A stretch of 64,000 nucleotides of DNA, from positions 248,001-312,000 of the forward strand of contig NZ_JAEHFX010000005.1 in NCBI RefSeq assembly GCF_016623615.1, in the 5' to 3' direction. The notes under the pieces were generated by a model, which saw only the letters and a program-made list of their open reading frames with translations, had not been told where the DNA came from and searched no databases. The number at the start of each line of letters is the position of its first letter. Position 1 is the stretch's first letter. Source of the stretch: Adhaeribacter terrigena. GTDB taxonomy: Bacteria; Bacteroidota; Bacteroidia; Cytophagales; Hymenobacteraceae. Both the position numbers and the translations under genes were made by a program. Below, piece by piece: positions 1-64,000 of the stretch.

Positions 1-2
1 AC

Positions 3-1019
3 ACCACTACTGTGGGGGCCTGCGTAAGTTTTGCTACTAAAACTGTAACAGTGGTGCCCGAAACGCCAGCCGTGATCGATCCGATAGATTCAGTTTATTG
101 TATTTATTCGCCCGATATAACCCTGAATGGCAACCCAACTGGTGGAAGCTGGAGCGGTACCGGCGTGAAGAACGGAAACCAGTGGTCGGCTGCTACGGCC
201 GGGCCGGGAAATCACATTATAACCTATTCTTTTACCGACACGGTAGGCTGCATTTCTACCGCTACCAAAAATGTACGGGTAGCGCTGCCGGTTACCCCAA
301 ATGCAGGGCCTGACGAAGGTATTTGCGCCATTTCCGATCCGTTCCAGTTAACCGGGGCCACGCCGGCGGGCGGAGTATGGAGCGGTAACGGCGTTTCGGC
401 AAACGGAATTTTTACGCCAAGCCCTAACCTGATCGGTACGCAAACCCTTACCTATACCATTACTTTGGGTACTTGTAAATACATCGCTACCAAAAAGATA
501 CAGGTAGACCCGGTTCCGGATGTTTTTGCGAAACTGGATTTCGGGAATTGCGGTACCGACACTGCTGCCACAGGTTTTGCCCCGCTAAAAATAAACTTCC
601 AGAATAATACGCCGATCGGCAAAAGTTATACCTGGGATTTCGGCGACGGCACCAAGTCTACTGAACCAAACCCGGAACATATTTATACCCAGCCGGGCAC
701 TTATGTAGTGAAACTCACCACTGATTTTGGCCGGGGCTGCGTGCGCGAATCTACGGTAAACACGGTAACAGTAATAAAAGAAAAGATCCCGAATATTATT
801 ACCCCGAACGGCGATAAACTGAACGATAACTTTGTACCCCAGGTGAGTTGTAACCCAACCAGCCTTACCATTTACAGCCGCTGGGGTCACGTGATCTATA
901 AAAACGAAAATTACAACGGCGAATTCAACGCCGATAAGATCAGCAGTGGCACGTACTATTACCACATCCTGGATACGCAGGGCCGCAACTGGAAAGGCTG
1001 GCTCGAAATCCTGAAATAA
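3..1019 (+). CDS. Secreted PKD-domain protein, C-terminal part, T9SS type B sorting domain (5' truncated by window)
   Basis: This is the 3' end of a large secreted protein; the frame is open from base 3 and the true start lies before the window. The visible part begins with immunoglobulin-like segments carrying a repeated GGSWSGTGV / GGVWSGNGV pattern. A PKD domain follows, with YTWDFGDGTKS and a later PGTYVVKL strand. The last 80 or so residues are a gliding-motility-associated C-terminal domain (IITPNGDKLNDNF, IYSRWGHVIY, SGTYYYHI), which is the T9SS type B signal. Proteins of this build are exported across the outer membrane and kept at the cell surface with help from a PorP/SprF protein; one such protein is encoded at 54873, but no direct link is visible. 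The stop is followed within 10 bases by the dispersed 16-bp element and then a strong terminator. The cargo function cannot be told. Confidence 0.85.
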   Translation, partial: TTTVGACVSFATKTVTVVPETPAVIDPIDSVYCIYSPDITLNGNPTGGSWSGTGVKNGNQWSAATAGPGNHIITYSFTDTVGCISTATKNVRVALPVTPNAGPDEGICAISDPFQLTGATPAGGVWSGNGVSANGIFTPSPNLIGTQTLTYTITLGTCKYIATKKIQVDPVPDVFAKLDFGNCGTDTAATGFAPLKINFQNNTPIGKSYTWDFGDGTKSTEPNPEHIYTQPGTYVVKLTTDFGRGCVRESTVNTVTVIKEKIPNIITPNGDKLNDNFVPQVSCNPTSLTIYSRWGHVIYKNENYNGEFNADKISSGTYYYHILDTQGRNWKGWLEILK

Positions 1020-1024
1020 ACGTT

Positions 1025-1040
1025 AAAACGCTATGCTTTT
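1025..1040 (+). repeat. Dispersed 16-bp element, type copy
   Basis: AAAACGCTATGCTTTT lies 5 bases after a stop codon. It is followed by CAGCGCTAAAACTATAAAAC, the extended half seen at many other copies. See the finding on the dispersed element for all positions. Confidence 0.75.
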
Positions 1041-1105
1041 CAGCGCTAAAACTATAAAACCGAAATGTTGATCACGTATTAAAGACTCGATCTGAAAAAG
1101 AAAAA

Positions 1106-1136
1106 CCTCCGGCAAAGCTTTGCCGGAGGGTTTTTT
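1106..1136 (+). terminator. Intrinsic terminator of the T9SS cargo gene
   Basis: A perfect 12-bp stem, CCTCCGGCAAAG paired with CTTTGCCGGAGG, is followed by six T. It lies about 90 bases after the stop codon at 1019. Confidence 0.9.
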
Positions 1137-1253
1137 ATGAAACAGCATTAGGCCAGGATATCTGCTTGCCTAAATTCAAATGCCGCCGTGAGCAAGGAAT
1201 TCATATTCTGGCTTATTGGCTGGTACGAGCTAAAAACTTACCCCAGCCAATAA

Positions 1254-1982
1254 TTACTTGCCGCCATTGGTCGTGGAAAGATCCGCTTCTATGCAGTTAA
1301 TGCGCGCGACGCTGGCAACCGGCGGAACCGCCTGACAGATAACGGCATTCTGGTAACGGTTGTCGCGTTGCATCAGTTCGTAGCCAATTATGTAACGCTG
1401 GCCATTCACGAGCTGTAAACCCTGCACATTGGTTTCCCAGGGCTGCAGCAAGGTGCCATCGTCCAGGCGCAGCCAGATATTAGCCCACACACCGGCGCCG
1501 CAAATTACGGTTTCGGCAGTGGCGTAGATGCTGCAGTTTTGCGGGCCTGGTTCGGCGCCGCAAAAAGGAAGTGCTTCGGCGCAGGTAATTTTTATGGCTT
1601 GTTCCGGCAATTCAGTAGCCACCAGGTAATTGCAGATAATAGCGTTTTGGGGATTCTGTTCTACCACCTCGTAGGCAATTTTCAGCTGCATGCCTTTTTT
1701 CAGTTCGGGCAGGTTTACCAGGCTGGAAGTTGGCATGAGTAGTTTGCCTTGCTCGGTGCGGAACCAGAAATTGCCTTCTGAACTCTGCCAGCAGCCATCT
1801 TCCTCTACCGTTACCAGGGTGTTGCAAACGCCTTTAGGTTCCGGGTCTTCGCCGCATCGGGTTATATCGCAACCTGAAAGGCCGAGCATGAGCAAAGCCA
1901 GGAAACCGTAAATTGTGTTTTTCGGGCGGAAGCTGCTTTGTAATTTTGCCGGGTTCCGGCGCAGCCATTCATAATTTTTCAT
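1254..1982 (-). CDS. Lipoprotein with two tandem repeats of an unknown domain
   Basis: Predicted 242-residue lipoprotein. A basic N-terminus leads into a hydrophobic stretch (GFLALLMLGLSGC) that ends in a lipobox, with Cys near residue 38 as the lipidation site. The mature part holds two copies of a unit of about 70-80 residues. Each copy has a Trp/Phe-rich strand (EGNFWFRTEQGKLLMP; VWANIWLRLDDGTLLQP), then G-x-x-x-x-IAYE / IIGYE, then QNAIIC / QNAVIC, and ends in KITC / RINC. The paired cysteines suggest disulfides within each unit. The domain resembles a small beta-barrel but I cannot name the family. It stands alone, 158 bases after the end of the anti-sigma gene on the same strand, so a shared transcript is possible. 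Confidence 0.7.
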   Translation of the reverse strand: MKNYEWLRRNPAKLQSSFRPKNTIYGFLALLMLGLSGCDITRCGEDPEPKGVCNTLVTVEEDGCWQSSEGNFWFRTEQGKLLMPTSSLVNLPELKKGMQLKIAYEVVEQNPQNAIICNYLVATELPEQAIKITCAEALPFCGAEPGPQNCSIYATAETVICGAGVWANIWLRLDDGTLLQPWETNVQGLQLVNGQRYIIGYELMQRDNRYQNAVICQAVPPVASVARINCIEADLSTTNGGK

Positions 1983-2140
1983 AGTAATTCGGTTTTAAGA
2001 TTTTTTTTAGAAGTAATGGCCGGAAAAAAGAAAAAGCTGCAGTCTTTTCCGCGTCCGGCGGTTTTAAAGAAGACTTCGGAAAGTTTTCTGACGTTGCAAC
2101 ACGGGCAGAAATTTTAGTTAAAAAGGCTAGGCTTCCGGGC

Positions 2141-4066
2141 TTAAAAACTATAACCCAGTTTCAGCGAGGCGCCCACGCTCCGCGGATTTTTCTGTTTCGC
2201 GCCGGCAGTTCTTTCAGCCTGAATAAGCGGCTTTAAATATTGTTCGCCTTCCAGCGCCATTTCCAGTTGCCAATGTTGGGAAAGCTGGTAGCCCACACCG
2301 GTTTGCAAACCCACGGCCGGCAGCCAATTCCGGAAAGCCTGTTCCTGCGGCGCGCTGCTCATCGTTGCGGCCTCATCTTTGGTTCGGGAATTGGTATAAA
2401 CCGTTTGTTCATGCTTCGTTTCGATGGCGGCAGTCGTCAGTAAATTCATGGTAAAACCGGCTGCGCCAAAGTAATAAAGCGTTTTGCCGTTGGTTTGGTA
2501 ACGCAGGTTTACCGGCACGCCGATCTGCTGGAAAACGTAGCTGGTTTTGTTTTCGGGAGTATTAAGGATTTGCGTTTTGTCTGGGTCGAAACTGTTTTCC
2601 AGTACGGTTTCCAGCACGGTTTGCGGGGCATGTTGCTGGGTGGGTAATCCTGATCCTATGCCCGTGTTGGTAACTTCCCGGGTAGAAAAAGCATAATGCG
2701 AAGCGGTCTGGGCCTGGTTGCGGAAATACCGGAAACCGCTTTGCAGCAGCCAGTTTTTAGTAAGTTTATACGCCACCTGCAGCGCGCCGCCCTGCGAATA
2801 GCCCGGTCGGGTTTCCTGGTTAAATTCCCGGATAGCTTCTTCGTATTGGGCAATGTTTTCGGCTTGTTGCTGCTGGCTTATCAGGCTGGCGTTGGGTTGG
2901 GCCACAACCTGGTTCGCCAGACGCATGCCCGCCTCAAAGCGGCTGCCGGAATAGGCAAGTGCCAGCAGCCATTTGCCGGATTGCGACGTTTTTTTCTCTT
3001 TCGTTTCTGTTTCTGTCAGGTTTTCGGGTACCGGAATGGTAGCCAGCAGGTTAGAGTCCGGAAGGATTGATTTTCCCTGTTCGGCTTTTGGCAGTTCGGG
3101 GTTATTAAGTTTCAGAAAAGGCAGTGGCTTGAATTTCGCTTTTTTAAGAGAAACGCTATGATTCTGCGACGTAAAAGTGCTTGCCTTCGAAACACCCGGC
3201 GCTTCGGCAGTGGTCATTGGGTTTTGGAAGGCCGCCGCAACAGAAGCATGCTGAGCGGTTAGTGTTGTTGGGGAAGGAGCTGTTTTACTTGCTGCGGCAG
3301 ATTCCTGATGCGCATTGGCAGTTTCCGGCGCGGCGCTGCGGGTTGCATTTATAGGCTCCGAAATTGCTGCAATGGTAACCTCCGGAGTGGAAATTTCAGT
3401 TACCTTAGCCACCGTTTCTGAAGCGGGAATGCCAGCCGGAGCAGTTTTAGCTGCTGAAAGCATAGCGTTTTGCGGAGCTCCGGATGCTGCGTTTCCGGGT
3501 TGCGAAGCCTGGGGTCTTACTTTTGTAGCATTAAAAGCTACCGTTTTTTCTGCTGCAGCATTTTTTGAGGTAAACTCGTTTTCAGCGTTCGCATTTTGCG
3601 CGGTTCCGGTATTTAAAGCAAGTTGTTTAGCTGTTTCTGCTGATTCGGTTCCGGAATAAGCGCGGGCAGTTTTTTCGCTTGGAAGCAGCGCATTTTCGGA
3701 AGTTTTCGGGCTTGAAGCAATAGCCGTTTCCGGAACCATGTTTTCAGTCTGCTGCGGGGCCGGCGCGTTGGAGTTTCCGTTTGCCGCAGGTTTTTGGGTA
3801 GTTGCCATTTCGGCGCTTTCTTCTTGCAGGTGCCTGAGTTCTTTGGGAATTAGAACCGCGCTAAAAGCCAGCAAAAGCAACAGGCAAGCCGCCGCCAGAC
3901 GCGAATAAACCCGGAAACGGTTTTTGTAGACCAGGGCTTCTTCTTTATCCAGGCTTAGTTCAATTTTATCCCAGAGGTTATCGGTGGGCGCTGCCTGGTA
4001 ATTTCCCAGCTTTTGCCGGAACTCCGCCTGCATTTTATCGGAATTTGGATCAGCTGATTTTTTCAT
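2141..4066 (-). CDS. Dual-membrane-spanning anti-sigma-like protein with C-terminal outer-membrane beta-barrel (Dma-like)
   Basis: This 641-residue protein appears to reach from cytoplasm to outer membrane. Residues 1-53 are hydrophilic and would be cytoplasmic (NLWDKIELSLDKEEALVYKN), followed by one membrane helix at about 55-74. A long Ala/Thr/Ser/Pro-rich segment without predicted fold (about 80-330) would cross the periplasm. From about 365 to the C-terminal Phe there are alternating amphipathic strands typical of an outer-membrane barrel (GVGYQLSQHWQLEMALEGEQ, ASLKLGYSF). Its start overlaps the end of the sigma factor gene by 17 bases, so the two are translationally coupled. This matches the Dma family of dual-membrane anti-sigma factors described in Bacteroides, where an outer-membrane barrel is joined to an anti-sigma segment. 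That it binds the neighbouring sigma factor is an inference from the gene pair. The linker is low-complexity and strongly Ala-biased. Confidence 0.78.
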   Translation of the reverse strand: MKKSADPNSDKMQAEFRQKLGNYQAAPTDNLWDKIELSLDKEEALVYKNRFRVYSRLAAACLLLLLAFSAVLIPKELRHLQEESAEMATTQKPAANGNSNAPAPQQTENMVPETAIASSPKTSENALLPSEKTARAYSGTESAETAKQLALNTGTAQNANAENEFTSKNAAAEKTVAFNATKVRPQASQPGNAASGAPQNAMLSAAKTAPAGIPASETVAKVTEISTPEVTIAAISEPINATRSAAPETANAHQESAAASKTAPSPTTLTAQHASVAAAFQNPMTTAEAPGVSKASTFTSQNHSVSLKKAKFKPLPFLKLNNPELPKAEQGKSILPDSNLLATIPVPENLTETETKEKKTSQSGKWLLALAYSGSRFEAGMRLANQVVAQPNASLISQQQQAENIAQYEEAIREFNQETRPGYSQGGALQVAYKLTKNWLLQSGFRYFRNQAQTASHYAFSTREVTNTGIGSGLPTQQHAPQTVLETVLENSFDPDKTQILNTPENKTSYVFQQIGVPVNLRYQTNGKTLYYFGAAGFTMNLLTTAAIETKHEQTVYTNSRTKDEAATMSSAPQEQAFRNWLPAVGLQTGVGYQLSQHWQLEMALEGEQYLKPLIQAERTAGAKQKNPRSVGASLKLGYSF

Positions 4067-4622
4067 GATAAATTTTATTAGATTTTTCCACCATTTCGCG
4101 CAGCATGTTCCGGGCCCTTAAATAATGCGAGCGGCAGGTTACTTCGGGCACGTTCAGCATTTCCGAAATTTCTTTGTAGGAATAGCCTTCAATGGCAAAT
4201 AAGTTGAAAACGGCCTGGTATTTTGGTTGTAAACTGCGCACCAGTTCCATCAGTTCTTCGGCGGCAAACGTGCTGAAAGCAGTTTCGGGCTCGGCAATTT
4301 CTACGAGTTCGTCGGTTTCGGAAGCTTCGGTTTTATGCAAGCGGCTCCGTAAATGCGACAACGCGGTGTTTATGGTAATGCGGCGCACCCAGCCTTCCAG
4401 CGGGCAATCGCCTTTAAATTTGTCGATGTTTTTGAAGACCTTCAGGAAAGCGTCGTGCATGATGTCTTCGGCTTCGAAGCTGGTTTTCGAGTAGCGCAGG
4501 CAAACTCCCTTCATGGTGGCGGCAAAGCGTTCATAAAGTAGTTTCTGCATTTCCCGGTTTCCAGCCGCGCAGCCCTGAATCATTTCAGCTTCGCTGACCG
4601 ATTTTTTCCTGAAGATCCGCAA
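4050..4622 (-). CDS. RNA polymerase sigma factor, ECF (sigma-70) family
   Basis: A 190-residue ECF sigma factor. Region 2 spans about residues 24-90 (LLYERFAATMKGVCLRYSK, EAEDIMHDAFLKVFKNI, WVRRITINTALSHLR). Region 4 spans about 125-180 (LQPKYQAVFNLFAIEGYSYKE, then the helix-turn-helix with EISEMLNVPEVTCRSHYLRARNML). The start used here is a TTG, because an in-frame stop lies just upstream; an internal ATG at 4583 would remove only 13 residues. The gene is the first of a two-gene unit with the membrane-spanning anti-sigma-like protein, which probably holds it inactive until a signal from the envelope arrives. Its regulon is not visible. Upstream lies the repeat-filled gap 4623-5354. Confidence 0.92.
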   Translation of the reverse strand: MRIFRKKSVSEAEMIQGCAAGNREMQKLLYERFAATMKGVCLRYSKTSFEAEDIMHDAFLKVFKNIDKFKGDCPLEGWVRRITINTALSHLRSRLHKTEASETDELVEIAEPETAFSTFAAEELMELVRSLQPKYQAVFNLFAIEGYSYKEISEMLNVPEVTCRSHYLRARNMLREMVEKSNKIYHEKIS

Positions 4623-4755
4623 AAGGTTATGGTAGTATTGTTTCGTTCACAGGTATGACTACCGGAATTTAAGGATTGTTGCAGGGTTTTTGAAATTATT
4701 TTAAGGGAAGGGGTTTTGGGAAGGGTGAAGGGATGGTTTATGTAGTTTTTTGGGT

Positions 4756-5318
4756 TGAAAGGATAGCGTTTTTTCGATCATTCTGACTCTTTTCGTCATC
4801 TCCACTCTTTTGGTCATCCCGACGTGGGGAGGGATCTATTTAAGCGAATAAGTAAGTTTGCTATTGAGTTTTTGAGTTTGAAAGTATAGCGTTTTACACC
4901 CTGTCATCCTGAACGTTAGTGAAGGATCTCGTCGGTGGTAAGCAGTTTTTAAGGTTAAAACGATACCGTTTTTATAGCTTGCTTTTCGTTCCTAACTATT
5001 AGCTCTTAACTTTCAATTAAACTTTCCCCCTCAAGCCGGGTGGCTTCGTTTCTGCGCTCGCGGCTGCAACCCTTCCTGCCCTTGCGGGCTGCCTGTGGCA
5101 CCGGAAGTCTTGGAGGCCGCTCTCACAGAAACTGGTATCAGTTCCCTTCGTAGCTGGCTTCTTTTAGTTTACTCTCTCAAATAGCGTGATTTTCAGGAAA
5201 CGCTGCGCTGGCGATAGGCGTGAAATGAAACTTAGGAGTGTAATTCTGTTAATTATCAAATTCTGATTCAGAAAAATAATCCTGTCCATCCCATAAATCC
5301 TTGAAATCGTGTTCAGAC
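4756..5318 (+). repeat. Composite intergenic repeat, copy 1 (fills most of gap 4623-5354)
   Basis: The 732-base gap holds no gene. In order it contains: the 16-bp element (4758-4774); a segment with TCATCCCGACG and GGAGGGATCTATTTAAGC; a second element (4881-4895); a third (4957-4973); an AT-rich lead; the folded core (5034-5142); CTTCTTTTAGTTTA; a small GC hairpin with CGCTGCGCTGGCG; and a tail ATCCTGTCCATCCCATAAAT ending in GTGTTCAGAC. The same order recurs at 8560-9337 and 40231-40850. Confidence 0.85.
5034..5142 (+). repeat. Structured repeat core, copy 1 (candidate RNA or hairpin DNA)
   Basis: Nested complementary segments: TTTCTG (5049) with CAGAAA (5126); GCGGC (5060) with GCCGC (5116); CTTCC (5072) with GGAAG (5103); GCCC (5078) with GGGC (5086). 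Small hairpins flank it: AGCCGGGTGGCT at the left and ACTGGTATCAGT at the right. Copies at 8740-8854 and 40428-40534 keep the folding; see the finding on compensatory changes. Confidence 0.75.
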
Positions 5319-5354
5319 AAAAAAACTTTAATCCTGAAAATGCTGATCCGGGGG

Positions 5355-6128
5355 TTAAACAAAATTACTGGCCAGGGCCAGCAGCGTGCCGGCAACGGTG
5401 GCAATAATTTTGTTTTTATGGAAACGGTGGTCGGGGCTGGTTTCGAAGAGGATGGTGGTGGAAATGTGCAGGAAATTACCGGCTACCAAACCCGACAGGA
5501 TCATGAATAAATTGGTGTTTTGCAGCTGGTCCAGAATTACGTAATTGCTGAACAGAATGCCGAGCGGCGAGGCAATGGCAAACAGAAAAAGGTAGCCGAA
5601 TGCTTTCTTAAAATTATTCAGCCGGAACATTAAAACCGACATCAGCGCTACCGCTGCCGGTATATGGTGAATGGCAATGCCCACCAGTACGCTGTAAAAG
5701 TTATTGCCCAGGTAATCGTTATGGCCGTGATTATGGCCGGCGTGGTTATGTCCGTGGTCGTTTTCTACCAGAATGCTGCCTTCCAGGAAAGAGTGCATGA
5801 TCAGCGAGAAAAGCAGCATGAAAGGCACGTAGCCGGTATTTTTGTCGTGGGCGTGTTTGTGTACGTGGCCGTGTTCTATGCCTTCGGAAAAGAGTTCTAA
5901 AAGCAATTGCAGAAAGAAACCGGCCAGCACGTAATAGCCTACCTGGTGCGGATCGTCGGTGCTCAGCAATACATCGGGCAGGATGTGCAGGATGGTGATG
6001 GAAAACAGGTACGCGCCGCTGAAAGCCAGCAGGATCTTGAGGAAATACTGGTTGTCTTTAGGCAGAAAGCGTACGAGCCAGCCGGCAAAAAGCACCGTGA
6101 AAAACAGGATCAGAATGGCTAAGATCAT
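5355..6128 (-). CDS. ZIP family divalent metal (zinc) transporter
   Basis: A 257-residue membrane protein with about eight hydrophobic helices, the usual ZIP number. The first helices carry FSGAYLFSITILHILPDVLL, and helix four carries the metal-binding signature HHIPAAVALMSVLM. Two loops are very His-rich: EHGHVHKHAHDKN near residue 90 and HGHNHAGHNHGHN near residue 125, typical of zinc-handling ZIP proteins. It would move Zn2+ or a similar ion into the cytoplasm across the inner membrane. Transcription comes from the right; the next gene on this strand, a methyltransferase, ends 105 bases away, so co-transcription is possible. Two metal-binding lipoproteins lie within 2 kb. The exact ion is not decided by the sequence. 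Confidence 0.9.
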   Translation of the reverse strand: MILAILILFFTVLFAGWLVRFLPKDNQYFLKILLAFSGAYLFSITILHILPDVLLSTDDPHQVGYYVLAGFFLQLLLELFSEGIEHGHVHKHAHDKNTGYVPFMLLFSLIMHSFLEGSILVENDHGHNHAGHNHGHNDYLGNNFYSVLVGIAIHHIPAAVALMSVLMFRLNNFKKAFGYLFLFAIASPLGILFSNYVILDQLQNTNLFMILSGLVAGNFLHISTTILFETSPDHRFHKNKIIATVAGTLLALASNFV

Positions 6129-6233
6129 GGCAGTAAATTAGACAGCGGTTTCAGCACACCGGCATCAGGGTAAAATAAGCGAATAAAATTGTTTTCTGCC
6201 CGCACTTTTTCCGGTTTAAGCAATGCTGGGTTA

Positions 6234-6968
6234 TTATTTCTTCAGAATGAAAATGAGGCGGTCGCTGGTTTTCGCGTCAAATGGTTCGAGCTTGTAGCTA
6301 CCGAAACATTCGTGCAACCGTAGATCGGTCATTTTAAAATATTCGTGGAAATCTTCGGTGGTTAACGCCCATACTTTTTCCTGGAAATGATATGGCTTGC
6401 CTTCGGCCTCAAAATCGATGGTTTTTACGATCAGCTTACCTTCCATGCGTTTGGTGATGTGAAAGGTAATGCCTTCTAAAACTTTGGTTTCCTGCGGCAC
6501 TAAATTGGCCACTACTTTTTCAGCATTCAGGAAATCGATCACCAGTTTTCCGCCGGGTTTTACCGATTCAGCAATGGCTTTTAGCGCTACTACGTTTTCG
6601 GTTTCGGAAGCAAAATAACCAAAGCTGGTAAACAGATTCAGCACAAAGTCGAAGTGGTTTGGTTTGAACGGTTCGCGCATATCGTGCACTTCAAAATGCA
6701 GCTTTTCGTTCTCGAATTGTTTGGCGGCGGCAATGCTTTGCGGCGCCAGGTCTACCCCGGTTACGTTATAGCCCTGCTGGTTCAGGTAAATTGCGTGGCG
6801 GCCCTTGCCGCAGGCCAGATCCAGGATCTTAGCATCGGGTTTAGGGTGCAGGTGTTGCAGCAGGTTTTGCAGGAATTGCTCGGCTTCGGCGTAATTGCGG
6901 TTGCTGTAGAGCATGTGGTAATACGGCGAATCGAACCAGGTACTGAACCATTCTTCTGGCTGGGACAT
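6234..6968 (-). CDS. Class I SAM-dependent methyltransferase
   Basis: A 244-residue soluble enzyme with the Rossmann-type methyltransferase fold. Motif I is ILDLACGKGRHAIYLN near residues 43-58, followed by the acidic end of strand two, GVDLAP near 67. Motif post-I is FEVHDMREPF and motif IV is FDFVLNLFTSFGYF. The N-terminus (EWFSTWFDSPYYHMLYSNR) is characteristic of a family common in Bacteroidota. The substrate is not known. A good promoter box (TATTTTTG read on this strand, 7003-7010) stands about 35 bases before the start codon. The terminator of the upstream lipoprotein gene at 7051-7080 supports a separate transcript. Confidence 0.88.
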   Translation of the reverse strand: MSQPEEWFSTWFDSPYYHMLYSNRNYAEAEQFLQNLLQHLHPKPDAKILDLACGKGRHAIYLNQQGYNVTGVDLAPQSIAAAKQFENEKLHFEVHDMREPFKPNHFDFVLNLFTSFGYFASETENVVALKAIAESVKPGGKLVIDFLNAEKVVANLVPQETKVLEGITFHITKRMEGKLIVKTIDFEAEGKPYHFQEKVWALTTEDFHEYFKMTDLRLHECFGSYKLEPFDAKTSDRLIFILKK

Positions 6969-7002
6969 AGTTTGCGGGGTTTACAGGGCGGTTAATGCGG
7001 TG

Positions 7003-7010
7003 CAAAAATA
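7003..7010 (-). promoter_or_regulatory. Probable -7 promoter box of the methyltransferase gene
   Basis: On the minus strand this reads TATTTTTG, a match to the Bacteroidota -7 consensus TAnnTTTG. It lies about 35 bases before the ATG at 6968. A T-rich stretch (CTTTTTACG) sits about 17 bases further upstream at the -33 position. Confidence 0.5.
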
Positions 7011-7050
7011 AGCGGATTTGCGCGCGTAAAAAGACTTTACGGAAGGCACA

Positions 7051-7080
7051 AAAAAAGGCAGATACTTTTTCTGCCTTTTT
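7051..7080 (-). terminator. Intrinsic terminator after the HMBD lipoprotein gene
   Basis: AAAAAAGGCAG pairs with CTGCCTTTTT around a 9-base loop. T-runs exist on both strands; the gene that ends nearby (7102) is on the minus strand. One copy of the 16-bp element (7076-7091) overlaps its right arm. Confidence 0.8.
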
Positions 7081-7091
7081 CTATAGCGTTT
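7076..7091. repeat. Dispersed 16-bp element overlapping a terminator
   Basis: TTTTTCTATAGCGTTT shares its first five bases with the terminator stem and lies between that terminator and the stop codon at 7102. Confidence 0.6.
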
Positions 7092-7101
7092 CCCAAAGGA
7101 A

Positions 7102-7401
7102 TTATTTGGTAGCGGCAGTATCGGTAATAGTAGCTGGCTGCGTAATGTCGGCCGAGGTTGAAACCGGGGCTACGTAATCCGGATTTTTCTCCAGGTCCAT
7201 TTCGCAAACCGGGCATTTGCCGGGTTGGTTGCTGGCGCTGCCTTCGCAATGCATCGGGCAAGTATAAGCCTTGTCGGTTACTTTGCGGGTGGTTTCGGTA
7301 GTTTGGTGAGTTTCATCGCTGGCAGTCTGGCTCGTGCAGGCGGTAAAACCGGCAAGGCTTAATCCTAGGGCCAATGCGCTGAAAATATTTCTGATCTTCA
7401 T
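7102..7401 (-). CDS. Small lipoprotein with heavy-metal-binding domain (HMBD)
   Basis: A 99-residue secreted lipoprotein. The start used is the ATG directly before a signal peptide (MKIRNIFSALALGLSLAGFTAC), Cys22 being the lipidation site; a longer reading frame exists but adds only a poor leader. The core is YTCPMHCEG near residues 47-54 and PGKCPVCEMDL near 60-70, the Cys-Pro-Met-His ... Cys-x-x-Cys pattern of the heavy-metal-binding domain found in copper and other metal efflux proteins. Flanking parts are Thr-rich and without fold. It probably binds Cu or a similar soft metal at the cell envelope. The His-rich lipoprotein at 7496 precedes it by 94 bases on the same strand. Confidence 0.82.
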   Translation of the reverse strand: MKIRNIFSALALGLSLAGFTACTSQTASDETHQTTETTRKVTDKAYTCPMHCEGSASNQPGKCPVCEMDLEKNPDYVAPVSTSADITQPATITDTAATK

Positions 7402-7495
7402 ATTCTGTTTATATAATCGTAAGCGACTCAGCACTTTTCAGGTCGTTTTTCCTGCCGTTTTTCAGTTGGCAACAAACCTGAAACGCTTAACCAGC

Positions 7496-7843
7496 TTACT
7501 GGTGGTTTTCTACCTGCTCGGCGTCTGTGGTTTTTTCTTCGGCTGGTACTTGTTTTTTGCCACCGATGTCGCTTTTGTGCTCATCCGCGTTCAGCATTAC
7601 GTCCGGGCGGGTGGTATTGGTGCCGCCGGCATCCGGGCCGGTGGTCTGGTGGCCGGTTGCTTCATGGCCGTGCTCCGGGTGCGGGGCTACCTGACCGTTC
7701 AGGTTGTAAATATCGGTTTCGCGGGTTCCGGGAGCAACTTCGTTTACAGAAACTTTGTTGCCCGGACGGAAATCGGATGGTTGGCTGCTGCAAGCCGAAA
7801 GGATGCCTGCGAAAGCAAAAGCTACTAAAAGCGATTTATTCAT
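7496..7843 (-). CDS. His-containing small lipoprotein, unknown function
   Basis: A 115-residue lipoprotein: signal peptide MNKSLLVAFAFAGILSAC with a clear lipobox (LSAC, Cys18). The mature part is hydrophilic and low in hydrophobic residues, so probably unfolded. It has a short His-rich stretch (PHPEHGHEATGHQ, about residues 54-66) and many Thr, Asp and Glu. I do not recognise a family. The position just upstream of a heavy-metal-binding lipoprotein, on the same strand, suggests a shared role in metal handling, which is inference. Two 16-bp elements fill the short gap to the next gene upstream. Confidence 0.65.
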   Translation of the reverse strand: MNKSLLVAFAFAGILSACSSQPSDFRPGNKVSVNEVAPGTRETDIYNLNGQVAPHPEHGHEATGHQTTGPDAGGTNTTRPDVMLNADEHKSDIGGKKQVPAEEKTTDAEQVENHQ

Positions 7844-7850
7844 GATGGTA

Positions 7851-7880
7851 GGTTTTATAGCGTTTTTCGATACGGTTTTT
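7851..7880. repeat. Two overlapping 16-bp elements in a 43-base gap
   Basis: GGTTTTATAGCGTTTTT (7851-7867) runs into TTTTTCGATACGGTTTTT (7863-7880). Together they take up most of the gap between two minus-strand genes (7844-7886). Confidence 0.6.
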
Positions 7881-7886
7881 CAGGAG

Positions 7887-8387
7887 TTAACTAACAGCGG
7901 TTTTAGGCGCATTATCGGTTAAAAGGTTTTTGCGTTTCAGGTACGTGTCCATCATTTTCAGATCGTTTGGGTTGGTGAAAATGTTGAAGGGCAGGTAAAT
8001 GAACTGGGCTTTGGAAAGACTTAATAAATAATGGTCTTTGGTTTTCTTGGCGGTCTTGATCATGTCCCAGTTTACGGGCATGCCCTGGCGCTCGCTTATT
8101 TTCATCAGGATCTGACGGCCATCTATTTCGTAGTTCATTTTCTGGAAAAGCATTTTGTTTTGTTCCAGCTGGGTTACGCCGGCAAATTGTACGGCCCAGA
8201 AAAGCAAGTATAGCACTACAATTAAAATGGCAATGGAAATGAACCACCAGCTTGGCCAGATAAAGGCTAAACAAGCCAGCGCAACCGGGCCGACAATGTA
8301 CCACCACTGTTTTTTGAGCAGCTCCAGCATTGCGGTTTTAATGTAAAGCGCAGGTTCTAATTTGTACTTTTTGGTTTTGATCAGCAC
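7887..8387 (-). CDS. YcxB-like membrane protein
   Basis: A 166-residue protein beginning at GTG. The N-terminal 35 residues are hydrophilic (KTKKYKLEPALYIKTAMLELLKKQWW); then two close membrane helices follow at about 31-48 and 50-68 (IVGPVALACLAFIWPSWWF, ISIAILIVVLYLLFWAVQF). The C-terminal half is cytoplasmic with NYEIDGRQILMKISERQG and FIYLPFNIF, the layout of the YcxB-like family. Its function is not known. Downstream on the same strand are the two lipoprotein genes, 43 bases away, so it may head a small operon. Upstream lies the repeat gap 8388-9417. Confidence 0.72.
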   Translation of the reverse strand: MLIKTKKYKLEPALYIKTAMLELLKKQWWYIVGPVALACLAFIWPSWWFISIAILIVVLYLLFWAVQFAGVTQLEQNKMLFQKMNYEIDGRQILMKISERQGMPVNWDMIKTAKKTKDHYLLSLSKAQFIYLPFNIFTNPNDLKMMDTYLKRKNLLTDNAPKTAVS

Positions 8388-8739
8388 GTTGTAATAAATC
8401 TAAAATTTTTCGGGCACGGAAGCCCGGCTGCGGAAATTCAGCGCACAAAAGTAGTTAAAAAATTCTACGGAATAAAAATATGGTTTTTTTCGTGGGGTGA
8501 TTCTTTTTGAATTAAAGGGGCGGAAAGGTGTTTGTGCGTTTGGAAGGTTTTTTGATTTGAAAGGATAGCGTTTTTTTTGTCGTCCCGACTCTTTTTGTCA
8601 TTCCGATGTTAAGAGGGATCTATTTAAGCGAATACAAAAGTTTGCTATTGACTTTTTATACTTGAAAGGATAGCGTTTTCATAGCTTGCTTTAGTTCCTA
8701 ACTATTAGCTCTTAACTTTCAATTGAGCTTTCCCCCTCC

Positions 8740-8854
8740 AGCCGGGTGGCTTCGTTTCTGCGTTCGCGGCTGCAACCCTTCCTGCCCTGCCGGGCTGCCT
8801 CCTGCGTTGGCACCGGAAGTCTTGGAGGCCGCTCTCACAGAAACTGGTGTCAGT
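8740..8854 (+). repeat. Structured repeat core, copy 2
   Basis: It has the same nested pairing as at 5034: TTTCTG/CAGAAA, GCGGC/GCCGC, CTTCC/GGAAG and GCCC/GGGC. This copy has seven extra bases in the apical part, where GCCTCC could also pair with GGAGGC. Flanking hairpins AGCC-GGGT-GGCT and ACTG-GTGT-CAGT are kept. Confidence 0.75.
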
Positions 8855-9017
8855 TTCCCTCTGTAGCTGGCTTCTTTTTAGTTTAGTTATCTGGATGACG
8901 TGATTTTCAAGTTACGCTGCGCTGGCGATAGGCGGAAGATCAATTATGCGTAAAAGTTCACCTCCTTTTTAAGTCGCAGATCCCGGAGAATTTTGGGATA
9001 GGGGTTAGGGGTAATGC

Positions 9018-9223
9018 CGTCAACTTAAGAGAATCCATAGAAAATTATTGGGTCATTCTGAGCCTGTCGAAGAAACTTACGCGGAAATACAAGGGAATTC
9101 GAGCGAAGCAGTGAATTCCTTGCAGATTCGGTACGCCTTAGTTCCCTCGGCTGCTACGCAGTGGTCCTTTCGACTCTCGTCTCAGGAATGCTCGGGATGA
9201 CCCAATAATTATTTAAGTTGACG
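9018..9223. mobile_element. MITE-like 206-base inverted-repeat element
   Basis: The ends are an 11-bp perfect inverted repeat, CGTCAACTTAA and TTAAGTTGACG. Further in is a 14-bp perfect pair, AATTATTGGGTCAT (9043-9056) and ATGACCCAATAATT (9197-9210). The interior holds TCTGAGCCTGTCGAAG, a phrase familiar from Bacteroidota repeats, and a small hairpin GGAATTC...GAATTCC. It contains no reading frame of note. It splits the composite repeat copy 2, which argues for insertion. I could not define a target-site duplication. Confidence 0.65.
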
Positions 9224-9339
9224 ATATTGGGGGTTGGGGTGGTTGTATTACATTCTGAAAATCCTGCAAATTCAGAAAATTCAGATTCAGACAAATAATC
9301 CTGTCCATTCCATAAATCCTAAAAATCGTGTTCAGACTT

Positions 9340-9419
9340 CATTGCCGTCTGTTTTAGCTTACGGTACTACAGGAGGAAAAACGCCCTCCCCTGATTCAGG
9401 GGAGGGCTGGGGTGGGGTT
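9340..9419 (+). repeat. 80-base repeat with CCGT-ACGG and C/G-rich hairpins, copy 1
   Basis: TTGCCGTCTGTTTTAGCTTA, then CGGTACTACAGG, then a C-rich/G-rich palindrome and GGGGTGGGG. It matches 40685-40764 with only scattered changes, and a decayed copy begins at 40851. The palindrome doubles as the nadC terminator. Confidence 0.75.
9377..9407 (-). terminator. Intrinsic terminator of nadC, supplied by a repeat
   Basis: GCCCTCCCCTGA pairs perfectly with TCAGGGGAGGGC around a single T. On the minus strand it is followed by GTTTTTCC. It begins 11 bases past the nadC stop codon. Confidence 0.75.
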
Positions 9420-10281
9420 ACAGTTTTGTGGCTTTCAGACTCAGGTCTATGCTTTTTACCGAATGCGTGAGGGCGCCAACGGAAATATAATCGACGCCGG
9501 TTTCGGCTACGGCTCGGATGGTTTGCTCGGTAATGCCGCCGGAGGCTTCGGTTTCGAAACGGGAGCCGATGAGTTGTACGGCTTCTTTCATCATGGCCGG
9601 TGTCATGTTATCGAGCATGATTCTGTGGATGCCGCCAACTTCTAATGCCTGTTTTACTTCGTCGAGGTTGCGGGTTTCTACTTCAATTTTCAGGTCTTTT
9701 CCCAGGCGCTTCAAGTATTCCTGGGTGGCTTTTACGGCTCTCTCGATGCCGCCGGCGTAATCTACGTGGTTGTCTTTCAGGATGATCATGTCGAACAAGC
9801 CGTAGCGGTGGTTTACGCCGCCGCCGATTAAAACCGCCCATTTTTCGCAGATCCGGAAGTTCGGCGTGGTTTTGCGGGTATCTAATAATTTGGCGTTGGT
9901 CCCGGCAATTAAGTCGGTCAGGCTTTTGGTGTAGGTGGCAATGCCGCTCATGCGTTGCATGCAGTTCAGCACCAGACGTTCGGCGGTAAGAATGGATTGC
10001 GCTTTGCCGGTTACGGTTAAGGCTACGTCGCCGATCTGCACTTTTTGGCCGTCTTTCAATAGCGTTTCTACCTGCAGGTTCGGGTCTACTTCGCGGAAGA
10101 TCATTTCGGCCAGCTCTACGCCGGCTAAAATGCCGTTGCCTTTCACGAGCAGGCGCGCCTGGTTTTGGGCCTCGGCCGGGATAGAAGCTAAAGATGAATG
10201 ATCGCCGTCGCCGATGTCTTCGCGCAGCGCTGCCTGAATAAAGTTCGTCAGGTTTTCCGGGGTTAGGTAGAAAGGTTTCAC
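9418..10281 (-). CDS. nadC: Nicotinate-nucleotide pyrophosphorylase (quinolinate phosphoribosyltransferase)
   Basis: A 287-residue enzyme of normal length for NadC. It joins quinolinate and PRPP to give nicotinate mononucleotide, the step before NAD+ synthesis. The N-terminal domain holds REDIGDGDHSSLA, a marker of the family. The barrel domain has LNCMQRMSGIATYT, the substrate-binding RKTTPNFR, GGGVNHRYGLFDMILKDNH and, near the C-terminus, ASGGITEQTIRAVAETGVDYIS. The start is GTG; a near-consensus promoter box (TATCTTTA) ends only about four bases before it, so the message may lack a leader. It is a single gene between a repeat gap and the divergent secreted protein at 10439, and it shares no operon with nadA or nadB here. 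Confidence 0.96.
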   Translation of the reverse strand: MKPFYLTPENLTNFIQAALREDIGDGDHSSLASIPAEAQNQARLLVKGNGILAGVELAEMIFREVDPNLQVETLLKDGQKVQIGDVALTVTGKAQSILTAERLVLNCMQRMSGIATYTKSLTDLIAGTNAKLLDTRKTTPNFRICEKWAVLIGGGVNHRYGLFDMIILKDNHVDYAGGIERAVKATQEYLKRLGKDLKIEVETRNLDEVKQALEVGGIHRIMLDNMTPAMMKEAVQLIGSRFETEASGGITEQTIRAVAETGVDYISVGALTHSVKSIDLSLKATKL

Positions 10282-10438
10282 GGGGTAAAGATATTAAAAG
10301 CTACAGGTTTCTGAAGAAGTTTTCCGGAATTTCCGGGCAACGGGGTTTTATACGGGAAATTTTTAATTTTCAGCGAAAGGCTAGGCAACGATAAGCTAAC
10401 ATTCTGCGACCTCTATTTACAACCCTCACTTTTTTACT

Positions 10439-11866
10439 ATGAAACTCTACCGTTTTAAAATGCTTTTGTTTGCTCTGCTGTGCTTTTCAGGACTTTATGG
10501 AAATGCGCAATCCTGGAATTGGGTAAGCCACAACAATTTCGGCCCACGGGAGTTAATAAATGTGGTTGCTGACCAGAATGGCTATATCTATGCATCGGGA
10601 ATTGATAGCGCGGGAGGGAAATTAACGAAATATAGGCCTAACGGTATTATGATCTGGTCTAAGGATTCAATTGGAGCAATACAGGGGTTATCTATTGATG
10701 TTAATGACAATTTATATATAACCGCTGAAGCTGGCGGTGCTCTCACCGCCCGAACCTCTCATTTTGTGACCAAGTTAGATAGTGCCGGAAATCGTCTCTG
10801 GACCAAAGGTGTATCTGCATACATTTCACCAATCGATCTTCCGACTATTACGCTATTTGCCAGTGCCGCAGATTCTGCCGGTAATGCGTACATGTCCGGT
10901 GATATTGAGTCCATATCGGGATTAACGCAGTTCGATACAATTCCTTTAAGCAACTTAGCGCCTCATAATTATTTTTTAGCGAAATATAACAGTGCCGGCA
11001 AAATTCAATGGCTGAAGTTCTTCAACGATCCGGTTTATGCTATCGCCTGTGGCCCGCAGGGTAGTTATTTCATAGAATCCGGAACATATTTCCAGAAATA
11101 TGGGGTGAATGATTCTTTGATCTGGCAACAGAACTTTTCCGGGACATTTAATTCATCTGTTCCATATATTTTTCACAATAAACTTGTAGCCGATGCCCAG
11201 GGCAACCTCTTTGTAGTTGGCAATAAGCTGGCAAAATACAACAGCAATGGCACCTTGGCCTGGATAAAGAATGTTACCGGAAGAGATCTTGCTTTCACGT
11301 ATTCCGGCAATATTGTTGTAACCGGGGCCTTTTTCGGGAGCTTGATTTTAGGAAATGGCGTGCCAGATCTTATTTCTACTTCAGCAGGGCCAACGCTTTT
11401 TGTAGCCCAGTTTTACGAAGTAGATGGAAGCGCCAATTGGGCAAAACAAGCCGGCACTTTGGGGTGGAATTCCGGCGACGCCATTGTGAGTTTACCGAAC
11501 GGGAATTGTGTGATTGCCGGTGATTTTAATTCCGGGAGCAGTTTTGACCAGCATATTTTTACCGGAAACGGATTTTTCTTAGCTGAACTTAATACTACTT
11601 TGCTGGGAATTTCTGAAAACGGCGCCTCCACGCATTTTCAACTTTATCCAAACCCTGCAACTTCCAAAGTAACCCTCTCCAACCCGGATTTCCGGAATGC
11701 AAGCGTAGAAATATTTGATGTTGCCGGGAAGAAAATGCTGGAAAAAGTTTATTTTTCAGGAAGCGATCTGAGCATTCTAACCGAAAGCTGGCCGGCTGGT
11801 TTGTACATCATCAAAGTTTCCTCCAAAGGAAAGATTTTCAATCAAAAGTTTATTGTTCAGCGCTAA
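10439..11866 (+). CDS. Secreted beta-propeller-like protein with T9SS type A sorting domain
   Basis: A 475-residue secreted protein. The signal peptide is MKLYRFKMLLFALLCFSGLYGNAQ. Residues 25-390 hold repeating blade-like units, each with phrases such as GYIYASGI, NLYITAEA, NAYMSGDI, NLFVVGN and NCVIAGDF, each near a Lys-Tyr-x-x-x-Gly-x-x-x-W strand (KYRPNGIMIW, KYNSAGKIQW, KYNSNGTLAW). These resemble SBBP/delta-60-type propeller repeats. The last 75 residues form a T9SS type A domain (FQLYPNPATSKVTL, VEIFDVAGKKML, WPAGLYIIKVSSKGK). It would be exported and either anchored or released. The role is unknown. It is followed at once by a 16-bp element, a two-way terminator and a second element. 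Confidence 0.82.
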   Translation: MKLYRFKMLLFALLCFSGLYGNAQSWNWVSHNNFGPRELINVVADQNGYIYASGIDSAGGKLTKYRPNGIMIWSKDSIGAIQGLSIDVNDNLYITAEAGGALTARTSHFVTKLDSAGNRLWTKGVSAYISPIDLPTITLFASAADSAGNAYMSGDIESISGLTQFDTIPLSNLAPHNYFLAKYNSAGKIQWLKFFNDPVYAIACGPQGSYFIESGTYFQKYGVNDSLIWQQNFSGTFNSSVPYIFHNKLVADAQGNLFVVGNKLAKYNSNGTLAWIKNVTGRDLAFTYSGNIVVTGAFFGSLILGNGVPDLISTSAGPTLFVAQFYEVDGSANWAKQAGTLGWNSGDAIVSLPNGNCVIAGDFNSGSSFDQHIFTGNGFFLAELNTTLLGISENGASTHFQLYPNPATSKVTLSNPDFRNASVEIFDVAGKKMLEKVYFSGSDLSILTESWPAGLYIIKVSSKGKIFNQKFIVQR

Positions 11867-11869
11867 ACC

Positions 11870-11949
11870 AAAACGCTATCCCAAACCACAAAAAAAGTCG
11901 TTCCGAATTGCTTCAGAACGACTTTTTGGGTTTAAAACCATACCGTTTG
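11870..11949. repeat. Pair of 16-bp elements flanking a two-way terminator
   Basis: AAAACGCTATCCCAAA (11870-11885) lies on the left and AAAACCATACCGTTTG (11934-11949) on the right of the terminator at 11892-11927. The two flanking genes are convergent, so each gene end has its own copy. Confidence 0.7.
11892..11927. terminator. Two-way intrinsic terminator between convergent genes
   Basis: AAAAAGTCGTTC pairs with GAACGACTTTTT around a 12-base loop. A-run and T-run make it work in both directions, for the gene ending at 11866 and the one ending at 11988. Confidence 0.88.
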
Positions 11950-11987
11950 CTTAGCTTGTTTTCAGAGCTGCAGAGAAGGCAACAGCA

Positions 11988-12392
11988 TTACTCTTTGGTA
12001 AAGTCTATGGTATCAATTCTATAACTGCCGCCAAACTGTTTTACTACTACAAAAACGCGGTACGAACCGGCTTTGGAGGTGTATTTACCGATGGCGTATT
12101 TCTGGCCTTCGTTGGAAGAACCCTGGTGCAGGTATTCGAAACTGGCGGGCGGGGTTTTGCTGAAGAAATCTCTTAAAACAAACTCGGCCTGGGCCTGGCT
12201 GTAACTCGCTTTGTCGCCGTTTAAGCCAACTTCTACGGAGTTATTGAAGTAGCGTGCCACCTCTTTTGCCGAACCAGCTTTTATGGCTGATCTTACTCCG
12301 TTCAAGGCATCGTCGCCGGATTGGGCAAAGGCAAAAACGGTAGCAAAAAATGCCAGGAAAGTGGTTAAAAATATAAACTTGAAAACTTTCAT
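11988..12392 (-). CDS. DUF4783 domain protein, secreted
   Basis: A 134-residue exported protein. The start chosen is the ATG before a typical signal peptide (MKVFKFIFLTTFLAFFATVFAFAQ); the longer frame adds 27 residues without sense. The mature part has GVRSAIKAGSAKEVARYFN, VEVGLNGDKASYSQAQAEFVLRDFF (split here for reading), YLHQGSSNEGQKYAIGKY and YRVFVVVKQFGGSYRIDTI. This is the pattern of DUF4783, a small NTF2-like periplasmic family of Bacteroidota with unknown function. It is divergent to gpmI, and the 140-base space between them would hold both promoters. In many Bacteroidota DUF4783 genes lie near nadC, and here nadC is about 1.7 kb away. Confidence 0.85.
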   Translation of the reverse strand: MKVFKFIFLTTFLAFFATVFAFAQSGDDALNGVRSAIKAGSAKEVARYFNNSVEVGLNGDKASYSQAQAEFVLRDFFSKTPPASFEYLHQGSSNEGQKYAIGKYTSKAGSYRVFVVVKQFGGSYRIDTIDFTKE

Positions 12393-12520
12393 TTTATTTA
12401 ATAGCGTGATGTTGAAAGGCTTAATACCAAAATGATGCCAGTCTTTTGTTCTAAGCCTGATCTGTTTACGCATATTAGCGGCCGAAACTAAGAATAATTC
12501 CGCTATTTTCTGAATTTGCC

Positions 12521-12528
12521 TATCTTTG
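12521..12528 (+). promoter_or_regulatory. -7 promoter box of gpmI, close to the start codon
   Basis: TATCTTTG matches TAnnTTTG exactly. The gpmI ATG begins four bases after it, so transcription would start at or very near the start codon. Confidence 0.55.
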
Positions 12529-12532
12529 TTTC

Positions 12533-14059
12533 ATGAATAAAAAAGTACTGCTCGTTATTCTGGACGGCTGGGGCATTGCCGCCGATAAAAATGTTTCGGC
12601 TGTAGATAAAGCTCACACCCCTTTCATCGATTCGCTTTACACCCGGTTCCCGCACGCCAAACTGCAGGCATCCGGTGAGGCGGTTGGTTTACCGGATGGA
12701 CAAATGGGGAATTCGGAAGTGGGGCATATGAACATTGGTGCCGGCCGCGTAGTGTACCAGGATCTGGTGAAGATCAACAAAGCCATCCGCGACCGCCAGC
12801 TCGATAAAAACCCGGTACTGGTAGAAACCCTGGAGTATGCTAAAGCCAATAAAAAGAACGTGCACCTGATCGGGCTGCTTTCCGATGGCGGCGTGCATTC
12901 GCACATCGATCATTTGAAGGCGCTTTGCACCATTGCCCACGACGCAGGCGTGCATAACGTATTTGTGCATGCTTTTACCGATGGCCGCGATACCGACCCG
13001 AAAGGCGGCGTGAAATACATGCGTGATCTGGAGGAACACATGGATAAAAATTCCGGCAAGATTGCTACCATAGTTGGCCGTTATTATGCCATGGACCGCG
13101 ACAACCGCTGGGAACGCGTAAAAGTAGCCTACGATGCCATGGTAAACGGTACTGGTTTCCACACCCAAAGTCTGATGAACGCGGTGCTGCAAAGCTATAA
13201 CGAAGGCGTAACCGACGAATTTATCATGCCCATTATAAAAGTAGATAACGACGGCAACCCGATCGCTTTAATAAAAGACGACGACGTGGTGATCTGCTTT
13301 AATTACCGCACCGACCGCGGCCGCGAAATTACGCAGGCACTCACACAGAAGGATTTCCACGAGCAGAACATGCACAAGCTGAACCTGCACTACGTTACGC
13401 TCACCAATTACGACGATACGTTTGTAGGCGTAAAACCGATCTTCGATAAAGATAACCTGAACAATACACTGGGCGAAGTGCTGGCCAGAGCCGGAAAAAA
13501 GCAGATCCGCGCGGCCGAAACTGAAAAATACCCGCACGTAACCTTCTTCTTCTCCGGCGGGCGCGAAACCAACTTTGAAGGTGAAAAGCGTATTTTATGC
13601 GCTTCGCCCAAAGTGGCTACCTACGACCTGCAACCGGAAATGAGCGCCTTTGAACTGCGCGACGCGCTGGTGCCGGAACTTGAAACGCAGGAGCCCGATT
13701 TTGTGGTGCTGAACTTCGCTAACCCGGATATGGTAGGCCATACCGGCGTATTCGAAGCCGCCGTAAAAGCCTGCGAAACGGTAGACCAATGCGCCGAAAA
13801 AGTGGTGACTACGGCTTTAGCTCATAATTACGCCTGCATCATCATCGCCGACCACGGAAACGCCGATTGCATGATAAACCCGGATGGCACGCCAAATACC
13901 GCGCATACCACCAGCCTGGTGCCGTTTATTGTAGCCGATAACGATTTTAAAGGCACCCTGAAAAACGGTAAACTCGGCGACATTGCTCCAACGGTTTTAG
14001 AACTGATGGGCCTTGAAAAACCAGTTGAAATGACCGGCGAATCATTGCTGGGTTTGTAA
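12533..14059 (+). CDS. gpmI: 2,3-bisphosphoglycerate-independent phosphoglycerate mutase
   Basis: A 508-residue, full-length glycolytic enzyme that interconverts 3- and 2-phosphoglycerate with a phosphoserine intermediate and two metal ions, usually Mn2+. The N-terminus holds the first metal site (LLVILDGWGI, Asp11). The nucleophile is Ser61 in GQMGNSEVGHMNIGAGR. The inserted phosphotransferase domain shows HAFTDGRDTDPKGG and GRYYAMDRDNRWERVKVAYD. The C-terminal phosphatase-like half has NFANPDMVGHTG and CIIIADHGNADCM, which supply the remaining metal ligands. The gene is a single unit. The stop is followed by an array of octamers (14062-14196) before the next gene. Confidence 0.98.
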   Translation: MNKKVLLVILDGWGIAADKNVSAVDKAHTPFIDSLYTRFPHAKLQASGEAVGLPDGQMGNSEVGHMNIGAGRVVYQDLVKINKAIRDRQLDKNPVLVETLEYAKANKKNVHLIGLLSDGGVHSHIDHLKALCTIAHDAGVHNVFVHAFTDGRDTDPKGGVKYMRDLEEHMDKNSGKIATIVGRYYAMDRDNRWERVKVAYDAMVNGTGFHTQSLMNAVLQSYNEGVTDEFIMPIIKVDNDGNPIALIKDDDVVICFNYRTDRGREITQALTQKDFHEQNMHKLNLHYVTLTNYDDTFVGVKPIFDKDNLNNTLGEVLARAGKKQIRAAETEKYPHVTFFFSGGRETNFEGEKRILCASPKVATYDLQPEMSAFELRDALVPELETQEPDFVVLNFANPDMVGHTGVFEAAVKACETVDQCAEKVVTTALAHNYACIIIADHGNADCMINPDGTPNTAHTTSLVPFIVADNDFKGTLKNGKLGDIAPTVLELMGLEKPVEMTGESLLGL

Positions 14060-14061
14060 AG

Positions 14062-14196
14062 GAATTATTGAATGAGAGAATGATTGAATGAGGAAATGTG
14101 GAAATGAACTTTCATGCAATCCTTCATTACTCATTCTCCCATTCAATTATTCAATTATTCTCCCATTCAGTCATTTTCTCACTCTCCAATTTCCTG
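14062..14196. repeat. Facing arrays of 8-bp units
   Basis: Left arm (14062-14109): GAATTATT, GAATGAGA, GAATGATT, GAATGAGG, AAATGTGG, AAATGAAC, in register every 8 bases. Right arm (14125-14196): units on the complementary pattern such as CCCATTCA, ATTATTCA, ATTATTCT. The two arms could pair. The array fills the gap between gpmI and the next gene. Confidence 0.7.
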
Positions 14197-14213
14197 ATTC
14201 AACCATTAAAATT

Positions 14214-14801
14214 ATGCTTCGGAAACTACTTTTTAGCGGCATTCTGATACCGTTTTTAGGGCTGGCCGGCTGCTCCGATTCTGCGCCGGTGAAACCTGTT
14301 TCCGAAGCCGCGTATTTTGATGTGCCGGGATTTATGCAGCAGCAACTGGTTTTATTAAAAAAGCAGCAGCCCGCTTTGCAGAAAACGGTATGGGTAAACC
14401 ATGAAAAACCCGAAACGCAGCAACTGCAAAATATTAACTGGGAAAAAGAACTGCAGCATTTCCTGGAAATTGACCTGAATAAAAAAGCGTTGCAGGGTGG
14501 CTACGAAGTTTCTGAACATAATACTGCTGCTGGCAAACGTACGGTTTACACCCGCAAAGCCGACGTAAACACGCCGATTAAAACCCTGGAGATCTTTACC
14601 GATAAAGCAAATGCGGTAAAAGAATTACGGGCGGTTTCGGAAGAAAAAAACGCACTTTTTTTTAACCGTGAAGAACGCTTCCTGAGTCTTGGCACGGATC
14701 AAATATTGCAGAAATATTATGTTTCCGGCGTCCAGAAAGTGCTTTTATTCGATTCTTTGCATTATACCGCGAAAGCTTCCACTACCGGGGAACTAAAATA
14801 A
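14214..14801 (+). CDS. Lipoprotein of unknown function
   Basis: A 195-residue lipoprotein. The start used is the ATG before MLRKLLFSGILIPFLGLAGC, whose lipobox LAGC puts the lipid on Cys20; the upstream frame runs through the octamer array and is not credible. The mature protein has helical PGFMQQQLVLLKKQQPALQK, then WEKELQHFLEIDLNKKALQGG and a beta-rich rest (TVYTRKADVNTPIKTLEIF, FNREERFLSLGTDQILQKYYV, VLLFDSLHYTAKAS). The pattern suggests a two-part periplasmic domain, but I do not recognise a family. It is followed by about 200 bases and a promoter for the metalloprotease gene. Confidence 0.68.
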   Translation: MLRKLLFSGILIPFLGLAGCSDSAPVKPVSEAAYFDVPGFMQQQLVLLKKQQPALQKTVWVNHEKPETQQLQNINWEKELQHFLEIDLNKKALQGGYEVSEHNTAAGKRTVYTRKADVNTPIKTLEIFTDKANAVKELRAVSEEKNALFFNREERFLSLGTDQILQKYYVSGVQKVLLFDSLHYTAKASTTGELK

Positions 14802-15007
14802 CACGCTAATCCTTTCCCTTCTTTTTATATTCAGTTGCCTCAGCTTTCATATTTTTTTTATTGGCAATTTGCTATATTGCATGCTGTCAATGGCTTAAAG
14901 TGCTTTAAACCGGATTTATTTGAATGTATCAGGTAAAACGGAAGAAGTGCTGCATCATCTGGAATTTTTTTAACAGTTATAACTTTCACCCTAACCTTTA
15001 CTCACAA

Positions 15008-18000
15008 ATGAGGAAAACTTTTACGCTATGGGCCGCCCTCGGCGCATTGTTTTTTTCTACGGCTAACGCACAGGTGCCAACCCATCGTACCTGCGGAACG
15101 GTAGAAGTAGATAAATATCTTGAAAGAACCGACCCGGGATATAAAGCCCGGCGGGCGCAGAACGAACGCGCTATTCAGCAGTTCTTCAGCAATCAGCCAA
15201 ACGCCCGTACCAACGTTACCCGCACCATTCCGGTAGTATTTCACGTGGTTTATGCCAATGCTACCCAGAATATCTCGCAGGCGCAGATCATGTCTCAGCT
15301 GGACGTGTTGAATGAGGATTTCCGGAAAATGAATTCCGATACTACCTCTATTCCCGGTCCGTTCAAACAATTAGCTGCCGATACGGAGATCGAATTCTGC
15401 CTGGCCAGTGTAGATCCAAGCGGCCAGCCAACAACCGGTATTACCCGTACTGCTACTACAGTTTCAGTTTTTGATTATTATACCAGCCCAAACCAAATAA
15501 AAACGGGTTCGCAAGGCGGTAAAGACGCATGGCCGAATACGCAATACCTGAATATCTGGATCGGTAATATCGGTGGCGGACCGGCAGGAAGTCAAATTCT
15601 GGGTTATGCAACTTCACCGGGTGCCTCGGCAGCCGCAGATGGGGTCGTATTGCTTTATACCACTGTAGGGAAACCTCCGCACAATACCTTTCCGGCGCCG
15701 ATAAACCGCGGCCGCACCGCCACGCACGAAGTAGGCCACTGGCTGGACCTGAAACACATCTGGGGTGATGAACCTGGTTGCACTGCTGACGATTTAGTAA
15801 CCGATACACCGCAACAGAAGGCTGAAAATCAGGGCTGCCCTACTTTCCCGCTGCTTACCGGGCCTGGCGCTTCCTGCGCTACAACCGGTCCGGGTGCCAT
15901 GTACATGAACTATATGGATTATACAGATGATAACTGTATGAACATGTTTACTCACGGCCAAAAAGCCCGCATGATTGCAGCCCTTACTACTTCCCGGGCT
16001 TCGCTGTTAACTTCTACTGCCTGCTCCAATACCTTACGGGCTAATTTCTCGGCTAACAACACCACTATTACAGCGGGTAACGCAGTTAACTTTTTCGACA
16101 ATTCTACCGGTACACCTACCGGTTGGTCATGGTCTTTCCCGGGTGGTACACCAAGCACTTCTACTGCCCAGAACCCGGCAAGCATTCAGTACAGCGCTCC
16201 GGGTACTTACAACGTAACGCTTACAGTAACCAAAGGAACCGCCACCGATACGCGCACCATTAACAATTTCATTACCGTTGGCAATTCGGTTGCCTGCGTA
16301 GATACGCTGAATCTGCCATTTGCAGGTACGCCGGTAATTTATGTAAGCCAGACTGCTACCGGAGCGAAAAATGGTTATGTGTCGGGGAATAACGCTTACG
16401 GCCACAAAGCCAAAGCCGAAAAATTCGTAAGCAATACTACAACCATTAACGGCGGTATTTTTGCCTTTGGCCGCGCTAAATTTGCCACTGCCGCTTCTAC
16501 TGTAACGGTGGCCGTTTGGAACGCCACCGGCACGAACGGCGCCCCGGGCACGATCATCGCTTCCCAGGTCGTTCCGATCAACACCATTGCCGCGAATATT
16601 GCTGCCAACCAGCTTACTACAGTAACCTTTACTACGCCGGTAGCCGTAACGGGTAACTTCTACATGGGCGTGGTATTGCCAACTGCTCCCGGCGATACCA
16701 TTGCTTTAATTACCAATACCCACAGTACCACTGCACCTGCAGGAAAAGGCTGGGAACAATTGTCTACCAATGCCTGGATCCCTTACTCCGATCCGAACGG
16801 CTGGAGCCTGAATCTTTCGAACGCAGTATTCCCGATCGTGGCGGGCGGTGCGCCGGTGGTAAGTTTTACCTCCAGCCTGAATACCATTTGCTCCGGCAAT
16901 ACGGTAACTTTCAACAGCAATGCTACTACGGGAGCCAATACGTATAACTGGAGTTTCCCGGGTGGTACGCCGGCTACTTCTACCCAGCCAAACCCTACCG
17001 TTACCTACAACACGCCGGGTAACTACAATGTAACGCTTACGGCCGGAAATTCTAACTGCAGCCTTACAACCACAGTAACCCAAACCAATGCTATTAGCGT
17101 AGTCACTCCGCCGCCAGGCCCGCCGGTTGCCAATTTTACCGTACCAAGCACTACCATTTGCGTAGGCAGCCCGGTTACCTTTAACGGGACTTCTACTACC
17201 GGGGCAACTGCTTATGCCTGGTTCTTCCAGGGTGGTTCCCAAACCAGTTCTACACTGCAGAGCCCAACTGTTACTTATAATACCCCGGGTACTTATAACG
17301 TAACGTTAACGGCGCATGCCGGTACCGGTCCGTGTGCATTAAGTAATGCAAAAACCATGACCGTAAACGTGGTAGCGTTGCCAAATGTAAATATTACACC
17401 GGCTTCAGCAGTGATATGTACAAACCCAACGCAACTGACTGCCTCAGGTGCATCTACTTATACATGGTCGCCGGCTACAGGGCTGAGCGCTACTACCGGT
17501 GCCACTGTAACGGCCAACCCAAGTGTAACCACGGTTTATACCGTTACCGGTACAACCTCGGCGGGCTGCGTTTCTACCGATACCGTTCGGGTAATTGTAC
17601 CGAACATTACGGCAGATTTTACGCCGAGCGGTAAATACTTCGATCACCGCAACGGGGCTGCTACCGTTACGTTTACCAACAACTCTGCCAACGGAACCTT
17701 CTATCTGTGGAACTTCGGTGAGCCGGGCCTGAGCACTGCCAATACCTCTACCCTGTATAACCCGGGGCCGGTTACGTATCCTTACACCGGTACCTTTATT
17801 GTAAAACTCGAAGTTTCGGCAAACGGCTGTACGGAAATTCACCGCGATACCATTGTAGTACGCAATACTACCGGTCTGAATGAAGCCTTCGAAAACGGTC
17901 TGATCAAGATCTACCCGAACCCGGCTAAAAACTACCTGCAGGTTGAAATTCCGGCTACTGAAAAAGTAACTGCCATTCAGCTGACCAACGCCATCGGCCA

Positions 18001-18133
18001 GGTGATCGCGAAGCAGAAACCGGATGCCGGAGCAACCCGCTTTAATGTGGCAAACCTGCCGGCTGGCATCTATTTCGTTAAAATTTCGAACGCCGAAGGC
18101 AGTATCATAAAGAAAATAAGCATAGAGCAATAA
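15008..18133 (+). CDS. Secreted M43 (pappalysin-type) zinc metalloprotease with PKD domains, T9SS type A sorting domain
   Basis: A 1041-residue exported protease. The signal peptide MRKTFTLWAALGALFFSTANA sets the start. The catalytic domain (about residues 75-345) has IPVVFHVVY, LNEDFRKMN and the zinc site HEVGHWLDLKH at 240-250, followed by the Met-turn region MYMNYMDYTDDNCMNMF. His240, His244, His250 and Glu241 are in place, but the usual Gly between them is Asp247. After it come PKD domains (GWSWSFPGGTP near 375; YNWSFPGGTPATST near 645; YAWFFQGGSQ near 740; a fourth near 895), a jellyroll-like stretch (about 425-615) and a type A sorting domain (IKIYPNPAKNYLQVEI, LPAGIYFVKISNAEG). It follows a probable promoter with TATATTGC near 14870. 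A paralogue lies directly downstream. Confidence 0.92.
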   Translation: MRKTFTLWAALGALFFSTANAQVPTHRTCGTVEVDKYLERTDPGYKARRAQNERAIQQFFSNQPNARTNVTRTIPVVFHVVYANATQNISQAQIMSQLDVLNEDFRKMNSDTTSIPGPFKQLAADTEIEFCLASVDPSGQPTTGITRTATTVSVFDYYTSPNQIKTGSQGGKDAWPNTQYLNIWIGNIGGGPAGSQILGYATSPGASAAADGVVLLYTTVGKPPHNTFPAPINRGRTATHEVGHWLDLKHIWGDEPGCTADDLVTDTPQQKAENQGCPTFPLLTGPGASCATTGPGAMYMNYMDYTDDNCMNMFTHGQKARMIAALTTSRASLLTSTACSNTLRANFSANNTTITAGNAVNFFDNSTGTPTGWSWSFPGGTPSTSTAQNPASIQYSAPGTYNVTLTVTKGTATDTRTINNFITVGNSVACVDTLNLPFAGTPVIYVSQTATGAKNGYVSGNNAYGHKAKAEKFVSNTTTINGGIFAFGRAKFATAASTVTVAVWNATGTNGAPGTIIASQVVPINTIAANIAANQLTTVTFTTPVAVTGNFYMGVVLPTAPGDTIALITNTHSTTAPAGKGWEQLSTNAWIPYSDPNGWSLNLSNAVFPIVAGGAPVVSFTSSLNTICSGNTVTFNSNATTGANTYNWSFPGGTPATSTQPNPTVTYNTPGNYNVTLTAGNSNCSLTTTVTQTNAISVVTPPPGPPVANFTVPSTTICVGSPVTFNGTSTTGATAYAWFFQGGSQTSSTLQSPTVTYNTPGTYNVTLTAHAGTGPCALSNAKTMTVNVVALPNVNITPASAVICTNPTQLTASGASTYTWSPATGLSATTGATVTANPSVTTVYTVTGTTSAGCVSTDTVRVIVPNITADFTPSGKYFDHRNGAATVTFTNNSANGTFYLWNFGEPGLSTANTSTLYNPGPVTYPYTGTFIVKLEVSANGCTEIHRDTIVVRNTTGLNEAFENGLIKIYPNPAKNYLQVEIPATEKVTAIQLTNAIGQVIAKQKPDAGATRFNVANLPAGIYFVKISNAEGSIIKKISIEQ

Positions 18134-18148
18134 ACGCTATTGTTTTTT
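18132..18148. repeat. Dispersed 16-bp element before a terminator
   Basis: AAACGCTATTGTTTTTT begins within the last base of the TAA stop codon (18131-18133) of the protease gene and sits just before the hairpin at 18152. Confidence 0.65.
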
Positions 18149-18151
18149 AGT

Positions 18152-18181
18152 AAAAAAGGCAGCCATATGGCTGCCTTTTTT
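18152..18181 (+). terminator. Intrinsic terminator of the first M43 protease gene
   Basis: AAAAAAGGCAGCCA pairs with TGGCTGCCTTTTTT with a two-base loop, 14 bp with T-run. It lies 19 bases after the stop. Confidence 0.88.
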
Positions 18182-18312
18182 GTTTTATTTAAACATAGTT
18201 TTCCGGGAAAAGCGATACCGCAATATTTTAGGTTTTTTTTGAAAGGCATTTCAGCTAAAGCCGTAATTTTCGCGTATCAAAACCGGCGGAAGCCACCCAA
18301 TATTGCCCCATT

Positions 18313-19800
18313 ATGATAAAGACTTTTACGCTGCTTTTTGCTACCGTTTTTGCCTTCAGTTTTGCTGCGCATGCCCAGGAACAAGGCCGCAACTGCGCTA
18401 CCGACGAAGTAAATGCCCTGCTCTGGCGCAACCAGCCCGAATATAAAAAAGCCATGCAGGAAATAGAAAAGGCTGCGGCCCTATATCTGCAGAACCGGCC
18501 GGGCCAGCGTACCAATAGCCTCGGCGATACCATTCCGGTGGTTTTTCATGTGCTTTATAATAACCAGCAGCAAAATATTTCCGACCTGCAGATCCTCTCG
18601 CAGCTCGATGTGCTGAATGAAGATTTTAACCGCCGCAACCCTGATGCCAGTAACACGCCCGCTGCTTTTCTGAATGTGGCCGGTAACCCGCAGGTATATT
18701 TCTGTTTAGCCTCGCTCGATCCGGAAGGCAAGCCAACCAACGGCATTACCCGCACGCAAACCAACCAGGCTTCCTTTGAATACACCGAAAACAAAATGAA
18801 GTTTACGGCGCAGGGTGGCCGCGATGCCTGGGACCGGAACCTGTACCTGAATATCTGGATATGTAACCTGACGAACAATATTTTAGGATTTGCGCAATTC
18901 CCCGGCGGGCCGGCCGCTACCGATGGCGTAACGCTGCTGTACCGGGCCGTAGGGCGCACGCCGCTCAATCCGTTTCCGGGGCCTTATAACCGCGGCCGCA
19001 CCGGTACGCACGAAGTGGGGCATTGGCTGGGTTTGCGGCACATCTGGGGCGAAGCCGATAACAGCTGCACCGATTCCGATCTGATTGAAGATACCCCGAA
19101 TCAGGATGGCAAATCTTCGGGCTGCCCGGTTTTTCCAAGAATTTCCTGCAATAACGGGCCCAACGGCGATATGTTCATGAATTACATGGACTATACCAAC
19201 GATGCCTGCATGAATTTATTTACCCTTGGCCAGGTAGACAGGATGAATGCGGTGCTGCATACTTCGCGTACGGCTTTGCTGCAATCCAACACCTGCAGCA
19301 ATGTGCTGAACGCCGATTTCCGGGCAGTGCCCGATGCGATTTTTCCCGGCGAAACCACCGATTTTTTCTATTATTCCAACGGCCGGCAACCTACCACTTT
19401 CAGCTGGGTTTTTGAAGGCGGCACTCCGCGGACTTCCACCGAGAAAAACCCGCAGGATATTCGTTACGATGCGCCCGGCGCTTATACTGTTACGCTCACC
19501 GTTACCGATGCCTTCGGCTCCGATACCGAAACCAAAATTGGCTATCTGAAAGTTACGGAAAATGAGCTGCAGCTTTACCCGAACCCGGCCGACCGGACGC
19601 TTACCATTGGCGCGCCCGCCGATCAAAAACTTACCGAAGTAGGTATTTTTAATTCAATCGGGCAGCTGATCAGAAAGTATCCGGCGGAAGAACGCACGCT
19701 TACAATAGAGGTGCGTGATCTGCCCAAAGGTTTATACGTGGTGCGCGGCGTTACCAACCGGAACGAAAATTTCGGGCAGCTTTTATTGATCTTCCGCTAA
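18313..19800 (+). CDS. Secreted M43 zinc metalloprotease, shorter paralogue, T9SS type A sorting domain
   Basis: A 495-residue protease related along its whole catalytic half to the protein at 15008. The signal peptide is MIKTFTLLFATVFAFSFAAHAQ. The zinc site is HEVGHWLGLRH at residues 233-243 with the standard Gly240, and the Met-turn segment is MFMNYMDYTNDACMNLF. One PKD domain follows (TFSWVFEGGTPRTSTEKNP, GAYTVTLTVTD), then a type A sorting domain (LQLYPNPADRTLTI, LPKGLYVVRGVTNRN). The upstream gene has four PKD domains plus a jellyroll, so the two differ mainly by what lies between catalytic and sorting domains. It has its own transcript, since a terminator separates the two. Tandem duplication is the simplest origin. 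Confidence 0.93.
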   Translation: MIKTFTLLFATVFAFSFAAHAQEQGRNCATDEVNALLWRNQPEYKKAMQEIEKAAALYLQNRPGQRTNSLGDTIPVVFHVLYNNQQQNISDLQILSQLDVLNEDFNRRNPDASNTPAAFLNVAGNPQVYFCLASLDPEGKPTNGITRTQTNQASFEYTENKMKFTAQGGRDAWDRNLYLNIWICNLTNNILGFAQFPGGPAATDGVTLLYRAVGRTPLNPFPGPYNRGRTGTHEVGHWLGLRHIWGEADNSCTDSDLIEDTPNQDGKSSGCPVFPRISCNNGPNGDMFMNYMDYTNDACMNLFTLGQVDRMNAVLHTSRTALLQSNTCSNVLNADFRAVPDAIFPGETTDFFYYSNGRQPTTFSWVFEGGTPRTSTEKNPQDIRYDAPGAYTVTLTVTDAFGSDTETKIGYLKVTENELQLYPNPADRTLTIGAPADQKLTEVGIFNSIGQLIRKYPAEERTLTIEVRDLPKGLYVVRGVTNRNENFGQLLLIFR

Positions 19801-19818
19801 GCCACACTTTTAAAGCCT

Positions 19819-19837
19819 AAAACCCTACCGTTTTTTT
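19819..19837. repeat. Dispersed element abutting the macro-domain start codon
   Basis: AAAACCCTACCGTTTTTTT ends immediately before the ATG at 19838. The extended half (ACTTTTAAAGCCT) precedes it, so the whole element fills the 37-base gap between two genes. Confidence 0.75.
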
Positions 19838-20377
19838 ATGGAAAATTCAGTTAAAAACCGCATAAACGTTTTACAAGGCGATATTACAAAAGTGCGGACC
19901 GATGCCATTGTAAATGCGGCCAATACTTCTTTGCTGGGTGGTGGCGGCGTAGATGGTGCCATTCACCGGGCCGGCGGTCCGGCAATTCTGGAAGCCTGCC
20001 GGCAAATTGTGGAAAAGCAGGGTTGCTGCCCTACCGGTGAAGCGGTGATTACCACGGCCGGAAACCTGCCTGCCAAATACGTTATTCATACGGTAGGGCC
20101 AGTATGGCATGGCGGCAGCCGGAACGAAGCCGAAAAACTGGCTAATTGTTACCGCAACAGTTTAAAGCTGGCGCAGGCAAATGCCTGCAAAACCGTTGCT
20201 TTTCCCAACGTGAGCACCGGCGTTTACGGTTATCCCAAAGCTGAGGCCGCGGAGATCGCCCTGAAAGAAACGGTAGCGTTCTTACAGCAAAATCCGCAGC
20301 CGGAAACCGTTACGTTCGTTTGTTTCGATGAAGAGAATTTACAGCTTTACCAGGATCTGTTGCAGAAATTGCCCTGA
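19838..20377 (+). CDS. Macro-domain protein, O-acetyl-ADP-ribose deacetylase type
   Basis: A 179-residue cytoplasmic protein with one macro domain. The signatures are [20 protein letters not shown] near residues 12-31 and [16 protein letters not shown] near 32-47. Further on come [23 protein letters not shown] (two parts of the ligand pocket), [21 protein letters not shown] and [18 protein letters not shown]. This is the MacroD/YmdB class, which removes acetyl from O-acetyl-ADP-ribose or ADP-ribose from proteins. The Asn and the GVDGAI/ GVYGYP loops used for binding and catalysis are present. It follows the protease gene by 37 bases with only the 16-bp element between them. It has its own terminator at 20408. 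Confidence 0.94.
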
Positions 20378-20393
20378 AAAACGGTATGGTTTT
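20377..20393. repeat. Dispersed 16-bp element touching a stop codon
   Basis: AAAAACGGTATGGTTTT starts on the last base of the macro-domain stop codon and is followed by AAGCTGAAAAAGT, the extended half, and then the terminator. Confidence 0.72.
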
Positions 20394-20407
20394 AAGCTGA
20401 AAAAGTA

Positions 20408-20436
20408 AAATGCCCGGCTGTAATGGCCGGGCATTT
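20408..20436. terminator. Two-way terminator between convergent genes
   Basis: TGCCCGGC (20411) pairs with GCCGGGCA (20426), extended by A-T pairs to AAAATGCCCGGC and GCCGGGCATTTTT. It serves the macro-domain gene and probably also the PhoX-like gene that ends at 20477. Confidence 0.85.
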
Positions 20437-20476
20437 TTTATGAATGCAGGAGTACGTTTTGTATACTGGTTCCAAA

Positions 20477-23461
20477 TTATTTATTCAATACGATCTTTGT
20501 CAGCTTTACTTCGGTGGCGGTTACCAGGCGTATCAGGTAGATGCCTGCGGGTAATTTGCGGCCGTCGATCTCATAAGCATGTTGTTTTTCAGTTATGTTA
20601 ATGCCTTCGTCAATTACTTTTATTAGAGCGCCTTTCAGATCCAGCAATTCCACTTTGTAGTTTCCTGCCTGCGATAAAGTAAAGCTCAGGTTGGTAGAGA
20701 TGCCAAACGGATTGGGTTGTACCATAATTTCAGTTGCCGGGCTGTTTTGAGCAAACCTTGCTGCTGTCTGAGTTTGCGAACCCAGGTATTTTTTATTGGC
20801 GAAAACGATGGTGAGGTCCTCATTAAAGCGAACAGCATTTCCGGCAGCGTCTGTAATTGTTTGGGAATTAGAACTTTTTGGGTCGCGGATCGACATAAAA
20901 CCATACCGGAAATCCGGGGAAAAAGTGAGCCCTGTTGGTTCGGATTCAAATGGCGTAGTCATAAACAATTCTATCTTCGGTATTGTGGGGGTGTGGTCCG
21001 GGCGTACTACCCATAGGTTTGCCCGGCCATTATCCTGCATAACCCATAAGTTGCCGTCGCCATCAAAAGCCAGGTTGTCGGCTCCTACCCCCCAGTCTTC
21101 GTTTTGTACCCCACCATTATAGCTTATCGGGTACGATTTTCTGGTAACCCAGGGTTCAATTCCGGATACCGTGTTGCCGTCGTCTTTAAAACGCCAGATC
21201 GTTCCGGTAGTAGTTTCTGCAAAATAGATTCTCCCATCCAATCCAAGTTCAATTTCCTCTAAAGTCCCCCAAGTGGTGCCTCCTAAAGATGCAGCCAGGT
21301 TGGCTGTATTATTCCTGTTAGCCTGGGTGGTATTGGGTACTTGTATCCATTGGCCAATGGTTGGATTGCTGGCATTGCGTTGCAAGACATAAAGCTTGCC
21401 GGAAGAAAAGTTGGTTGCCTGGTCGGCCACAAACTTATATATACATTTAGTGCCGCCATCTTCGGTCTGGTAGGCAACAATGCCATTAGCTCTGATGGCT
21501 ATATTTTCGTGCTTCATGCGGCCCAGAGCCCAGAGTTTGTCAGGCTTGCCATCGCCGTTATAATCCCGGATGAGCCCGGTTGCCGGATCGATCTCTACCT
21601 GCCAGCCTACATCCTGATAACCATCCTTATTAGCGTCTCCGGCTGTTGTGGATTCTTCAGAAGAAATAATTGTGCCCCAGGGAGTAACCGCGCCGGCGCA
21701 ATTCTTTTCGGTTCTTACTATGGGTGCAAAGTTAATTCTGCGGGTTGCATCAACAGTCCATAGCATAGTTGTTTCATTAAGCGTCATATTCAATACAGAA
21801 ACGCCGCCCTGGTCTTTTTCATGGTTAATGGAAAGGTATCCGTGCTTGCTGCTGCCATTTATTGGAACGTATCCCGTAAAATCAGCATTGCTTAATAGAG
21901 TGCCTCCAGAGCCATCCGTGTAACGGGTTACGGTATTTTTCGCCAATAATTGGAATCTATGAGTGGCTGTAGGATAGGTAATTACCTGAGTCTGACCAAC
22001 TGGTTTAACCGAAATAAAGCAGCCTATATTATCCGAATTGCTTGGGCCGCAGTATCCGGTAACCGGAATCTGGCTGAAGATAGCTGAAATGTTCCTGTTG
22101 CGGTACATTTTAACTGCAAGCGGGTTGGTGGTTGCCGTTGTATCGCCGGCCCAGCTGTCGAACTGAAAACCAGCAGCCGGGTTGGCGGTAAGCATTACTG
22201 TTGAGCCACCGGAATACGAACCTTGATCCGGGTTTTTTGAAACCGTGCCACTGCCGGTAACTGAAACGTTCAAAATAAACTGCCCCGGTATTTGTGAAAA
22301 GGTAGCCGTAATATTTTTATTGCTGTTCACGGTAACCATAAGCGGATTGGTCGTTCCGGTAGCATCTCCGCTCCACCCGTCGAACTGGAAGCCGGGATTG
22401 GGAGTAGCTGTAAGCGTTACGGTAGAGCCGGCATCGTAAGTAGGCTGGTTCGGACTTTTGGCAACAGTTCCGCTACCGTTTACGGTAATGTTGAGGTTGT
22501 ATTGAACCGGCAAAGCTGAAAAAGTAGCGGTAATGCTTTTATTGCCATTCATGGTAACGTTTACCGGATTGGTCGTTCCGGTAATGTCTCCACTCCAGCC
22601 ATCGAACCGGAAACCTGGATCGGGAGTAGCGGTGAGGCTTACCACCGAGCCGCTGGTATACGTTGCCTGATTTGGCGTTTTGGCTACTGTTCCGCTACCG
22701 TTTTCAGTTATAGTCAGGCTGTACTGCGCGGGTATCTGCGAGAAATTGGCCGTAATATTTTTAGAGGTGTTCATGGTAACCGTCAGCGGGTTTGTTGTTC
22801 CGGTGGCGGCGCCGGTCCAGCCATCGAACTGGTAGCCGGGATCGGGTACAGCCGTTAGCGTTACGGTGGCGCCGGTAGCATAAGAGGTCTGGTTCGGGTT
22901 TTTGTTAACCGTTCCGCTACCGTTTACGGTAACGTTTAAGCTCACCTGGGCTTGGTTTATTACCGTAAAACTGATGGTTATTGGGGTGCCTGGGGTGCCT
23001 TGCCTGTTTTGGCCCGAGTACGATTGTGCCGTTAAAGTATAAGAGCCGAGTGAGGGCGTCCAGCTGAAATAATCGCCGCTGTTATCGCCTTGTAGCGAGT
23101 AGTACGGGCCGCTATCATCGGAACGGTTTTTCGATTGCGCGCCGGTAAGCGTAAAATACACACTTCCCACCGTTGAAGGGCTGGTTACCGCCTGAACATT
23201 GAGTTTTTGGCTTGGAAGTGTAGCCAGGTTCAGAACGTCACCGTCATTTAATGGCTGGATTGGGGTATCGGTACTGGAATTGATAAGATTAAACCCCGTT
23301 ATTGTTCCCTGCGCCGTGGCAGACGTGGGGCCTATAAACCAAAAAAACACTGAAACAATTAACAGCTTTACCAATTGGTAGTGGCTTGCGGAAGTTTTTT
23401 CCCTGTTTATTTTTAAGGTTGCATAAGGAAAGAGTAAATTTATTTCATACTTGTTTTTCAT
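20477..23461 (-). CDS. PhoX-like (DUF839) secreted protein with four InlB-type repeats, T9SS type A sorting domain
   Basis: A 994-residue exported protein. A long basic leader ends in a signal helix (LLIVSVFFWFIGPTSATAQ). Next is a domain of about 120 residues (GTITGFNLINSSTD ... NVQAV). Four tandem repeats of about 71 residues follow (about 170-455), each with NGSGTV, PNQ, VTLTATPDPGFQFDGWSGD and NPLTVTMN, the 'bacterial repeat'/divergent InlB B-repeat type. The PhoX/DUF839 domain (about 460-880) has YLSINHEKD, WGTIISSEES, MKHENIAI and NEDWGVGADNLAFDGDGNLWVMQD; the acidic and His residues are plausible Ca/Fe ligands. A type A sorting domain ends it (VQPNPFGISTNLSF, LPAGIYLIRLV). PhoX enzymes are phosphatases for phosphate supply; activity here is unproven. 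A longer paralogue lies upstream. Confidence 0.85.
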   Translation of the reverse strand: MKNKYEINLLFPYATLKINREKTSASHYQLVKLLIVSVFFWFIGPTSATAQGTITGFNLINSSTDTPIQPLNDGDVLNLATLPSQKLNVQAVTSPSTVGSVYFTLTGAQSKNRSDDSGPYYSLQGDNSGDYFSWTPSLGSYTLTAQSYSGQNRQGTPGTPITISFTVINQAQVSLNVTVNGSGTVNKNPNQTSYATGATVTLTAVPDPGYQFDGWTGAATGTTNPLTVTMNTSKNITANFSQIPAQYSLTITENGSGTVAKTPNQATYTSGSVVSLTATPDPGFRFDGWSGDITGTTNPVNVTMNGNKSITATFSALPVQYNLNITVNGSGTVAKSPNQPTYDAGSTVTLTATPNPGFQFDGWSGDATGTTNPLMVTVNSNKNITATFSQIPGQFILNVSVTGSGTVSKNPDQGSYSGGSTVMLTANPAAGFQFDSWAGDTTATTNPLAVKMYRNRNISAIFSQIPVTGYCGPSNSDNIGCFISVKPVGQTQVITYPTATHRFQLLAKNTVTRYTDGSGGTLLSNADFTGYVPINGSSKHGYLSINHEKDQGGVSVLNMTLNETTMLWTVDATRRINFAPIVRTEKNCAGAVTPWGTIISSEESTTAGDANKDGYQDVGWQVEIDPATGLIRDYNGDGKPDKLWALGRMKHENIAIRANGIVAYQTEDGGTKCIYKFVADQATNFSSGKLYVLQRNASNPTIGQWIQVPNTTQANRNNTANLAASLGGTTWGTLEEIELGLDGRIYFAETTTGTIWRFKDDGNTVSGIEPWVTRKSYPISYNGGVQNEDWGVGADNLAFDGDGNLWVMQDNGRANLWVVRPDHTPTIPKIELFMTTPFESEPTGLTFSPDFRYGFMSIRDPKSSNSQTITDAAGNAVRFNEDLTIVFANKKYLGSQTQTAARFAQNSPATEIMVQPNPFGISTNLSFTLSQAGNYKVELLDLKGALIKVIDEGINITEKQHAYEIDGRKLPAGIYLIRLVTATEVKLTKIVLNK

Positions 23462-23952
23462 AAAGATATTTTTAAAATGTAAAGACCTGAAAATGCGCCA
23501 ACGAAGTTTTAAAATGGGGTTTTAATACATCAGGGAATCGCAGTTAAAATTTCAGATATTGTCTGCGATGCCATGCTTTCAAAACTGGGGCCTGCGGCAA
23601 GTACTAAACTTCTGAAATTTTATGAAGTACAGTAATAGCAGGAACTGCTGTGTTTGTTTGGATTAGTCTTCTGGTCAGCGCTTTAATTGCTGATTCAATA
23701 AATAATTCACTTGTTGCGTTGGACGGAAGGAGAAAAGGGAGCAGTTTGTTATTGGAGTGTTGATTATAGTACAGAAAAAACATGAAAAAGTTATACAAAA
23801 AATGAAAATGTATTGGAGATATTTTTATAATTATTTGGAGGCAAAATTCAAAACGAGATTTATGCTACCCAGACGTAACAGCATGACTTCTAATAGCAAA
23901 TAAAGCCCGGTCTATTTAATTTTCAGGTGAAACTTCTGCCATCCCGGTAAGG

Positions 23953-24029
23953 GAAACGCTATGATTTTAACAAGAAAAACCCTTGATCTGATTTGCGGCT
24001 TTACATTTTTATTTAAAACGCTATGTTTT
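23953..24029. repeat. Two dispersed 16-bp elements with extended halves
   Basis: GAAACGCTATGATTTT followed by AACAAGAAAAACC, then AAAACGCTATGTTTT followed by CAGACTGCAAAAGTCTGTAA. A nearly equal arrangement is found at 27902-28000. Confidence 0.7.
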
Positions 24030-24052
24030 CAGACTGCAAAAGTCTGTAAAAC

Positions 24053-24086
24053 AAAAGCGGAACTACCTTCCGGCATCCCCGCTTTT
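24053..24086 (-). terminator. Terminator of the second PhoX-like gene
   Basis: AAAAGCGG pairs with CCGCTTTT; the loop ACTACCTTCCGGCATC is close to the loop of the terminator at 28003, so the two are copies of one sequence. Confidence 0.75.
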
Positions 24087-24126
24087 TGGTTTATTCTGAA
24101 ATTAATAAGGGGTTTAAATTAAAACG

Positions 24127-27100
24127 CTACTCCTTCATTTGCAGAATACTTTTCTCTATTTGTTGGTCGTTTACCTTCAGCCGTACCCGGTAAATTCCGG
24201 AGCGGTGACCTGGGTCTTCAGCAGGTTTAAATTCAATATTATGGGTGCCGGCTTCCATTTCTTCATTAACAAGGGTAAATGTTTGCCTGATATCGGTATC
24301 GGTGCTATAAACTTCAAGTTTAACCCGGGCTTTTTCAGGTAAATTTACTTTAATAGTTGTTGCTGCATCGAATGGATTTGGGAACACCTCCAGCATCAGG
24401 TTTGATGGGGTAAGGTTAACCGGGGCTACTCTGGCTGCTGGTTGCGTTTGCGGGCCTAAAAATTCTTTGCGGGCAAAAACAATCGTAACATCCTGCTCGA
24501 AGCGTATGGTATTGCCGGCTACGTCTTTAATCGTTTTCGTATTGTCGTTACTCGGGTTCAGGAAGGAAATAAAACCATACCGGTAATCGGGGGTGAAGGT
24601 TAGTCCTGAAGGTTCAGCATCTTTCGGGGTAGTCATAAACAGCTCTATTTTAGGGCTGGCAGTGGTATGGTCCGGGCGTACCACCCAGACATTATGCCGC
24701 CCTTTATCCTGTAATACCCATAGATTGCCATCGCCGTCAAAAGCCAGGTTATCGGCGCCAACCCCCCAGTCTTCGTTATTTACGCCACCGCTATACGTGA
24801 TCGGGTAATATTTTTTAATAACCCAGGGCTCCAGTTCCGATATCCCGGCACCATCGTCTTTAAAGCGCCAGATCGTTCCGGTATTTGTTTCGGCAAAGTA
24901 AAGCTTGCCATCCGGGCCTAATTCAATGTCCTCCAGTTTATCCCACTGCGTTCCGCCTAATGATGGCCCAAGGTCCGCTGTTTTATTCCTGTCTGCCTTG
25001 CTAGTATTAGGAACCAGGACCCATTGTCCCGTTTTAGGATCAGAGGCGCTGCGCTTTAATACATAAAGTTTACCCGCTGAGAGATTTCCCGGTTGATCGG
25101 CCACAAATTTATACAGGCAGTTCGTTTGGGCATCATCTGTCTGATAGGTAGTCACGCGGTCAGATTTAATAACCAGGTTTTCGTGGCGCATGCGGCCCAT
25201 TGCCCAGAGTTTATCCGCTTTCCCATCGTCGTCATAATCCATCAGGCTCCCGGTGGCCGGGTTAAATTCTACGTGCCAGCCTACATCCTGATAGCCATCT
25301 TTATTAGAGTCGCCGGCTGTATAAGATTCTTCTGAAGAGATAACGGTTCCCCAGGGCGTAACAACACCGCCACAATTCCGCTCAGTTTTAACAACCGGAG
25401 CAAAGTTTATTTTCCTGATCGAATCAGTTTCCCAAAGGTTGGTAGAATCATTAAACGCTAAATTGAAAATGGAAACCCCGCCCGGCGTCGTTTCATGGTT
25501 TAAAGACAAATAGCCTTTTCGGCTGCTGCCACTTCTTGGTACATACGCAGAGAAATCGAAATTGCTTGGTAGTAAGCCCGTTGAGCCTGCTGTGTATCTG
25601 GTTTGGTCAAATTTGGCTAATAGCTGAATAGCATGGCTGGCAGGATAAGTAATTATTTCGGTTTGGCCTCTGGGTCTTACCGATGTAAAGCAGCCGATAT
25701 TCATTGAATTATTCGGGCCGCAATATCCTGAAGGGTTAAACTGGGTGAAGTTCGCAGTTATATTCATATTGCGGGTTAATTTAATAACCAATGGCTCCAT
25801 GTTTCCAATAGCGTCGCCGCTCCAACCAGAAAATAAGTATCCGCTGTCTGGCAAAACTGCCACATTCACAATAGAATTAATTGGGTAATCTGGAAGATCA
25901 GGCGTTACTGTTACAATGCCGCCTCCTGGAGAAATAACATTTAAGCTATAGCGTACAGCCGAAGCCGTGAAGTTGGCCGTAATACTTTTATTGCTGTTCA
26001 TGGTGATGGTAAGCGGGTTGGTATTCCCGGTAGTATCGCCGCTCCACCCGCTGAACTCGAAGCCGGGCTCGGGAGTTGCAGTAAGCACCACCGGGCTGTT
26101 ACCGCTATAGGTTGCCTGATCCGGATTTCCGGAAATAGTGCCGCCATTCGTTGCGTTTAAATTCAGAGTATATTGCGTGGGAGGAGAGATCTGATTAATC
26201 ACGCTGAAGGTGAGCGTAACGGGTGGAGAAGCTGTACCGCCACCATTAGACCCGGAAAATGATTGGGCAGTTAAGGTGTAATTTCCTAAAGTGGGAATCC
26301 AGCTGAAATAATCGCCGCTGTTATCGCCGGTCAGGGAATACGGGGTAGAATTATCCGTACGGGTCTTGATTTCTGCCCCGCTTAAATTAAACAGCACGCT
26401 GCCCACCGTTGCCGGGTTAGTTACTGCCTGAATATTGATCTTTTGGTTTGGCAAAGTAGCCAGGTTTACTACCATTCCCGAATTAAGCGGTTGGATTACC
26501 TGGTTCGTAATGGCATTCATTATTAACAAGCCGGTTATTGGTTGCGTTGCAGTTGAGGTGGTAAAATTAGCCGTAATGCTTTTGTTACCGTTCATGGTAA
26601 TGGAAAGCGGGTTGCTCGTGCTGTTAACGTCGCCGGTCCAGCCACTGAAGGTAGCGCCTGTGCCGGGAGAAGCAGTAATGGTAACAGTGCTTCCGGAGCT
26701 ATAAGTTGTTTGGTTTGGGCTGGCTGCTGCGGTTCCGTTTCCTACAGCATTTAAATTTAATGTATACTGGGCCGGTGGATTGGTTTGGCCATTCGTAACG
26801 CTGAAGGTGATCGTAACCGGGGTGCCTGCTGTTCCGCCGGCATTATCCTTTGCATACGGGTGGGCGGTTAAGGTATAGTTGCCAACGGTCGGGTTCCAGC
26901 CATAGTAATTTCCTGAGTTGTCGTCTCCCTGCAAGGTATAAGGCGAGCCGTTATCGGTCAGGGTTTTTGATTCCTGGCCACTTAAAGTGAAAACTACGCT
27001 GCCTACCGCTGTTGAGCCCGTCAGCGCCCGGATATTAAGGTCTGTGGTTGGCAAGGTTGTCAGGTCTAAAACAGCCCCGGGAGTTAAGGTTTGGATCGTC

Positions 27101-27297
27101 TTATCGGTATTTGCATTAATTAAACTAAAGCCGGTTATGGTTCCTTGTGTGCGGCCCGGTAAAGCTGAAAACAGCCAGAGGAACACCGCAGCAGATAAGC
27201 ATTTTGCCAGGTAGCTGCCGTTTCCTGGAATTTTGTTTTTGTTACTTTTCCGGGTTTGAGCCAGCAAACCCTGCTTAATAGCGTACTTATTTCTCAT
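24127..27297 (-). CDS. PhoX-like (DUF839) secreted protein with duplicated N-terminal domain and three InlB-type repeats
   Basis: A 1056-residue paralogue of the product at 20477. After a long basic leader and signal helix (CLSAAVFLWLFSALPGRTQG) the order is: N-domain (GTITGFSLINANTDK), one InlB-type repeat (near 178-248), a second N-domain (PITGLLIMNAITNQVIQ), two more repeats, then the PhoX/DUF839 domain (about 530-955) with YLSLNHETT, WGTVISSEES, MRHENLVI and the shared NEDWGVGADNLAFDGDGNLW. The C-terminus (LEVFPNPFDAATTIKVNL, GIYRVRLKVNDQQIEKSI) is a probable type A sorting domain, though it lacks the final Lys-rich end. Compared with its neighbour it has gained an N-domain inside the repeat array, a sign of domain shuffling. 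Substrate and activity are not known. The stop codon overlaps a 16-bp element. Confidence 0.83.
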   Translation of the reverse strand: MRNKYAIKQGLLAQTRKSNKNKIPGNGSYLAKCLSAAVFLWLFSALPGRTQGTITGFSLINANTDKTIQTLTPGAVLDLTTLPTTDLNIRALTGSTAVGSVVFTLSGQESKTLTDNGSPYTLQGDDNSGNYYGWNPTVGNYTLTAHPYAKDNAGGTAGTPVTITFSVTNGQTNPPAQYTLNLNAVGNGTAAASPNQTTYSSGSTVTITASPGTGATFSGWTGDVNSTSNPLSITMNGNKSITANFTTSTATQPITGLLIMNAITNQVIQPLNSGMVVNLATLPNQKINIQAVTNPATVGSVLFNLSGAEIKTRTDNSTPYSLTGDNSGDYFSWIPTLGNYTLTAQSFSGSNGGGTASPPVTLTFSVINQISPPTQYTLNLNATNGGTISGNPDQATYSGNSPVVLTATPEPGFEFSGWSGDTTGNTNPLTITMNSNKSITANFTASAVRYSLNVISPGGGIVTVTPDLPDYPINSIVNVAVLPDSGYLFSGWSGDAIGNMEPLVIKLTRNMNITANFTQFNPSGYCGPNNSMNIGCFTSVRPRGQTEIITYPASHAIQLLAKFDQTRYTAGSTGLLPSNFDFSAYVPRSGSSRKGYLSLNHETTPGGVSIFNLAFNDSTNLWETDSIRKINFAPVVKTERNCGGVVTPWGTVISSEESYTAGDSNKDGYQDVGWHVEFNPATGSLMDYDDDGKADKLWAMGRMRHENLVIKSDRVTTYQTDDAQTNCLYKFVADQPGNLSAGKLYVLKRSASDPKTGQWVLVPNTSKADRNKTADLGPSLGGTQWDKLEDIELGPDGKLYFAETNTGTIWRFKDDGAGISELEPWVIKKYYPITYSGGVNNEDWGVGADNLAFDGDGNLWVLQDKGRHNVWVVRPDHTTASPKIELFMTTPKDAEPSGLTFTPDYRYGFISFLNPSNDNTKTIKDVAGNTIRFEQDVTIVFARKEFLGPQTQPAARVAPVNLTPSNLMLEVFPNPFDAATTIKVNLPEKARVKLEVYSTDTDIRQTFTLVNEEMEAGTHNIEFKPAEDPGHRSGIYRVRLKVNDQQIEKSILQMKE

Positions 27298-27901
27298 TTT
27301 GGAAGTTATTTAAAAGTTAATGATGGAAAGACAGTGTAGGGGATTTCAATTGATCTCAACAATTCAGGGTAAATCGTGCAGCGACCGGCTGTGTTTAAAA
27401 GCCGATGGATTATAAAACCGGTTCCAGCAGAAGCGGCTCTACTATTTTAAGTTATGATGCATGCCAGGCGTTTTTTAAGGGCTGCCATACATTTGTGTAG
27501 CCTCCTGAAAGCTTATCGTAAGGAGATAAAGCGTTCTTTGGCTTTTTTTGTATGCGTTTTTCGTGTTTTATTTATAAAAATTACTACATCTTAATCTAGA
27601 AAAAGTTATACGTTGGGTTTTTAAAAATAGATGCTGTATTTGTAATTATTTATATAATAAATTGCAATTATTTAATCTTTATGAAATTGTTGTTTATATG
27701 GGAATTGTAATCTCGGGCTGAAGGGCGAAGAAACTGGCAGTATTTATAAAAGAATAAGGCGGTAAATATTATTATTCCTGGCTTTTTAAGCTGCAGCGCT
27801 GCTTGGAAAGGATTTTTATACGGAGTAGTTTTTGGGTTTTTAACCGAAGAGTAAAAGCCTTCTTCACATCTCAAATGTGAATATTTGGTTTTTCAGGGAA
27901 G

Positions 27902-27980
27902 AAAAATGCTATGCTTTTAACAAGAAAAACTCAGGTCAGCTTTTGTGGCTGCGGGCTTTGGTTGAAAACGCTATGGTTTT
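27902..27980. repeat. Two dispersed 16-bp elements, duplicate of 23953-24029
   Basis: AAAAATGCTATGCTTTT with AACAAGAAAAACTC, then AAAACGCTATGGTTTT with AAGCGCAAAAAGTCTATAAA. Spacing and flanks match the pair between the two PhoX-like genes. Confidence 0.72.
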
Positions 27981-28002
27981 AAGCGCAAAAAGTCTATAAA
28001 AC

Positions 28003-28038
28003 AAAAAGCGGAGCTACCTTCCGGCAGCTCCGCTTTTT
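28003..28038 (-). terminator. Terminator of the tatC-rpiB operon
   Basis: AAAAAGCGGAGCT pairs perfectly with AGCTCCGCTTTTT around a 10-base loop, 25 bases past the rpiB stop codon. T-runs occur on both strands. Confidence 0.9.
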
Positions 28039-28062
28039 GTTTCAGGTTCTTCAGTAAAAATA

Positions 28063-28500
28063 TTACTGACAGGCAATTTTGTTTACCCGGTTTGCGTGCC
28101 GGCCGCCTTCGAAGGGGGTTTCTAAAAAGAGCCTGGTCATTTCAGCTGCCAGGTTTTCGGAAACAAACCGCGCCGGAATGCAAAGGATATTGGCATTGTT
28201 GTGTTCGCGCGAAAGTTTGGATAGTTCCGGAAGCCAGCACAAAGCAGCGCGTACCTGCGGATATTTATTCGCCGTCATAGCTACGCCGTTGCCGCTGCCG
28301 CAGATCAGGATCCCGAAATCGTATTCTTTTTCGTTAATGGCTTTGGCCAGCGGATGTACGTGGTCCGGGTAATCTACCGAGGCATCGGAAAACGGGCCGA
28401 AATCTTTTACTTCGTGGCCTTTTTCTTCCAGCTGACTGGTGAGCAGTTTTTTGTATTCGAAACCGGCGTGGTCGCCGCCAATGGCAATTTTAAGCTTCAT
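28063..28500 (-). CDS. rpiB: Ribose-5-phosphate isomerase B
   Basis: A 145-residue enzyme of the RpiB/LacAB family, interconverting ribose 5-phosphate and ribulose 5-phosphate in the pentose phosphate pathway. The N-terminus is KIAIGGDHAGFEYKK with Asp10 and His11 of the active site. Cys67 in GILICGSGNGVAMTANK is the general base of RpiB enzymes. The phosphate site region holds REHNNANILCIPARF and the C-terminal segment FEGGRHANRVNKI supplies the Arg-His-Arg set. Its start overlaps the tatC end by 11 bases, so the two are co-translated, with tatC first. Confidence 0.96.
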   Translation of the reverse strand: MKLKIAIGGDHAGFEYKKLLTSQLEEKGHEVKDFGPFSDASVDYPDHVHPLAKAINEKEYDFGILICGSGNGVAMTANKYPQVRAALCWLPELSKLSREHNNANILCIPARFVSENLAAEMTRLFLETPFEGGRHANRVNKIACQ

Positions 28501-29341
28501 TTCGGGTAAGGTTTTTATTTAAACGGTCTATGTCGCGTTTTCTAACGGTTTTGGCAATAATAATACTGGCTTCGTAAAGCAAATAAAGTGGTATGGCAAA
28601 CAAGCTCATGCTCAACACGTCGGGTGGCGTAACCACAGCCGAAATGATCAGGATCACTACAATGGCGTGCCGGCGGAAAACCGACAGGAATTCGGAAGAG
28701 ATCAAACCGGCTTTAGCCAGGAAATAGATCACCATCGGTAATTCGAACATCAGCGCGCACGAAAAAACCATGGTAGTGAGCGTGGAAATATAAGAATTCA
28801 GGTCGAACTCGTTCGCAATGCTGGCATCTACCTGGTACGAAGCCAGGAAATTGATGGAAAGCGGTGCGGCGCCATAATACCCGAACAGCAAACCAATTAT
28901 AAACAGCACCGAAACGAAGAATACCGCCCCGCGTGAATTTTTCCGTTCCCGCGGATACAAACCTGGTTTAATAAAACGCCACAATTCCCAGAACGCGTAC
29001 GGAAAAGCCAGAATAAGGCCAATGGTAAACGAAACCGACATGTGCGTGGTAAACTGCGAACTCATTTCGCGGCTTTGCAGCGTGAAATTTATTTTATCGA
29101 TGCAGATCTCCGGGGCGTTTACCAGCTCGCCCAGTTTGCACCACATGCGGTAGCTCCAGAAATCGGGGCGGCTGGGTGCCAGGATAATATCATGAAAAAT
29201 AAAATCCTTCGAAAAAAATGCGACCAGGCCAAAAACCACAATAGAAGCCGCCGCCCTGATAATGTGCCACCGGAGCAGCTCCAGGTGGTCAACGAAGCTC
29301 ATCTCCTGTTCTTCCCCTGTGCCTATTCGTTTTGCTTCCAA
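28490..29341 (-). CDS. tatC: Sec-independent protein translocase TatC
   Basis: A 283-residue inner-membrane protein with six predicted helices, the receptor for twin-arginine signal peptides. The N-terminal cytoplasmic segment MSFVDHLELLRWHIIRAA carries the conserved HLxELR-type motif that binds the signal peptide. Later parts show PYAFWELWRFIKPGLYPRERK, the first cytoplasmic loop hallmark, and SALMFELPMVIYFLAK-like helix four with a conserved Glu. Compared with the enterobacterial protein there is a longer first periplasmic loop (about residues 45-95). No tatA is visible in the window; in Bacteroidota it often lies elsewhere. It heads an overlapping two-gene operon with rpiB. A 16-bp element lies 16 bases upstream of the start (29357-29373). 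Confidence 0.95.
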   Translation of the reverse strand: MEAKRIGTGEEQEMSFVDHLELLRWHIIRAAASIVVFGLVAFFSKDFIFHDIILAPSRPDFWSYRMWCKLGELVNAPEICIDKINFTLQSREMSSQFTTHMSVSFTIGLILAFPYAFWELWRFIKPGLYPRERKNSRGAVFFVSVLFIIGLLFGYYGAAPLSINFLASYQVDASIANEFDLNSYISTLTTMVFSCALMFELPMVIYFLAKAGLISSEFLSVFRRHAIVVILIISAVVTPPDVLSMSLFAIPLYLLYEASIIIAKTVRKRDIDRLNKNLTRNEA

Positions 29342-29356
29342 CTGACTTTTTTACCT

Positions 29357-29373
29357 AAAATTGATACCGTTTT
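29357..29373. repeat. Dispersed 16-bp element next to a heptamer array
   Basis: AAAATTGATACCGTTTT, preceded by GACTTTTTTACC which fits the extended half. The heptamer array begins at its right end. Confidence 0.6.
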
Positions 29374-29474
29374 AATAATGATTAATGGATAATAATTGAT
29401 TGTAAGATTCTCCTGGCTTATAGGCCATCGTAAATTTTCAATTAATCATTATCCATTAATCATTCATAATTAAT
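29374..29474. repeat. Facing arrays of 7-bp units
   Basis: Left arm (29374-29402): ATAATGA, TTAATGG, ATAATAA, TTGATTG. Right arm (29439-29474): CAATTAA, TCATTAT, CCATTAA, TCATTCA, TAATTAA. The arms are complementary in style and could form a long stem; they occupy the space between tatC and glyA. Confidence 0.7.
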
Positions 29475-30752
29475 TTACTTGCTGCTGAAAAGCGGGAATT
29501 GCTCCATCCAGGTGTTTATTTCCTGTTTCACGGCTGCAATTTTCGCTTCGTTGTCGTTGTTCATCAGCACTTCGTCAATCAGGCCCACAATGCGCTCCAT
29601 ATCGGCTTCTTTCAGGCCACGGGTAGTTAAAGCGGCCGTGCCTACGCGCATACCAGAGGTTACAAATGGCGATTTATCGTCGAAAGGCACCATGTTTTTG
29701 TTGATCGTGATATCGGCTTTTACAAGCGTGTTTTCGGCCACTTTACCGGTTAAGCCTTTAGAACGCAGGTCGATCAGCATTAAATGGTTATCCGTTCCGC
29801 CGGAAATGATCTGGTAGCCTTTGGAAACAAAAGCTTTGGCCATGGCCTGCGCGTTATTCCGCACCTGTTCCATGTAGGTTTTGTATTCCGGGGTAAGGGC
29901 TTCGAAGAACGCTACGGCTTTGGCCGCAATTACGTGCTCCAAAGGTCCGCCCTGCGAACCCGGGAATACCGCGCCATCCAATACCGCCGACATCATTTTC
30001 AGTTCGCCCTTCGGGGTTTTGAAGCCGTACGGGTTTTCGAAATCTTTCGGCAGCATGATCATGCCGCCGCGCGGGCCGCGCAGGGTTTTATGCGTAGTGG
30101 TAGTTACAATGTGGCAATGCTCGAACGGATTATTCAGGAAACCTTTGGCTATTAAACCCGCCGGGTGCGAAATATCGGCCATTAATAAGGCGCCAACTTC
30201 ATCTGCTGCTTCGCGCAGGGCTTTATAATTCCAGTCTCTGGAGTAAGCCGAAGCCCCGCAGATGATCAGTTTGGGTTTTTCTTTGTTGGCCGTTTCGGCA
30301 ATTTTTTCCCAGTTAATTAAACCGGTTTCCTGCTCTACGCCATAAAAACTCGGCTGGTATAATTTACCCGAATAGTTTACCGGCGAGCCGTGCGTTAAAT
30401 GTCCGCCGTGCGCTAAGTCAAAGCCCAGAATTTTGTCGCCCGGATTCAGAATGCCCAGCATAACGGCGGCGTTTGCCTGCGCGCCGGAGTGCGGCTGCAC
30501 GTTCACCCATTCAGCCCCGAAAAGTTCTTTGGCGCGGTCTATGGCTAGTTGTTCGCTTTGGTCTACAATTTCGCAGCCGCCATAATAGCGTTTGCCCGGC
30601 AGGCCTTCGGCGTATTTATTGGTCATGATGCTGCCCTGGGCGGCCATTACCTGGTCGGAAACAAAGTTTTCGGAGGCAATAAGTTCGAGGCCGTGCATCT
30701 GGCGTTCTTTTTCCTTTTGAATAAGGTCGAATATAGCGGTATCTTTCTGCAT
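29475..30752 (-). CDS. glyA: Serine hydroxymethyltransferase
   Basis: A 425-residue PLP enzyme that converts serine and tetrahydrofolate to glycine and methylene-tetrahydrofolate. The start chosen is ATG at 30752; an upstream GTG in frame (30767) would add five residues. Markers: [21 protein letters not shown] (first part of the folate site), [43 protein letters not shown] and [15 protein letters not shown], where Lys222 is the PLP lysine. [20 protein letters not shown] follows. Length is normal for bacteria. The promoter box TAATTTTG (30776-30783) stands some 24 bases upstream. It is a single gene bounded by the heptamer array on its 3' side. Confidence 0.98.
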
Positions 30753-30775
30753 GATAAGTCTGTACACAATTTCCC

Positions 30776-30783
30776 CAAAATTA
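30776..30783 (-). promoter_or_regulatory. -7 promoter box of glyA
   Basis: On the minus strand this reads TAATTTTG, an exact match to TAnnTTTG, about 24 bases before the ATG. Confidence 0.5.
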
Positions 30784-30824
30784 CACGAAAGTTGCTAAAA
30801 TTGCTAAACTACTTTTCGGGGCTC

Positions 30825-30838
30825 AAAGCATAGCGTTT
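30825..30838. repeat. Dispersed 16-bp element upstream of glyA
   Basis: AAAGCATAGCGTTT lies in the 182-base gap between glyA and the secreted protein gene, 42 bases upstream of the glyA promoter box. Confidence 0.55.
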
Positions 30839-30887
30839 CCGGGGTTTTAAAGCTTGTTTGGCGGGTTGGGCTACGCAGAAGGGAAAT

Positions 30888-30910
30888 AAAAAAGGGAAGC
30901 AAAGCCTCCC
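30888..30910 (-). terminator. Terminator of the secreted protein gene at 30935
   Basis: On the minus strand GGGAGGC pairs with GCTTCCC (one G-T pair) around a three-base loop and is followed by six T. It lies 25 bases past the stop. Confidence 0.75.
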
Positions 30911-30934
30911 CCCTTTATAGTATTAAACTTCCGA

Positions 30935-32989
30935 TTATTGTCTGATAAGCCGGGTACTGGTAGTACCGCTGCTTGTTTGAGTGCGAAGCAGGTAAAAACC
31001 TGCCGGGTGTTCCTTATCAAAATTAATTTGTAAGGAATTGTTGCCTTCTATGAGTTTTTGCGTGTTCTTATATAACGTTTTGCCGGTCAGGTCTATTATC
31101 TGGTAGCTTATTTCTTCGTTACTGCCGGCCTGGATGCTGAAGTTGATTTCCTGGGTGAACGGGTTCGGATAAACTACCGGCGCATTCGGCTGTGCTTCGA
31201 AATTCACCACTTTTATGTCCGAAAACGATACCGTTCCGTTAAGGTCAACTTGTTTCAGACGGTAATAGCGCAGGCCGGTCTGGGTAGTGGTTTTATCCAG
31301 GAAATCGTATTGCAGCCGGGTGGCGGAGTTCGGATTCTGGCTGGCTACAAACCCAATATCTTCAAAGTTCCGGCCGTTGTTGCTATGCTGAATGTGAAAA
31401 CCCTGGTTTTCTTTTTCTGAAGCCGTAACCCATTGCAGATAAGCCGCGTTGTCTTTTTTAGTGGCTTTGAACGAGATCAGCTCTACCGGTAGCGGGTTGT
31501 TGGGGTTTACAACGCCAAAAGGCGAAAAGCTTGAAATGCCTTGTAATGTGGCGCTATATGTCAAACTTCCATCGGAGAAAGAACTTAAAGGCGGTTGTTG
31601 CCAGGTGCCCCCGGTAAAGTGAGCAATACCTACATTGGTACGAACAAAATCAATGCCTTCGTCAGTAGTGGGATCCCATTGTAAACGAAGCGTTATGTCT
31701 GCGGAGCCGGAGCCGGTAACTCTGTCTACGTTCCAGGTTCGCTTTGCAACCAGGTTTGATACCGCCTGCCCGCTGGTGCCGTTTATGCCGGGCGTTACCA
31801 GTACCGAGTAATTTCCTGAGCCGCCGATATCGCCGGTATTTATGATATATGCTGGCGTATACGCATTCGCTGAGCCCACCGGAAACATTACTTCCGTAGT
31901 GCTTCCGCCGGCAATTCCCTCTATGATCAGTTTGCCGGAACCGGTTTGTTTGATGTAATTGGTAGCACTGGTGTTTATGATCGAGCCGGTTGGCTCCACA
32001 GTAAGCGGGTGGTCGCCTAAGGTTATGCTGCCATTGATCAGATTGATCACATTGCCGTTACTAATGGTCATGGCCCGATCCAGAACTATGGAGCCGGCTA
32101 AGGTTTTGGTGCCGGTGCCGCTAACTTTCAGGTTGCTGTATTGCCGGGATGCGATGGTCTGGCCGGTGCCGGCATATTCAAACGTGCTGCCCGAGCTCAA
32201 GGTATAGTTTGTGAATCCGGTTGGGAAGGTAGTAGCGCCTGTAGCGATGTAGGTGGCCCCGCTTCTAACCTCAAATGTTTTGCCTGGTGCACCTGTTACA
32301 TCAAAGCCGCCATTACTAAACTTCCCACCCTGAACTATAAAGTTGCCACTCACATTAGCAGCCGTAATGGCTCCGTTGGAAGTTACTCCGAATGCATTAT
32401 TAATAACAACGTTAGGGTATCTCAGGCTCGTGTTAAAGCTTAAGGTCTGAGCGGTTGTGCCGTTAAATTCTATAGTGCTGGCTGGCGTGTAATCAAGCGC
32501 CAGATTGCCTGGAGTGCCCGTTACGCTTATAGCTCCGCTAACTTTTAACGTTCCTGAACCAAATATTAAACGTACTCTCCGGTTACCCATGCCCGGGCTG
32601 AAGGTAATATTGCTTAACGTTAAATCAAAACCAGCAAGTTTAAGTCTTGATGTGTCGTTATTAACGCTGTTCTCAATCGTTAAGGAACCACAGACGGCAT
32701 CAGAAGTTAGTTTTATCTTATGCGCTGCCTGGATCGTAACGATATCCCCGGCACCAGGGGAAGTATTGCCGTTGTCTATGTTTGAGCGTGTCCAACTTGC
32801 TGCGCTACCCCAGACGGTACCCCCTCCGTTTGAAACAAACGTTGTAGCCCAGGCCTGCACCGCAGTAAAGCTTAAAAACAGGCCAAGCAGCAGATAAATT
32901 CGATACGAAAACCGCATGTGTTTTTTCTGTTGGTAATTGGTTGCGTTTTGTTGATAGATTTTTCTCGGATGTTTGGTAGAATTCTGCAT
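30935..32989 (-). CDS. Secreted beta-helix-like protein with T9SS type A sorting domain
   Basis: About 684 residues with the start at ATG 32989; other candidate starts are 33034 and 32917. A signal helix (IYLLLGLFLSFTAVQAWA) follows a basic leader. Residues 45-490 contain a repetitive beta-rich stretch beginning TTFVSNGGGTVWGSAASWTR, with GAGDIVTIQAAHKIKLTSD, a layout common in Bacteroidota surface proteins. Further repeats show LKVSGAISVTG, TIEFNGTTAQTLSF, FIVQGGKFSNGG, TKTLAGSIVLD and GSITLGDHPLTVEPTGSI, read as short beta-helix rungs. Then a segment with VELISFKATKKDNAAYLQW and FHIQHSNNGRNFEDIGF precedes the type A domain (PVVYPNPFTQEINFSI, PAGFYLLRTQTSSG). No enzyme motif is visible; it is likely an adhesive or structural surface protein. 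Confidence 0.8.
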   Translation of the reverse strand: MQNSTKHPRKIYQQNATNYQQKKHMRFSYRIYLLLGLFLSFTAVQAWATTFVSNGGGTVWGSAASWTRSNIDNGNTSPGAGDIVTIQAAHKIKLTSDAVCGSLTIENSVNNDTSRLKLAGFDLTLSNITFSPGMGNRRVRLIFGSGTLKVSGAISVTGTPGNLALDYTPASTIEFNGTTAQTLSFNTSLRYPNVVINNAFGVTSNGAITAANVSGNFIVQGGKFSNGGFDVTGAPGKTFEVRSGATYIATGATTFPTGFTNYTLSSGSTFEYAGTGQTIASRQYSNLKVSGTGTKTLAGSIVLDRAMTISNGNVINLINGSITLGDHPLTVEPTGSIINTSATNYIKQTGSGKLIIEGIAGGSTTEVMFPVGSANAYTPAYIINTGDIGGSGNYSVLVTPGINGTSGQAVSNLVAKRTWNVDRVTGSGSADITLRLQWDPTTDEGIDFVRTNVGIAHFTGGTWQQPPLSSFSDGSLTYSATLQGISSFSPFGVVNPNNPLPVELISFKATKKDNAAYLQWVTASEKENQGFHIQHSNNGRNFEDIGFVASQNPNSATRLQYDFLDKTTTQTGLRYYRLKQVDLNGTVSFSDIKVVNFEAQPNAPVVYPNPFTQEINFSIQAGSNEEISYQIIDLTGKTLYKNTQKLIEGNNSLQINFDKEHPAGFYLLRTQTSSGTTSTRLIRQ

Positions 32990-33444
32990 AATAGTAATAT
33001 TTAAAGTTGAAAGACGCTTTTTTTTTGCTACCATTATGCGTTCTTATGCAGCCAGTTCCATCAAAACCGGGAGCATTGGGGCATAAAATGGAAGTTTATC
33101 GGGTTTGTGAGGTTTGGCTTGGTAATCAGGTACTTGTAGGATTGGGGTTAATATAATAAATCTAAAAATTGCGGTTGTGAATATGAATATTGGATAATTA
33201 AATATTCTTATTCCAATCTTTATAAACTCCAATACTGATGGGATTTTAAAAAGTTACGATTTATTATTATTTTATTTATAATTTATTTAAAAATATTGCT
33301 ATTGGCGTATTTTTACGGGTGAATTTTTTAAATGGGAATATTTTAAGATGGCTGGCACCAGGGAAAGAAAGGCAAAGCTTGAAGGGAAATAAAAAAGCAC
33401 CTCTGGCTGGAGGTGCTTTTTTTCAGGATTTATTGCTTAATATT
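32990..33444. other. 455-base gap, AT-rich, no gene seen
   Basis: The left part is upstream sequence of the secreted protein gene; bases 33130-33330 are very AT-rich (for example ATTATTATTTTATTTATAAT). The right part holds the terminator of the small gene at 33445. I see no 16-bp element here, which is unusual for this window. Confidence 0.6.
33391..33423 (-). terminator. Terminator of the small hydrophilic protein gene
   Basis: AAAAAAGCACCTC pairs with GAGGTGCTTTTTT around TGGCTG, 22 bases past the stop codon at 33445; it can act both ways. Confidence 0.85.
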
Positions 33445-33681
33445 TTAACTATAGCGGGGTTTATCGATATTAGGTTTGTTTGTGTTGCGGTTCGGGTGAC
33501 TGCCTAAGCGGGTATCGATCGTAGGTTCATCTACATCATCGGTGTACCGGGCTTCCAGTTCATTATATTGATCATCAAAATTTTCGATGTGAGCATCTTT
33601 CATCGTGCCTGTGCCTTTGCCGGCCGGGTTGCCTAAATTGCTGCGCGATTGTTTGTTGGTGGAATTACTTTTGTATGGCAT
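33445..33681 (-). CDS. Small hydrophilic protein, unknown function
   Basis: A 78-residue, highly charged protein without hydrophobic core (NKQSRSNLGNPAGKGTGTMK, DDQYNELEARYTDDVDEP, HPNRNTNKPNIDKPRYS). It has no signal peptide and looks disordered. A strong dedicated terminator and an A/G-rich ribosome-binding-like stretch before the ATG (AAGGAGG, 4-10 bases upstream on its strand) support it as a real gene. Together with the similarly hydrophilic product at 35538, the dehydrogenase at 36059 and the LigD polymerase it could belong to a set of stress-related genes; this is inference from the neighbourhood. I do not recognise the family. Confidence 0.65.
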   Translation of the reverse strand: MPYKSNSTNKQSRSNLGNPAGKGTGTMKDAHIENFDDQYNELEARYTDDVDEPTIDTRLGSHPNRNTNKPNIDKPRYS

Positions 33682-33809
33682 AATAACCTCCTTTTTTGTT
33701 AAACAATTGATTAATAATTTCCCCGACCTTATGCTGGCAGGGCTTCTTACATACTCGTTTCCAGGGTTTTGAGTTTTCTATATTTGAGTTTAAGCACTTT
33801 TTTCCTGCT

Positions 33810-33825
33810 AAAGGATAGCGTTTTT
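33810..33825. repeat. Dispersed 16-bp element upstream of the LigD polymerase gene
   Basis: AAAGGATAGCGTTTTT, preceded by GCACTTTTTTCCTGCT, which is the extended half. It lies 52 bases before the ATG. Confidence 0.7.
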
Positions 33826-33877
33826 ATCTGAAAATTCCCATTCGCCGTAAAAATCGGCAACATTACGTTTCTTTAAT

Positions 33878-34789
33878 ATGAACGCTGATAAGAAGATAAT
33901 TATTACGCATCCCGACAAAGTGCTTTTCCCCGAAGCGGGTTTTACCAAGCAGCACCTGGCAGACTATTACGAGGCCGTTTCCGGCTCCTTGTTACCCTTC
34001 CTGAAAAACCGGCCGATCATGCTGCACCGGTTTCCTCAGGGCATAGGCCACCACGGTTTTTATCAGAAAGATATCGGTAATGCTTTCCCGGATTGGATCT
34101 CCAGGGTTTTGGTGGCGCGCGAAAAACAGGACCCCATTGAACAGGCCGTTATCAATACGAAAGCCGCGCTGCGTTTTGTCATTAATCAGAATACGGTGGT
34201 GCTCCACCCCTGGCTCAGCACGGTAAAAGATCTGCACAAACCCGATAAAATTATTTTCGATCTGGATCCGGCCGAAGGTGGTTTTAAAACGGCGGTTAAA
34301 GGGGCTTTGCTGCTGCGCGGATTGCTGGAAAAAGAATACGGTCTTACCTGTTTTGTAATGACCACGGGCTCCAGCGGCCTGCACGTTACCATTCCCATAA
34401 AACCAAACCACGATTTTGATGCAGTAAGGCCATTTGCCCTGATGGTAGCTGAGCAGCTTTCGGCCTTGCACCCTGCAGAATTTACCACCGAGCAACGCAT
34501 AGAAGATCGGAAAGGCAGATTATTTGTAGATTATTTGCGGAATTCGTATGCGCAAACCGCCGTGGCGCCTTATGCGGTAAGAGCTTTGCCGGGTGCACCG
34601 GTAGCCGCGCCGCTTTTCTGGGAAGAGCTGGCAGATAAAAACCTGAAAGCCCAGCAATTCAACATCGTTTCTATGCCTGAGCGTTTGAAAAACGGAGGCA
34701 ACCCGTGGCAGGATTTCCGGAAAAACGCAATAAGTTTAACCAAAGCACTTGCCAAACAAAAAAGTGAAATGCAGCAAAAAAAAGCTTGA
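33878..34789 (+). CDS. Stand-alone LigD-type primase-polymerase (non-homologous end joining)
   Basis: A 303-residue protein of the archaeo-eukaryotic primase fold, equal to the polymerase (PolD) domain of bacterial LigD without ligase or nuclease domains. It begins with IIITHPDKVLFPEAGFTKQHLADYY and has RFPQGIGHHGFYQKDIG near 51-67. The catalytic Asp pair is IIFDLDP (Asp128, Asp130). TGSSGLHVTIPIKP carries the Ser-x-His of the family. RKGRLFVDYLRNSYAQTAVAPYAVRA holds the third acidic residue. Such enzymes add nucleotides, often ribonucleotides, at broken ends together with Ku. No ku or ligase gene is in the window, though both could be elsewhere. The gene is alone on its strand, with a 16-bp element on each side. 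Confidence 0.93.
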   Translation: MNADKKIIITHPDKVLFPEAGFTKQHLADYYEAVSGSLLPFLKNRPIMLHRFPQGIGHHGFYQKDIGNAFPDWISRVLVAREKQDPIEQAVINTKAALRFVINQNTVVLHPWLSTVKDLHKPDKIIFDLDPAEGGFKTAVKGALLLRGLLEKEYGLTCFVMTTGSSGLHVTIPIKPNHDFDAVRPFALMVAEQLSALHPAEFTTEQRIEDRKGRLFVDYLRNSYAQTAVAPYAVRALPGAPVAAPLFWEELADKNLKAQQFNIVSMPERLKNGGNPWQDFRKNAISLTKALAKQKSEMQQKKA

Positions 34790-34804
34790 AAAACGGTAGG
34801 GTTC
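34789..34804. repeat. Dispersed 16-bp element at the LigD stop codon
   Basis: AAAAACGGTAGGGTTC begins on the last base of the TGA. GGGCTTAAAAAGTC follows as extended half. Both convergent genes end within this 54-base gap. Confidence 0.65.
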
Positions 34805-34843
34805 AGGGCTTAAAAAGTCTGGAGCTTTAACTATGCTGAAGCG

Positions 34844-35425
34844 TTAAACAGTCAGGGTGCGTGCCTCGGGGCTCAGATCGCGGATAATGCGGCAGGGGTT
34901 TCCGGCAGCAAAAACATCGGCGGGAATATTGCTGGTTACCACGCTCCCCGCCCCGATCACACTCCGGTCGCCGATGCTTACCCCGGGACAGACAATAACG
35001 CCACCACCCAGCCACACATGAGAACCAATGGTTATCGCTTTCCCGGATTCGAGGCCGCTGGCGCGTTCCTGCCAGTTGAGCGGATGGGTGGCAGTATAAA
35101 GCTGCACATTGGGCCCGAAAAGAACCTGGTTGCCAATGGTAACCGGCATTACATCCAGAATTACGCAGTTAAAATTGAAAAACACCTTTTCGCCGACTGT
35201 AATGTTGTAGCCGTAATCGCAGTAAAAAGGTGGTTCAATTTGCAGGCTTTTGTCGCATTTGCCAAACAGTTCCTGTAAAAGAAAAAAACGCAGATCGGAG
35301 TCTCCCGGCCCCGTATTATTGAATTGCTGCAGTAAATTCCGGGCTTTATGCCTTTCGGCGGTTAGTTGCGGATCGGTGGCGTTATACAATTCTTCGCGGA
35401 GCATTTTTTCTTTCTCGGTTATCAT
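34844..35425 (-). CDS. Sugar O-acetyltransferase, maltose acetyltransferase type
   Basis: A 193-residue left-handed beta-helix acetyltransferase, of the usual length for maltose/galactoside acetyltransferases. The N-terminal helical cap is KEKMLREELYNATDPQL with ERHKARNLLQQFN, as in the Mac domain. The hexapeptide-repeat body shows FYCDYGYNITVGEKVFFNFN, VLDVMPVTIGNQVLFGPNVQ, YTATHPLN with the catalytic His, and IGSHVWLGGGVIVCPGVSIG, ending in VFAAGNPCRIIRDL, where the acetyl-CoA loop lies. It moves acetyl from acetyl-CoA to a 6-hydroxyl of a sugar; the natural acceptor is unknown. It is a single gene. The upstream side has a terminator and a 16-bp element belonging to the next gene on this strand. 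Confidence 0.94.
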   Translation of the reverse strand: MITEKEKMLREELYNATDPQLTAERHKARNLLQQFNNTGPGDSDLRFFLLQELFGKCDKSLQIEPPFYCDYGYNITVGEKVFFNFNCVILDVMPVTIGNQVLFGPNVQLYTATHPLNWQERASGLESGKAITIGSHVWLGGGVIVCPGVSIGDRSVIGAGSVVTSNIPADVFAAGNPCRIIRDLSPEARTLTV

Positions 35426-35444
35426 GGCTGCTGTTTTTTAGGTT

Positions 35445-35461
35445 AAGAACGCTATGGTTTT
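35445..35461. repeat. Dispersed 16-bp element with extended half next to a terminator
   Basis: AAGAACGCTATGGTTTT, then ACGCACAAAAAGTATAAAAA, then the hairpin at 35482. The order element, AAAAAGT, terminator is the same as at 20377 and 27965. Confidence 0.72.
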
Positions 35462-35481
35462 ACGCACAAAAAGTATAAAAA

Positions 35482-35518
35482 GCAAAAGGCCATTCAGCGA
35501 ACTGAACGGCCTTTTTGC
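35482..35518 (-). terminator. Terminator of the acidic protein gene at 35538
   Basis: GCAAAAGGCC ... GGCCTTTTTGC with an inner TTCAG/CTGAA stem. It lies 20 bases past the stop. Confidence 0.85.
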
Positions 35519-35537
35519 GCGATGCGAAGATGAGAAT

Positions 35538-35930
35538 TTAGCGGTTCGGTTCTTCGTCGTTGCGCAGCATTTCATCGGTAATATCCTCAACGCTTTGTTG
35601 CATGTGTTCCGTAGAGGGCATTTGCACAATGGGCTCATCTACTTCCTGCTCGTGTTCTGCCGTTGGAATTCCGTCAGGAATAATATTGCTGCTTTCGGCA
35701 GAATCGTCGTTTACGGTTACCGCGCTCGGGCCATTGCCGGAATCGGAGCCGAAACCGGTTTTGCCGTCGCGGTCGCCGAAACCACCGCGGGCGTGTTCGT
35801 TTTTCGGCGGATCGGCGCCGGGTACCAAATGCCCGGCCTTCATTTCTGCCATGTCTTCGCCGGTGCTGTCAATTATCCGTACCGGGCGTTCTTTGCCGGT
35901 TTTGTCGAGGTCTTTTTTATCGGTTGCCAT
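35538..35930 (-). CDS. Acidic, hydrophilic protein of unknown function
   Basis: A 130-residue protein rich in Asp, Glu, Gly and Pro with no signal peptide or membrane helix. The N-terminal third has KDLDKTGKERPVRIIDSTG, DMAEMKAGHLVPGADPPKNE; the middle is Gly/Asp-rich (GGFGDRDGKTGFGSDSGNG); the C-terminus is acidic and could be helical (EQEVDEPIVQMPSTEHMQQS, VEDITDEMLRNDEEPNR). It looks disordered, as many desiccation- or stress-related bacterial proteins do. It is 128 bases after the end of the dehydrogenase gene on the same strand and has a strong terminator. I do not recognise a family. Confidence 0.68.
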   Translation of the reverse strand: MATDKKDLDKTGKERPVRIIDSTGEDMAEMKAGHLVPGADPPKNEHARGGFGDRDGKTGFGSDSGNGPSAVTVNDDSAESSNIIPDGIPTAEHEQEVDEPIVQMPSTEHMQQSVEDITDEMLRNDEEPNR

Positions 35931-36058
35931 AATGCTGCTTTAGTGAGTAAAAATTCGTGAAACTAAATTGCCGGGTTTCGGGCTGAAAATGCCTACCGGA
36001 GTTTTTACCCCGGAAACCCTGGCGTTTTTAGCTTGTACTGAATTTTTGCTAAAGTAGT

Positions 36059-36916
36059 TTAGCTGCCCACCATTTCGCCGCCGTTTACGTGAATTACCTG
36101 GCCGGTTATGTAGGAGGCATCTTCGCAAGCCAGGAACACAAAGGCCGGGGCAACTTCGGCCGGCTGGCCCGGGCGTTTCATGGGCGTACTCTTGCCGAAT
36201 TTGCTCACCTGCTTGCCATCGAACGAAGCCGGGATCAGCGGTGTCCAGATCGGGCCGGGGGCCACCGCATTTACCCGGATGCCTTTTTCGGCTAAATTCT
36301 GCGAAAGCGACCGCGTAAACGTGGTAATGGCGCCTTTGGTAGCCGAATAATCCATTAAATGATCGCTGCCCCGAAACGAAGTAACCGAGGTGGTATTGAT
36401 AATGCAGTCGCCTTTTTTCATGTTGTCGAGCACCGCTTTGGTCAGGAAAAAATAAGCGAAAATGTTGGTGCGGAAGGTTTTTTCGAGTTGTTTTTCGGTT
36501 ATATCTTCCAGATTTTCCTGTTCGTGTTGTTCGGCGGCATTATTTATCAGAATGTTGATGCGGCCCATGGCCCGGATGGTTTGCTTTACGGCCTGCTGGC
36601 AGAACTTCTCGTCGCCTACGTCGCCGGCAATCAGCAAACACTCGCGGCCTTCGTTCTCGATCATCTTTTTGGTGTCTTCGGCGTCTTTATTTTCATTCAG
36701 GTAAATAATGGCTACGTCGGCGCCTTCGCGGGCAAAATGCACCGCCACCGCCCGGCCAATGCCGCTATCGCCGCCGGTAATCAGGGCAATTTTATTTTCC
36801 AGTTTGCCGCTTCCCCGGTAATTCCGGCGGATCACTTCCGGTTCTGGTTCCATTTTATATTCTTTGCCCGGCTGGGTATTTTGCGTCTGTTTAGAAATAG
36901 ATTTTGGTCTGGCCAT
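36059..36916 (-). CDS. Short-chain dehydrogenase/reductase, general-stress type
   Basis: A 285-residue SDR with an N-terminal extension of about 40 residues (RPKSISKQTQNTQPGKEYKM, then PEPEVIRRNYRGSGKLENK), as in the Bacillus stress SDRs YdaD and YhxD. The NAD(P)-binding site is ALITGGDSGIGRAVAVHFAR, followed by DVAIIYLNE and the NNAA motif (INILINNAAEQ). The catalytic set is Ser (INTTSVTSF) and Tyr-x-x-x-Lys (MDYSATKGAI). The C-terminus is SYITGQVIHVNGGEMVGS. The substrate is unknown. Its start is divergent to rsmI, with 219 bases between. A pair of 16-bp-like sites with a TG centre flanks it (36014-36032 and 37068-37085). Confidence 0.94.
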   Translation of the reverse strand: MARPKSISKQTQNTQPGKEYKMEPEPEVIRRNYRGSGKLENKIALITGGDSGIGRAVAVHFAREGADVAIIYLNENKDAEDTKKMIENEGRECLLIAGDVGDEKFCQQAVKQTIRAMGRINILINNAAEQHEQENLEDITEKQLEKTFRTNIFAYFFLTKAVLDNMKKGDCIINTTSVTSFRGSDHLMDYSATKGAITTFTRSLSQNLAEKGIRVNAVAPGPIWTPLIPASFDGKQVSKFGKSTPMKRPGQPAEVAPAFVFLACEDASYITGQVIHVNGGEMVGS

Positions 36917-37121
36917 AACGTGGTTCTTTATTGTTAATTTTTGAAACCTGCATGTGCTATACGAACCATTTACAGCCGCGTTTGTTTAGGCCGCCGGCCG
37001 GATAATGTTTTAAGAATAACATTAATAACAATATTCCTGCTTTCTGCCGGTTTAAACCTCCATTCCAGACGCCAGGGTTTTTAGCGGCAAAAACCGCTGA
37101 ACGCAGTTCCCGCAGATTTCG

Positions 37122-37129
37122 TAACTTTG
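37122..37129 (+). promoter_or_regulatory. -7 promoter box of the rsmI operon
   Basis: TAACTTTG matches TAnnTTTG. The rsmI ATG starts seven bases later, so the leader would be absent or only a few bases long. Confidence 0.55.
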
Positions 37130-37135
37130 GCAGCT

Positions 37136-37816
37136 ATGCAGGAAGAAACCAGCTTATTTTTAGTGCCCACGCCCATTGGTAACCTCGAAGACATTACGTT
37201 AAGGGCTATCCGGGTTTTGAAAGAAGTAGACGTAGTGCTGGCCGAAGACACGCGCACCAGCGGTAAATTGCTGCACCACCTCGGCATTGATAAACGCATG
37301 CACAGCCACCATCTGCACAACGAACACAAAGCCGTGGCACATCTGGTAGAACGGCTGAAAGGCGGCGAAAAAATGGCGCTGGTTTCCGATGCCGGCACGC
37401 CGGGTATTTCCGATCCGGGCTTTTTGCTTGTGCGGGCTTGCTTGCAGGAAGGCATAAAAGTAGAATGTCTGCCGGGCGCTACCGCCTTTGTGCCGGCCTT
37501 GGTAAAATCGGGTTTCAGTTCCGAAAGGTTTACGTTCGAAGGCTTTCTGCCCGTGAAAAAGGGTAGGCAAACCAGGCTCGAAAGTCTGAAAAACGAAGAG
37601 CGCACCATGATCTTTTACGAATCGCCGCACCGCATTTTAAAAACCTTAACCCAGTTTGCCGAGTATTTCGGGCCGGAACGCCAGGCTTCGGTTTCCAGAG
37701 AACTCACCAAAATGTTTGAGGAAACGCTGAACGGCAGCCTGGAAGAACTGGTTAAAATTTTCACCACTAAAGCTATAAAAGGAGAGTTTGTTCTTGTTGT
37801 GGAAGGCTGCAAATAA
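37136..37816 (+). CDS. rsmI: 16S rRNA (cytidine-1402-2'-O)-methyltransferase
   Basis: A 226-residue enzyme that methylates the 2'-O of C1402 in the decoding centre of 16S rRNA with SAM. The start is the ATG at 37136; a TTG nine bases earlier overlaps the promoter box and is unlikely. The tetrapyrrole-methylase fold shows LFLVPTPIGNLEDITLRAIRVL at the N-terminus, VVLAEDTRTSGKLLHHLGI, ALVSDAGTPGISDPGF (SAM loop) and GATAFVPALVKSGF. The C-terminus has FYESPHRILKTL and LTKMFEETLNGSLEELV. Length is a little short of the enterobacterial enzyme because the C-terminal domain is missing. It is the first gene of a chain with lnt and an inositol phosphatase. Confidence 0.97.
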   Translation: MQEETSLFLVPTPIGNLEDITLRAIRVLKEVDVVLAEDTRTSGKLLHHLGIDKRMHSHHLHNEHKAVAHLVERLKGGEKMALVSDAGTPGISDPGFLLVRACLQEGIKVECLPGATAFVPALVKSGFSSERFTFEGFLPVKKGRQTRLESLKNEERTMIFYESPHRILKTLTQFAEYFGPERQASVSRELTKMFEETLNGSLEELVKIFTTKAIKGEFVLVVEGCK

Positions 37817-39449
37817 TCGCAAATATTTACCGTTGCTGGCTATTGCCGGCGCGTTTTTACTTTGGCTCGGCTGGCCGGTTAAACCCCTGCCGCTGTTCCT
37901 GTTCTTCGGGCTGGTGCCGCTGTTTTTAATGGAGCGCATCATCGAGCATCCTTCTTTTACAAGGCCGGCGGCTACGTTTTTCAAATACGCGTATCTGTTT
38001 TTTGTGCTCTGGAATGCGTTTGTAACCTATTGGGTATCGTATTCTACCTTGCCGGGCGGCATTGCGGCCGTGCTTTGCAACGCGCTGCTCATGTGTATTC
38101 CGGCCATGCTCTTCTTTTTTACCAAACGCCGGTTAGGCCCGAAGATCGGTTATCCGAGTTTTATCGTTTACTGGCTCGCGTTCGAATATTTCCACTTGGG
38201 CTGGGACTTAACCTGGCCATGGCTGACGTTGGGGAATGGTTTTGCGCAGCGGCCGGAATGGGTGCAATGGTACGAATTTACCGGTTTTCTGGGTGGTTCG
38301 GTTTGGTTGCTGGTGGTGAATATTTTGTTCTTCAAAGCATTTGTAGATCACCCAACTAAAACCTGGAAACCGTATTTGCTGCCTGCACTTTTGGTGGTCA
38401 TTCCCATAGCGATTTCCTACGGCATTTATTTCAGTTACGAAGAAAAAGGCGCCGAAGCGGAAGTAGTGGTGGTGCAGCCGAACATCGATCCCTACGAAGA
38501 AAAATTCCGCGACGGAAAAAATTACTTACCTATAGACCAGCAACTAGGGCGTTTGCTTACCCTTTCGGAGCAGACCATTACGCCCAAAACCCAATTATTA
38601 GTCTGGCCGGAAACGGCGATCGGCGAGAATTTTCAGGAAGACCAGATCCATTCTTACCCGAATATTAATACGCTGAAAAGTTTTGTAGGCAGTCGTCCGG
38701 GGTTGGATCTGTTAGCCGGCATTAATTCGTACACCCTTTATCCGGATGAAAAGTCTGCCACGGTTTCGGCGCGTTTCCGGGAAGACCTGGGCTACTACGA
38801 TGTGTTCAATACGGGCATGTATCTGACGAATAAAGGCGAAATTTCGCTCTACCACAAATCGAAACTGGTGCCGGGCGTAGAGAAACTGCCATACCCCAAA
38901 TTCTTCAAGTTTTTAGGTCCGCTGGCCATTGATCTGGGGGGCATGGTGGGCACGCATGGCACGCAGGAAGAACGCACCGTTTTCCCGCATTCCGGAACCG
39001 GGCAACCAGCTTCGGCACCCGTGATCTGCTACGAATCGGTTTACGGCGGCTACGTGAGCGAATATATAAGAAACGGCGCTACGCTGATCTGCATTATTAC
39101 CAACGATGGCTGGTGGAGCGATTCGCCAGGTTATAAACAGCATTTGCAATACGCTACGTTACGCGCCATCGAAAACCGCCGCAGCATTGCGCGTTCGGCC
39201 AACACCGGCATTTCGGGCTTTATAAACCAGCGCGGCGATTTCCTGCAAAAATCGGAATGGTGGAAACAGGCAGCTTTGCGCGAAACTGTAAAACTGAACA
39301 CCGAATTAACCGTTTTCAGCCGCACCGGCGATCTGATTGGTCCGGCGGCGCAGTGGCTGACCTTAGCGCTGATCTTTTACGTATTGCTGCATAAAATTCT
39401 TCTTCGCAAACCGCATCACCCGCATTATGAACCTAGAAAATCTTTGTAA
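37788..39449 (+). CDS. lnt: Apolipoprotein N-acyltransferase
   Basis: A 553-residue inner-membrane enzyme that adds the third acyl chain to the N-terminal Cys of lipoproteins. About six helices in the first 215 residues are followed by a periplasmic nitrilase-like domain and one C-terminal helix (ALIFYVLLHKILL). The catalytic residues are visible: Glu275 in LLVWPETAIGE, Lys359 in LYHKSKLVPGVEKLP and Cys414 in APVICYESVYG. The start is probably TTG at 37788, preceded by AGGAG, giving a 29-base overlap with rsmI; no ATG occurs before residue 48, which would cut into helices. The gene overlaps the next one by 23 bases. The many lipoproteins in this window are its substrates. Confidence 0.95.
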   Translation: MFLLWKAANNRKYLPLLAIAGAFLLWLGWPVKPLPLFLFFGLVPLFLMERIIEHPSFTRPAATFFKYAYLFFVLWNAFVTYWVSYSTLPGGIAAVLCNALLMCIPAMLFFFTKRRLGPKIGYPSFIVYWLAFEYFHLGWDLTWPWLTLGNGFAQRPEWVQWYEFTGFLGGSVWLLVVNILFFKAFVDHPTKTWKPYLLPALLVVIPIAISYGIYFSYEEKGAEAEVVVVQPNIDPYEEKFRDGKNYLPIDQQLGRLLTLSEQTITPKTQLLVWPETAIGENFQEDQIHSYPNINTLKSFVGSRPGLDLLAGINSYTLYPDEKSATVSARFREDLGYYDVFNTGMYLTNKGEISLYHKSKLVPGVEKLPYPKFFKFLGPLAIDLGGMVGTHGTQEERTVFPHSGTGQPASAPVICYESVYGGYVSEYIRNGATLICIITNDGWWSDSPGYKQHLQYATLRAIENRRSIARSANTGISGFINQRGDFLQKSEWWKQAALRETVKLNTELTVFSRTGDLIGPAAQWLTLALIFYVLLHKILLRKPHHPHYEPRKSL

Positions 39450-40218
39450 GCACGTTATTTCCGAAACCCGTTGCGTTGGCGCTTTTATCAGAGAAGAAGG
39501 CCTGAAGTTCGACACTTCTAAAATCGAACACAAAGGCTTTAATGACCTGGTTTCGTACGTAGATAAAGAAGCGGAAAAACAGCTGGTAGTGGCCCTGAAA
39601 AAGCTGTTGCCCGAAGCCGGTTTTATAACCGAAGAAGGCACCGAAACTACCCGGCAGCAAACCTATAACTGGATCATCGATCCGCTGGACGGCACTACCA
39701 ATTTCATGCATGCGCTGCCGGTCTTCTCGATCAGTATTGCGCTGATGCAGGAAAACGAAATTGTGCTGGGCGTGATCTACGAAATAAACCGCGACGAAAC
39801 CTTTTCTTCCTGGAAAAACGGCGGCGCTTTCCTGAACGATAAATCCATTTCCGTTTCCAAAGCTGAAAAACTGGCCGATTCATTAGTAGCCACCGGTTTT
39901 CCGTATACCAATTTCGGGCAGGCGGAAAAATACCTGAAAATTCTGGGCGGGTTCATGGCCAAATCGCACGGCGTGCGGCGTATGGGTTCGGCGGCAGTAG
40001 ATCTGGCGTATGTGGCTTGCGGAAGGTTTGAAAGTTTCTTTGAATTTAACCTCAATGCCTGGGATGTAGCCGCCGGTGTTTTAATTGTGCAGGAAGCGGG
40101 CGGAAAAGTTACCACGTTTAAAGAAGCCGGTGATCCCGTTTTTGACCGGGAAATTGTAGCGAGTAATACTGCGGTGCATGGGGAAATGTTGAACGTTATT
40201 AAAGAAAGTAACTGGTAG
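39427..40218 (+). CDS. Inositol monophosphatase family protein
   Basis: A 263-residue metal-dependent phosphatase of the IMPase/SuhB family. The metal site residues are Glu70 (FITEEGTE) and the DPLDGTTNF motif starting at Asp85, with the second motif WDVAAGVLIVQEAGGKV near residue 218. GSAAVDLAYVACGRFESFFEF is also typical. Family members remove phosphate from inositol 1-phosphate, PAP or fructose 1,6-bisphosphate; the substrate here cannot be told. It is the last gene of the rsmI-lnt chain, overlapping lnt by 23 bases. The stop is followed by a composite repeat rather than a hairpin terminator. Confidence 0.93.
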   Translation: MNLENLCKHVISETRCVGAFIREEGLKFDTSKIEHKGFNDLVSYVDKEAEKQLVVALKKLLPEAGFITEEGTETTRQQTYNWIIDPLDGTTNFMHALPVFSISIALMQENEIVLGVIYEINRDETFSSWKNGGAFLNDKSISVSKAEKLADSLVATGFPYTNFGQAEKYLKILGGFMAKSHGVRRMGSAAVDLAYVACGRFESFFEFNLNAWDVAAGVLIVQEAGGKVTTFKEAGDPVFDREIVASNTAVHGEMLNVIKESNW

Positions 40219-40427
40219 CTTTTTAGTTGAGAAGCATAGCGTTTTTTCTCAGTCATCCCGAATCTTCGTCATTCCACTTTTTTCGTCATCCCGACGTCAG
40301 GAGGGATCTATTTAAGCTAATAGTTAAGTTTGAAATTGACTTTTGATGCCTGAAAGGATACCGTTTTCATAGCTGGCTTCCTTTCTTAGCTATTAACTTT
40401 TTACTTTCAAATAAGCGTTCTCCCTCG

Positions 40428-40534
40428 AGCCGGGTGGCTTCGTTTCTGCGTTCGCGGCTGCAACCTTACCTGCCCTACCGGGCTGCCTGAAGGCACCGGT
40501 AAGCTTGGAGGCCGCTCTCACAGAAACTGGTATC
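40428..40534 (+). repeat. Structured repeat core, copy 3, with compensatory changes
   Basis: The third stem reads CTTACC with GGTAAG here, where copies 1 and 2 have CTTCC with GGAAG. TTTCTG/CAGAAA, GCGGC/GCCGC and GCCC/GGGC are unchanged. The right flanking hairpin is weakened (ACTGGTATCATG). Confidence 0.75.
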
Positions 40535-40684
40535 ATGCTCCTTCGTCGTGGGCTTCTTTTTAGTTTAGTTTTCTTCAATACGTGGTTTTCGGGCTTCGCT
40601 GCGCTGGCGGTTTACGTGAAAGGAAAATAGGAAATGAATTCTGATAATTCTAAAATTCTGTAAATCCTGATTCTGACAAACATT

Positions 40685-40764
40685 CATTGCCGTTTGCTTC
40701 AGCTGACGGTACTACAGGGGAGAAAAGCTCCCCTCCTTGAAAAGGAGGGGGTTGGGGGTGGTTG
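40685..40764 (+). repeat. 80-base repeat with C/G-rich hairpin, copy 2
   Basis: TTCATTGCCGTTTGCTTCAG, CTGACGGTACTACAGG and a CCCCTCCTT/AAGGAGGGG palindrome followed by GTTGGGGGTGG. It matches 9340-9419. Confidence 0.75.
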
Positions 40765-40914
40765 ACTTGCACTGCTGATTGCGAAATCTGAAACAGACAA
40801 ATACATGCATAATCCTGTCACTCCCTTAATCCTTAAAATCGTGTTCAGACAATTGCCCTTTGCTTTAGCTGTTAGATTATTGCTGGAGCTTTCTGATCCT
40901 GACTTTTTCCTTTC

Positions 40915-40929
40915 AAAACATAGCGTTTT
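40915..40929. repeat. Dispersed 16-bp element upstream of the gene at 40974
   Basis: AAAACATAGCGTTTT with GACTTTTTCC before it as extended half; it lies 44 bases before the ATG. Confidence 0.68.
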
Positions 40930-40973
40930 CCCATTCAGAATCGTAACTTAACACGGTTCAGAAAAGAAAAACG

Positions 40974-42266
40974 ATGCCGGTTTTAAAACGAAGTGCTTTC
41001 TGGGGATTGCTTAGTTTCCTGCTTTTGGCAGGGCAGGTTGCTTATGGGCAGAAGGTTACACTAAACGGTAGGGTTTTAGATGCCAAAACTGCTTTGCCGG
41101 TAGAAAGCGTAAGTATTCAGCTCAATGATTCCGGTGAAACGGCGGTTACGAACGCGAGCGGTAGTTTTTCTATGCAGATTGATACCGTTTCTGCGCCGCC
41201 AATACTTACTTTTTCACACCTGGGCTACGAGAAATTCACGCTGCAACTTAAGTCCGGGCAAACGAAAATTACGGTGAATTTAACGCCTAAAACCAGTACG
41301 CTTTCCGAAGTAAAAATTACGGCTTCCAAAAAACTGAAACCGGCAAAAGTGCGTCCGGAAACGGTGCTGGATTTTGCCATTTCCCAAAACCAACTTTTTG
41401 TGCTGGGTTGGGAAACGGGGCAGAAAAATCCTTCGCTGCAGATTTTGAATCTGTACAACGACAGCCTGATCATGAATTGCCGCCTGCCGGTTACTGCCGA
41501 AAAACTGTTTGTAGATTGCCTGGAAAACCTGCACGTGCTTACTGAGAACTTTGTTTACCAGGTCCTCTCCGATTCCGCTTCTTTAGCCTTGTATCCGCCC
41601 GAACCTAAAGCTGCTTTTGAGCAATACCTACGGCCTTGCCTGACAACCGACGAGAAAAATGCGTACTTCCGGCAGAATATCAATAAGGGAATTATTGTGT
41701 CTTTTTACGCAGTAAACCAGCAAACCCACGAAACCAGATTATTCCGTACCGTAGTAGACGAAGCGGTTATAACGATGCAAAAGGAAGAAAAGTATTATCA
41801 GAAAAGCAAAATGCTGTCCGGTATGTATCGGACTCCCCGGAGCGCTGCAAACAATGCGCTTTTTGCCCGGCAAGTCATGTTCGAAGCGCCGTATGTGCCT
41901 TTGGTGAAGATCGGAAAGCAGATTTGTCTGTTCGATCACGTGAACGGGGAAATTTCATTTTATGAAAATGACAGTTTGCGCCGGGTTTTGCCGGTGAATT
42001 ATCATTTGCAGCCGAATTGGGATAAGCAGATCGTGGTAGACAAGGCGCAGGAGAGAACCTATGTGCTGTTCCGCAAAAACGGCCTTCCGGAGTTAAAACT
42101 GCTCAACCTGCAAACCGGCGAACTGTTGAATAGTTATAAACTTACCAACCCGTTTGCCGGAAATATTTCGGTGCATAACGGGCAGGTTTATTTTCTTTAC
42201 AAAGACCCGGCGAAAAATGACCGGCAGTTTTTATACAAAAGTCCTTTGAGCCCGCTGCAAAATTAA
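40974..42266 (+). CDS. Exported protein with carboxypeptidase-regulatory-like domain and propeller-like body
   Basis: A 430-residue exported protein. The signal peptide is LLSFLLLAGQVAYGQ near residues 13-27. Residues 27-110 form a CarboxypepD-reg-like domain (VTLNGRVLDAKTALPVESVS, TNASGSFSMQI, LTFSHLGYEKFTLQLKSGQ), common in Bacteroidota outer-membrane proteins. The rest is beta-rich and resembles a six-bladed propeller (RPETVLDFAISQNQLFVLGW, QILNLYNDSLI, ENLHVLTENFVYQV, DKAQERTYVLFRKNGLPELK, GNISVHNGQVYFLYKD). There is no sorting domain, so it is likely periplasmic or tied to the outer membrane. The function is unknown. The next gene, for a small membrane protein, starts 46 bases downstream behind its own promoter box. 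Confidence 0.75.
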   Translation: MPVLKRSAFWGLLSFLLLAGQVAYGQKVTLNGRVLDAKTALPVESVSIQLNDSGETAVTNASGSFSMQIDTVSAPPILTFSHLGYEKFTLQLKSGQTKITVNLTPKTSTLSEVKITASKKLKPAKVRPETVLDFAISQNQLFVLGWETGQKNPSLQILNLYNDSLIMNCRLPVTAEKLFVDCLENLHVLTENFVYQVLSDSASLALYPPEPKAAFEQYLRPCLTTDEKNAYFRQNINKGIIVSFYAVNQQTHETRLFRTVVDEAVITMQKEEKYYQKSKMLSGMYRTPRSAANNALFARQVMFEAPYVPLVKIGKQICLFDHVNGEISFYENDSLRRVLPVNYHLQPNWDKQIVVDKAQERTYVLFRKNGLPELKLLNLQTGELLNSYKLTNPFAGNISVHNGQVYFLYKDPAKNDRQFLYKSPLSPLQN

Positions 42267-42285
42267 ACGGCCCATAAACTTTTTG

Positions 42286-42293
42286 TACCTTTG
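42286..42293 (+). promoter_or_regulatory. -7 promoter box of the FeoB-associated small gene
   Basis: TACCTTTG matches TAnnTTTG and lies 19 bases before the ATG at 42313. Confidence 0.5.
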
Positions 42294-42312
42294 TAAACGT
42301 TAAGGAATTACG

Positions 42313-42486
42313 ATGCAGGAGATACTGATACTTCTTATTTTTCTGGCGGCCGTAGCGTACCTGGTGCGCATGTTCTGGCAACAGGCTACCAGCAACGAGA
42401 AAAGCTGTGCCAAAGGCTGCGGCGGTTGCAGTACCATTAACCCCGACTTACTGGAAAAGCAGATCAAGGCGGCGCAACGCAAATAA
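42313..42486 (+). CDS. FeoB-associated Cys-rich membrane protein
   Basis: A 57-residue protein. One membrane helix (ILILLIFLAAVAYLVRMFW) lies at residues 4-22. It is followed by a short cytoplasmic-type tail with CAKGCGGC (Cys33, Cys37, Cys40), then TINPDLLEKQIKAAQRK. This build matches the FeoB-associated Cys-rich family, usually encoded beside the ferrous iron transporter FeoB; no feoB is present in this window. The Cys cluster could bind iron or another metal. The gene has its own promoter box. I translated it directly from the bases and found no stop before 42484. Confidence 0.8.
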   Translation: MQEILILLIFLAAVAYLVRMFWQQATSNEKSCAKGCGGCSTINPDLLEKQIKAAQRK

Positions 42487-42514
42487 TTTATTCCCACCCC
42501 GACTTTTTAAAGCC

Positions 42515-42531
42515 TTTACCCTATCGTTTTT
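42515..42531. repeat. Dispersed 16-bp element with extended half
   Basis: GACTTTTTAAAGCC then TTTACCCTATCGTTTTT, 15 bases after the stop codon at 42486. Confidence 0.68.
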
Positions 42532-42682
42532 CTTTGGTTTTGCCTGGCTGACGTACCGCTTTTAGCATAGGTTTTTCGGCAGTTTAGATTTTTTTGATCC
42601 GGCTTAGAAACTTCGGCGCGTTTTTACGTATAGCTTTCATACTATATTCTATCCGATGTAAAACCTAAATAGCTATAAAACT

Positions 42683-43018
42683 ATGCAAGACAAAGAAGAA
42701 GAACGCTCGCTGATAAACGTAGAAAAGCGCCTGGACCAGGAAGGCTTCACTGCTGACTTTAAAGTTACCGAAGGCCGGCTTTGCGTAATGGGCACCGACA
42801 AAACTTATCCCGCCGATCAGGTGCAGATCGTAGACTTTTACCGTTTTGAAGGGGAAAGCAACCCGGATGACATGAGCATTTTATACGCCATTGAAACGGC
42901 CGATGGCGTGAGAGGCACCATTTCCAATTCTTACGGCACCTACGCCGACAGCAAAGTAGATGAGTTCCTGAAGCAGGTAGAAGACCTGGGCAAAAACCTC
43001 GATAAGAGAAATAAATAA
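42683..43018 (+). CDS. Small conserved Bacteroidota protein, unknown function
   Basis: A 111-residue cytoplasmic protein: a helical N-terminus (DKEEERSLINVEKRLDQEGF), a compact alpha/beta middle (TADFKVTEGRLCVMG, YPADQVQIVDFYRFEGES, SILYAIETADGVRGTISNSY), and a helical C-terminus (DSKVDEFLKQVEDLGKNLDK). Homologues in Bacteroidota are often labelled phosphoribosylpyrophosphate synthetase in databases. That label is probably inherited without cause, since the PRPP-binding and ribose-phosphate loops of that enzyme are absent here. It is followed by a weak terminator (43066) and a 16-bp element. Confidence 0.8.
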   Translation: MQDKEEERSLINVEKRLDQEGFTADFKVTEGRLCVMGTDKTYPADQVQIVDFYRFEGESNPDDMSILYAIETADGVRGTISNSYGTYADSKVDEFLKQVEDLGKNLDKRNK

Positions 43019-43065
43019 TGGGCGAATGATTTAAGCTGCTGATGTGCTGTTTTCAGCGCATTTCA

Positions 43066-43107
43066 TAAAAAAAACGGTCTGGCAAAAGCTGAACCGGTTT
43101 TTTTTAT
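43066..43107 (+). terminator. Probable terminator of the small gene at 42683
   Basis: AAAAAACGGT and ACCGGTTTTTTTT can pair with one mismatch, giving an A-run, a stem and a long T-run, about 50 bases past the stop. Confidence 0.55.
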
Positions 43108-43110
43108 GCT

Positions 43111-43127
43111 GGAAACGCTATGGTTTT
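43111..43127. repeat. Dispersed 16-bp element after a terminator
   Basis: GGAAACGCTATGGTTTT, followed by CAAGCTGAAAACTC as extended half. Confidence 0.7.
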
Positions 43128-43202
43128 CAAGCTGAAAACTCAAATATTGATTTCAAACGTCTGAATTTTCACCTTGCAAATCATGATATTCCATAGCGCT
43201 AT

Positions 43203-43252
43203 CATTACTCATTCACTCACTCTATCATTCAATCATTCAATCATTCAAAAAA
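43203..43252. repeat. Array of 8-bp units
   Basis: ATTACTC, ATTCACTC, ACTCTATC, ATTCAATC, ATTCAATC, ATTCAAAA. A single arm, next to the stop of the MscS gene. Confidence 0.65.
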
Positions 43253-43277
43253 ATCAGCACTTTAAACCATTCGCCCA

Positions 43278-44279
43278 TTATTTTCCGTTCGGCTTTTCGG
43301 TTTCTTCTTCAAAAGTAGTGGTCGTCTGGCTGGCGGTTTTGGGGTTAGAATCGGGCGTAGGAAAGGACTCGATGGTTGGCGGTGCCGGTGACGGCGTAAA
43401 AGCGGCAAAAGAAGACGCCGCCTGTTGCCGGCTGGAATCGAGTTCGAGGATCTGAATTGGGAACGGAAATTTGATCTGGTGCAGGTCGTAAGCCTTTTTG
43501 ATCTTCATTATGGCTTCACTGCGCGCAGTTACATAGTCGGTCTGGCGGGCGTAATGCACCCAGAAACGCACCAGCACAATAATGGCACTTTCACTGAATT
43601 CCTCGAAAAAAACTTCTACTTCCTTGCTTTCTATCTGGCCGGTAATGCCCTGCATGGCTTCAAGCGTAACGGCTACTACTTTGTCGAGGTCTTCGTGATA
43701 AGAAACCCGGAAATTCAGGTCTATCCGCCGCAACCCAAAGTACGTGAAATTGATCATAGCACTTTCGAATACTTTGCGGTTAGGTACTTTTACGAGTTCG
43801 CCGGTTTGCCTGCGGATGTCGATGGTGCGCATGTTGATGCGTTCGATGGTGCCGAAATGACTGTTGGTTTCAATTACATCGCCCACGCCAAAAGGCTTGC
43901 GCACGGCAATAATTACCCCGGAAATAAAATTGGCCGCAATATCCTGAAAGGCAAAGCCGAGCGCTAAACCCAAAATACCAACCCCGGCCAGCAACGAAGT
44001 AACCGTTTTGTCGAGTTTCAGGATGCCGAGGGCAAAGAAAACGCCCATCAGGATCACGCTCATGTAAACCAGCGTGGCGATCAGGTTGTTGAGCGGAACG
44101 CTGTGCGAAAACCTGATCAGTAGTTTTTCAGAGCCCTTCCGGATCAGCTTGGCAATTAGAAAGGTGATGATAAGCACCACCAGGGCCATGATAAAATTGG
44201 GCAGCATTAAAATAAAATACTGCAACCACATATTCAGCTTTTCCGAAACCAGGTTTAAGGCGCTGTTAAGTTCGTTCAT
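43278..44279 (-). CDS. Mechanosensitive ion channel, MscS family
   Basis: A 333-residue channel with the start at ATG 44279, which removes a poorly supported 11-residue leader. There are three N-terminal helices (YFILMLPNFIMALVVLIITF; LIATLVYMSVILMGVFFAL; VTSLLAGVGILGLALGFAFQ), the third being the pore helix with its Gly/Ala pattern. The beta domain follows (VGDVIETNSHFGTIERINMR, VPNRKVFESAMINFTYFG), then the C-terminal alpha/beta part. It opens under membrane tension and lets out solutes during osmotic downshock. The C-terminal 35 residues are Ala/Pro/Thr-rich and without fold. It is a single gene, convergent with 42683. Confidence 0.95.
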   Translation of the reverse strand: MNELNSALNLVSEKLNMWLQYFILMLPNFIMALVVLIITFLIAKLIRKGSEKLLIRFSHSVPLNNLIATLVYMSVILMGVFFALGILKLDKTVTSLLAGVGILGLALGFAFQDIAANFISGVIIAVRKPFGVGDVIETNSHFGTIERINMRTIDIRRQTGELVKVPNRKVFESAMINFTYFGLRRIDLNFRVSYHEDLDKVVAVTLEAMQGITGQIESKEVEVFFEEFSESAIIVLVRFWVHYARQTDYVTARSEAIMKIKKAYDLHQIKFPFPIQILELDSSRQQAASSFAAFTPSPAPPTIESFPTPDSNPKTASQTTTTFEEETEKPNGK

Positions 44280-44385
44280 AATAAGGTAAATTCCCCGCAA
44301 TGGCGGTTTCAACTATACGGCTTTATGGCAATTGATTTTACGGCATCGTAAATTTCTGTGCAACTGGCCGGCTACTTTTCATAGC

Positions 44386-44403
44386 AAAAACGCTACCGTT
44401 TTG
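44386..44403. repeat. Dispersed 16-bp element, symmetric copy
   Basis: AAAAACGCTACCGTTTTG, one of the copies with near-identical half-sites, followed by TGCTTTAAAACTGC. It stands 23 bases past the end of the DUF2007 gene. Confidence 0.7.
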
Positions 44404-44425
44404 TGCTTTAAAACTGCCCCGGCAT

Positions 44426-44662
44426 TTATTCTTCTTCCGAAAGCCGGGGTTTATCGGCCAGAATTTCCTGGGCTCTTTCCAGGTGCGTAGCGGCTACTTT
44501 TAATTCTACCCCACCGGTAAGCTGCGCGGCAAACGGATAAATATTAGAGAAGTTTTCCCCGATCACGTACGCCGGAACGCCCTCCGATTCCAGCCTTCCT
44601 TTCAGAATGTGCGCCTCCATAGGCATTAAATATTTCAGCAACGTAACCAGTTCGTCTTGCAT
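44426..44662 (-). CDS. DUF2007 domain protein
   Basis: A 78-residue cytoplasmic protein with one DUF2007 domain (also named putative signal-transducing protein). It has LVTLLKYLMPMEAHILKGRL, ESEGVPAYVIGENFSNIYPF and GGVELKVAATHLERAQEIL, the full set of family landmarks: a helix, a central EGIPAY-like strand turn and a GGVEL strand. The function is unknown; the fold is ferredoxin-like. The start lies at the edge of an octamer array. The radical SAM gene is upstream on the same strand, but the array and gap of 194 bases make co-transcription uncertain. Confidence 0.88.
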   Translation of the reverse strand: MQDELVTLLKYLMPMEAHILKGRLESEGVPAYVIGENFSNIYPFAAQLTGGVELKVAATHLERAQEILADKPRLSEEE

Positions 44663-44856
44663 TTTAAATTGTTAAATTGTTTAATGGTTAAATTGCTAAA
44701 TGGCTGAATGGTTAATTCCTGATTGATCAGGATTTATGAATTATTATTTTACAACAAGGCAGTTTTTCAGCGCTAAATCATAGCGTTTTACTTAACTAAC
44801 TAACAACTAGCAATCAACAATTAACCATTTAACCATTCAGCCATTTAACAATTTAG
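44663..44856. repeat. Facing arrays of 8-bp units enclosing a 16-bp element
   Basis: Left arm (44663-44727): AAATTGTT, AAATTGTT, TAATGGTT, AAATTGCT, AAATGGCT, GAATGGTT. Right arm (44805-44856): CAATCAAC, AATTAACC, ATTTAACC, ATTCAGCC, ATTTAACA. Between them lies the element AAATCATAGCGTTTT (44775-44789) with AGTTTTTCAGCGC before it. Confidence 0.72.
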
Positions 44857-45879
44857 CTACCCCCAAACCTTGGTGCCTTCGGTGCAGTTTTTACACATTT
44901 CTATCTGGTCGCGGCCTTTTAAAAGCGAGCTCCGGAAGTTGCGGTATTTTTCGCCTTGCCAGAGTTGCTTAAAGCTTTGATCTTTCAGATCACCCAACCG
45001 GTATTCGGCATCTTTGTCGAAACAACAGGGCACCACCAGGCCATCCCAGGTAATTACGCAGCTATGCCACATTTTCCAGCAATGGTCTATCAGCTTATTC
45101 TTTAACGACCAGGTTCCGTTACCATTGTTCTGGTAGCGCGAATAATAATCGATGGTAGGAATAAGCGGCGAACCGTTCTGATAATCGTAGATCTGCGCGG
45201 TTTTAAACCACACATCGTCCACGCCAATTTCTTTGCCCAGCTTTTTTACTTCTTCTATCTGGTGCTCGTTCGGTTTTACTACCAGGAACTGGAAAATAAT
45301 GAACGGCGTCTGCGATTTCAGTTCTTTTTTCCACTTCACCAGATTGCGGGTTCCTTCCAGTACTTTATCCAGTTTGCCGCCTACGCGGTAATTCTGGTAA
45401 ACGTCCTGCGTGGCGCCGTCTATGGAAATAATAATTCTGTCGAGGCCGGATTCTACGGTTTTGCGCGCATTTTCATCGGATAAATAATGGGCGTTGGTAG
45501 AAGTGGCGGTATAAATGCCTTTTTGGGAAGCGTATTTGGCCAGTTCTAAAAACCGCGGATGCAGGTACGGTTCGCCCTGAAAATAGAAAATGAGGTACAA
45601 CAGTTTTTGATGCAGTTCGTCTATCGTTTTCTTGAAAAGCTCGTCCTGCAGCATGCCGGTAGGCCGGGTAAACGAACGCAAACCGCTCGGGCATTCCGGG
45701 CAACGCAAATTGCAGCTCGTAGTCGGTTCGAAAGAAATGCTTAGCGGACTGCCATAATGGTTGGCTTTTCCGGTAATTTTAGAAAGCAGGTAGCTGCCCA
45801 CCACCTGCGCAGCATTAAAGCTGCGTTTCAGCGTAAGCTTAGAGAGAAAATTAAAACCGTCGCGTACTTTCGGATTCAT
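44857..45879 (-). CDS. Radical SAM/SPASM domain protein
   Basis: A 340-residue enzyme. The [4Fe-4S] cluster motif is CNLRCPEC at Cys56, Cys60 and Cys63, in SFEPTTSCNLRCPECPSG. The barrel region has FYFQGEPYLHPRFLELAKYA, YTATSTNAHYLSDENARKTV and RIIISIDGATQDVYQNYRVG. The C-terminal SPASM part has CWKMWHSCVITWDGLVVPCC, then GDLKDQSFKQLWQGEKYRNF and MCKNCTEGTKVWG, giving enough Cys for auxiliary clusters. SPASM enzymes often modify peptides or help mature proteins, but no precursor peptide is seen nearby. The longer N-terminus (about 45 residues before the barrel) is like that of sugar- or lipid-related family members. The substrate is unknown. Confidence 0.93.
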   Translation of the reverse strand: MNPKVRDGFNFLSKLTLKRSFNAAQVVGSYLLSKITGKANHYGSPLSISFEPTTSCNLRCPECPSGLRSFTRPTGMLQDELFKKTIDELHQKLLYLIFYFQGEPYLHPRFLELAKYASQKGIYTATSTNAHYLSDENARKTVESGLDRIIISIDGATQDVYQNYRVGGKLDKVLEGTRNLVKWKKELKSQTPFIIFQFLVVKPNEHQIEEVKKLGKEIGVDDVWFKTAQIYDYQNGSPLIPTIDYYSRYQNNGNGTWSLKNKLIDHCWKMWHSCVITWDGLVVPCCFDKDAEYRLGDLKDQSFKQLWQGEKYRNFRSSLLKGRDQIEMCKNCTEGTKVWG

Positions 45880-45957
45880 CTGAGTGGCTTTCTACGTAAA
45901 TGTAAGCAGAAAAAGATGCCGCACCCAATTCGTTATCCTGATCAAGGCGTTGTTACT

Positions 45958-45997
45958 GAAACGCTATACTTTTTAAGCCAAAAAGCCTACCGTTTTG
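45958..45997. repeat. Two 16-bp elements, the second inside a terminator loop
   Basis: GAAACGCTATACTTTTT (45958-45974) with AAGCCAAAAAGC, then AAAAAGCCTACCGTTTTG (45980-45997). The second shares bases with the hairpin at 45982-46008. Confidence 0.7.
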
Positions 45998-46008
45998 TGG
46001 CAGGCTTT
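45982..46008 (-). terminator. Probable terminator of the thioredoxin-like gene
   Basis: AAAGCCT pairs with AGGCTTT, extended inside by CC/GG. The apical loop is part of a 16-bp element. Confidence 0.65.
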
Positions 46009-46102
46009 CTGTTTTATTTAGGCCGTTTTCTTCCAATACTGCTTTGTCTGTGCGTCACAGACCAAGGTGAATTTTTGATTTAATGAATACGTGTTAATAC
46101 CC

Positions 46103-46138
46103 TTAACCATTTAACCATTAAGCCATTTAACCATTAAG
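46103..46138. repeat. Array of 8-bp units
   Basis: TTAACCAT, TTAACCAT, TAAGCCAT, TTAACCAT, ending directly at the stop codon of the gene at 46140. Confidence 0.65.
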
Positions 46139-46139
46139 G

Positions 46140-47567
46140 TTATTTTTTCAGCGCTGTAGCCGTGTTAGCCGCTTTGCCAAAGCTCTGGGCAATTTCGTCG
46201 GTAGAGCCGTGGCTGCTAGGGCGTTTTGGCTTGGTATTCAGGAACGTGCCGTCTTCAGCAATAAGGAAATAAGCCGGGTTTTCTTTCAGCTCGTAGAGCT
46301 TTTTCAGGTCTTGCGAAGCCGTTTTGCCGAAAGCGTGCACGCCTAAAAGCTGCTTTTTGGTGACCATACTGCGCCATGCTTTTTCATCTTTATCCATGCC
46401 GATGTTGAGGAAAACAATTTCGCGGCCTTCCATTTTCTTGGCCAGATCCTGCGCATACGGCATGTCCATCAGGCACAAACCGCAATTCGTTTCCCAGAAG
46501 CTCAGGTAAACCAGTTTGCCCTTAAAATCTTCCAGGCGCACGGTATCGCCGTTTACGGTGGTCATTACAAAGTCCGGGGCGGGGCTGCCGATCGCAAATT
46601 TCTTGTTGGCTTCGTAGGCTTCGTTTATCAGGGCAGCAAATTTCGGATTGGTGTTCGTTTTATTAAAATCGCGGAGCATGCGGTCGGTAAAACCAATGTG
46701 GCCGGTTTTGCACGATTCAAAAATAATGCGGGCCTGAGCCAAATTCAGGGCGTTGCCGCTCAGTTTGTTTTTAGCCAGTTCAAAAAGCTGGTAGAAATAA
46801 TCCTGATCGGTTTTTTTGAAATTTTTCTCGGTAGCCAGGTGCTGCAGGTAATTCATTGCAAAATCGTTATAAACCGGGCTCATAAAAGCGGCCGGATTAT
46901 TCAGATCGAGCGTTTTCAGGAAATTATAATAAGCTGGCGTCATGACCAGGCGTTTTTCGGCAAACACGATCTTTTCGCGCAGGTCCGGGAACGTTAAGCG
47001 GTCGTTGGCCCAGGTAAAGTCGATCTGGGCTTTGGCGTATTTCTGAAAGGCTTCGGAAAGCGGACTTTTGGAGATGTATTTTTCCAGGAAATATTCCTGG
47101 TCTTCTTTCTTGGCGTCTATAAATTTTGAGAACTGCTCTTCGCGCATGTAAATATTGTCGGGCAGCACCTGGTAATCTTCGTTTTCTTCAAACTTCTTTT
47201 CCTGTTCGCGCAGATAAACGTTTTCGGCTTCGCCTTTGCCTTTGAATTTTATGGTTTTCACCACGTCGTCGGCACTGAATTTCAGGTCCAGGTTATCGCC
47301 GGGCTGCAGAAAAAGCGTAATGCCGTCTTCGCCGTTGGTCAGGTCGGCCAATACGGGTTTATCTAGTTGCAGGGTCAGTTTAAATTCGCCTTTTTCATTT
47401 AGCGCCGCGTAGGTTTTGTGGGTGCGGGCGTCGAAGGGATTGTCGGGGATCTGTAAAAGAACGCTGTCGGTTTCGGCGTTGCTTACTTTGCCGGTGAGCG
47501 TTACGTTCTGGGCCGTCGCTGAAAAACAAATGCCTGTAAAAATAGTGAAGAGTAATCCTTTTCTCAT
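46140..47567 (-). CDS. Thioredoxin-like (TlpA-type) exported oxidoreductase
   Basis: A 475-residue exported protein. The start used is the ATG before MRKGLLFTIFTGICFSATAQ, a clear signal peptide. The N-terminal domain (about 20-115) is DUF4369-like (VTLTGKVSNAETDSVLLQI, LNEKGEFKLTLQLDKPVLA, LTNGEDGITLFLQPGDNLDL). A helical middle follows (about 120-320). The C-terminal thioredoxin domain has GSPAPDFVMTTVNGDTVRLE, KLVYLSFWETNCGLCLMD with the active Cys362-Gly-Leu-Cys365, and NPAYFLIAEDGTFLNTKP with the cis-Pro region. Such TlpA/ResA-like proteins reduce disulfides in the periplasm, for example in cytochrome c maturation; the target here is unknown. Confidence 0.92.
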   Translation of the reverse strand: MRKGLLFTIFTGICFSATAQNVTLTGKVSNAETDSVLLQIPDNPFDARTHKTYAALNEKGEFKLTLQLDKPVLADLTNGEDGITLFLQPGDNLDLKFSADDVVKTIKFKGKGEAENVYLREQEKKFEENEDYQVLPDNIYMREEQFSKFIDAKKEDQEYFLEKYISKSPLSEAFQKYAKAQIDFTWANDRLTFPDLREKIVFAEKRLVMTPAYYNFLKTLDLNNPAAFMSPVYNDFAMNYLQHLATEKNFKKTDQDYFYQLFELAKNKLSGNALNLAQARIIFESCKTGHIGFTDRMLRDFNKTNTNPKFAALINEAYEANKKFAIGSPAPDFVMTTVNGDTVRLEDFKGKLVYLSFWETNCGLCLMDMPYAQDLAKKMEGREIVFLNIGMDKDEKAWRSMVTKKQLLGVHAFGKTASQDLKKLYELKENPAYFLIAEDGTFLNTKPKRPSSHGSTDEIAQSFGKAANTATALKK

Positions 47568-47820
47568 AAATCGTTGCCTTTCTCTTTGCTTTGTCTTTAT
47601 CCTGGGAAGCATTTTCAGAGCCTTGTTATTCAGTGTGCTTCAGCAGTTTGCGGCGAAGGTATTCTGAAATTATTTCCTAAAGATATTGAAACACAGACAA
47701 AATATTTTTAAAAAAATTCGATTATTTCTTCTGTTTAGAAAATAAATTAAGAACCAAATGCGTTTTCGGAAATTTGGCAGGAACTTATGTTATTATTTAA
47801 AGAAATTTCGAAAATAAACC

Positions 47821-49200
47821 TTAGCCAAACAAGCCGCTTAACACTTCTTCCAGTTTGCTAACTGTGTGAATCTTAATGCTCCGGTTCTTCAGGTCTAATC
47901 CTTTAACGTTAAACTTAGAAATATAAATTTCCTTAAAGCCAAGTTTTTCTGCTTCGCTTATCCGGTTTTCGATCCGGTTCACGGCGCGGATCTCGCCGCT
48001 CAAGCCAACTTCGGCCGCAAAACAAGTGGTGCTTGGTATGGCCAGATCGTCGAAAGAAGATAAAATAGAGCCGCAAACCGCCAGGTCAATGGCCGGGTCT
48101 TCTACTTTCAGGCCGCCGGCAATGTTGAGGAAAACGTCCTGTGTGCCCAGTTTAAAGCCGCCGCGTTTTTCCAGCACCGCTAAAAGCATATTCAGGCGTT
48201 TGGCATCGAAACCAGTGCTCGAGCGCTGCGGCGTGCCGTAAGTTGCCGGGCTCACCAGGCTTTGTACTTCAATTAAAAATGGCCGGTTTCCTTCCAGCGT
48301 AGCGCCAATGGCAATGCCGCTTAAATTTTCTTCGCGCTGTGAGATCAGGATTTCCGAAGGGTTGCTTACCTGCCTTAAACCGCTGCCCTGCATTTCGTAA
48401 ATGCCCAGTTCAGAAGTGGAACCGAAGCGGTTTTTGGTGGTGCGCAGAATGCGGTAGGTCATGTGGCGGTCGCCTTCGAACTGCAGCACCGTATCTACCA
48501 TGTGCTCCAGGATCTTGGGGCCGGCCAGGTTGCCTTCTTTGGTAATATGGCCAATTAAAAATACCGGCGTGCCGCTTTCCTTGGCGTATTTTAAGAGTTC
48601 TGCCGTGCATTCCCGCACCTGCGAGATGCTGCCCGCGCCGCTTTCAATAAAAGAAGAATGCAGCGTCTGAATAGAATCTACGATCAGCAGTTCGGGTTGC
48701 AGCTGCTCAATTTGCTTGAAAATATTCTGCGTGCCGGTTTCGGTGAGAATAAAACAATTATTAGGCGGCGTGCCAAGACGTTCGGCGCGCATTTTTATCT
48801 GCAGTTCGCTTTCTTCGCCGCTCACATACAGTACCCGCTGGTTTTTAAGAGAAAGCGCGATCTGCAGCATTAAGGTAGATTTCCCGATGCCCGGTTCGCC
48901 GCCAATCAGGATCATAGAGCCCGGGACAATGCCGCCGCCCAAAACCCGGTTCAGTTCCTGATCGGAGGTTTCGATGCGGTGTTCTTCCTGGTAGCTTATT
49001 TCGGCCAGCGGTTTGGGTTTGGCTGCCACCTGCCGGCTCGTGGAAACGGGTTTCCAGGTGGCTACGGTGTTGGCTTCTTCCCGCTGAATCACTTCTTCTA
49101 CGTAAGTGTTCCATTCGCCGCAAGCCGGGCAGCGCCCGATCCACTTTGCCGATTGTGCGCCGCAATTCTGACAGAAATAAGAAGTTTTGATCTTAGCCAT
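47821..49200 (-). CDS. radA: DNA repair protein RadA
   Basis: A 459-residue RecA-like helicase that extends branches during recombinational repair. The N-terminal zinc finger is YFCQNCGAQSAKWIGRCPAC (Cys10, Cys13, Cys24, Cys27). The Walker A motif is GGEPGIGKST at 100-109 and the Walker B strand is LLIVDSIQTL near 171-180. The RadA-specific KNRFG motif is at 256-260. The C-terminal Lon-like domain has GGLKVEDPAIDLAVCGSILS and GEIRAVNRIENRISEAEKLG. Length and all motifs are normal. It is transcribed alone, upstream of the thioredoxin-like gene by 253 bases. Confidence 0.98.
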   Translation of the reverse strand: MAKIKTSYFCQNCGAQSAKWIGRCPACGEWNTYVEEVIQREEANTVATWKPVSTSRQVAAKPKPLAEISYQEEHRIETSDQELNRVLGGGIVPGSMILIGGEPGIGKSTLMLQIALSLKNQRVLYVSGEESELQIKMRAERLGTPPNNCFILTETGTQNIFKQIEQLQPELLIVDSIQTLHSSFIESGAGSISQVRECTAELLKYAKESGTPVFLIGHITKEGNLAGPKILEHMVDTVLQFEGDRHMTYRILRTTKNRFGSTSELGIYEMQGSGLRQVSNPSEILISQREENLSGIAIGATLEGNRPFLIEVQSLVSPATYGTPQRSSTGFDAKRLNMLLAVLEKRGGFKLGTQDVFLNIAGGLKVEDPAIDLAVCGSILSSFDDLAIPSTTCFAAEVGLSGEIRAVNRIENRISEAEKLGFKEIYISKFNVKGLDLKNRSIKIHTVSKLEEVLSGLFG

Positions 49201-49859
49201 TCACAAATTTAACAATTTATTATGCCGCCGCGCAGCCTTTTTTCGCCGCCGCTCCAGGCAACGGTTACAGCCAGTTTTCTGTCTGCTTTTCTGAGGGCTT
49301 TGCTTTAAAAACGCTATGCTTTTAAAACAAAAAACCGCTTGTGTTGTTCTTGTGTTCTGAATAAGGAAAATGCTATCAGGAATAAAAAATTGAAATTTTC
49401 GGGCAACGAATAAATTTTCAACCGGCAGATGGAATTATGAATTTATAATTTTTGTATGACACGCAACAGGCAGTTTTTAACAGAAAAAGCATAGCGTTTC
49501 CTTTGTTGTGGCTGGTTCAAAATCCCTGAAAATGCCCTCAGGATGTTTTATAAATTCCGGTTTTTAAGGACGTTTTAAAAGTCCCGGAATTTTTAAGCGG
49601 CAGTAACTTTTACCTGAATGCGGGTCGGTTTATGGTAATTAATTTTTCGTGTTGCTTATGTTTGGTGACTTAACTGATTGAATTTCACTTTTCTGAGTTT
49701 GAAAGGAAATATATTGTTAAGTTTTTAAATACTTTAAAAGAAGTAGTTTAAATTATTTGAAAATTGCGGATATTTGATTGACGAAATTCCGCCTGAGGCA
49801 TTCTTGTGTTTTGTTTGGCCGGAATTGCAGTTATTTAAGAAATGTAGCTAGTAGCTTTT
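49201..49859. other. 659-base gap between divergent radA and the adhesin gene
   Basis: I see no gene. Elements: AAAAACGCTATGCTTTT (49307-49323), a weaker copy near 49365-49380, and AAAAAGCATAGCGTTTCC (49485-49502). The last 200 bases are AT-rich and probably hold the adhesin promoter; I could not pick a convincing box. Confidence 0.65.
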
Positions 49860-52800
49860 ATGAATAAAATTGTACTCATAAAATTATTTTTTGTTCTTAC
49901 CCTTTTTAACGCCCTCGGTCAAACCAAACCGAACCTGGGTACAATGGGTAATTTTACCGTGTTGGCCGGAACGCACATTACCAGTACCGGTAATACCATT
50001 ATTTACGATAACATTGGCGCCGGAACTTACTTCAGTGGTTTTACTTTTACCACTCCGCCCCAAAGCACGCCAACCGGCCCCGGACTCATAACCGGTGCCC
50101 AGCATCTTAATAATACTGCCTATCAGTCGGCTATGGCAGATCTTACAACCGCATACAACCAGGTTGCCACGCAGGCATTTACTCAAAACCTCAGTGGTCA
50201 GACGTTGGGCGGGCAGGTAAAATCGGTTACGCCGGGCGTTTACCGTTTCAACGGGAATGCCACACTTTCCGATACCCTAACGCTCGATGCGCAGGGAAAT
50301 CCGAATGCCGTATTCATTTTCCAGGTTCTCGGAAATCTTACCTCATTGCCCAATGCCCTGATCAGTATGCGTCAGGGAGCACGTTCGCCCAATATTTTCT
50401 GGCAGGTAGGTAACTCGGTAACCCTGGGCGTGGGCACCAACATTAAAGGTTCTGTTTTTGCAAGTCAAAGTATTACCATGGGCAACGGTAGCATTATGCA
50501 GGGTCGGGCCATGTCACTCAACAGCTTTGTGTCGTTGAACAATAACCCGATCACCATTCCGCCGCCCCGCTTTAACTCCGACATTTCTGTTGTAAAAACC
50601 AAAACTCCCGGTCCCTATTCGGTAGGATCCCAAATTACCTACACAATTGTAGTAAAGAATTTAGGCCCGAACAACGAAACCAACCTGCTGGTAAGCGATC
50701 TGTTGCCGCCAGGCCTTGCTTTTATCAGCGCTACTACTACCAATAATACCCCTTACAGTAAAACAACCGGTTTCTGGTCGGTAGATGAACTCAACAACGG
50801 CGATTCCGATACGCTTACCATTGTAGCCACTATTACTTCGCCTAACTTTATTACCAATACGGCCACAGTAGCCGGCGATGCGATCGATAATAACCAAAGC
50901 AACAATGCTTCCAGCGTAACGATCTGCGCGGTTCCTACCAAACCCGGCGTTATTACCGGTCCTGCGGTGCTTTGCATTGGCGGCACCGGAAATACCTATT
51001 CTATTGCTGCCGTTCCGGGCTCTACCCGTTACAACTGGAGTGTGCCTACCGGCTGGATCATTACCAACGGGCAAAACACGAATTCCATAAACTTACTGCC
51101 CGGCCCTGATACCGCTTCTGCCATTATCTCGGTTACGGCCGTAAATTCCTGCGGTGAAAGCGAGCCAAGTACGAAACGCATCCGGGCTATTCCGCCGCCC
51201 CCGCCGGTTCTTCCCCCCATTGCCGGCAATCCTTTTCCGTGTCGTAATTCTACCGGTAATATATATAGTATCCCGCTGCTAATGGCAGTAAATAATTATA
51301 CCTGGTCTGTGCCTGCCGGCTGGACCATTACTGCTGGCCAGGGAACCAACAGCATTACTGTTACAGCGGGCAGCCTGGCCGGCACGATCAGCCTCACGGT
51401 TAGTAACGATTGCGGAACCAGTGGGCCGAAAACCCTGAACGTAAATCCTGCTCTCGGCCCACCGGCACTTCCCGGTCCGATTACCAGTACCAATGCCGGA
51501 GATCCGTGTGTAGGGCAGGTCGGTTTGGTTTATTCGGTGCCTGTACTGGCAAATGCTGCTACCTATTCCTGGACCGTTCCCACTGGCTGGACCATTACCG
51601 CTGGCCAGGGAACCAACAGCATTACTGTTTCGGCCGGCGCGAATCCGGGAGTAATTTCGGTATTTGCTTCTAATGGTTGCGGCAACAGCCCGGTAGCTAC
51701 TTATATTGTAAACCCGGTTACTGCCCCTCCGGTTGTAACCGGTCCGATCTCCGGTCAGTTTGTTCCTTGTATCGGGCAGACTTCCATTACTTATTCTGTA
51801 CCGGCTCAAAGCGGGGTTGGTTCCTATAACTGGACCGTGCCTACTGGCTGGACCATTACTGCCGGTCAGGGAACGAACAGCATTACAGTTACTGCCGGCA
51901 GTAATGCCGGCGCGGTAAGCGTAACTGCTACAAATGGATGCGGAACCGGATCGGCCGTTACCCAGGTGGTTACCCCGGCTACTACTGTTCCGCCAGCTCC
52001 GGGAGCCATTGTAAGCAGTGGTGGTGGCAACCCGTGTGCCGGCCAGACCAATCTGGTTTATACTTTAGTGCCTGTAAGCGGTGCTTCTACTTACACCTGG
52101 ACCGTTCCTGCCGGCTGGACGATCGTTTCCGGCCAGGGAACGCCTTCAATTACCGTAACTGCCGGCTCTGCCTCCGGGCCAATTTCAGTAGTAGCAGTAA
52201 ATGGCTGCGGCTCGAGTGCTGCCAGTACCTTAGGACTTACCCCAACTACTACTCCGCCACCAGTGCCGGGTAATATTGCTGGTAACAACGTTCCGTGTGC
52301 CGGCAGTACCCTGAATGTTTACAGTATACCGGTAGTCAGCGGCGCTTCTTCTTATAACTGGACGGTGCCAGCCGGCTGGACGATCACTTCCGGACAAGGG
52401 ACCAACACAATTACCGTAACCGCCGGAAATTCAAATGGAAGTATCAGTGTATCGGCTATTAATGCCTGTGGCGCCGGATCGGCCAGTACTTCGCTGGTAA
52501 TTGCAGCCACAAGTGTACCTCCGGTTCCCGGACCTATAACCGGTAATGTTAATATGTGCGTTAACCAAGCAGGTATTACCTATTCTATTGCACCGGTAAC
52601 CAATGCATCTGGTTATACCTGGTCTGTGCCTGCCGGCTGGAATATTACTGCTGGTCAGGGTACTAATACTGTTACCGTTACGGCTGGCTCAACTCCGGGC
52701 AATATTTCGGTAGTTGCTTCCAACGGCTGTGGCAGTGGCCTTTCAACGGCACTAGCTTTAACGCCAATTTCAAATCCGCCGGGCACGCCTGGCGCCATTA

Positions 52801-54863
52801 CCGGTAACCTGGTGCCTTGTACCGGCCAATCGAATGTAACCTACACGATCGCTGCAGTAACCGGGGCAACCGGATATTCCTGGACGGTGCCTGCCGGCTG
52901 GACCATTACCAGCGGCCAGGGAACTACCAGCATTACTGTTACCACCGGCAATAATTCGGGTAATGTGAGTGTAAGTGCCACCAATAGTTGCGGTCCTGGA
53001 TCTCCCCGCACCCTGAACATTACTCCTTCTTCAACCGCTGCCCCTGCCCCCGGCCCGATTACCGGTATTGCCATTCCATGCATTGGCCAGACAGGATTAA
53101 CCTATTCCATTACGGCAGTAGCGGGAGCATCCAGCTATAACTGGACGGTGCCAGCGGGCTGGACTATTACCAGCGGCCAGGGTACTACAGCCATTCAGGT
53201 AACGGCCGGAAGCGTAGCCGGTAATGTTTCGGTAGTGGCAGCCAACGGTTGCGGAACCGGTATTGCCAGCACTCAGGCCGTGCAACCAACCTTTACTCCG
53301 CCGGTTGCGCCGGGTAATATTATCGGGAACAGTGTGCCTTGCGCTACGGGAGGGAATTTAACCTATTCCGTGTTGCTTGTTAATAGTGCCTATGCTTATA
53401 CCTGGACGGTACCAACCGGCTGGAGCATTGTGAGCGGGCAGGGGTCTAATAGTATAACCGTAACGCCGGGCAGTAGTGCCGGCGCTATTACCGTAACAGC
53501 GACAAATGGTTGCGGCACTAGTTCTGCCTCAAGCCTGAATGTAATGATTTCTACTACAGCACCTCCAATGCCGGGGCAAATCACGGCTCCATTCAGCGGA
53601 AGTCCTTGTGCCGGCCAAACCGGGTTAGTATATTCCATTAGTCCGGTAGTCGGCGCTTCTTCTTATACCTGGACCTTACCAACCGGCTGGAGCATTGTAA
53701 GCGGGCAAGGAACAACTTCTATAGAGGTAACGGCCGGCAATTCTTCCGGATTAGTTTCTGTAGTGGCTTCTAATGGTTGTGGTAGCGGAAGCGCTAGTGT
53801 ATTGGCTACTACGCCTACTACCAGCACGCCATTAACCTCCGGAGTAATAGAAGGTCCTGCATTCCCATGTACCGGTAATATTCCTACCACCTATAAAACT
53901 TCGGGCGTTAATGGTGCAACAGGCTATACCTGGACCGTGCCGTTAGGCTGGCAGATTACTTCCGGGCAGGGAACTACAGAAATTACGGTTATTGCCGGCA
54001 CGAAAACCGGGAATGTAGGCGTAGTTGCATACAATGGTTGCGGAGCCGGTACGCCAAGTGAGTTAAATGTTAATCCTACAAACCAACCGCCGGTTATGGC
54101 TGGGAATATAGCTGGAAATACAATACTTTGTGCTGATGCTAAGGGAGTTGTTTTTAGTGTATCCGGCGCTACCAATGCCGATACTTATACCTGGACCGTG
54201 CCGAAGGGCTGGAATATTGTAAGCGGCCAGGGTACTGATTCGATTGTGGTAAATGGCGGTACGAACAGCGGTGAAGTAACTGTAATTGCAATGAACGGTT
54301 GCGGCGCCAGCGTAGCAAGCCGTTTAACAGTAACGGTTCAGGTGCCGTTGGTTTTCACAACTGAAATTAAAGATGAAAGCTCCCCATGCATTGGCTTGCG
54401 TTACACCGTAGATCCGATTCCGGGAGCGGTGGCTTATAACTGGACTGTGCCGGCCGGCTGGCAGATACTCAGCGGTGCTGGTACAACATCCATTTCGGTA
54501 AAAGCAGGCTCGGCGGAAGGGCAGATCTCGGTAGTAGCGCAAACAGCTACCTGCCAGGGCTTGCCAATAGAAGCAAACATGAAAGCCAGTGCCTCAGATC
54601 CTGAACTGAAAATTCCAAACGCTTTCTCGCCGAATAATGATGGGGTGAACGAAAAATGGGTGGTAGAAAATCTGGAGAATTACGACCAAAACGAACTGAC
54701 CGTAATTAACCGTTGGGGTAATGAGGTTTTCCGGCAGAAGAATTATAAGAATAACTGGGACGGTCAGGGCCTGAGCCCGGGAACGTATTATTATATTCTG
54801 CAAGTGAAAGTTTGCGATAATTCAGAAAAAACGATGAAGGGTTACGTGATGATTGTTCGTTAA
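49860..54863 (+). CDS. Giant adhesin: ice-binding-like DUF3494 domain, DUF11, 14 immunoglobulin-like repeats, T9SS type B sorting domain
   Basis: A 1667-residue surface protein. After the signal peptide (KIVLIKLFFVLTLFNALGQ) comes a DUF3494 ice-binding-like domain (about 22-235: FTVLAGTHITSTGNT, VTPGVYRFNGNATLSDTLTL, ANALISMRQGARSPNIFWQV-type strands). A DUF11 domain follows (about 240-350: DISVVKTKTPGPYSVGSQIT, TIVVKNLGPNNETNLLVSDL). Then 14 repeats of about 85 residues run to about 1580. Each has the pattern PC-x-GQ-x-x-x-x-Y-S, then a WTVPAGWTITSGQG core, NSITVTAG and VVATNGCG. The end (about 1590-1667) is the T9SS type B domain (IPNAFSPNNDGVNEKW, VINRWGNEVFRQKN, LSPGTYYYIL). Directly downstream are PorP/SprF and an OmpA/PorE-like gene, the normal setting of type B cargo. 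Whether it really binds ice is not shown; DUF3494 can also serve adhesion. Confidence 0.93.
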   Translation: MNKIVLIKLFFVLTLFNALGQTKPNLGTMGNFTVLAGTHITSTGNTIIYDNIGAGTYFSGFTFTTPPQSTPTGPGLITGAQHLNNTAYQSAMADLTTAYNQVATQAFTQNLSGQTLGGQVKSVTPGVYRFNGNATLSDTLTLDAQGNPNAVFIFQVLGNLTSLPNALISMRQGARSPNIFWQVGNSVTLGVGTNIKGSVFASQSITMGNGSIMQGRAMSLNSFVSLNNNPITIPPPRFNSDISVVKTKTPGPYSVGSQITYTIVVKNLGPNNETNLLVSDLLPPGLAFISATTTNNTPYSKTTGFWSVDELNNGDSDTLTIVATITSPNFITNTATVAGDAIDNNQSNNASSVTICAVPTKPGVITGPAVLCIGGTGNTYSIAAVPGSTRYNWSVPTGWIITNGQNTNSINLLPGPDTASAIISVTAVNSCGESEPSTKRIRAIPPPPPVLPPIAGNPFPCRNSTGNIYSIPLLMAVNNYTWSVPAGWTITAGQGTNSITVTAGSLAGTISLTVSNDCGTSGPKTLNVNPALGPPALPGPITSTNAGDPCVGQVGLVYSVPVLANAATYSWTVPTGWTITAGQGTNSITVSAGANPGVISVFASNGCGNSPVATYIVNPVTAPPVVTGPISGQFVPCIGQTSITYSVPAQSGVGSYNWTVPTGWTITAGQGTNSITVTAGSNAGAVSVTATNGCGTGSAVTQVVTPATTVPPAPGAIVSSGGGNPCAGQTNLVYTLVPVSGASTYTWTVPAGWTIVSGQGTPSITVTAGSASGPISVVAVNGCGSSAASTLGLTPTTTPPPVPGNIAGNNVPCAGSTLNVYSIPVVSGASSYNWTVPAGWTITSGQGTNTITVTAGNSNGSISVSAINACGAGSASTSLVIAATSVPPVPGPITGNVNMCVNQAGITYSIAPVTNASGYTWSVPAGWNITAGQGTNTVTVTAGSTPGNISVVASNGCGSGLSTALALTPISNPPGTPGAITGNLVPCTGQSNVTYTIAAVTGATGYSWTVPAGWTITSGQGTTSITVTTGNNSGNVSVSATNSCGPGSPRTLNITPSSTAAPAPGPITGIAIPCIGQTGLTYSITAVAGASSYNWTVPAGWTITSGQGTTAIQVTAGSVAGNVSVVAANGCGTGIASTQAVQPTFTPPVAPGNIIGNSVPCATGGNLTYSVLLVNSAYAYTWTVPTGWSIVSGQGSNSITVTPGSSAGAITVTATNGCGTSSASSLNVMISTTAPPMPGQITAPFSGSPCAGQTGLVYSISPVVGASSYTWTLPTGWSIVSGQGTTSIEVTAGNSSGLVSVVASNGCGSGSASVLATTPTTSTPLTSGVIEGPAFPCTGNIPTTYKTSGVNGATGYTWTVPLGWQITSGQGTTEITVIAGTKTGNVGVVAYNGCGAGTPSELNVNPTNQPPVMAGNIAGNTILCADAKGVVFSVSGATNADTYTWTVPKGWNIVSGQGTDSIVVNGGTNSGEVTVIAMNGCGASVASRLTVTVQVPLVFTTEIKDESSPCIGLRYTVDPIPGAVAYNWTVPAGWQILSGAGTTSISVKAGSAEGQISVVAQTATCQGLPIEANMKASASDPELKIPNAFSPNNDGVNEKWVVENLENYDQNELTVINRWGNEVFRQKNYKNNWDGQGLSPGTYYYILQVKVCDNSEKTMKGYVMIVR

Positions 54864-54872
54864 CCCAGGAAA

Positions 54873-55841
54873 ATGGTATTAAATATTACTGAAAAAATGC
54901 GCCGTATTATAGTAGTTTTAGGGATCTGGTTGGTAGCAGGGAGTGCATACGCGCAGCAGAGTGCCCAGTATACCCAGTATATTTTTAACGGTCTGATCGT
55001 GAACCCGGCTTATGCAGGGAGCAAGGAGATCTGGAATGTGAACGCGATTTACCGGGATCAGTGGACCGGGCTGGAAGGCCGGCCTACTACCCAGACTTTT
55101 AGTGCGGATGGCGGCATAAAAGATAATAAGATCGGGCTGGGTTTTCAGGCCATTAACGACCGCATCGGGGCCGACGGGCAACTTAGCCTGATGGGAAGTG
55201 CGGCGGTAAAGCTGGATGTAAATGAAACCAGTAAATTCCGGTTTGGCATTTCGGGGGGCGTAACGCAGTATTCCCGCGACTGGACCAAAATCAAGATGAC
55301 CGATATGAACGACCAGGTTAACCCGGGCACGAAGGAAACGGCTATTTCGCCAACCCTGAAAGCCGGGGTTTATTTCCATACCGAACAGTTTTATGCAGGC
55401 CTTTCCGCGGCAAATTTAATACCGGTTGAAAACGATTATGTGCTCACGCCCACGCGGCATTATTTCCTGACTTCGGGTTACGTGTTTAACCTGGGCCAGC
55501 ACATGAAATTCAAACCGAGCTTTTTGTTGAAAGAAGATTTTAAAGGCCCTACCAACCTCGACCTGAATGCCTTTGTGCTTTTTGCCGAGCGGATCTGGGT
55601 GGGGTCTTCGTACCGCACCGGTCTGAACCTGATCCATAAAGTTTCTACCGAAGATAAAGTAAACCTTTCGAGCGCCTGGGCAGGCATTGTGGAATTGTAT
55701 GTTACCCCAAAGCTGAAACTGGGATACGCTTATGATGTTACCCTGACCGGCCTTAATAATTACGACAGCCACGAAATTTCGCTGGGCTTTTTCTTCCTCA
55801 AAAAAGAAGAGACCAATATGCTTTCGCCGCGCTATTTCTAA
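54873..55841 (+). CDS. PorP/SprF family T9SS outer-membrane protein
   Basis: A 322-residue beta-barrel protein. The signal peptide ends in IWLVAGSAYAQ, then QSAQYTQYIFNGLIVNPAYAGS, the PorP/SprF hallmark near the mature N-terminus. Further strands include IYRDQWTGLEGRPTTQTFSA, KIGLGFQAINDRIGADGQLS, FRFGISGGVTQYSRDWTKIK, GVYFHTEQFYAGLSAANLIP and KLKLGYAYDVTLTGLNNYDS, ending HEISLGFFFLKK. SprF-type proteins are needed for secretion and attachment of the type B cargo encoded beside them. It follows the adhesin stop by 9 bases, with AGGA in front of the ATG at 54873. A second possible start (54897) gives a more typical signal peptide. Confidence 0.96.
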   Translation: MVLNITEKMRRIIVVLGIWLVAGSAYAQQSAQYTQYIFNGLIVNPAYAGSKEIWNVNAIYRDQWTGLEGRPTTQTFSADGGIKDNKIGLGFQAINDRIGADGQLSLMGSAAVKLDVNETSKFRFGISGGVTQYSRDWTKIKMTDMNDQVNPGTKETAISPTLKAGVYFHTEQFYAGLSAANLIPVENDYVLTPTRHYFLTSGYVFNLGQHMKFKPSFLLKEDFKGPTNLDLNAFVLFAERIWVGSSYRTGLNLIHKVSTEDKVNLSSAWAGIVELYVTPKLKLGYAYDVTLTGLNNYDSHEISLGFFFLKKEETNMLSPRYF

Positions 55842-55862
55842 AATTCCCCTGTGCCATTAAAC

Positions 55863-57848
55863 ATGAAATTACGCTTACTTTTTCTGCCTTTTACCTTACT
55901 TTTTTGCCTTGGTTTATCGCGGCCGGTTTCCGGGCAGGCCGATCTGAAAACTGCCGACCGCCTTTACGATGAAATGGCCTTTGCGCAGGCTACTGAAGCA
56001 TACAAACAGCTGCTTGATAAAAATGAGCCGAGCCTGGAAATTATTCAGCGGATTGCGCATGGCTACCGGTTGATGAATGTGAGTAAGGAAGCCGAATTCT
56101 GGTATGCCCAGGTACTTGCTTTTCCGGGGGCAGCCAGCATAAACACTTTCTTTTATGCCGAAGCGGCGCGCCGGAACGGGAATTACGAAAAGGCGAAACA
56201 ACTTTATCTGCAATACGGCAACCAGGTAAAATCGGACCAGGCCATGGCTATGAAACTGGCTTACGCCTGCGACCAGGCACAATACTGGACCAAAAATCCG
56301 CAGCCGGTAGCTTTAACCGCCGAAACGTTCAATTCAACAAATTCGGATTTCAGCCCGGTGTTTTATAAAAACGGCCTGGTGTTCACTTCAGACCGTGGCA
56401 AACAGGAAAAAAAAGCAGATAATGAGATTTATGCCTGGACCGGTAAACCGTATCTGCAGCTTTATTATTTAGAAAAAGACAAAGATAAGAACTGGGGGCA
56501 GGTGCAGCCGCTCCCGGAGCCTGTGAACAGCACGTACCACAACGGCGCCGCGGTTTTTTCGGCCGATGGGAATACCGTTTTTTATACCCGCACCAACAAA
56601 GAGAAATTCAAACTGAAGAAAGTAAATACCGATCCTACCAGCTGGGCTAACCCGCCTATTAAAGATATGCCGGTAAGCCGCCTGGAAATTTACATTTCAC
56701 AGTTTAAAAATAACGAATGGAGCAAACCCAAAGCGTTTGTTTATAATAAACCACGGGAATATTCAGTGGGGCATCCGGCGCTTTCGCCCGATGGTAATGT
56801 GCTTTACTTTGCTTCGGATATGCCGGGCGGATTTGGTGAAACGGATTTGTATTACTGCACCAAAGAAGCCGATGGCAGCTGGAGCAAGCCGGTAAACTGC
56901 GGCAATGCCGTAAATTCGGCCGGTAAAGAATGTTTCCCGACGTTTTCCCCGGATGGTACCTTGCATTTCTCTTCGGACGGACATTTGGGCATGGGCGGAC
57001 TGGATCTGTTTTCGGCAAAAGGCGCTAAAACGAAATGGCAGGCTATCACGAACCTCGAAACCCCTTATAATTCGGGCGGCGACGATTTCGGGATCATTTT
57101 TGATCCGGAAGGCAAAGGCGAAACCGGTTATTTTTCTTCGAACCGCGGCAGCGAAAACGGCACCGATAATATTTATTCGTTCAAATCGAGCCGGGTACCT
57201 TGTACACTGGCGGGTTTAACCGTTGAGCAGCCGGAAGCCAAACAGGCACAAACCGTTACCAAACCTCTGAGCGGCGTAACGTTGCGCCTTTACCGGGCTG
57301 GCGATACATCGGCGCTGGTTTCTTATTCCGATAAAGAAGGCAAGTTCAATTTTCCGATCCAGGGGGGCGTGAAATACATGGTAAAAGGCTCTAAAGAGGG
57401 TTATTTAACCAAATCGGTAGAGGTGATGGCCGACTGTAAAAGCGTGCTGGACCTGGCCAAGCTGGCCCTGACGCTGAACAAGAACAAAGTGAACAGCTCT
57501 TACATTGTAGAGAATATCTATTACGATCTGGATAAGAGCGAGATCCGGCCGGATGCGGCCCGCGAGCTGGATAAGCTGGTGGTGATGCTGCAGGATAACC
57601 CGGAAGTGAAAATTGAGCTCAGTTCGCATACCGATAGCCGCCAGACCGACCATTATAACCAGATGTTGTCGCAGTTGCGGGCCGATGCGGCCGTGAAATA
57701 TATTATTTCCAGAGGAATTGATTACACACGCATAACGGCCAAAGGCTACGGCGAAAGCCAGTTGCGTAACCGCTGTAAAGACGGGGTGAACTGTTCGGAA
57801 GATGAACACCAGCTTAACCGCCGTACTGAATTCAAGCTTATTAAATAG
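55863..57848 (+). CDS. PorE-like OmpA family protein (TPR, PD40 propeller, carboxypeptidase-like, OmpA C domain)
   Basis: A 661-residue protein. The start is ATG 55863, ahead of the signal peptide LFLPFTLLFCLGLSRPVSGQ; a GTG twelve bases earlier is less likely. The order is a TPR region (about 25-140: DRLYDEMAFAQATEAYKQLL, AEFWYAQVLAF), a WD40/PD40 propeller (about 150-450: NSDFSPVFYKNGLVFTSDRG, GHPALSPDGNVLYFASDMPG, ECFPTFSPDGTLHFSSDGHL, DDFGIIFDPEGKGETGYFSS), a carboxypeptidase-regulatory-like domain (about 475-535) and an OmpA C-terminal domain (about 545-661: YYDLDKSEIRPDAARELDKL, IELSSHTDSR, RITAKGYGESQL, LNRRTEFKLIK). This is the layout of PorE of the T9SS, which binds peptidoglycan. 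With the adhesin and PorP/SprF it forms one operon. Unlike PorE no lipobox is present. Confidence 0.92.
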   Translation: MKLRLLFLPFTLLFCLGLSRPVSGQADLKTADRLYDEMAFAQATEAYKQLLDKNEPSLEIIQRIAHGYRLMNVSKEAEFWYAQVLAFPGAASINTFFYAEAARRNGNYEKAKQLYLQYGNQVKSDQAMAMKLAYACDQAQYWTKNPQPVALTAETFNSTNSDFSPVFYKNGLVFTSDRGKQEKKADNEIYAWTGKPYLQLYYLEKDKDKNWGQVQPLPEPVNSTYHNGAAVFSADGNTVFYTRTNKEKFKLKKVNTDPTSWANPPIKDMPVSRLEIYISQFKNNEWSKPKAFVYNKPREYSVGHPALSPDGNVLYFASDMPGGFGETDLYYCTKEADGSWSKPVNCGNAVNSAGKECFPTFSPDGTLHFSSDGHLGMGGLDLFSAKGAKTKWQAITNLETPYNSGGDDFGIIFDPEGKGETGYFSSNRGSENGTDNIYSFKSSRVPCTLAGLTVEQPEAKQAQTVTKPLSGVTLRLYRAGDTSALVSYSDKEGKFNFPIQGGVKYMVKGSKEGYLTKSVEVMADCKSVLDLAKLALTLNKNKVNSSYIVENIYYDLDKSEIRPDAARELDKLVVMLQDNPEVKIELSSHTDSRQTDHYNQMLSQLRADAAVKYIISRGIDYTRITAKGYGESQLRNRCKDGVNCSEDEHQLNRRTEFKLIK

Positions 57849-57866
57849 ACCTGAGTTTTAGGAGCC

Positions 57867-57925
57867 AAAAGCATAGCGTTTTTCAGGTCGTTCTGCAGTT
57901 TTTCGGCCGGAAACCATACCGTTAT
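57867..57925. repeat. Two 16-bp elements between convergent genes
   Basis: AAAAGCATAGCGTTTTT (57867-57883) with GAGTTTTAGGAGCC before it, and GGAAACCATACCGTTAT (57909-57925) with GCAGTTTTTCGGCC before it. Both stand in the same direction. The hairpin at 57924 follows at once. Confidence 0.72.
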
Positions 57926-57976
57926 CAAAACAAAAGCGCCTGCTATTTTTAATATAGCAGGCGCTTTTGTTTTGAT
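57924..57976. terminator. Very long two-way terminator hairpin
   Basis: A perfect 23-bp stem: ATCAAAACAAAAGCGCCTGC continued by TAT, paired with its full complement (57954-57976) around a 7-base loop. A- and T-rich stretches sit inside the stem base on both sides. It lies between the convergent genes ending at 57848 and 57985. Confidence 0.88.
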
Positions 57977-57984
57977 AAATAATT

Positions 57985-58986
57985 TTACCGTTCGCTGAAA
58001 TTGATCTCGGTATTGTCGCCAATGTTGAGGCTGTGGCTCAGGCCTTTGAGACTGGAATCGTTGCCGATGATGGAATCGTGCATAACGGTATTGCGGAGTT
58101 CGCTGTATTCGCCGATGATGGAATTTTGTAGTACGGTATAGTCTATAATGGTATTCTGGCCGATGGCTACGTTCGGGCCGATCACGGAGTTGGAAATGGT
58201 GCAGCCCGGCCCGATGCTTACCGGCGGAATGATGATCGTATTCGGGAATTCGGGCTTTTCGGCCTGCAGGAATTCGGGGCGGTTAAGCAGAATGGCGTTG
58301 GTTTGCAGCAGGCTTGATTTGCGGCCGCAATCGTACCAATGGTCCACTTCGCAGGTGCTGATCTTTTCGCCGTGCTCGATCAGGTGGGCGAGCGCATCGG
58401 TGAGGTGGTATTCGTGCTGCGTTTTAATACCTTCGTGAATAATATATTCCAGGCTTTGGGCCAGTTTTTCGGGGTGGGCAATTTTATACAAACCTACCAG
58501 CGCGTAATTCGATTTGGGGAAACTTGGTTTTTCTACCAGCTTGGTAACAAAGGCATTTTCGTCGGTTTCGATGATGCCGAACAGGGATGGCTGGTTTACT
58601 TTTTTTACGCACAGCACCGATTGCGGCGAATCGAGGATCTTCTGCATATCTACGTCTATGATCGCATCGCCGAGCATGATGAGCATACTTTCTTCGTGGC
58701 GGAAATTTTCGCGGGCAACCCAAAGGGCATGCCCCAGGCCTTCGCGCGGTTCCTGCACCACAAATTCGGCGCGGATGTTGGGGTAATTCCGCTTTACGTA
58801 GGCTTCTACTTTACCGCCCAGGTAGCCGATAATGAAAACAAAATCCTGAATGCCGGCTTGTTGCAGCCTTTCTATAATGTGGCCCAGAATGGTGTTGCCG
58901 GCCACCGGGATAAGCGATTTAGGTTGGGTGTGGGTGTGCGGGCGAAGTTTTTTACCGCTGCCAGCCACCGGAATTACAGCCTTCAT
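57985..58986 (-). CDS. Sugar-phosphate nucleotidyltransferase with beta-helix domain
   Basis: A 333-residue protein starting at ATG 58986 (a longer frame adds ten residues). The N-terminal nucleotidyltransferase domain has KAVIPVAGSGKKLRPHTHTQ, PKSLIPVAGNTILGHIIERL and DFVFIIGYLGGKVEAYV. In the signature the usual Arg-Leu-Arg is Lys-Leu-Arg. Further: PREGLGHALWVARENF, MLIMLGDAIIDVDM (metal Asp) and HWYDCGRKSSLLQTN. The C-terminal part is a left-handed beta-helix (PPVSIGPGCTISNSVIGPNV, IGEYSELRNTVMHDSIIGND), as in GlmU-type and long RmlA-type enzymes. It activates a sugar phosphate with a nucleoside triphosphate, for glycan or surface polysaccharide synthesis. The exact sugar is unknown. Confidence 0.92.
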   Translation of the reverse strand: MKAVIPVAGSGKKLRPHTHTQPKSLIPVAGNTILGHIIERLQQAGIQDFVFIIGYLGGKVEAYVKRNYPNIRAEFVVQEPREGLGHALWVARENFRHEESMLIMLGDAIIDVDMQKILDSPQSVLCVKKVNQPSLFGIIETDENAFVTKLVEKPSFPKSNYALVGLYKIAHPEKLAQSLEYIIHEGIKTQHEYHLTDALAHLIEHGEKISTCEVDHWYDCGRKSSLLQTNAILLNRPEFLQAEKPEFPNTIIIPPVSIGPGCTISNSVIGPNVAIGQNTIIDYTVLQNSIIGEYSELRNTVMHDSIIGNDSSLKGLSHSLNIGDNTEINFSER

Positions 58987-59109
58987 ACAATTCAGGGTTT
59001 TACGCAATATAAACAATTAAAATGTGTTTCGATGGTACATTGGCAGGATTTTGCCTTCTTTTAATATGGGGCGGCCGTTGCGCTAACCGGCTTTTACACT
59101 TTTCAGACC

Positions 59110-59128
59110 TTAAACCCTACCGTTTTTT
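59110..59128. repeat. Dispersed 16-bp element, first of two upstream of lemA
   Basis: TTAAACCCTACCGTTTTTT, preceded by ACTTTTCAGACC as extended half, in the gap 58987-59283 between divergent genes. Confidence 0.7.
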
Positions 59129-59224
59129 AATAGCTGAAAACCTGCTCCGCAAACTTTAAAATAACTGCAAACCCACAAATCCGTACGTTAAGCGCAGAAC
59201 GGCGGGCCGGGTACTTTTTTGCCC

Positions 59225-59241
59225 GAAAACCCTACCGTTTG
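59225..59241. repeat. Dispersed 16-bp element, second of two upstream of lemA
   Basis: GAAAACCCTACCGTTTG, preceded by TACTTTTTTGCCC; 42 bases before the lemA start. Confidence 0.68.
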
Positions 59242-59283
59242 AGTATATTGCAGAACTAAAATATTCAAATCAACTCAAAAACT

Positions 59284-59862
59284 ATGAAACGATTATTGCT
59301 TTACTTTTTTGGCCTGGTGGTGTTGCTTTCGCAGACTTCGTGTGGCTACAACGAAATGGTGCAGAAAGACGAAAATGTGGCCGGAAAATGGGCTAACGTG
59401 CAGAACGCTTACCAGCGCCGCGCGGATCTGGTGCCCAACCTGGTGAATACGGTGAAAGGCGCCGCCAACTTTGAAAAGGAAACCCTTACGCAGGTAATCG
59501 AGGCCCGGGCCAAAGCTACCAGCATGCAGATAAGCCCGGAAAACTTAACCCCGGAAAACCTGCAGAAATTTCAGGATGCCCAGGCGCAGTTAAGCGGCGC
59601 GCTGTCGCGTTTAATGGTAACCGTGGAAAGATACCCGGAACTGAAAGCGAACCAGAACTTCCTGGAATTGCAGGCGCAGCTGGAAGGTACGGAAAACCGC
59701 ATTTCGGTAGAACGCATGAAATACAACGAGGCCGTGCAGGATTACAATACCTACATCCGTTCGTTCCCGCGTAACATTATAGCCGGCTGGTTCGATTTTG
59801 AGCGCAAAACGCCGTTCGCCGCCGATGCCGCCGCCCAGAAAGCGCCAGCGGTTCAATTTTAA
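59284..59862 (+). CDS. LemA family lipoprotein
   Basis: A 192-residue LemA protein. The N-terminus is MKRLLLYFFGLVVLLSQTSC, a lipoprotein signal with Cys20. The family core follows: YNEMVQKDENVAGKWANVQN, AYQRRADLVPNLVNTVKGAA, FEKETLTQVIEARAKA, LSGALSRLMVTVERYPELKA and NQNFLELQAQLEGTENRISV, ending VQDYNTYIRSFPRNIIAGWF and FERKTPFAADAAAQKAP. LemA proteins form long helical bundles; their role is not settled, but they are regularly encoded with TPM-domain proteins, as here. The two following genes on the same strand have TPM domains. Between lemA and the first of them lies a heptamer array with a 16-bp element. Confidence 0.95.
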   Translation: MKRLLLYFFGLVVLLSQTSCGYNEMVQKDENVAGKWANVQNAYQRRADLVPNLVNTVKGAANFEKETLTQVIEARAKATSMQISPENLTPENLQKFQDAQAQLSGALSRLMVTVERYPELKANQNFLELQAQLEGTENRISVERMKYNEAVQDYNTYIRSFPRNIIAGWFDFERKTPFAADAAAQKAPAVQF

Positions 59863-59863
59863 C

Positions 59864-60008
59864 TGAATGATTAATGAATAATGATTGATAACCGTTGTTT
59901 TTTGAAAGATAGCCAGGTTAAACGCTATGGTTCAAAGCCAGAAAAGTACTTTTGTAATTTTGCTTTTAACGAGTATTAATCATTATTCATTAATCACTAT
60001 ACATTAAA
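59864..60008. repeat. Facing arrays of 7-bp units enclosing a 16-bp element
   Basis: Left arm (59864-59891): TGAATGA, TTAATGA, ATAATGA, TTGATAA. Right arm (59973-60008): TCATTAT, TCATTAA, TCACTAT, ACATTAA. The enclosed element is TTAAACGCTATGGTTC (59918-59933) followed by AAAGCCAGAAAAGTAC. It lies between lemA and the TPM gene. Confidence 0.72.
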
Positions 60009-60014
60009 AAAAAC

Positions 60015-60449
60015 ATGCGCGACATTATAACCGAAGAGCAGGAAAAGGAAATTGTGGAGGCGATTGCGCAGGCGGAAGCCAATACGTCCGGCGAAATTCG
60101 GGTGCATATCGAAAACAATTGTGCGATAGATCCGCTGGACCGGGCCGTGGAGGTTTTTGCGAGCCTGCACATGCACCAGACCAGACTGCGCAACGGCGTA
60201 TTGTTTTACGTAGCCCTGAAAAGCCATAAATTTGCCGTAATTGGCGATGCCGGCATAAACGCGGCCGTGCCCGATAATTTCTGGGACGAAACCAAAACCA
60301 CCGTGCTTTCCGAGTTTAAGAACGGGAATTACGGCGCAGGTTTGGTAAAAGGCATTTTAATGGCCGGCGAACAACTCCGCACCTTTTTTCCGCACGATCC
60401 CGAAACCGATACCAACGAGCTGCACAACGATGTTTCCTTCGGGAAATAA
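60015..60449 (+). CDS. TPM domain protein, cytoplasmic form
   Basis: A 144-residue protein with one TPM domain (TLP18.3-Psb32-MOLO-1) and no signal peptide or membrane helix. Landmarks: ITEEQEKEIVEAIAQAEANT, SGEIRVHIENNC, AVEVFASLHMHQTRLRNGVL, FYVALKSHKFAVIGDAGINA and FKNGNYGAGLVKGILMAGEQ, ending LRTFFPHDPETDTNELHNDV. In TPM proteins the GxxxGVL-like turn and the acidic loop bind a metal or a partner. It is a short partner of the longer TPM gene that follows by 63 bases. A set of LemA, small TPM and long TPM is frequent in Bacteroidota; the shared role is unknown but envelope-related. Confidence 0.94.
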   Translation: MRDIITEEQEKEIVEAIAQAEANTSGEIRVHIENNCAIDPLDRAVEVFASLHMHQTRLRNGVLFYVALKSHKFAVIGDAGINAAVPDNFWDETKTTVLSEFKNGNYGAGLVKGILMAGEQLRTFFPHDPETDTNELHNDVSFGK

Positions 60450-60512
60450 ACCGACCTGCAGTTTTTTACCCGTAACTTCCTTTTTTCAGGCGAAGTTGCC
60501 AACAAGTACCTT

Positions 60513-61283
60513 ATGAAAAAGTATTTCCTTTTTTGTTGTTTCCTGTTTCTGGCTTTACTGAGTTTTGCGCAGGATGTAAGCGATATTCCGCCGCGCCCGA
60601 ACCCGCCCAAACTGGTGAATGACCTGGCTAATATGCTCGATCCGCAGGAAGTGCAGATGCTGGAGCAGAAACTCGTAAGCTACAACGATTCTACTTCCAC
60701 CCAGATTGCCATTGTAACCGTTACGTCTTTAGGGCCTTATGAAATTGCGGATTTTGCTTACCGCATCGGCGAAACCTGGGGCATCGGCGGCAAAGGCAAG
60801 AATAACGGCATCCTGATACTGGTATCGAAAAACGAGCGGAAAGTCAATATTTCTACCGGTTATGGCCTGGAGCACGTGGTGCCCGATGCTTACGCCAAGC
60901 GCATTATTGAGCAGATCATAAAACCGGCTTTTGCCCGTGGCGATTTTTATCATGGCCTTAACAGCGCTTCGGACCAGATCATTTTGCTGGCCAGCGGCGA
61001 ATACAAAGCCGAACCGAAAGAATACGGAAACGGCGGCAGTTCCCCCTTGCTTTTCTGGGTGATCATTGCTATTCTGGTAATTTTCATTCTCTCCCGCATG
61101 TTTGGCGGCGGAAAAGGCGGCGGGCGTCGCGGAGGCGGCATGCGTACCCTCATGAATCCGTACGGCGGCTTTGGTACCTTCGGTGATTTCTCTTCCGGAC
61201 GCGGTCCGTTTGGCGGAGGTGGCGGTTTTGGCGGCTTCGGCGGTGGCAGCTTCGGCGGCGGCGGTGCCAGCGGCGACTGGTAA
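60513..61283 (+). CDS. TPM domain protein, membrane-anchored form (YgcG-like)
   Basis: A 256-residue protein. The signal peptide is MKKYFLFCCFLFLALLSFAQ. The TPM domain spans about 28-165 (PPRPNPPKLVNDLANMLDPQ, DSTSTQIAIVTVTSLGPYEI, RIGETWGIGGKGKNNGILIL, VSKNERKVNISTGYGLEHVV, AYAKRIIEQIIKPAFARGDF). One membrane helix follows (LLFWVIIAILVIFILSRMF, about 183-201). The tail is a Gly-rich stretch (about 202-256) with repeated GGGGFGGFGGGSF-type runs. The overall build is that of YgcG proteins, which sit in the inner membrane with the TPM domain outside. It is the last gene of the lemA set and has a clear terminator. Confidence 0.95.
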   Translation: MKKYFLFCCFLFLALLSFAQDVSDIPPRPNPPKLVNDLANMLDPQEVQMLEQKLVSYNDSTSTQIAIVTVTSLGPYEIADFAYRIGETWGIGGKGKNNGILILVSKNERKVNISTGYGLEHVVPDAYAKRIIEQIIKPAFARGDFYHGLNSASDQIILLASGEYKAEPKEYGNGGSSPLLFWVIIAILVIFILSRMFGGGKGGGRRGGGMRTLMNPYGGFGTFGDFSSGRGPFGGGGGFGGFGGGSFGGGGASGDW

Positions 61284-61312
61284 GATTCTGGGTTGAAACT
61301 ATTGCTATGCAG

Positions 61313-61346
61313 AAGCACCGGGAAGATTTTTCCGGTGCTTTTTTTA
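61313..61346 (+). terminator. Terminator of the lemA-TPM operon
   Basis: AAGCACCGGAA pairs with TTCCGGTGCTT, followed by TTTTT. It lies 30 bases past the stop. Confidence 0.88.
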
Positions 61347-61502
61347 TGCCAACTGCCTTAAATTTTGAGTTGCGGAAGGGCTGATGGCAAAACTTCAGGA
61401 AAAGGAAATGGTTTTATTGGTTCCGGAGGGTTTGCGGTGAAAATATAAATGAAGCGCCGGCTGGAAAAAGAAATGCATTCAAAACTTAAAAGATCCTTTT
61501 CT

Positions 61503-62129
61503 ATGAAAAAGCTTTTTTTACCAATCACAGGGCTGCTTTTTTCCGGCGCAGTATTGCTGAATTCCTGTAATAATGCAGGTAACCAGGCAGAAACAGATGA
61601 CAACAATGCTTCCGTTCAATTAGCAGATTCCGGCGAAAAAACGCTGAGTGCCGAAGAATTGGTTACAAAAGGTGAACACCTGGTAACGGTTGGTGTCTGC
61701 GACGATTGCCATTCGCCAAAAAAATACAAAAACGGCATGCCCGAACCCGACAAAGACAAGCGTTTATCCGGCCACCCGGCCAACCTGAAACTGCCGGCTT
61801 ACGATGCCAAAACGGTAAAGAACGGCTGGGTACTAGGCAACGAACATTTTACCGCCTGGGTGGGCCCCTGGGGCACTTCTTTTTCCGCGAATCTTACGCC
61901 CGATGCCACCACCGGCATTGGCAACTGGACCGAAGAACAATTTTTCCTGGCTATGCGCGAAGGGAAGTACCATGGCCTGAAAGATGGGCGTATGATCCTG
62001 CCGCCTATGCCCTGGCCAAATTTTAAACACTTCACCGACGAAGAGCTTAAAGCAATTTTTACGTACCTGAAATCTGTTCCGGCCGTGAAAAATGCCGTGC
62101 CGGCCCCAATTCCGCCAAAAGGGGCCTGA
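61503..62129 (+). CDS. Cytochrome c lipoprotein
   Basis: A 208-residue lipoprotein with one heme-binding site. The start used is the ATG before MKKLFLPITGLLFSGAVLLN with lipobox LLNSC (Cys22). The heme motif is CDDCH at 66-70, in LVTVGVCDDCHSPKKYKNG. The axial Met is probably in MILPPMPWPNFK near residue 175. LSAEELVTKGEHLV and LKAIFTYLKSVPAVKNAVPA flank the fold, as in class I cytochromes c. It would carry electrons on the periplasmic side of the inner or outer membrane. It is the only gene of its operon that I can see; upstream is the TPM terminator and downstream a 16-bp element. Confidence 0.92.
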   Translation: MKKLFLPITGLLFSGAVLLNSCNNAGNQAETDDNNASVQLADSGEKTLSAEELVTKGEHLVTVGVCDDCHSPKKYKNGMPEPDKDKRLSGHPANLKLPAYDAKTVKNGWVLGNEHFTAWVGPWGTSFSANLTPDATTGIGNWTEEQFFLAMREGKYHGLKDGRMILPPMPWPNFKHFTDEELKAIFTYLKSVPAVKNAVPAPIPPKGA

Positions 62130-62141
62130 GTTTTTAAGGCT

Positions 62142-62158
62142 GAAAGGATAGCGTTTTT
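62142..62158. repeat. Dispersed 16-bp element after the cytochrome gene
   Basis: GAAAGGATAGCGTTTTT, preceded by GTTTTTAAGGCT as extended half, 12 bases past the stop. Confidence 0.72.
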
Positions 62159-62266
62159 AGATGCTGGCTGGCTGCTGTATTTGTTCTACTTGTGCTTACC
62201 TTCTAAAAATGCCTGTTCACCCGAATGCTTTTTTTTGTGAATAACATTTTATTGCCGGTGGAAACA

Positions 62267-62292
62267 TTTGCTTTATCTTGCGTTATCTTTTG
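62267..62292 (+). promoter_or_regulatory. Probable promoter of the outer-membrane protein gene
   Basis: TTTG (62267-62270) as -33 and TATCTTTTG (62284-62292) as -7 box, 13 bases between them. This places the transcript start inside a longer reading frame and supports the later start codon at 62424. Confidence 0.4.
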
Positions 62293-62423
62293 TTTTATCG
62301 TGTAGGCAGCAAAACGGTTCTGCATCAAAGCAGCCGATCAGGAGGGTATTTCCGGTAACCTTGAAACAAAGAGAAATTTCGATTGTAGCAGGTACAAACA
62401 TGCCTGCTCTTTATTTTGAGCAA

Positions 62424-63884
62424 ATGAAACGCATCTTATTTTTAGTTGCCGCAGCTTTGAGTTTTTCGGCAAATGCGCAGACCCAATTCCCGGAGAAATT
62501 AAGTATTGGTTTGCAAGCCGGCCGTACTACTGCCAGGGGCCTTCAGGTTGAAGGCCAACAACCCAATACTTTAGAACCGATCCGCACCCACGATCTTTCT
62601 AAAGGAGTTTTCCTGCAATACGAGCTGACTGAGAATTTTTATGCGAGAAGTTCATTTAAAAAAGCAGCGCTTAGTTTAGAGCATAATTACCAGCCCTCTT
62701 TTTATGAAGGATATACTTACGGAATCGGGCCCGATAACAAACAATTGGAACTGAGTGCTGGCTACCGGAAAAAAATTTACAAAGGACTGCGTTTTACCAG
62801 TAGTTTAGGAGCAACTTTTATTGATTTTGAAAGATGGAACTTGCCTGTTCAGAAAGCAAGCAAAGCCGGCCCCTACGATGTAACGGTAAGCGTAGATCAG
62901 GTAAAAGAAAGGTCAGTTTTACTGAATGGCGCTATTGGGTTAGAATATAAAACCAGGCGCGATAATGCCTTTTTATTGGAGCTTGCTTATTATAAAGGAT
63001 TTAGTACGCTCTGGCAGTTCGATTTCCAGATGGACGCGGAAATAGACGAGGCTCCATACCAGATACATTACGAATCTTCTTTAAAAACCAAAGGCGATTA
63101 CCTGGAACTCCGGCTTGGTTACCGCATGCCGCTGCAGAAATTTGTAAACCTGTATTCGGCCATAAAAAATCCCAAGCCTAAGCCTGATCCTGAGCCGGAT
63201 TATATGCAGCAAAGCCGGTTTAATGGTAAGTATTGGGGACTGGAAATTGGCGGGCAAAATTTTTACTCTAATCAGGTGCAGGAATTTCCGGATCATACCC
63301 TTAGAATGAAACCTTCTCACGTAACGCCCTCTTTAACATATTTCCAGGGCTATCAATTTAAGAACCGACTGATGCTGGAAGGAGGTTTGCGTTTAGGAGC
63401 CAGCAGCGTTTCTGTAGATGCCATAGAAACTTTAGGTTTAGGTTCCAGCTGGTCTTTACTAATGCTTACTGCCCCGGTTTCGGTAAAATATGCGTTGCCA
63501 CTGCTAAAAGATAAAATTCACCTGGTACCGGAAACCGGCTTTTGGATGAGTTATATCCATAAGGTGGCCGAAACAGATTATTATGGTTCTCCTAATACAA
63601 GCGGCCCTTATAGTAATATTATATCGCATTTAAAAGGCCTCGGTCAGGATTATAATATTGGCTATCATGGGGGTTTAAGTCTTCTCGGAAGAGTCGGCAA
63701 ACATTCCGAGCTTGGAATTGGCTACCGTTTTTCGGATAATTTCAGTAACAAGCCTTTTGCTTTACATGAAATCGCTTACGATTATAACGGTGTTCCGCAA
63801 CCAACCATCGTTTCAACGGCTAGACTGCAAAACGCTGCTGTTACCATTTCCTACCGGAAGTTTTTCAGAAAAAATAACCTATAG
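62424..63884 (+). CDS. Outer-membrane beta-barrel protein, unknown function
   Basis: A 486-residue outer-membrane protein with start at ATG 62424, directly before the signal peptide MKRILFLVAAALSFSANAQ. A longer frame begins at 62268 but has no signal and overlaps the promoter. The mature protein alternates amphipathic strands ending in aromatic residues (KLSIGLQAGRTTARGLQ, GVFLQYELTENFYARSSFK, LRFTSSLGATFIDFERWNLP, LLELAYYKGFSTLWQFDFQM, YLELRLGYRMPLQKFVNLYS). A second half repeats the style (YWGLEIGGQNFYSNQVQEFP, HVTPSLTYFQGYQFKNRLML, GYHGGLSLLGRVGKHSELGI), which suggests a barrel built of two related halves. The C-terminus VTISYRKFFRKNNL lacks the usual final Phe. No family is recognised. 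Confidence 0.72.
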   Translation: MKRILFLVAAALSFSANAQTQFPEKLSIGLQAGRTTARGLQVEGQQPNTLEPIRTHDLSKGVFLQYELTENFYARSSFKKAALSLEHNYQPSFYEGYTYGIGPDNKQLELSAGYRKKIYKGLRFTSSLGATFIDFERWNLPVQKASKAGPYDVTVSVDQVKERSVLLNGAIGLEYKTRRDNAFLLELAYYKGFSTLWQFDFQMDAEIDEAPYQIHYESSLKTKGDYLELRLGYRMPLQKFVNLYSAIKNPKPKPDPEPDYMQQSRFNGKYWGLEIGGQNFYSNQVQEFPDHTLRMKPSHVTPSLTYFQGYQFKNRLMLEGGLRLGASSVSVDAIETLGLGSSWSLLMLTAPVSVKYALPLLKDKIHLVPETGFWMSYIHKVAETDYYGSPNTSGPYSNIISHLKGLGQDYNIGYHGGLSLLGRVGKHSELGIGYRFSDNFSNKPFALHEIAYDYNGVPQPTIVSTARLQNAAVTISYRKFFRKNNL

Positions 63885-63939
63885 AAACAAGGCATTGCCT
63901 TCGCTACGTTGCCAACCACGCACCCGACTTTTTCACCCC

Positions 63940-63956
63940 AAAACCCTACCGTTTTC
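63940..63956. repeat. Dispersed 16-bp element, canonical extended copy
   Basis: AAAACCCTACCGTTTTC, preceded by CCGACTTTTTCACCCC. It lies 56 bases past the stop at 63884. Confidence 0.72.
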
Positions 63957-63957
63957 C

Positions 63958-64000
63958 AACCAATTTCTAATTCGTAATTTCTAATTTTTAATTATTCGTT
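63958..64000. repeat. Array of 7-bp units at the window end
   Basis: TTTCTAA, TTCGTAA, TTTCTAA, TTTTTAA, TTATTCG. The array runs into the end of the window, so a facing arm may lie beyond. Confidence 0.6.

Follow-up and report, generated by a model that had tools for sequence, protein, structure and literature searches.

The 64-kb window, i.e. the whole stretch of DNA that was analysed, carries on its minus strand an ECF sigma factor gene, an overlapping gene for a long anti-sigma factor of the Dma/Reo type, and directly downstream a gene for a NigD-like lipoprotein, with a short promoter-like element preceding both the sigma gene and the lipoprotein gene (Table 1). The sigma factor scored 50.9 bits with Pfam Sigma70_r2 and 57.2 bits with Sigma70_r4_2, each above its cut-off, and among the NCBIfam matches listed (25 of 103) the general sigma70-ECF model alone exceeded its cut-off. 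The 17-base overlap of the sigma gene with the next gene, reported in a first-pass annotation of this DNA, was borne out by the ORF coordinates (4050–4622 and 2141–4066, both on the minus strand, sharing bases 4050–4066), the dma ORF starting with ATG. In the 27 loci compared (own included), TTG was the start of the aligned sigma in 21 and the overlap measured 17–23 bases in 24, counted for L048, L049 and L051 from an in-frame ATG located 24 bases past the TTG chosen by the script. The exceptions were L055 with 8 bases, L056 with a gap of 18, and L036, uncounted, in which sigma reads in two frames. These results suggest that both starts are real.

The genome of a congener (G001) had the same gene order as the window, namely a Zip-like ORF (recognized by eye), sigma, Dma and a NigD-like lipoprotein, and its sigma and dma genes also overlapped by 17 bases. 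Identity between the two congeners was 83% for sigma, which was 46–52% identical to those of 22 other relatives. It was 37% for Dma by local match (33–34% in multiple alignments) and 40% for the NigD-like protein over its first 142 residues. Judged from these identities, the sensor and the candidate output evolve fast between congeners and sigma slowly.

Table 1 Features of the sigma-dma locus, in window coordinates
Feature	Position	Strand	Length, evidence or remarks
Putative autoregulated ECF promoter, TGCAAC-N19-TCAT, before sigma	4655..4683	-	Present in 24/27 loci
ECF sigma factor gene	4050..4622	-	190 aa, TTG start; above the cut-offs of Pfam Sigma70_r2/r4_2 and NCBIfam sigma70-ECF
Dma/Reo-type anti-sigma factor, predicted to bridge both membranes	2141..4066	-	641 aa
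Predicted N-terminal cytoplasmic anti-sigma segment, residues 1-52	3911..4066	-	P27, W32, L39 and Y47 invariant in alignment A3 (23 sequences)
Predicted inner-membrane helix, residues ~55-76	3839..3904	-	Mean hydropathy 2.29 at residues 55-73
Predicted disordered Ala/Thr/Ser/Pro-rich tether, residues 78-360	2987..3835	-	pLDDT, composition
Predicted eight-stranded outer-membrane barrel, residues 361-641	2144..2986	-	AlphaFold strands, VIA-align, Foldseek
Second element copy, TGCAAC-N19-TCTT, before NigD-like gene	2070..2098	-	Pattern match, 64-kb window
NigD-like lipoprotein with duplicated domain, likely output gene	1254..1982	-	NigD_N PF12667 28.1 bits, cut-off 24.3

Predicted anatomy of the Dma/Reo-type protein

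The first-pass annotation had described the partner of sigma as a Dma-type protein with a short cytoplasmic N-terminus, one inner-membrane helix, an Ala/Thr-rich linker of about 250 residues and a C-terminal barrel. AlphaFold2, given the window Dma and 38 proteins of the named loci (alignment A5), returned a model with a mean pLDDT of 64.5 and a pTM of 0.49, values that were expected because so much of Dma is disordered. In the model, a helix at residues 7–21 was followed by a long helix at residues 29–72, which bears most of the sole hydrophobic segment of the protein. The best 19-residue hydropathy windows began at residues 53–59, and no window reached 1.6 outside the single segment at about residues 55–76; the single inner-membrane helix was thereby recovered, being helical to residue 72 in the model. 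There were 11 Lys and Arg in residues 1–56 versus 2 in residues 76–110, and this excess of positive charge before the helix fits an N-in topology. The short cytoplasmic N-terminus likewise had its counterpart in a conserved helical segment before the membrane helix, which, from its conservation and modelled helices, is a candidate sigma-binding segment.

The C-terminus, on whose folding as a barrel the Dma-type reading had been staked beforehand, did fold as a barrel in the AlphaFold model. Eight strands were placed between residues 366 and 640, mostly with pLDDT above 90, a loop at residues 554–573 had pLDDT below 50, and the last residue was Phe. The barrel was aligned by VIA-align with NspA (Z 18.4, 154 residues, rmsd 3.3) and with the OmpA domain (Z 16.7, 165 residues, rmsd 3.1), and Foldseek together with VIA-align grouped it with OmpA, NspA and OmpW. 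The modelled domain would thus have a fold in common with the OmpA transmembrane domain, NspA and OmpW; however, OmpA-type barrels stand alone or with a periplasmic domain, whereas the window barrel is tethered to an anti-sigma factor. At the sequence level, Pfam OMP_b-brl_2 scored 18.6 bits on the window Dma, below the cut-off of 27, and was matched by 21/25 alignment members at E 0.1 and by 27/39 at E 0.01 (window included in both counts). When solved structures were searched by sequence with the Dma protein, no match was obtained at E up to 1.

Helix and barrel are separated by a tether of 283 aa (residues 78–360), which contains 19.4% Ala, 11.7% Thr and no Cys, in agreement with the Ala/Thr-rich linker first described, and has pLDDT below 50 across nearly all of residues 86–353 (about 270 disordered residues). 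Measured between ends set by alignment columns, so that lengths are approximate, it was the longest tether in both sets of Dma-type proteins compared (39 proteins of alignment A5 and 24 of alignment A2, with medians of 184 and 200), the shortest tether compared being about 100 residues long. The linker had also been considered unusually low in complexity, and this description had to be abandoned: counted from the lowest, its mean windowed entropy ranked 10th of 39 (A5) and 6th of 24 (A2), and it is the length that stands out. By a rough polymer estimate it would reach about 15 nm in the relaxed state and 102 nm at full extension, a range which fits the earlier claim that the linker is long enough to cross the periplasm.

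Recurrence of the pair, its variants and the promoter-like element

A full or partial Dma homologue was detected at E 0.001 in 26 of the 59 genomes of the relatives sample (own included). The loci fetched numbered 27, 26 from the relatives' genomes plus the own locus, and in all 27 (own included) a sigma sequence was located directly upstream of the dma homologue. Not all were clean, since sigma lies in two frames in L036, the partner is split into two ORFs in L049, and the partner of L055, short at 242 aa, contains no barrel itself. A scan of genome contigs with the single Dma protein as the query gave no match. With the sigma alignment as the query, 584 stretches from named genomes were confirmed, and the best 80 of the 584 are referred to here as the named loci; by title these were from Bacteroidota except L105, titled "bacterium" only.

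In the ORF following sigma, the strict motif P....W..h...h was present within the first 90 residues in 60 of the best 80 of 584 loci, as compared with 0.7 of 80 expected by shuffling, and a hydrophobic window of at least 1.6 was present within the first 170 residues in 65 of these 80. A looser motif, W..h, was discarded as a count, for it occurred in 78/80 and yet shuffled N-termini gave 43.7/80, which makes it close to uninformative. Among the same best 80, the ORF was at least 380 aa long in 54, shorter in 22 and running off the contig in 4; in L114 and L129 it was another sigma. Over the phylum, the A5 profile matched 34 of the 148 genomes sampled (own included, E 1e-8), some of the matches spanning the N-terminal part alone or the barrel part alone, and anti-sigma and barrel were retained in one frame in distant members.

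It was also noticed that the outer end of the partner varies. In the genome of the window itself, a profile search matched 1) a second fused pair, L170, with a sigma of 181 aa and a partner of 544 aa, 2) a split pair, L168, in which sigma and a 302-aa anti-sigma gene are followed by a separate barrel gene (OMP_b-brl_2, 35.8 bits), 3) a short version, L169, and 4) L167, L171 and L172. This split arrangement was seen again in L137, L142 and L055, each with a separate barrel gene over the OMP_b-brl_2 cut-off, and L143 had a similar separate gene without a Pfam match. The presence of barrel and anti-sigma as separate genes in some genomes and as a fusion in others suggests that the two function jointly. 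Long partners were not all barrels: L111 ends in the type IX secretion domain PF13585, which was above its cut-off as the outer end in L100, L113, L124 and L135 (Crocinitomix catalasitica) as well. Such ends were thus found in at least 5 of the best 80 of 584 loci, the C-termini scanned being the five that looked so by eye. In the literature, covered in part, no anti-sigma factor ending in a type IX secretion domain was found, and PorA/SigP, as described in the available part of PMC7712824, has a different arrangement. The variants with other outer ends are more novel than the main finding.

Upstream of sigma, a putative promoter element, GCAAC-N19-TC[A/T], was present in 24 of the 27 loci (own included), a count over related loci, which are not independent events, when the region from 250 bases upstream of sigma to 20 bases into the gene was searched. 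In 200 dinucleotide shuffles the mean was 0.2 and the maximum 2; other spacings from 12 to 26 gave 0–4 of 27 loci, and the opposite strand gave 1. The element preceded 6 of 167 other ORFs of at least 200 aa in the same loci, the NigD-like gene of the window being among these six. For the best 80 of 584 named loci, also including related ones, it was found at spacing 19 in 29 and was absent in 51; none of the other spacings between 12 and 26 occurred in more than 5 loci. Within 500 bases after an intact dma it was found in 6 of 25 related loci (own included), and after dma in 5 of 76 named loci, other spacings giving at most 2 in either set. The longer form TGCAAC-N19-TC[A/T] had two matches only on either strand of the window, one before sigma and the other before the NigD-like gene, both intergenic and correctly oriented. 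The second copy was absent from the congener locus, where the sigma promoter may serve the NigD-like gene too. The conserved element before sigma and the copy before the NigD-like gene are what is new here. The letters of the element were not found in the literature, which was covered in part, and the available part of a study of B. theta regulatory modules (PMC12596196) contained no promoter for the sigma-dma pair.

A regulon defined by the element genome-wide could not be distinguished from chance: TGCAACN19TCWT gave 25 matches versus 12 for the reversed control, a mild excess, and TGCAACN17-18GTCNT gave 9 versus 21. Nine of the 25 were outside ORFs of at least 150 aa, and seven of them also had a start within 150 bases downstream. 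Behind these seven lay sigma and the NigD-like gene, two genes resembling TonB receptors, one for a type IX secretion cargo and, in our own reading, one for a "secreted" protein, which had no Pfam match, and one that is "PheS-like". L060 was ambiguous among the genome-wide matches.

The locus is regarded as a real, recurrent Dma/Reo-type pair, a case that rests on the barrel model, the pairing and the element. The domain order, conserved N-terminal segment, barrel model and ECF sigma linkage all support the Dma-type reading made at first. The design is already known, having been described in Bacteroides and Phocaeicola in the available parts of PMC13088901, PMC9308784 and PMC13114119. Likeness to Dma1, Dma2 and Reo was judged by their descriptions, the nearest sequence stand-in being L096, a locus of a MAG titled Parabacteroides. 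As far as the available part of PMC13088901 goes, Dma agrees with the window protein in its anti-sigma N-terminus, one inner-membrane helix, disordered tether, barrel and adjoining ECF sigma; the window copy differs in belonging, by sigma similarity, to a relative of Pontibacter, Rufibacter and Hymenobacter. The EcfO/Reo pair of Bacteroides fragilis and Phocaeicola vulgatus has the same architecture and includes nigD genes in its regulon (PMC9308784 and PMC13114119, in the parts available), whereas its host and inducer differ, and the window NigD-like protein has two domain copies and a modest family match.

The NigD-like lipoprotein as a candidate output

The lipoprotein is 242 aa long, with two halves 32% identical across 97 columns, and no other gene of the 4.43-Mb genome matched PF12667. 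This family matched 1 of the 148 genomes of the phylum sample, that of the window, and 3 of the 59 genomes of the relatives sample at E 0.01, the own genome alone being over the cut-off. In NCBIfam, the NigD1/NigD2 family NF051862 was the sole match of the window protein (29.1 bits versus a cut-off of 60) and of that of the congener (22.8 versus 60). By these profile matches the lipoprotein is NigD-like, and it is not filed in the NF051862 NigD1/NigD2 subfamily. Among 21 lipoproteins downstream of dma that were scanned, NigD_N was matched by that of the window alone; directly after dma, L096 has a lipoprotein with the NigD_N-like PF22221 (63.7 bits, cut-off 24.6). Profile comparison of the window lipoprotein set gave a weak relation to the Pontibacter-type set (hhalign probability 23%), 1.6% to the Rufibacter-type set and no match to the L096 lipoprotein (0.3%), whereas the Pontibacter-type and Rufibacter-type sets were related to each other (97%). 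A single-sequence fold model of the NigD-like protein had a pLDDT of 36 and was useless.

Both EcfO/Reo (PMC13114119) and Dma1/Das1 (PMC13088901) have nigD genes as a documented output, according to the parts of these papers available. For P. vulgatus, the available part of PMC13114119 places three nigD genes in the EcfO regulon; broth cultures make NigD3293 only upon deletion of reo or exposure to stressors, and its production in the mouse gut requires EcfO-Reo. The nigD gene M0N98_03762 bears a locus tag adjoining those of ecfO-reo (M0N98_03760-61) in the same source. The dma1 mutant of B. theta makes extra vesicles, for which it depends on nigD1 (BT_4005; PMC13088901, in part); in the window, the NigD-like gene lies directly downstream of dma. 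Among the new evidence, this link between pair and candidate output, shared by a distant lineage, supports the functional reading best.

Proposed mechanism and alternative explanations

It is highly probable that the locus encodes a sensor of outer-membrane disturbance, in which the tethered barrel controls sigma, and sigma in turn its own operon along with the NigD-like gene. The first 50 or so residues of Dma would hold sigma at the inner membrane, one helix would cross this membrane, the long disordered tether would cross the periplasm, and the eight-stranded barrel would be inserted in the outer membrane. The trigger would be a disturbance of the outer membrane that leaves the barrel misassembled, displaced or bound; we infer that the barrel may be a BAM client reporting its own failed assembly. 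The state of the barrel would be relayed along the tether, most likely via protease access to the tether or to the inner-membrane part, and sigma would be freed. Once free, sigma would use GCAAC-N19-TC[A/T] promoters to transcribe its own operon together with the adjacent gene for a NigD-like surface lipoprotein. Control might be exerted in one step, as the first-pass annotation had it, and proteolytic steps are equally possible.

Alternatively, the barrel could be a receptor from which an external ligand, such as the glycan proposed for Dma2 in the available part of PMC13088901, releases sigma without any assembly defect. The sensor diverges faster than sigma between the congeners (37% versus 83%), as is conceivable for a surface-exposed receptor, but we found no SusC/SusD-type gene in the eight neighbouring ORFs scanned (positions 12 to 7843). 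Moreover, the inducers documented for the Phocaeicola EcfO-Reo pair in the parts available are the toxin BcpT (PMC9308784) and bacteroidetocin A, an inhibitor of BamA (PMC9308784, PMC13114119), and a ligand receptor therefore appears rather doubtful. It is unlikely that Dma is cut soon after synthesis, leaving the barrel as an ordinary outer-membrane protein and an inner-membrane fragment to regulate sigma, the membranes never being bridged. The modelled tether, long and disordered, would be protease-prone, and a split anti-sigma with a separate barrel gene is seen in L168, L137, L142 and L055; however, the single-frame fusion is retained in distant members, and in the available parts of PMC13114119, PMC9308784 and PMC13088901 those who work on Reo and Dma portray a protein that spans the membranes. 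That mere chance has placed the NigD-like gene, with the element before it, next to an unrelated sigma pair, as the lack of the second element in the congener, the mild genome-wide enrichment of the element (25 versus 12) and the weak NCBIfam NigD match (29.1 versus 60) might indicate, is very unlikely, since the only PF12667 gene of the genome adjoins the pair, the sigma-Dma-NigD-like order is kept in the congener, the sole two TGCAAC-N19-TC[A/T] matches of the window are intergenic and correctly oriented, and in other bacteria NigD is an established output (PMC13114119, in part).

The variants may point to a wider principle, which we put forward tentatively as a possibility short of an even chance. 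The Bacteroidota anti-sigma frame (sigma-holding helices, membrane helix and tether) would be modular, and its outer end would be an exchangeable, self-reporting export client, taking the form of a fused barrel, a separate barrel encoded in the same operon or a type IX C-terminal domain. Failure of the corresponding machine, BAM or type IX, would free sigma and turn on a small stress regulon of lipoproteins, NigD-like ones among them.

How the cytoplasm senses events at the outer membrane is a live question, and the locus adds a lineage close to Pontibacter and Hymenobacter to the range of the Dma/Reo design, which was worked out in gut Bacteroides. It offers as handles 1) a promoter-like element predicting targets, 2) a single recognisable NigD-like neighbour rather than several paralogues, and 3) a tether long enough to be trimmed in a test of length dependence. 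With versions of the frame that bear other outer ends, the sensing part may be found by swaps.

Fused and split forms of the sigma-partner system

The A. terrigena genome also carries a second fused Dma-type pair (L170), in which the frames overlap and the sigma factor and partner are of 181 aa and 544 aa, respectively; judged from its sequence, the adjoining gene encodes a metal P-type ATPase-like protein. A split version was found in the same genome (L168), with the order ECF sigma, short anti-sigma (membrane helix and tether) and a gene of its own for the barrel protein. The split version was also present in loci L137, L142, L143 and L055, and the barrel-like gene in L143 had no Pfam match. 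Coordinates are listed together with those of two genes from the window, of which the edge ORF spans 335 aa within the bounds of the window.

Features located in the window and in other loci
Feature	Location	Strand	Remarks
Split version	L168:239-2875		Own genome; ECF sigma, short anti-sigma, separate barrel-protein gene
Second fused Dma-type pair	L170:1495-3664		Own genome; sigma and partner
ORF at window edge	window, 12-1019	+	PKD and CHU_C type IX secretion domains
Small gene	window, 7102-7434	-	Heavy-metal-binding domain HMBD, 44.2 bits
CHU_C-ended anti-sigma factor	L100:4537-5622		PF13585 over cut-off
CHU_C-ended anti-sigma factor	L111:4557-5744		PF13585 over cut-off
CHU_C-ended anti-sigma factor	L113:4543-5502		PF13585 over cut-off
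CHU_C-ended anti-sigma factor	L124:4551-5627		PF13585 over cut-off
CHU_C-ended anti-sigma factor	L135:4539-5675		PF13585 over cut-off

Sigma partners with other C-termini

In five loci, the anti-sigma gene is situated immediately 3' of the ECF sigma gene, and its product ends not in a barrel but in a type IX secretion signal domain of the CHU_C type (PF13585). The five domains score 31-61 bits, each exceeding the cut-off of 27. Inspection by eye of 12 further loci (L080-L084, L088, L092, L095, L101, L112, L117 and L126; 8 of them Chitinophagaceae by title) revealed no outer module in any of the sigma partners, which had tandem anti-sigma-like motifs except that of L126, with a single one. Directly after the partner, all 12 encode a small protein (140-151 aa) that on reading looks like a thioesterase.

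Promoter-like element, sigma region 4 and tether length

The promoter-like element (GCAAC-N19-TC[A/T]), which precedes sigma in 24 of 27 related loci, reads TGCAACA and TGCAACG in the window and its congener, and GCAACC in the other 22. The sigma factors of these two (window, 4110-4151; congener, L031) have the region-4 stretch PEVTCRSHY, whereas SEGTSKSQY is common in other relatives. From these sequences, it is possible that the stretch and the element changed together. In three relatives (L037, L040 and L043), the element is also located upstream of another gene in the same neighbourhood, on the opposite strand, whose products have similar N-termini with a signal-peptide-like start.

Alignment of 39 Dma-type proteins revealed tethers of about 101 to 283 residues, the longest being that of the window protein and the five shortest belonging, by locus title, to Bacteroidales (three), Parabacteroides and Bacteroidota. 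Tether length may follow the width of the periplasm or the force on the tether.
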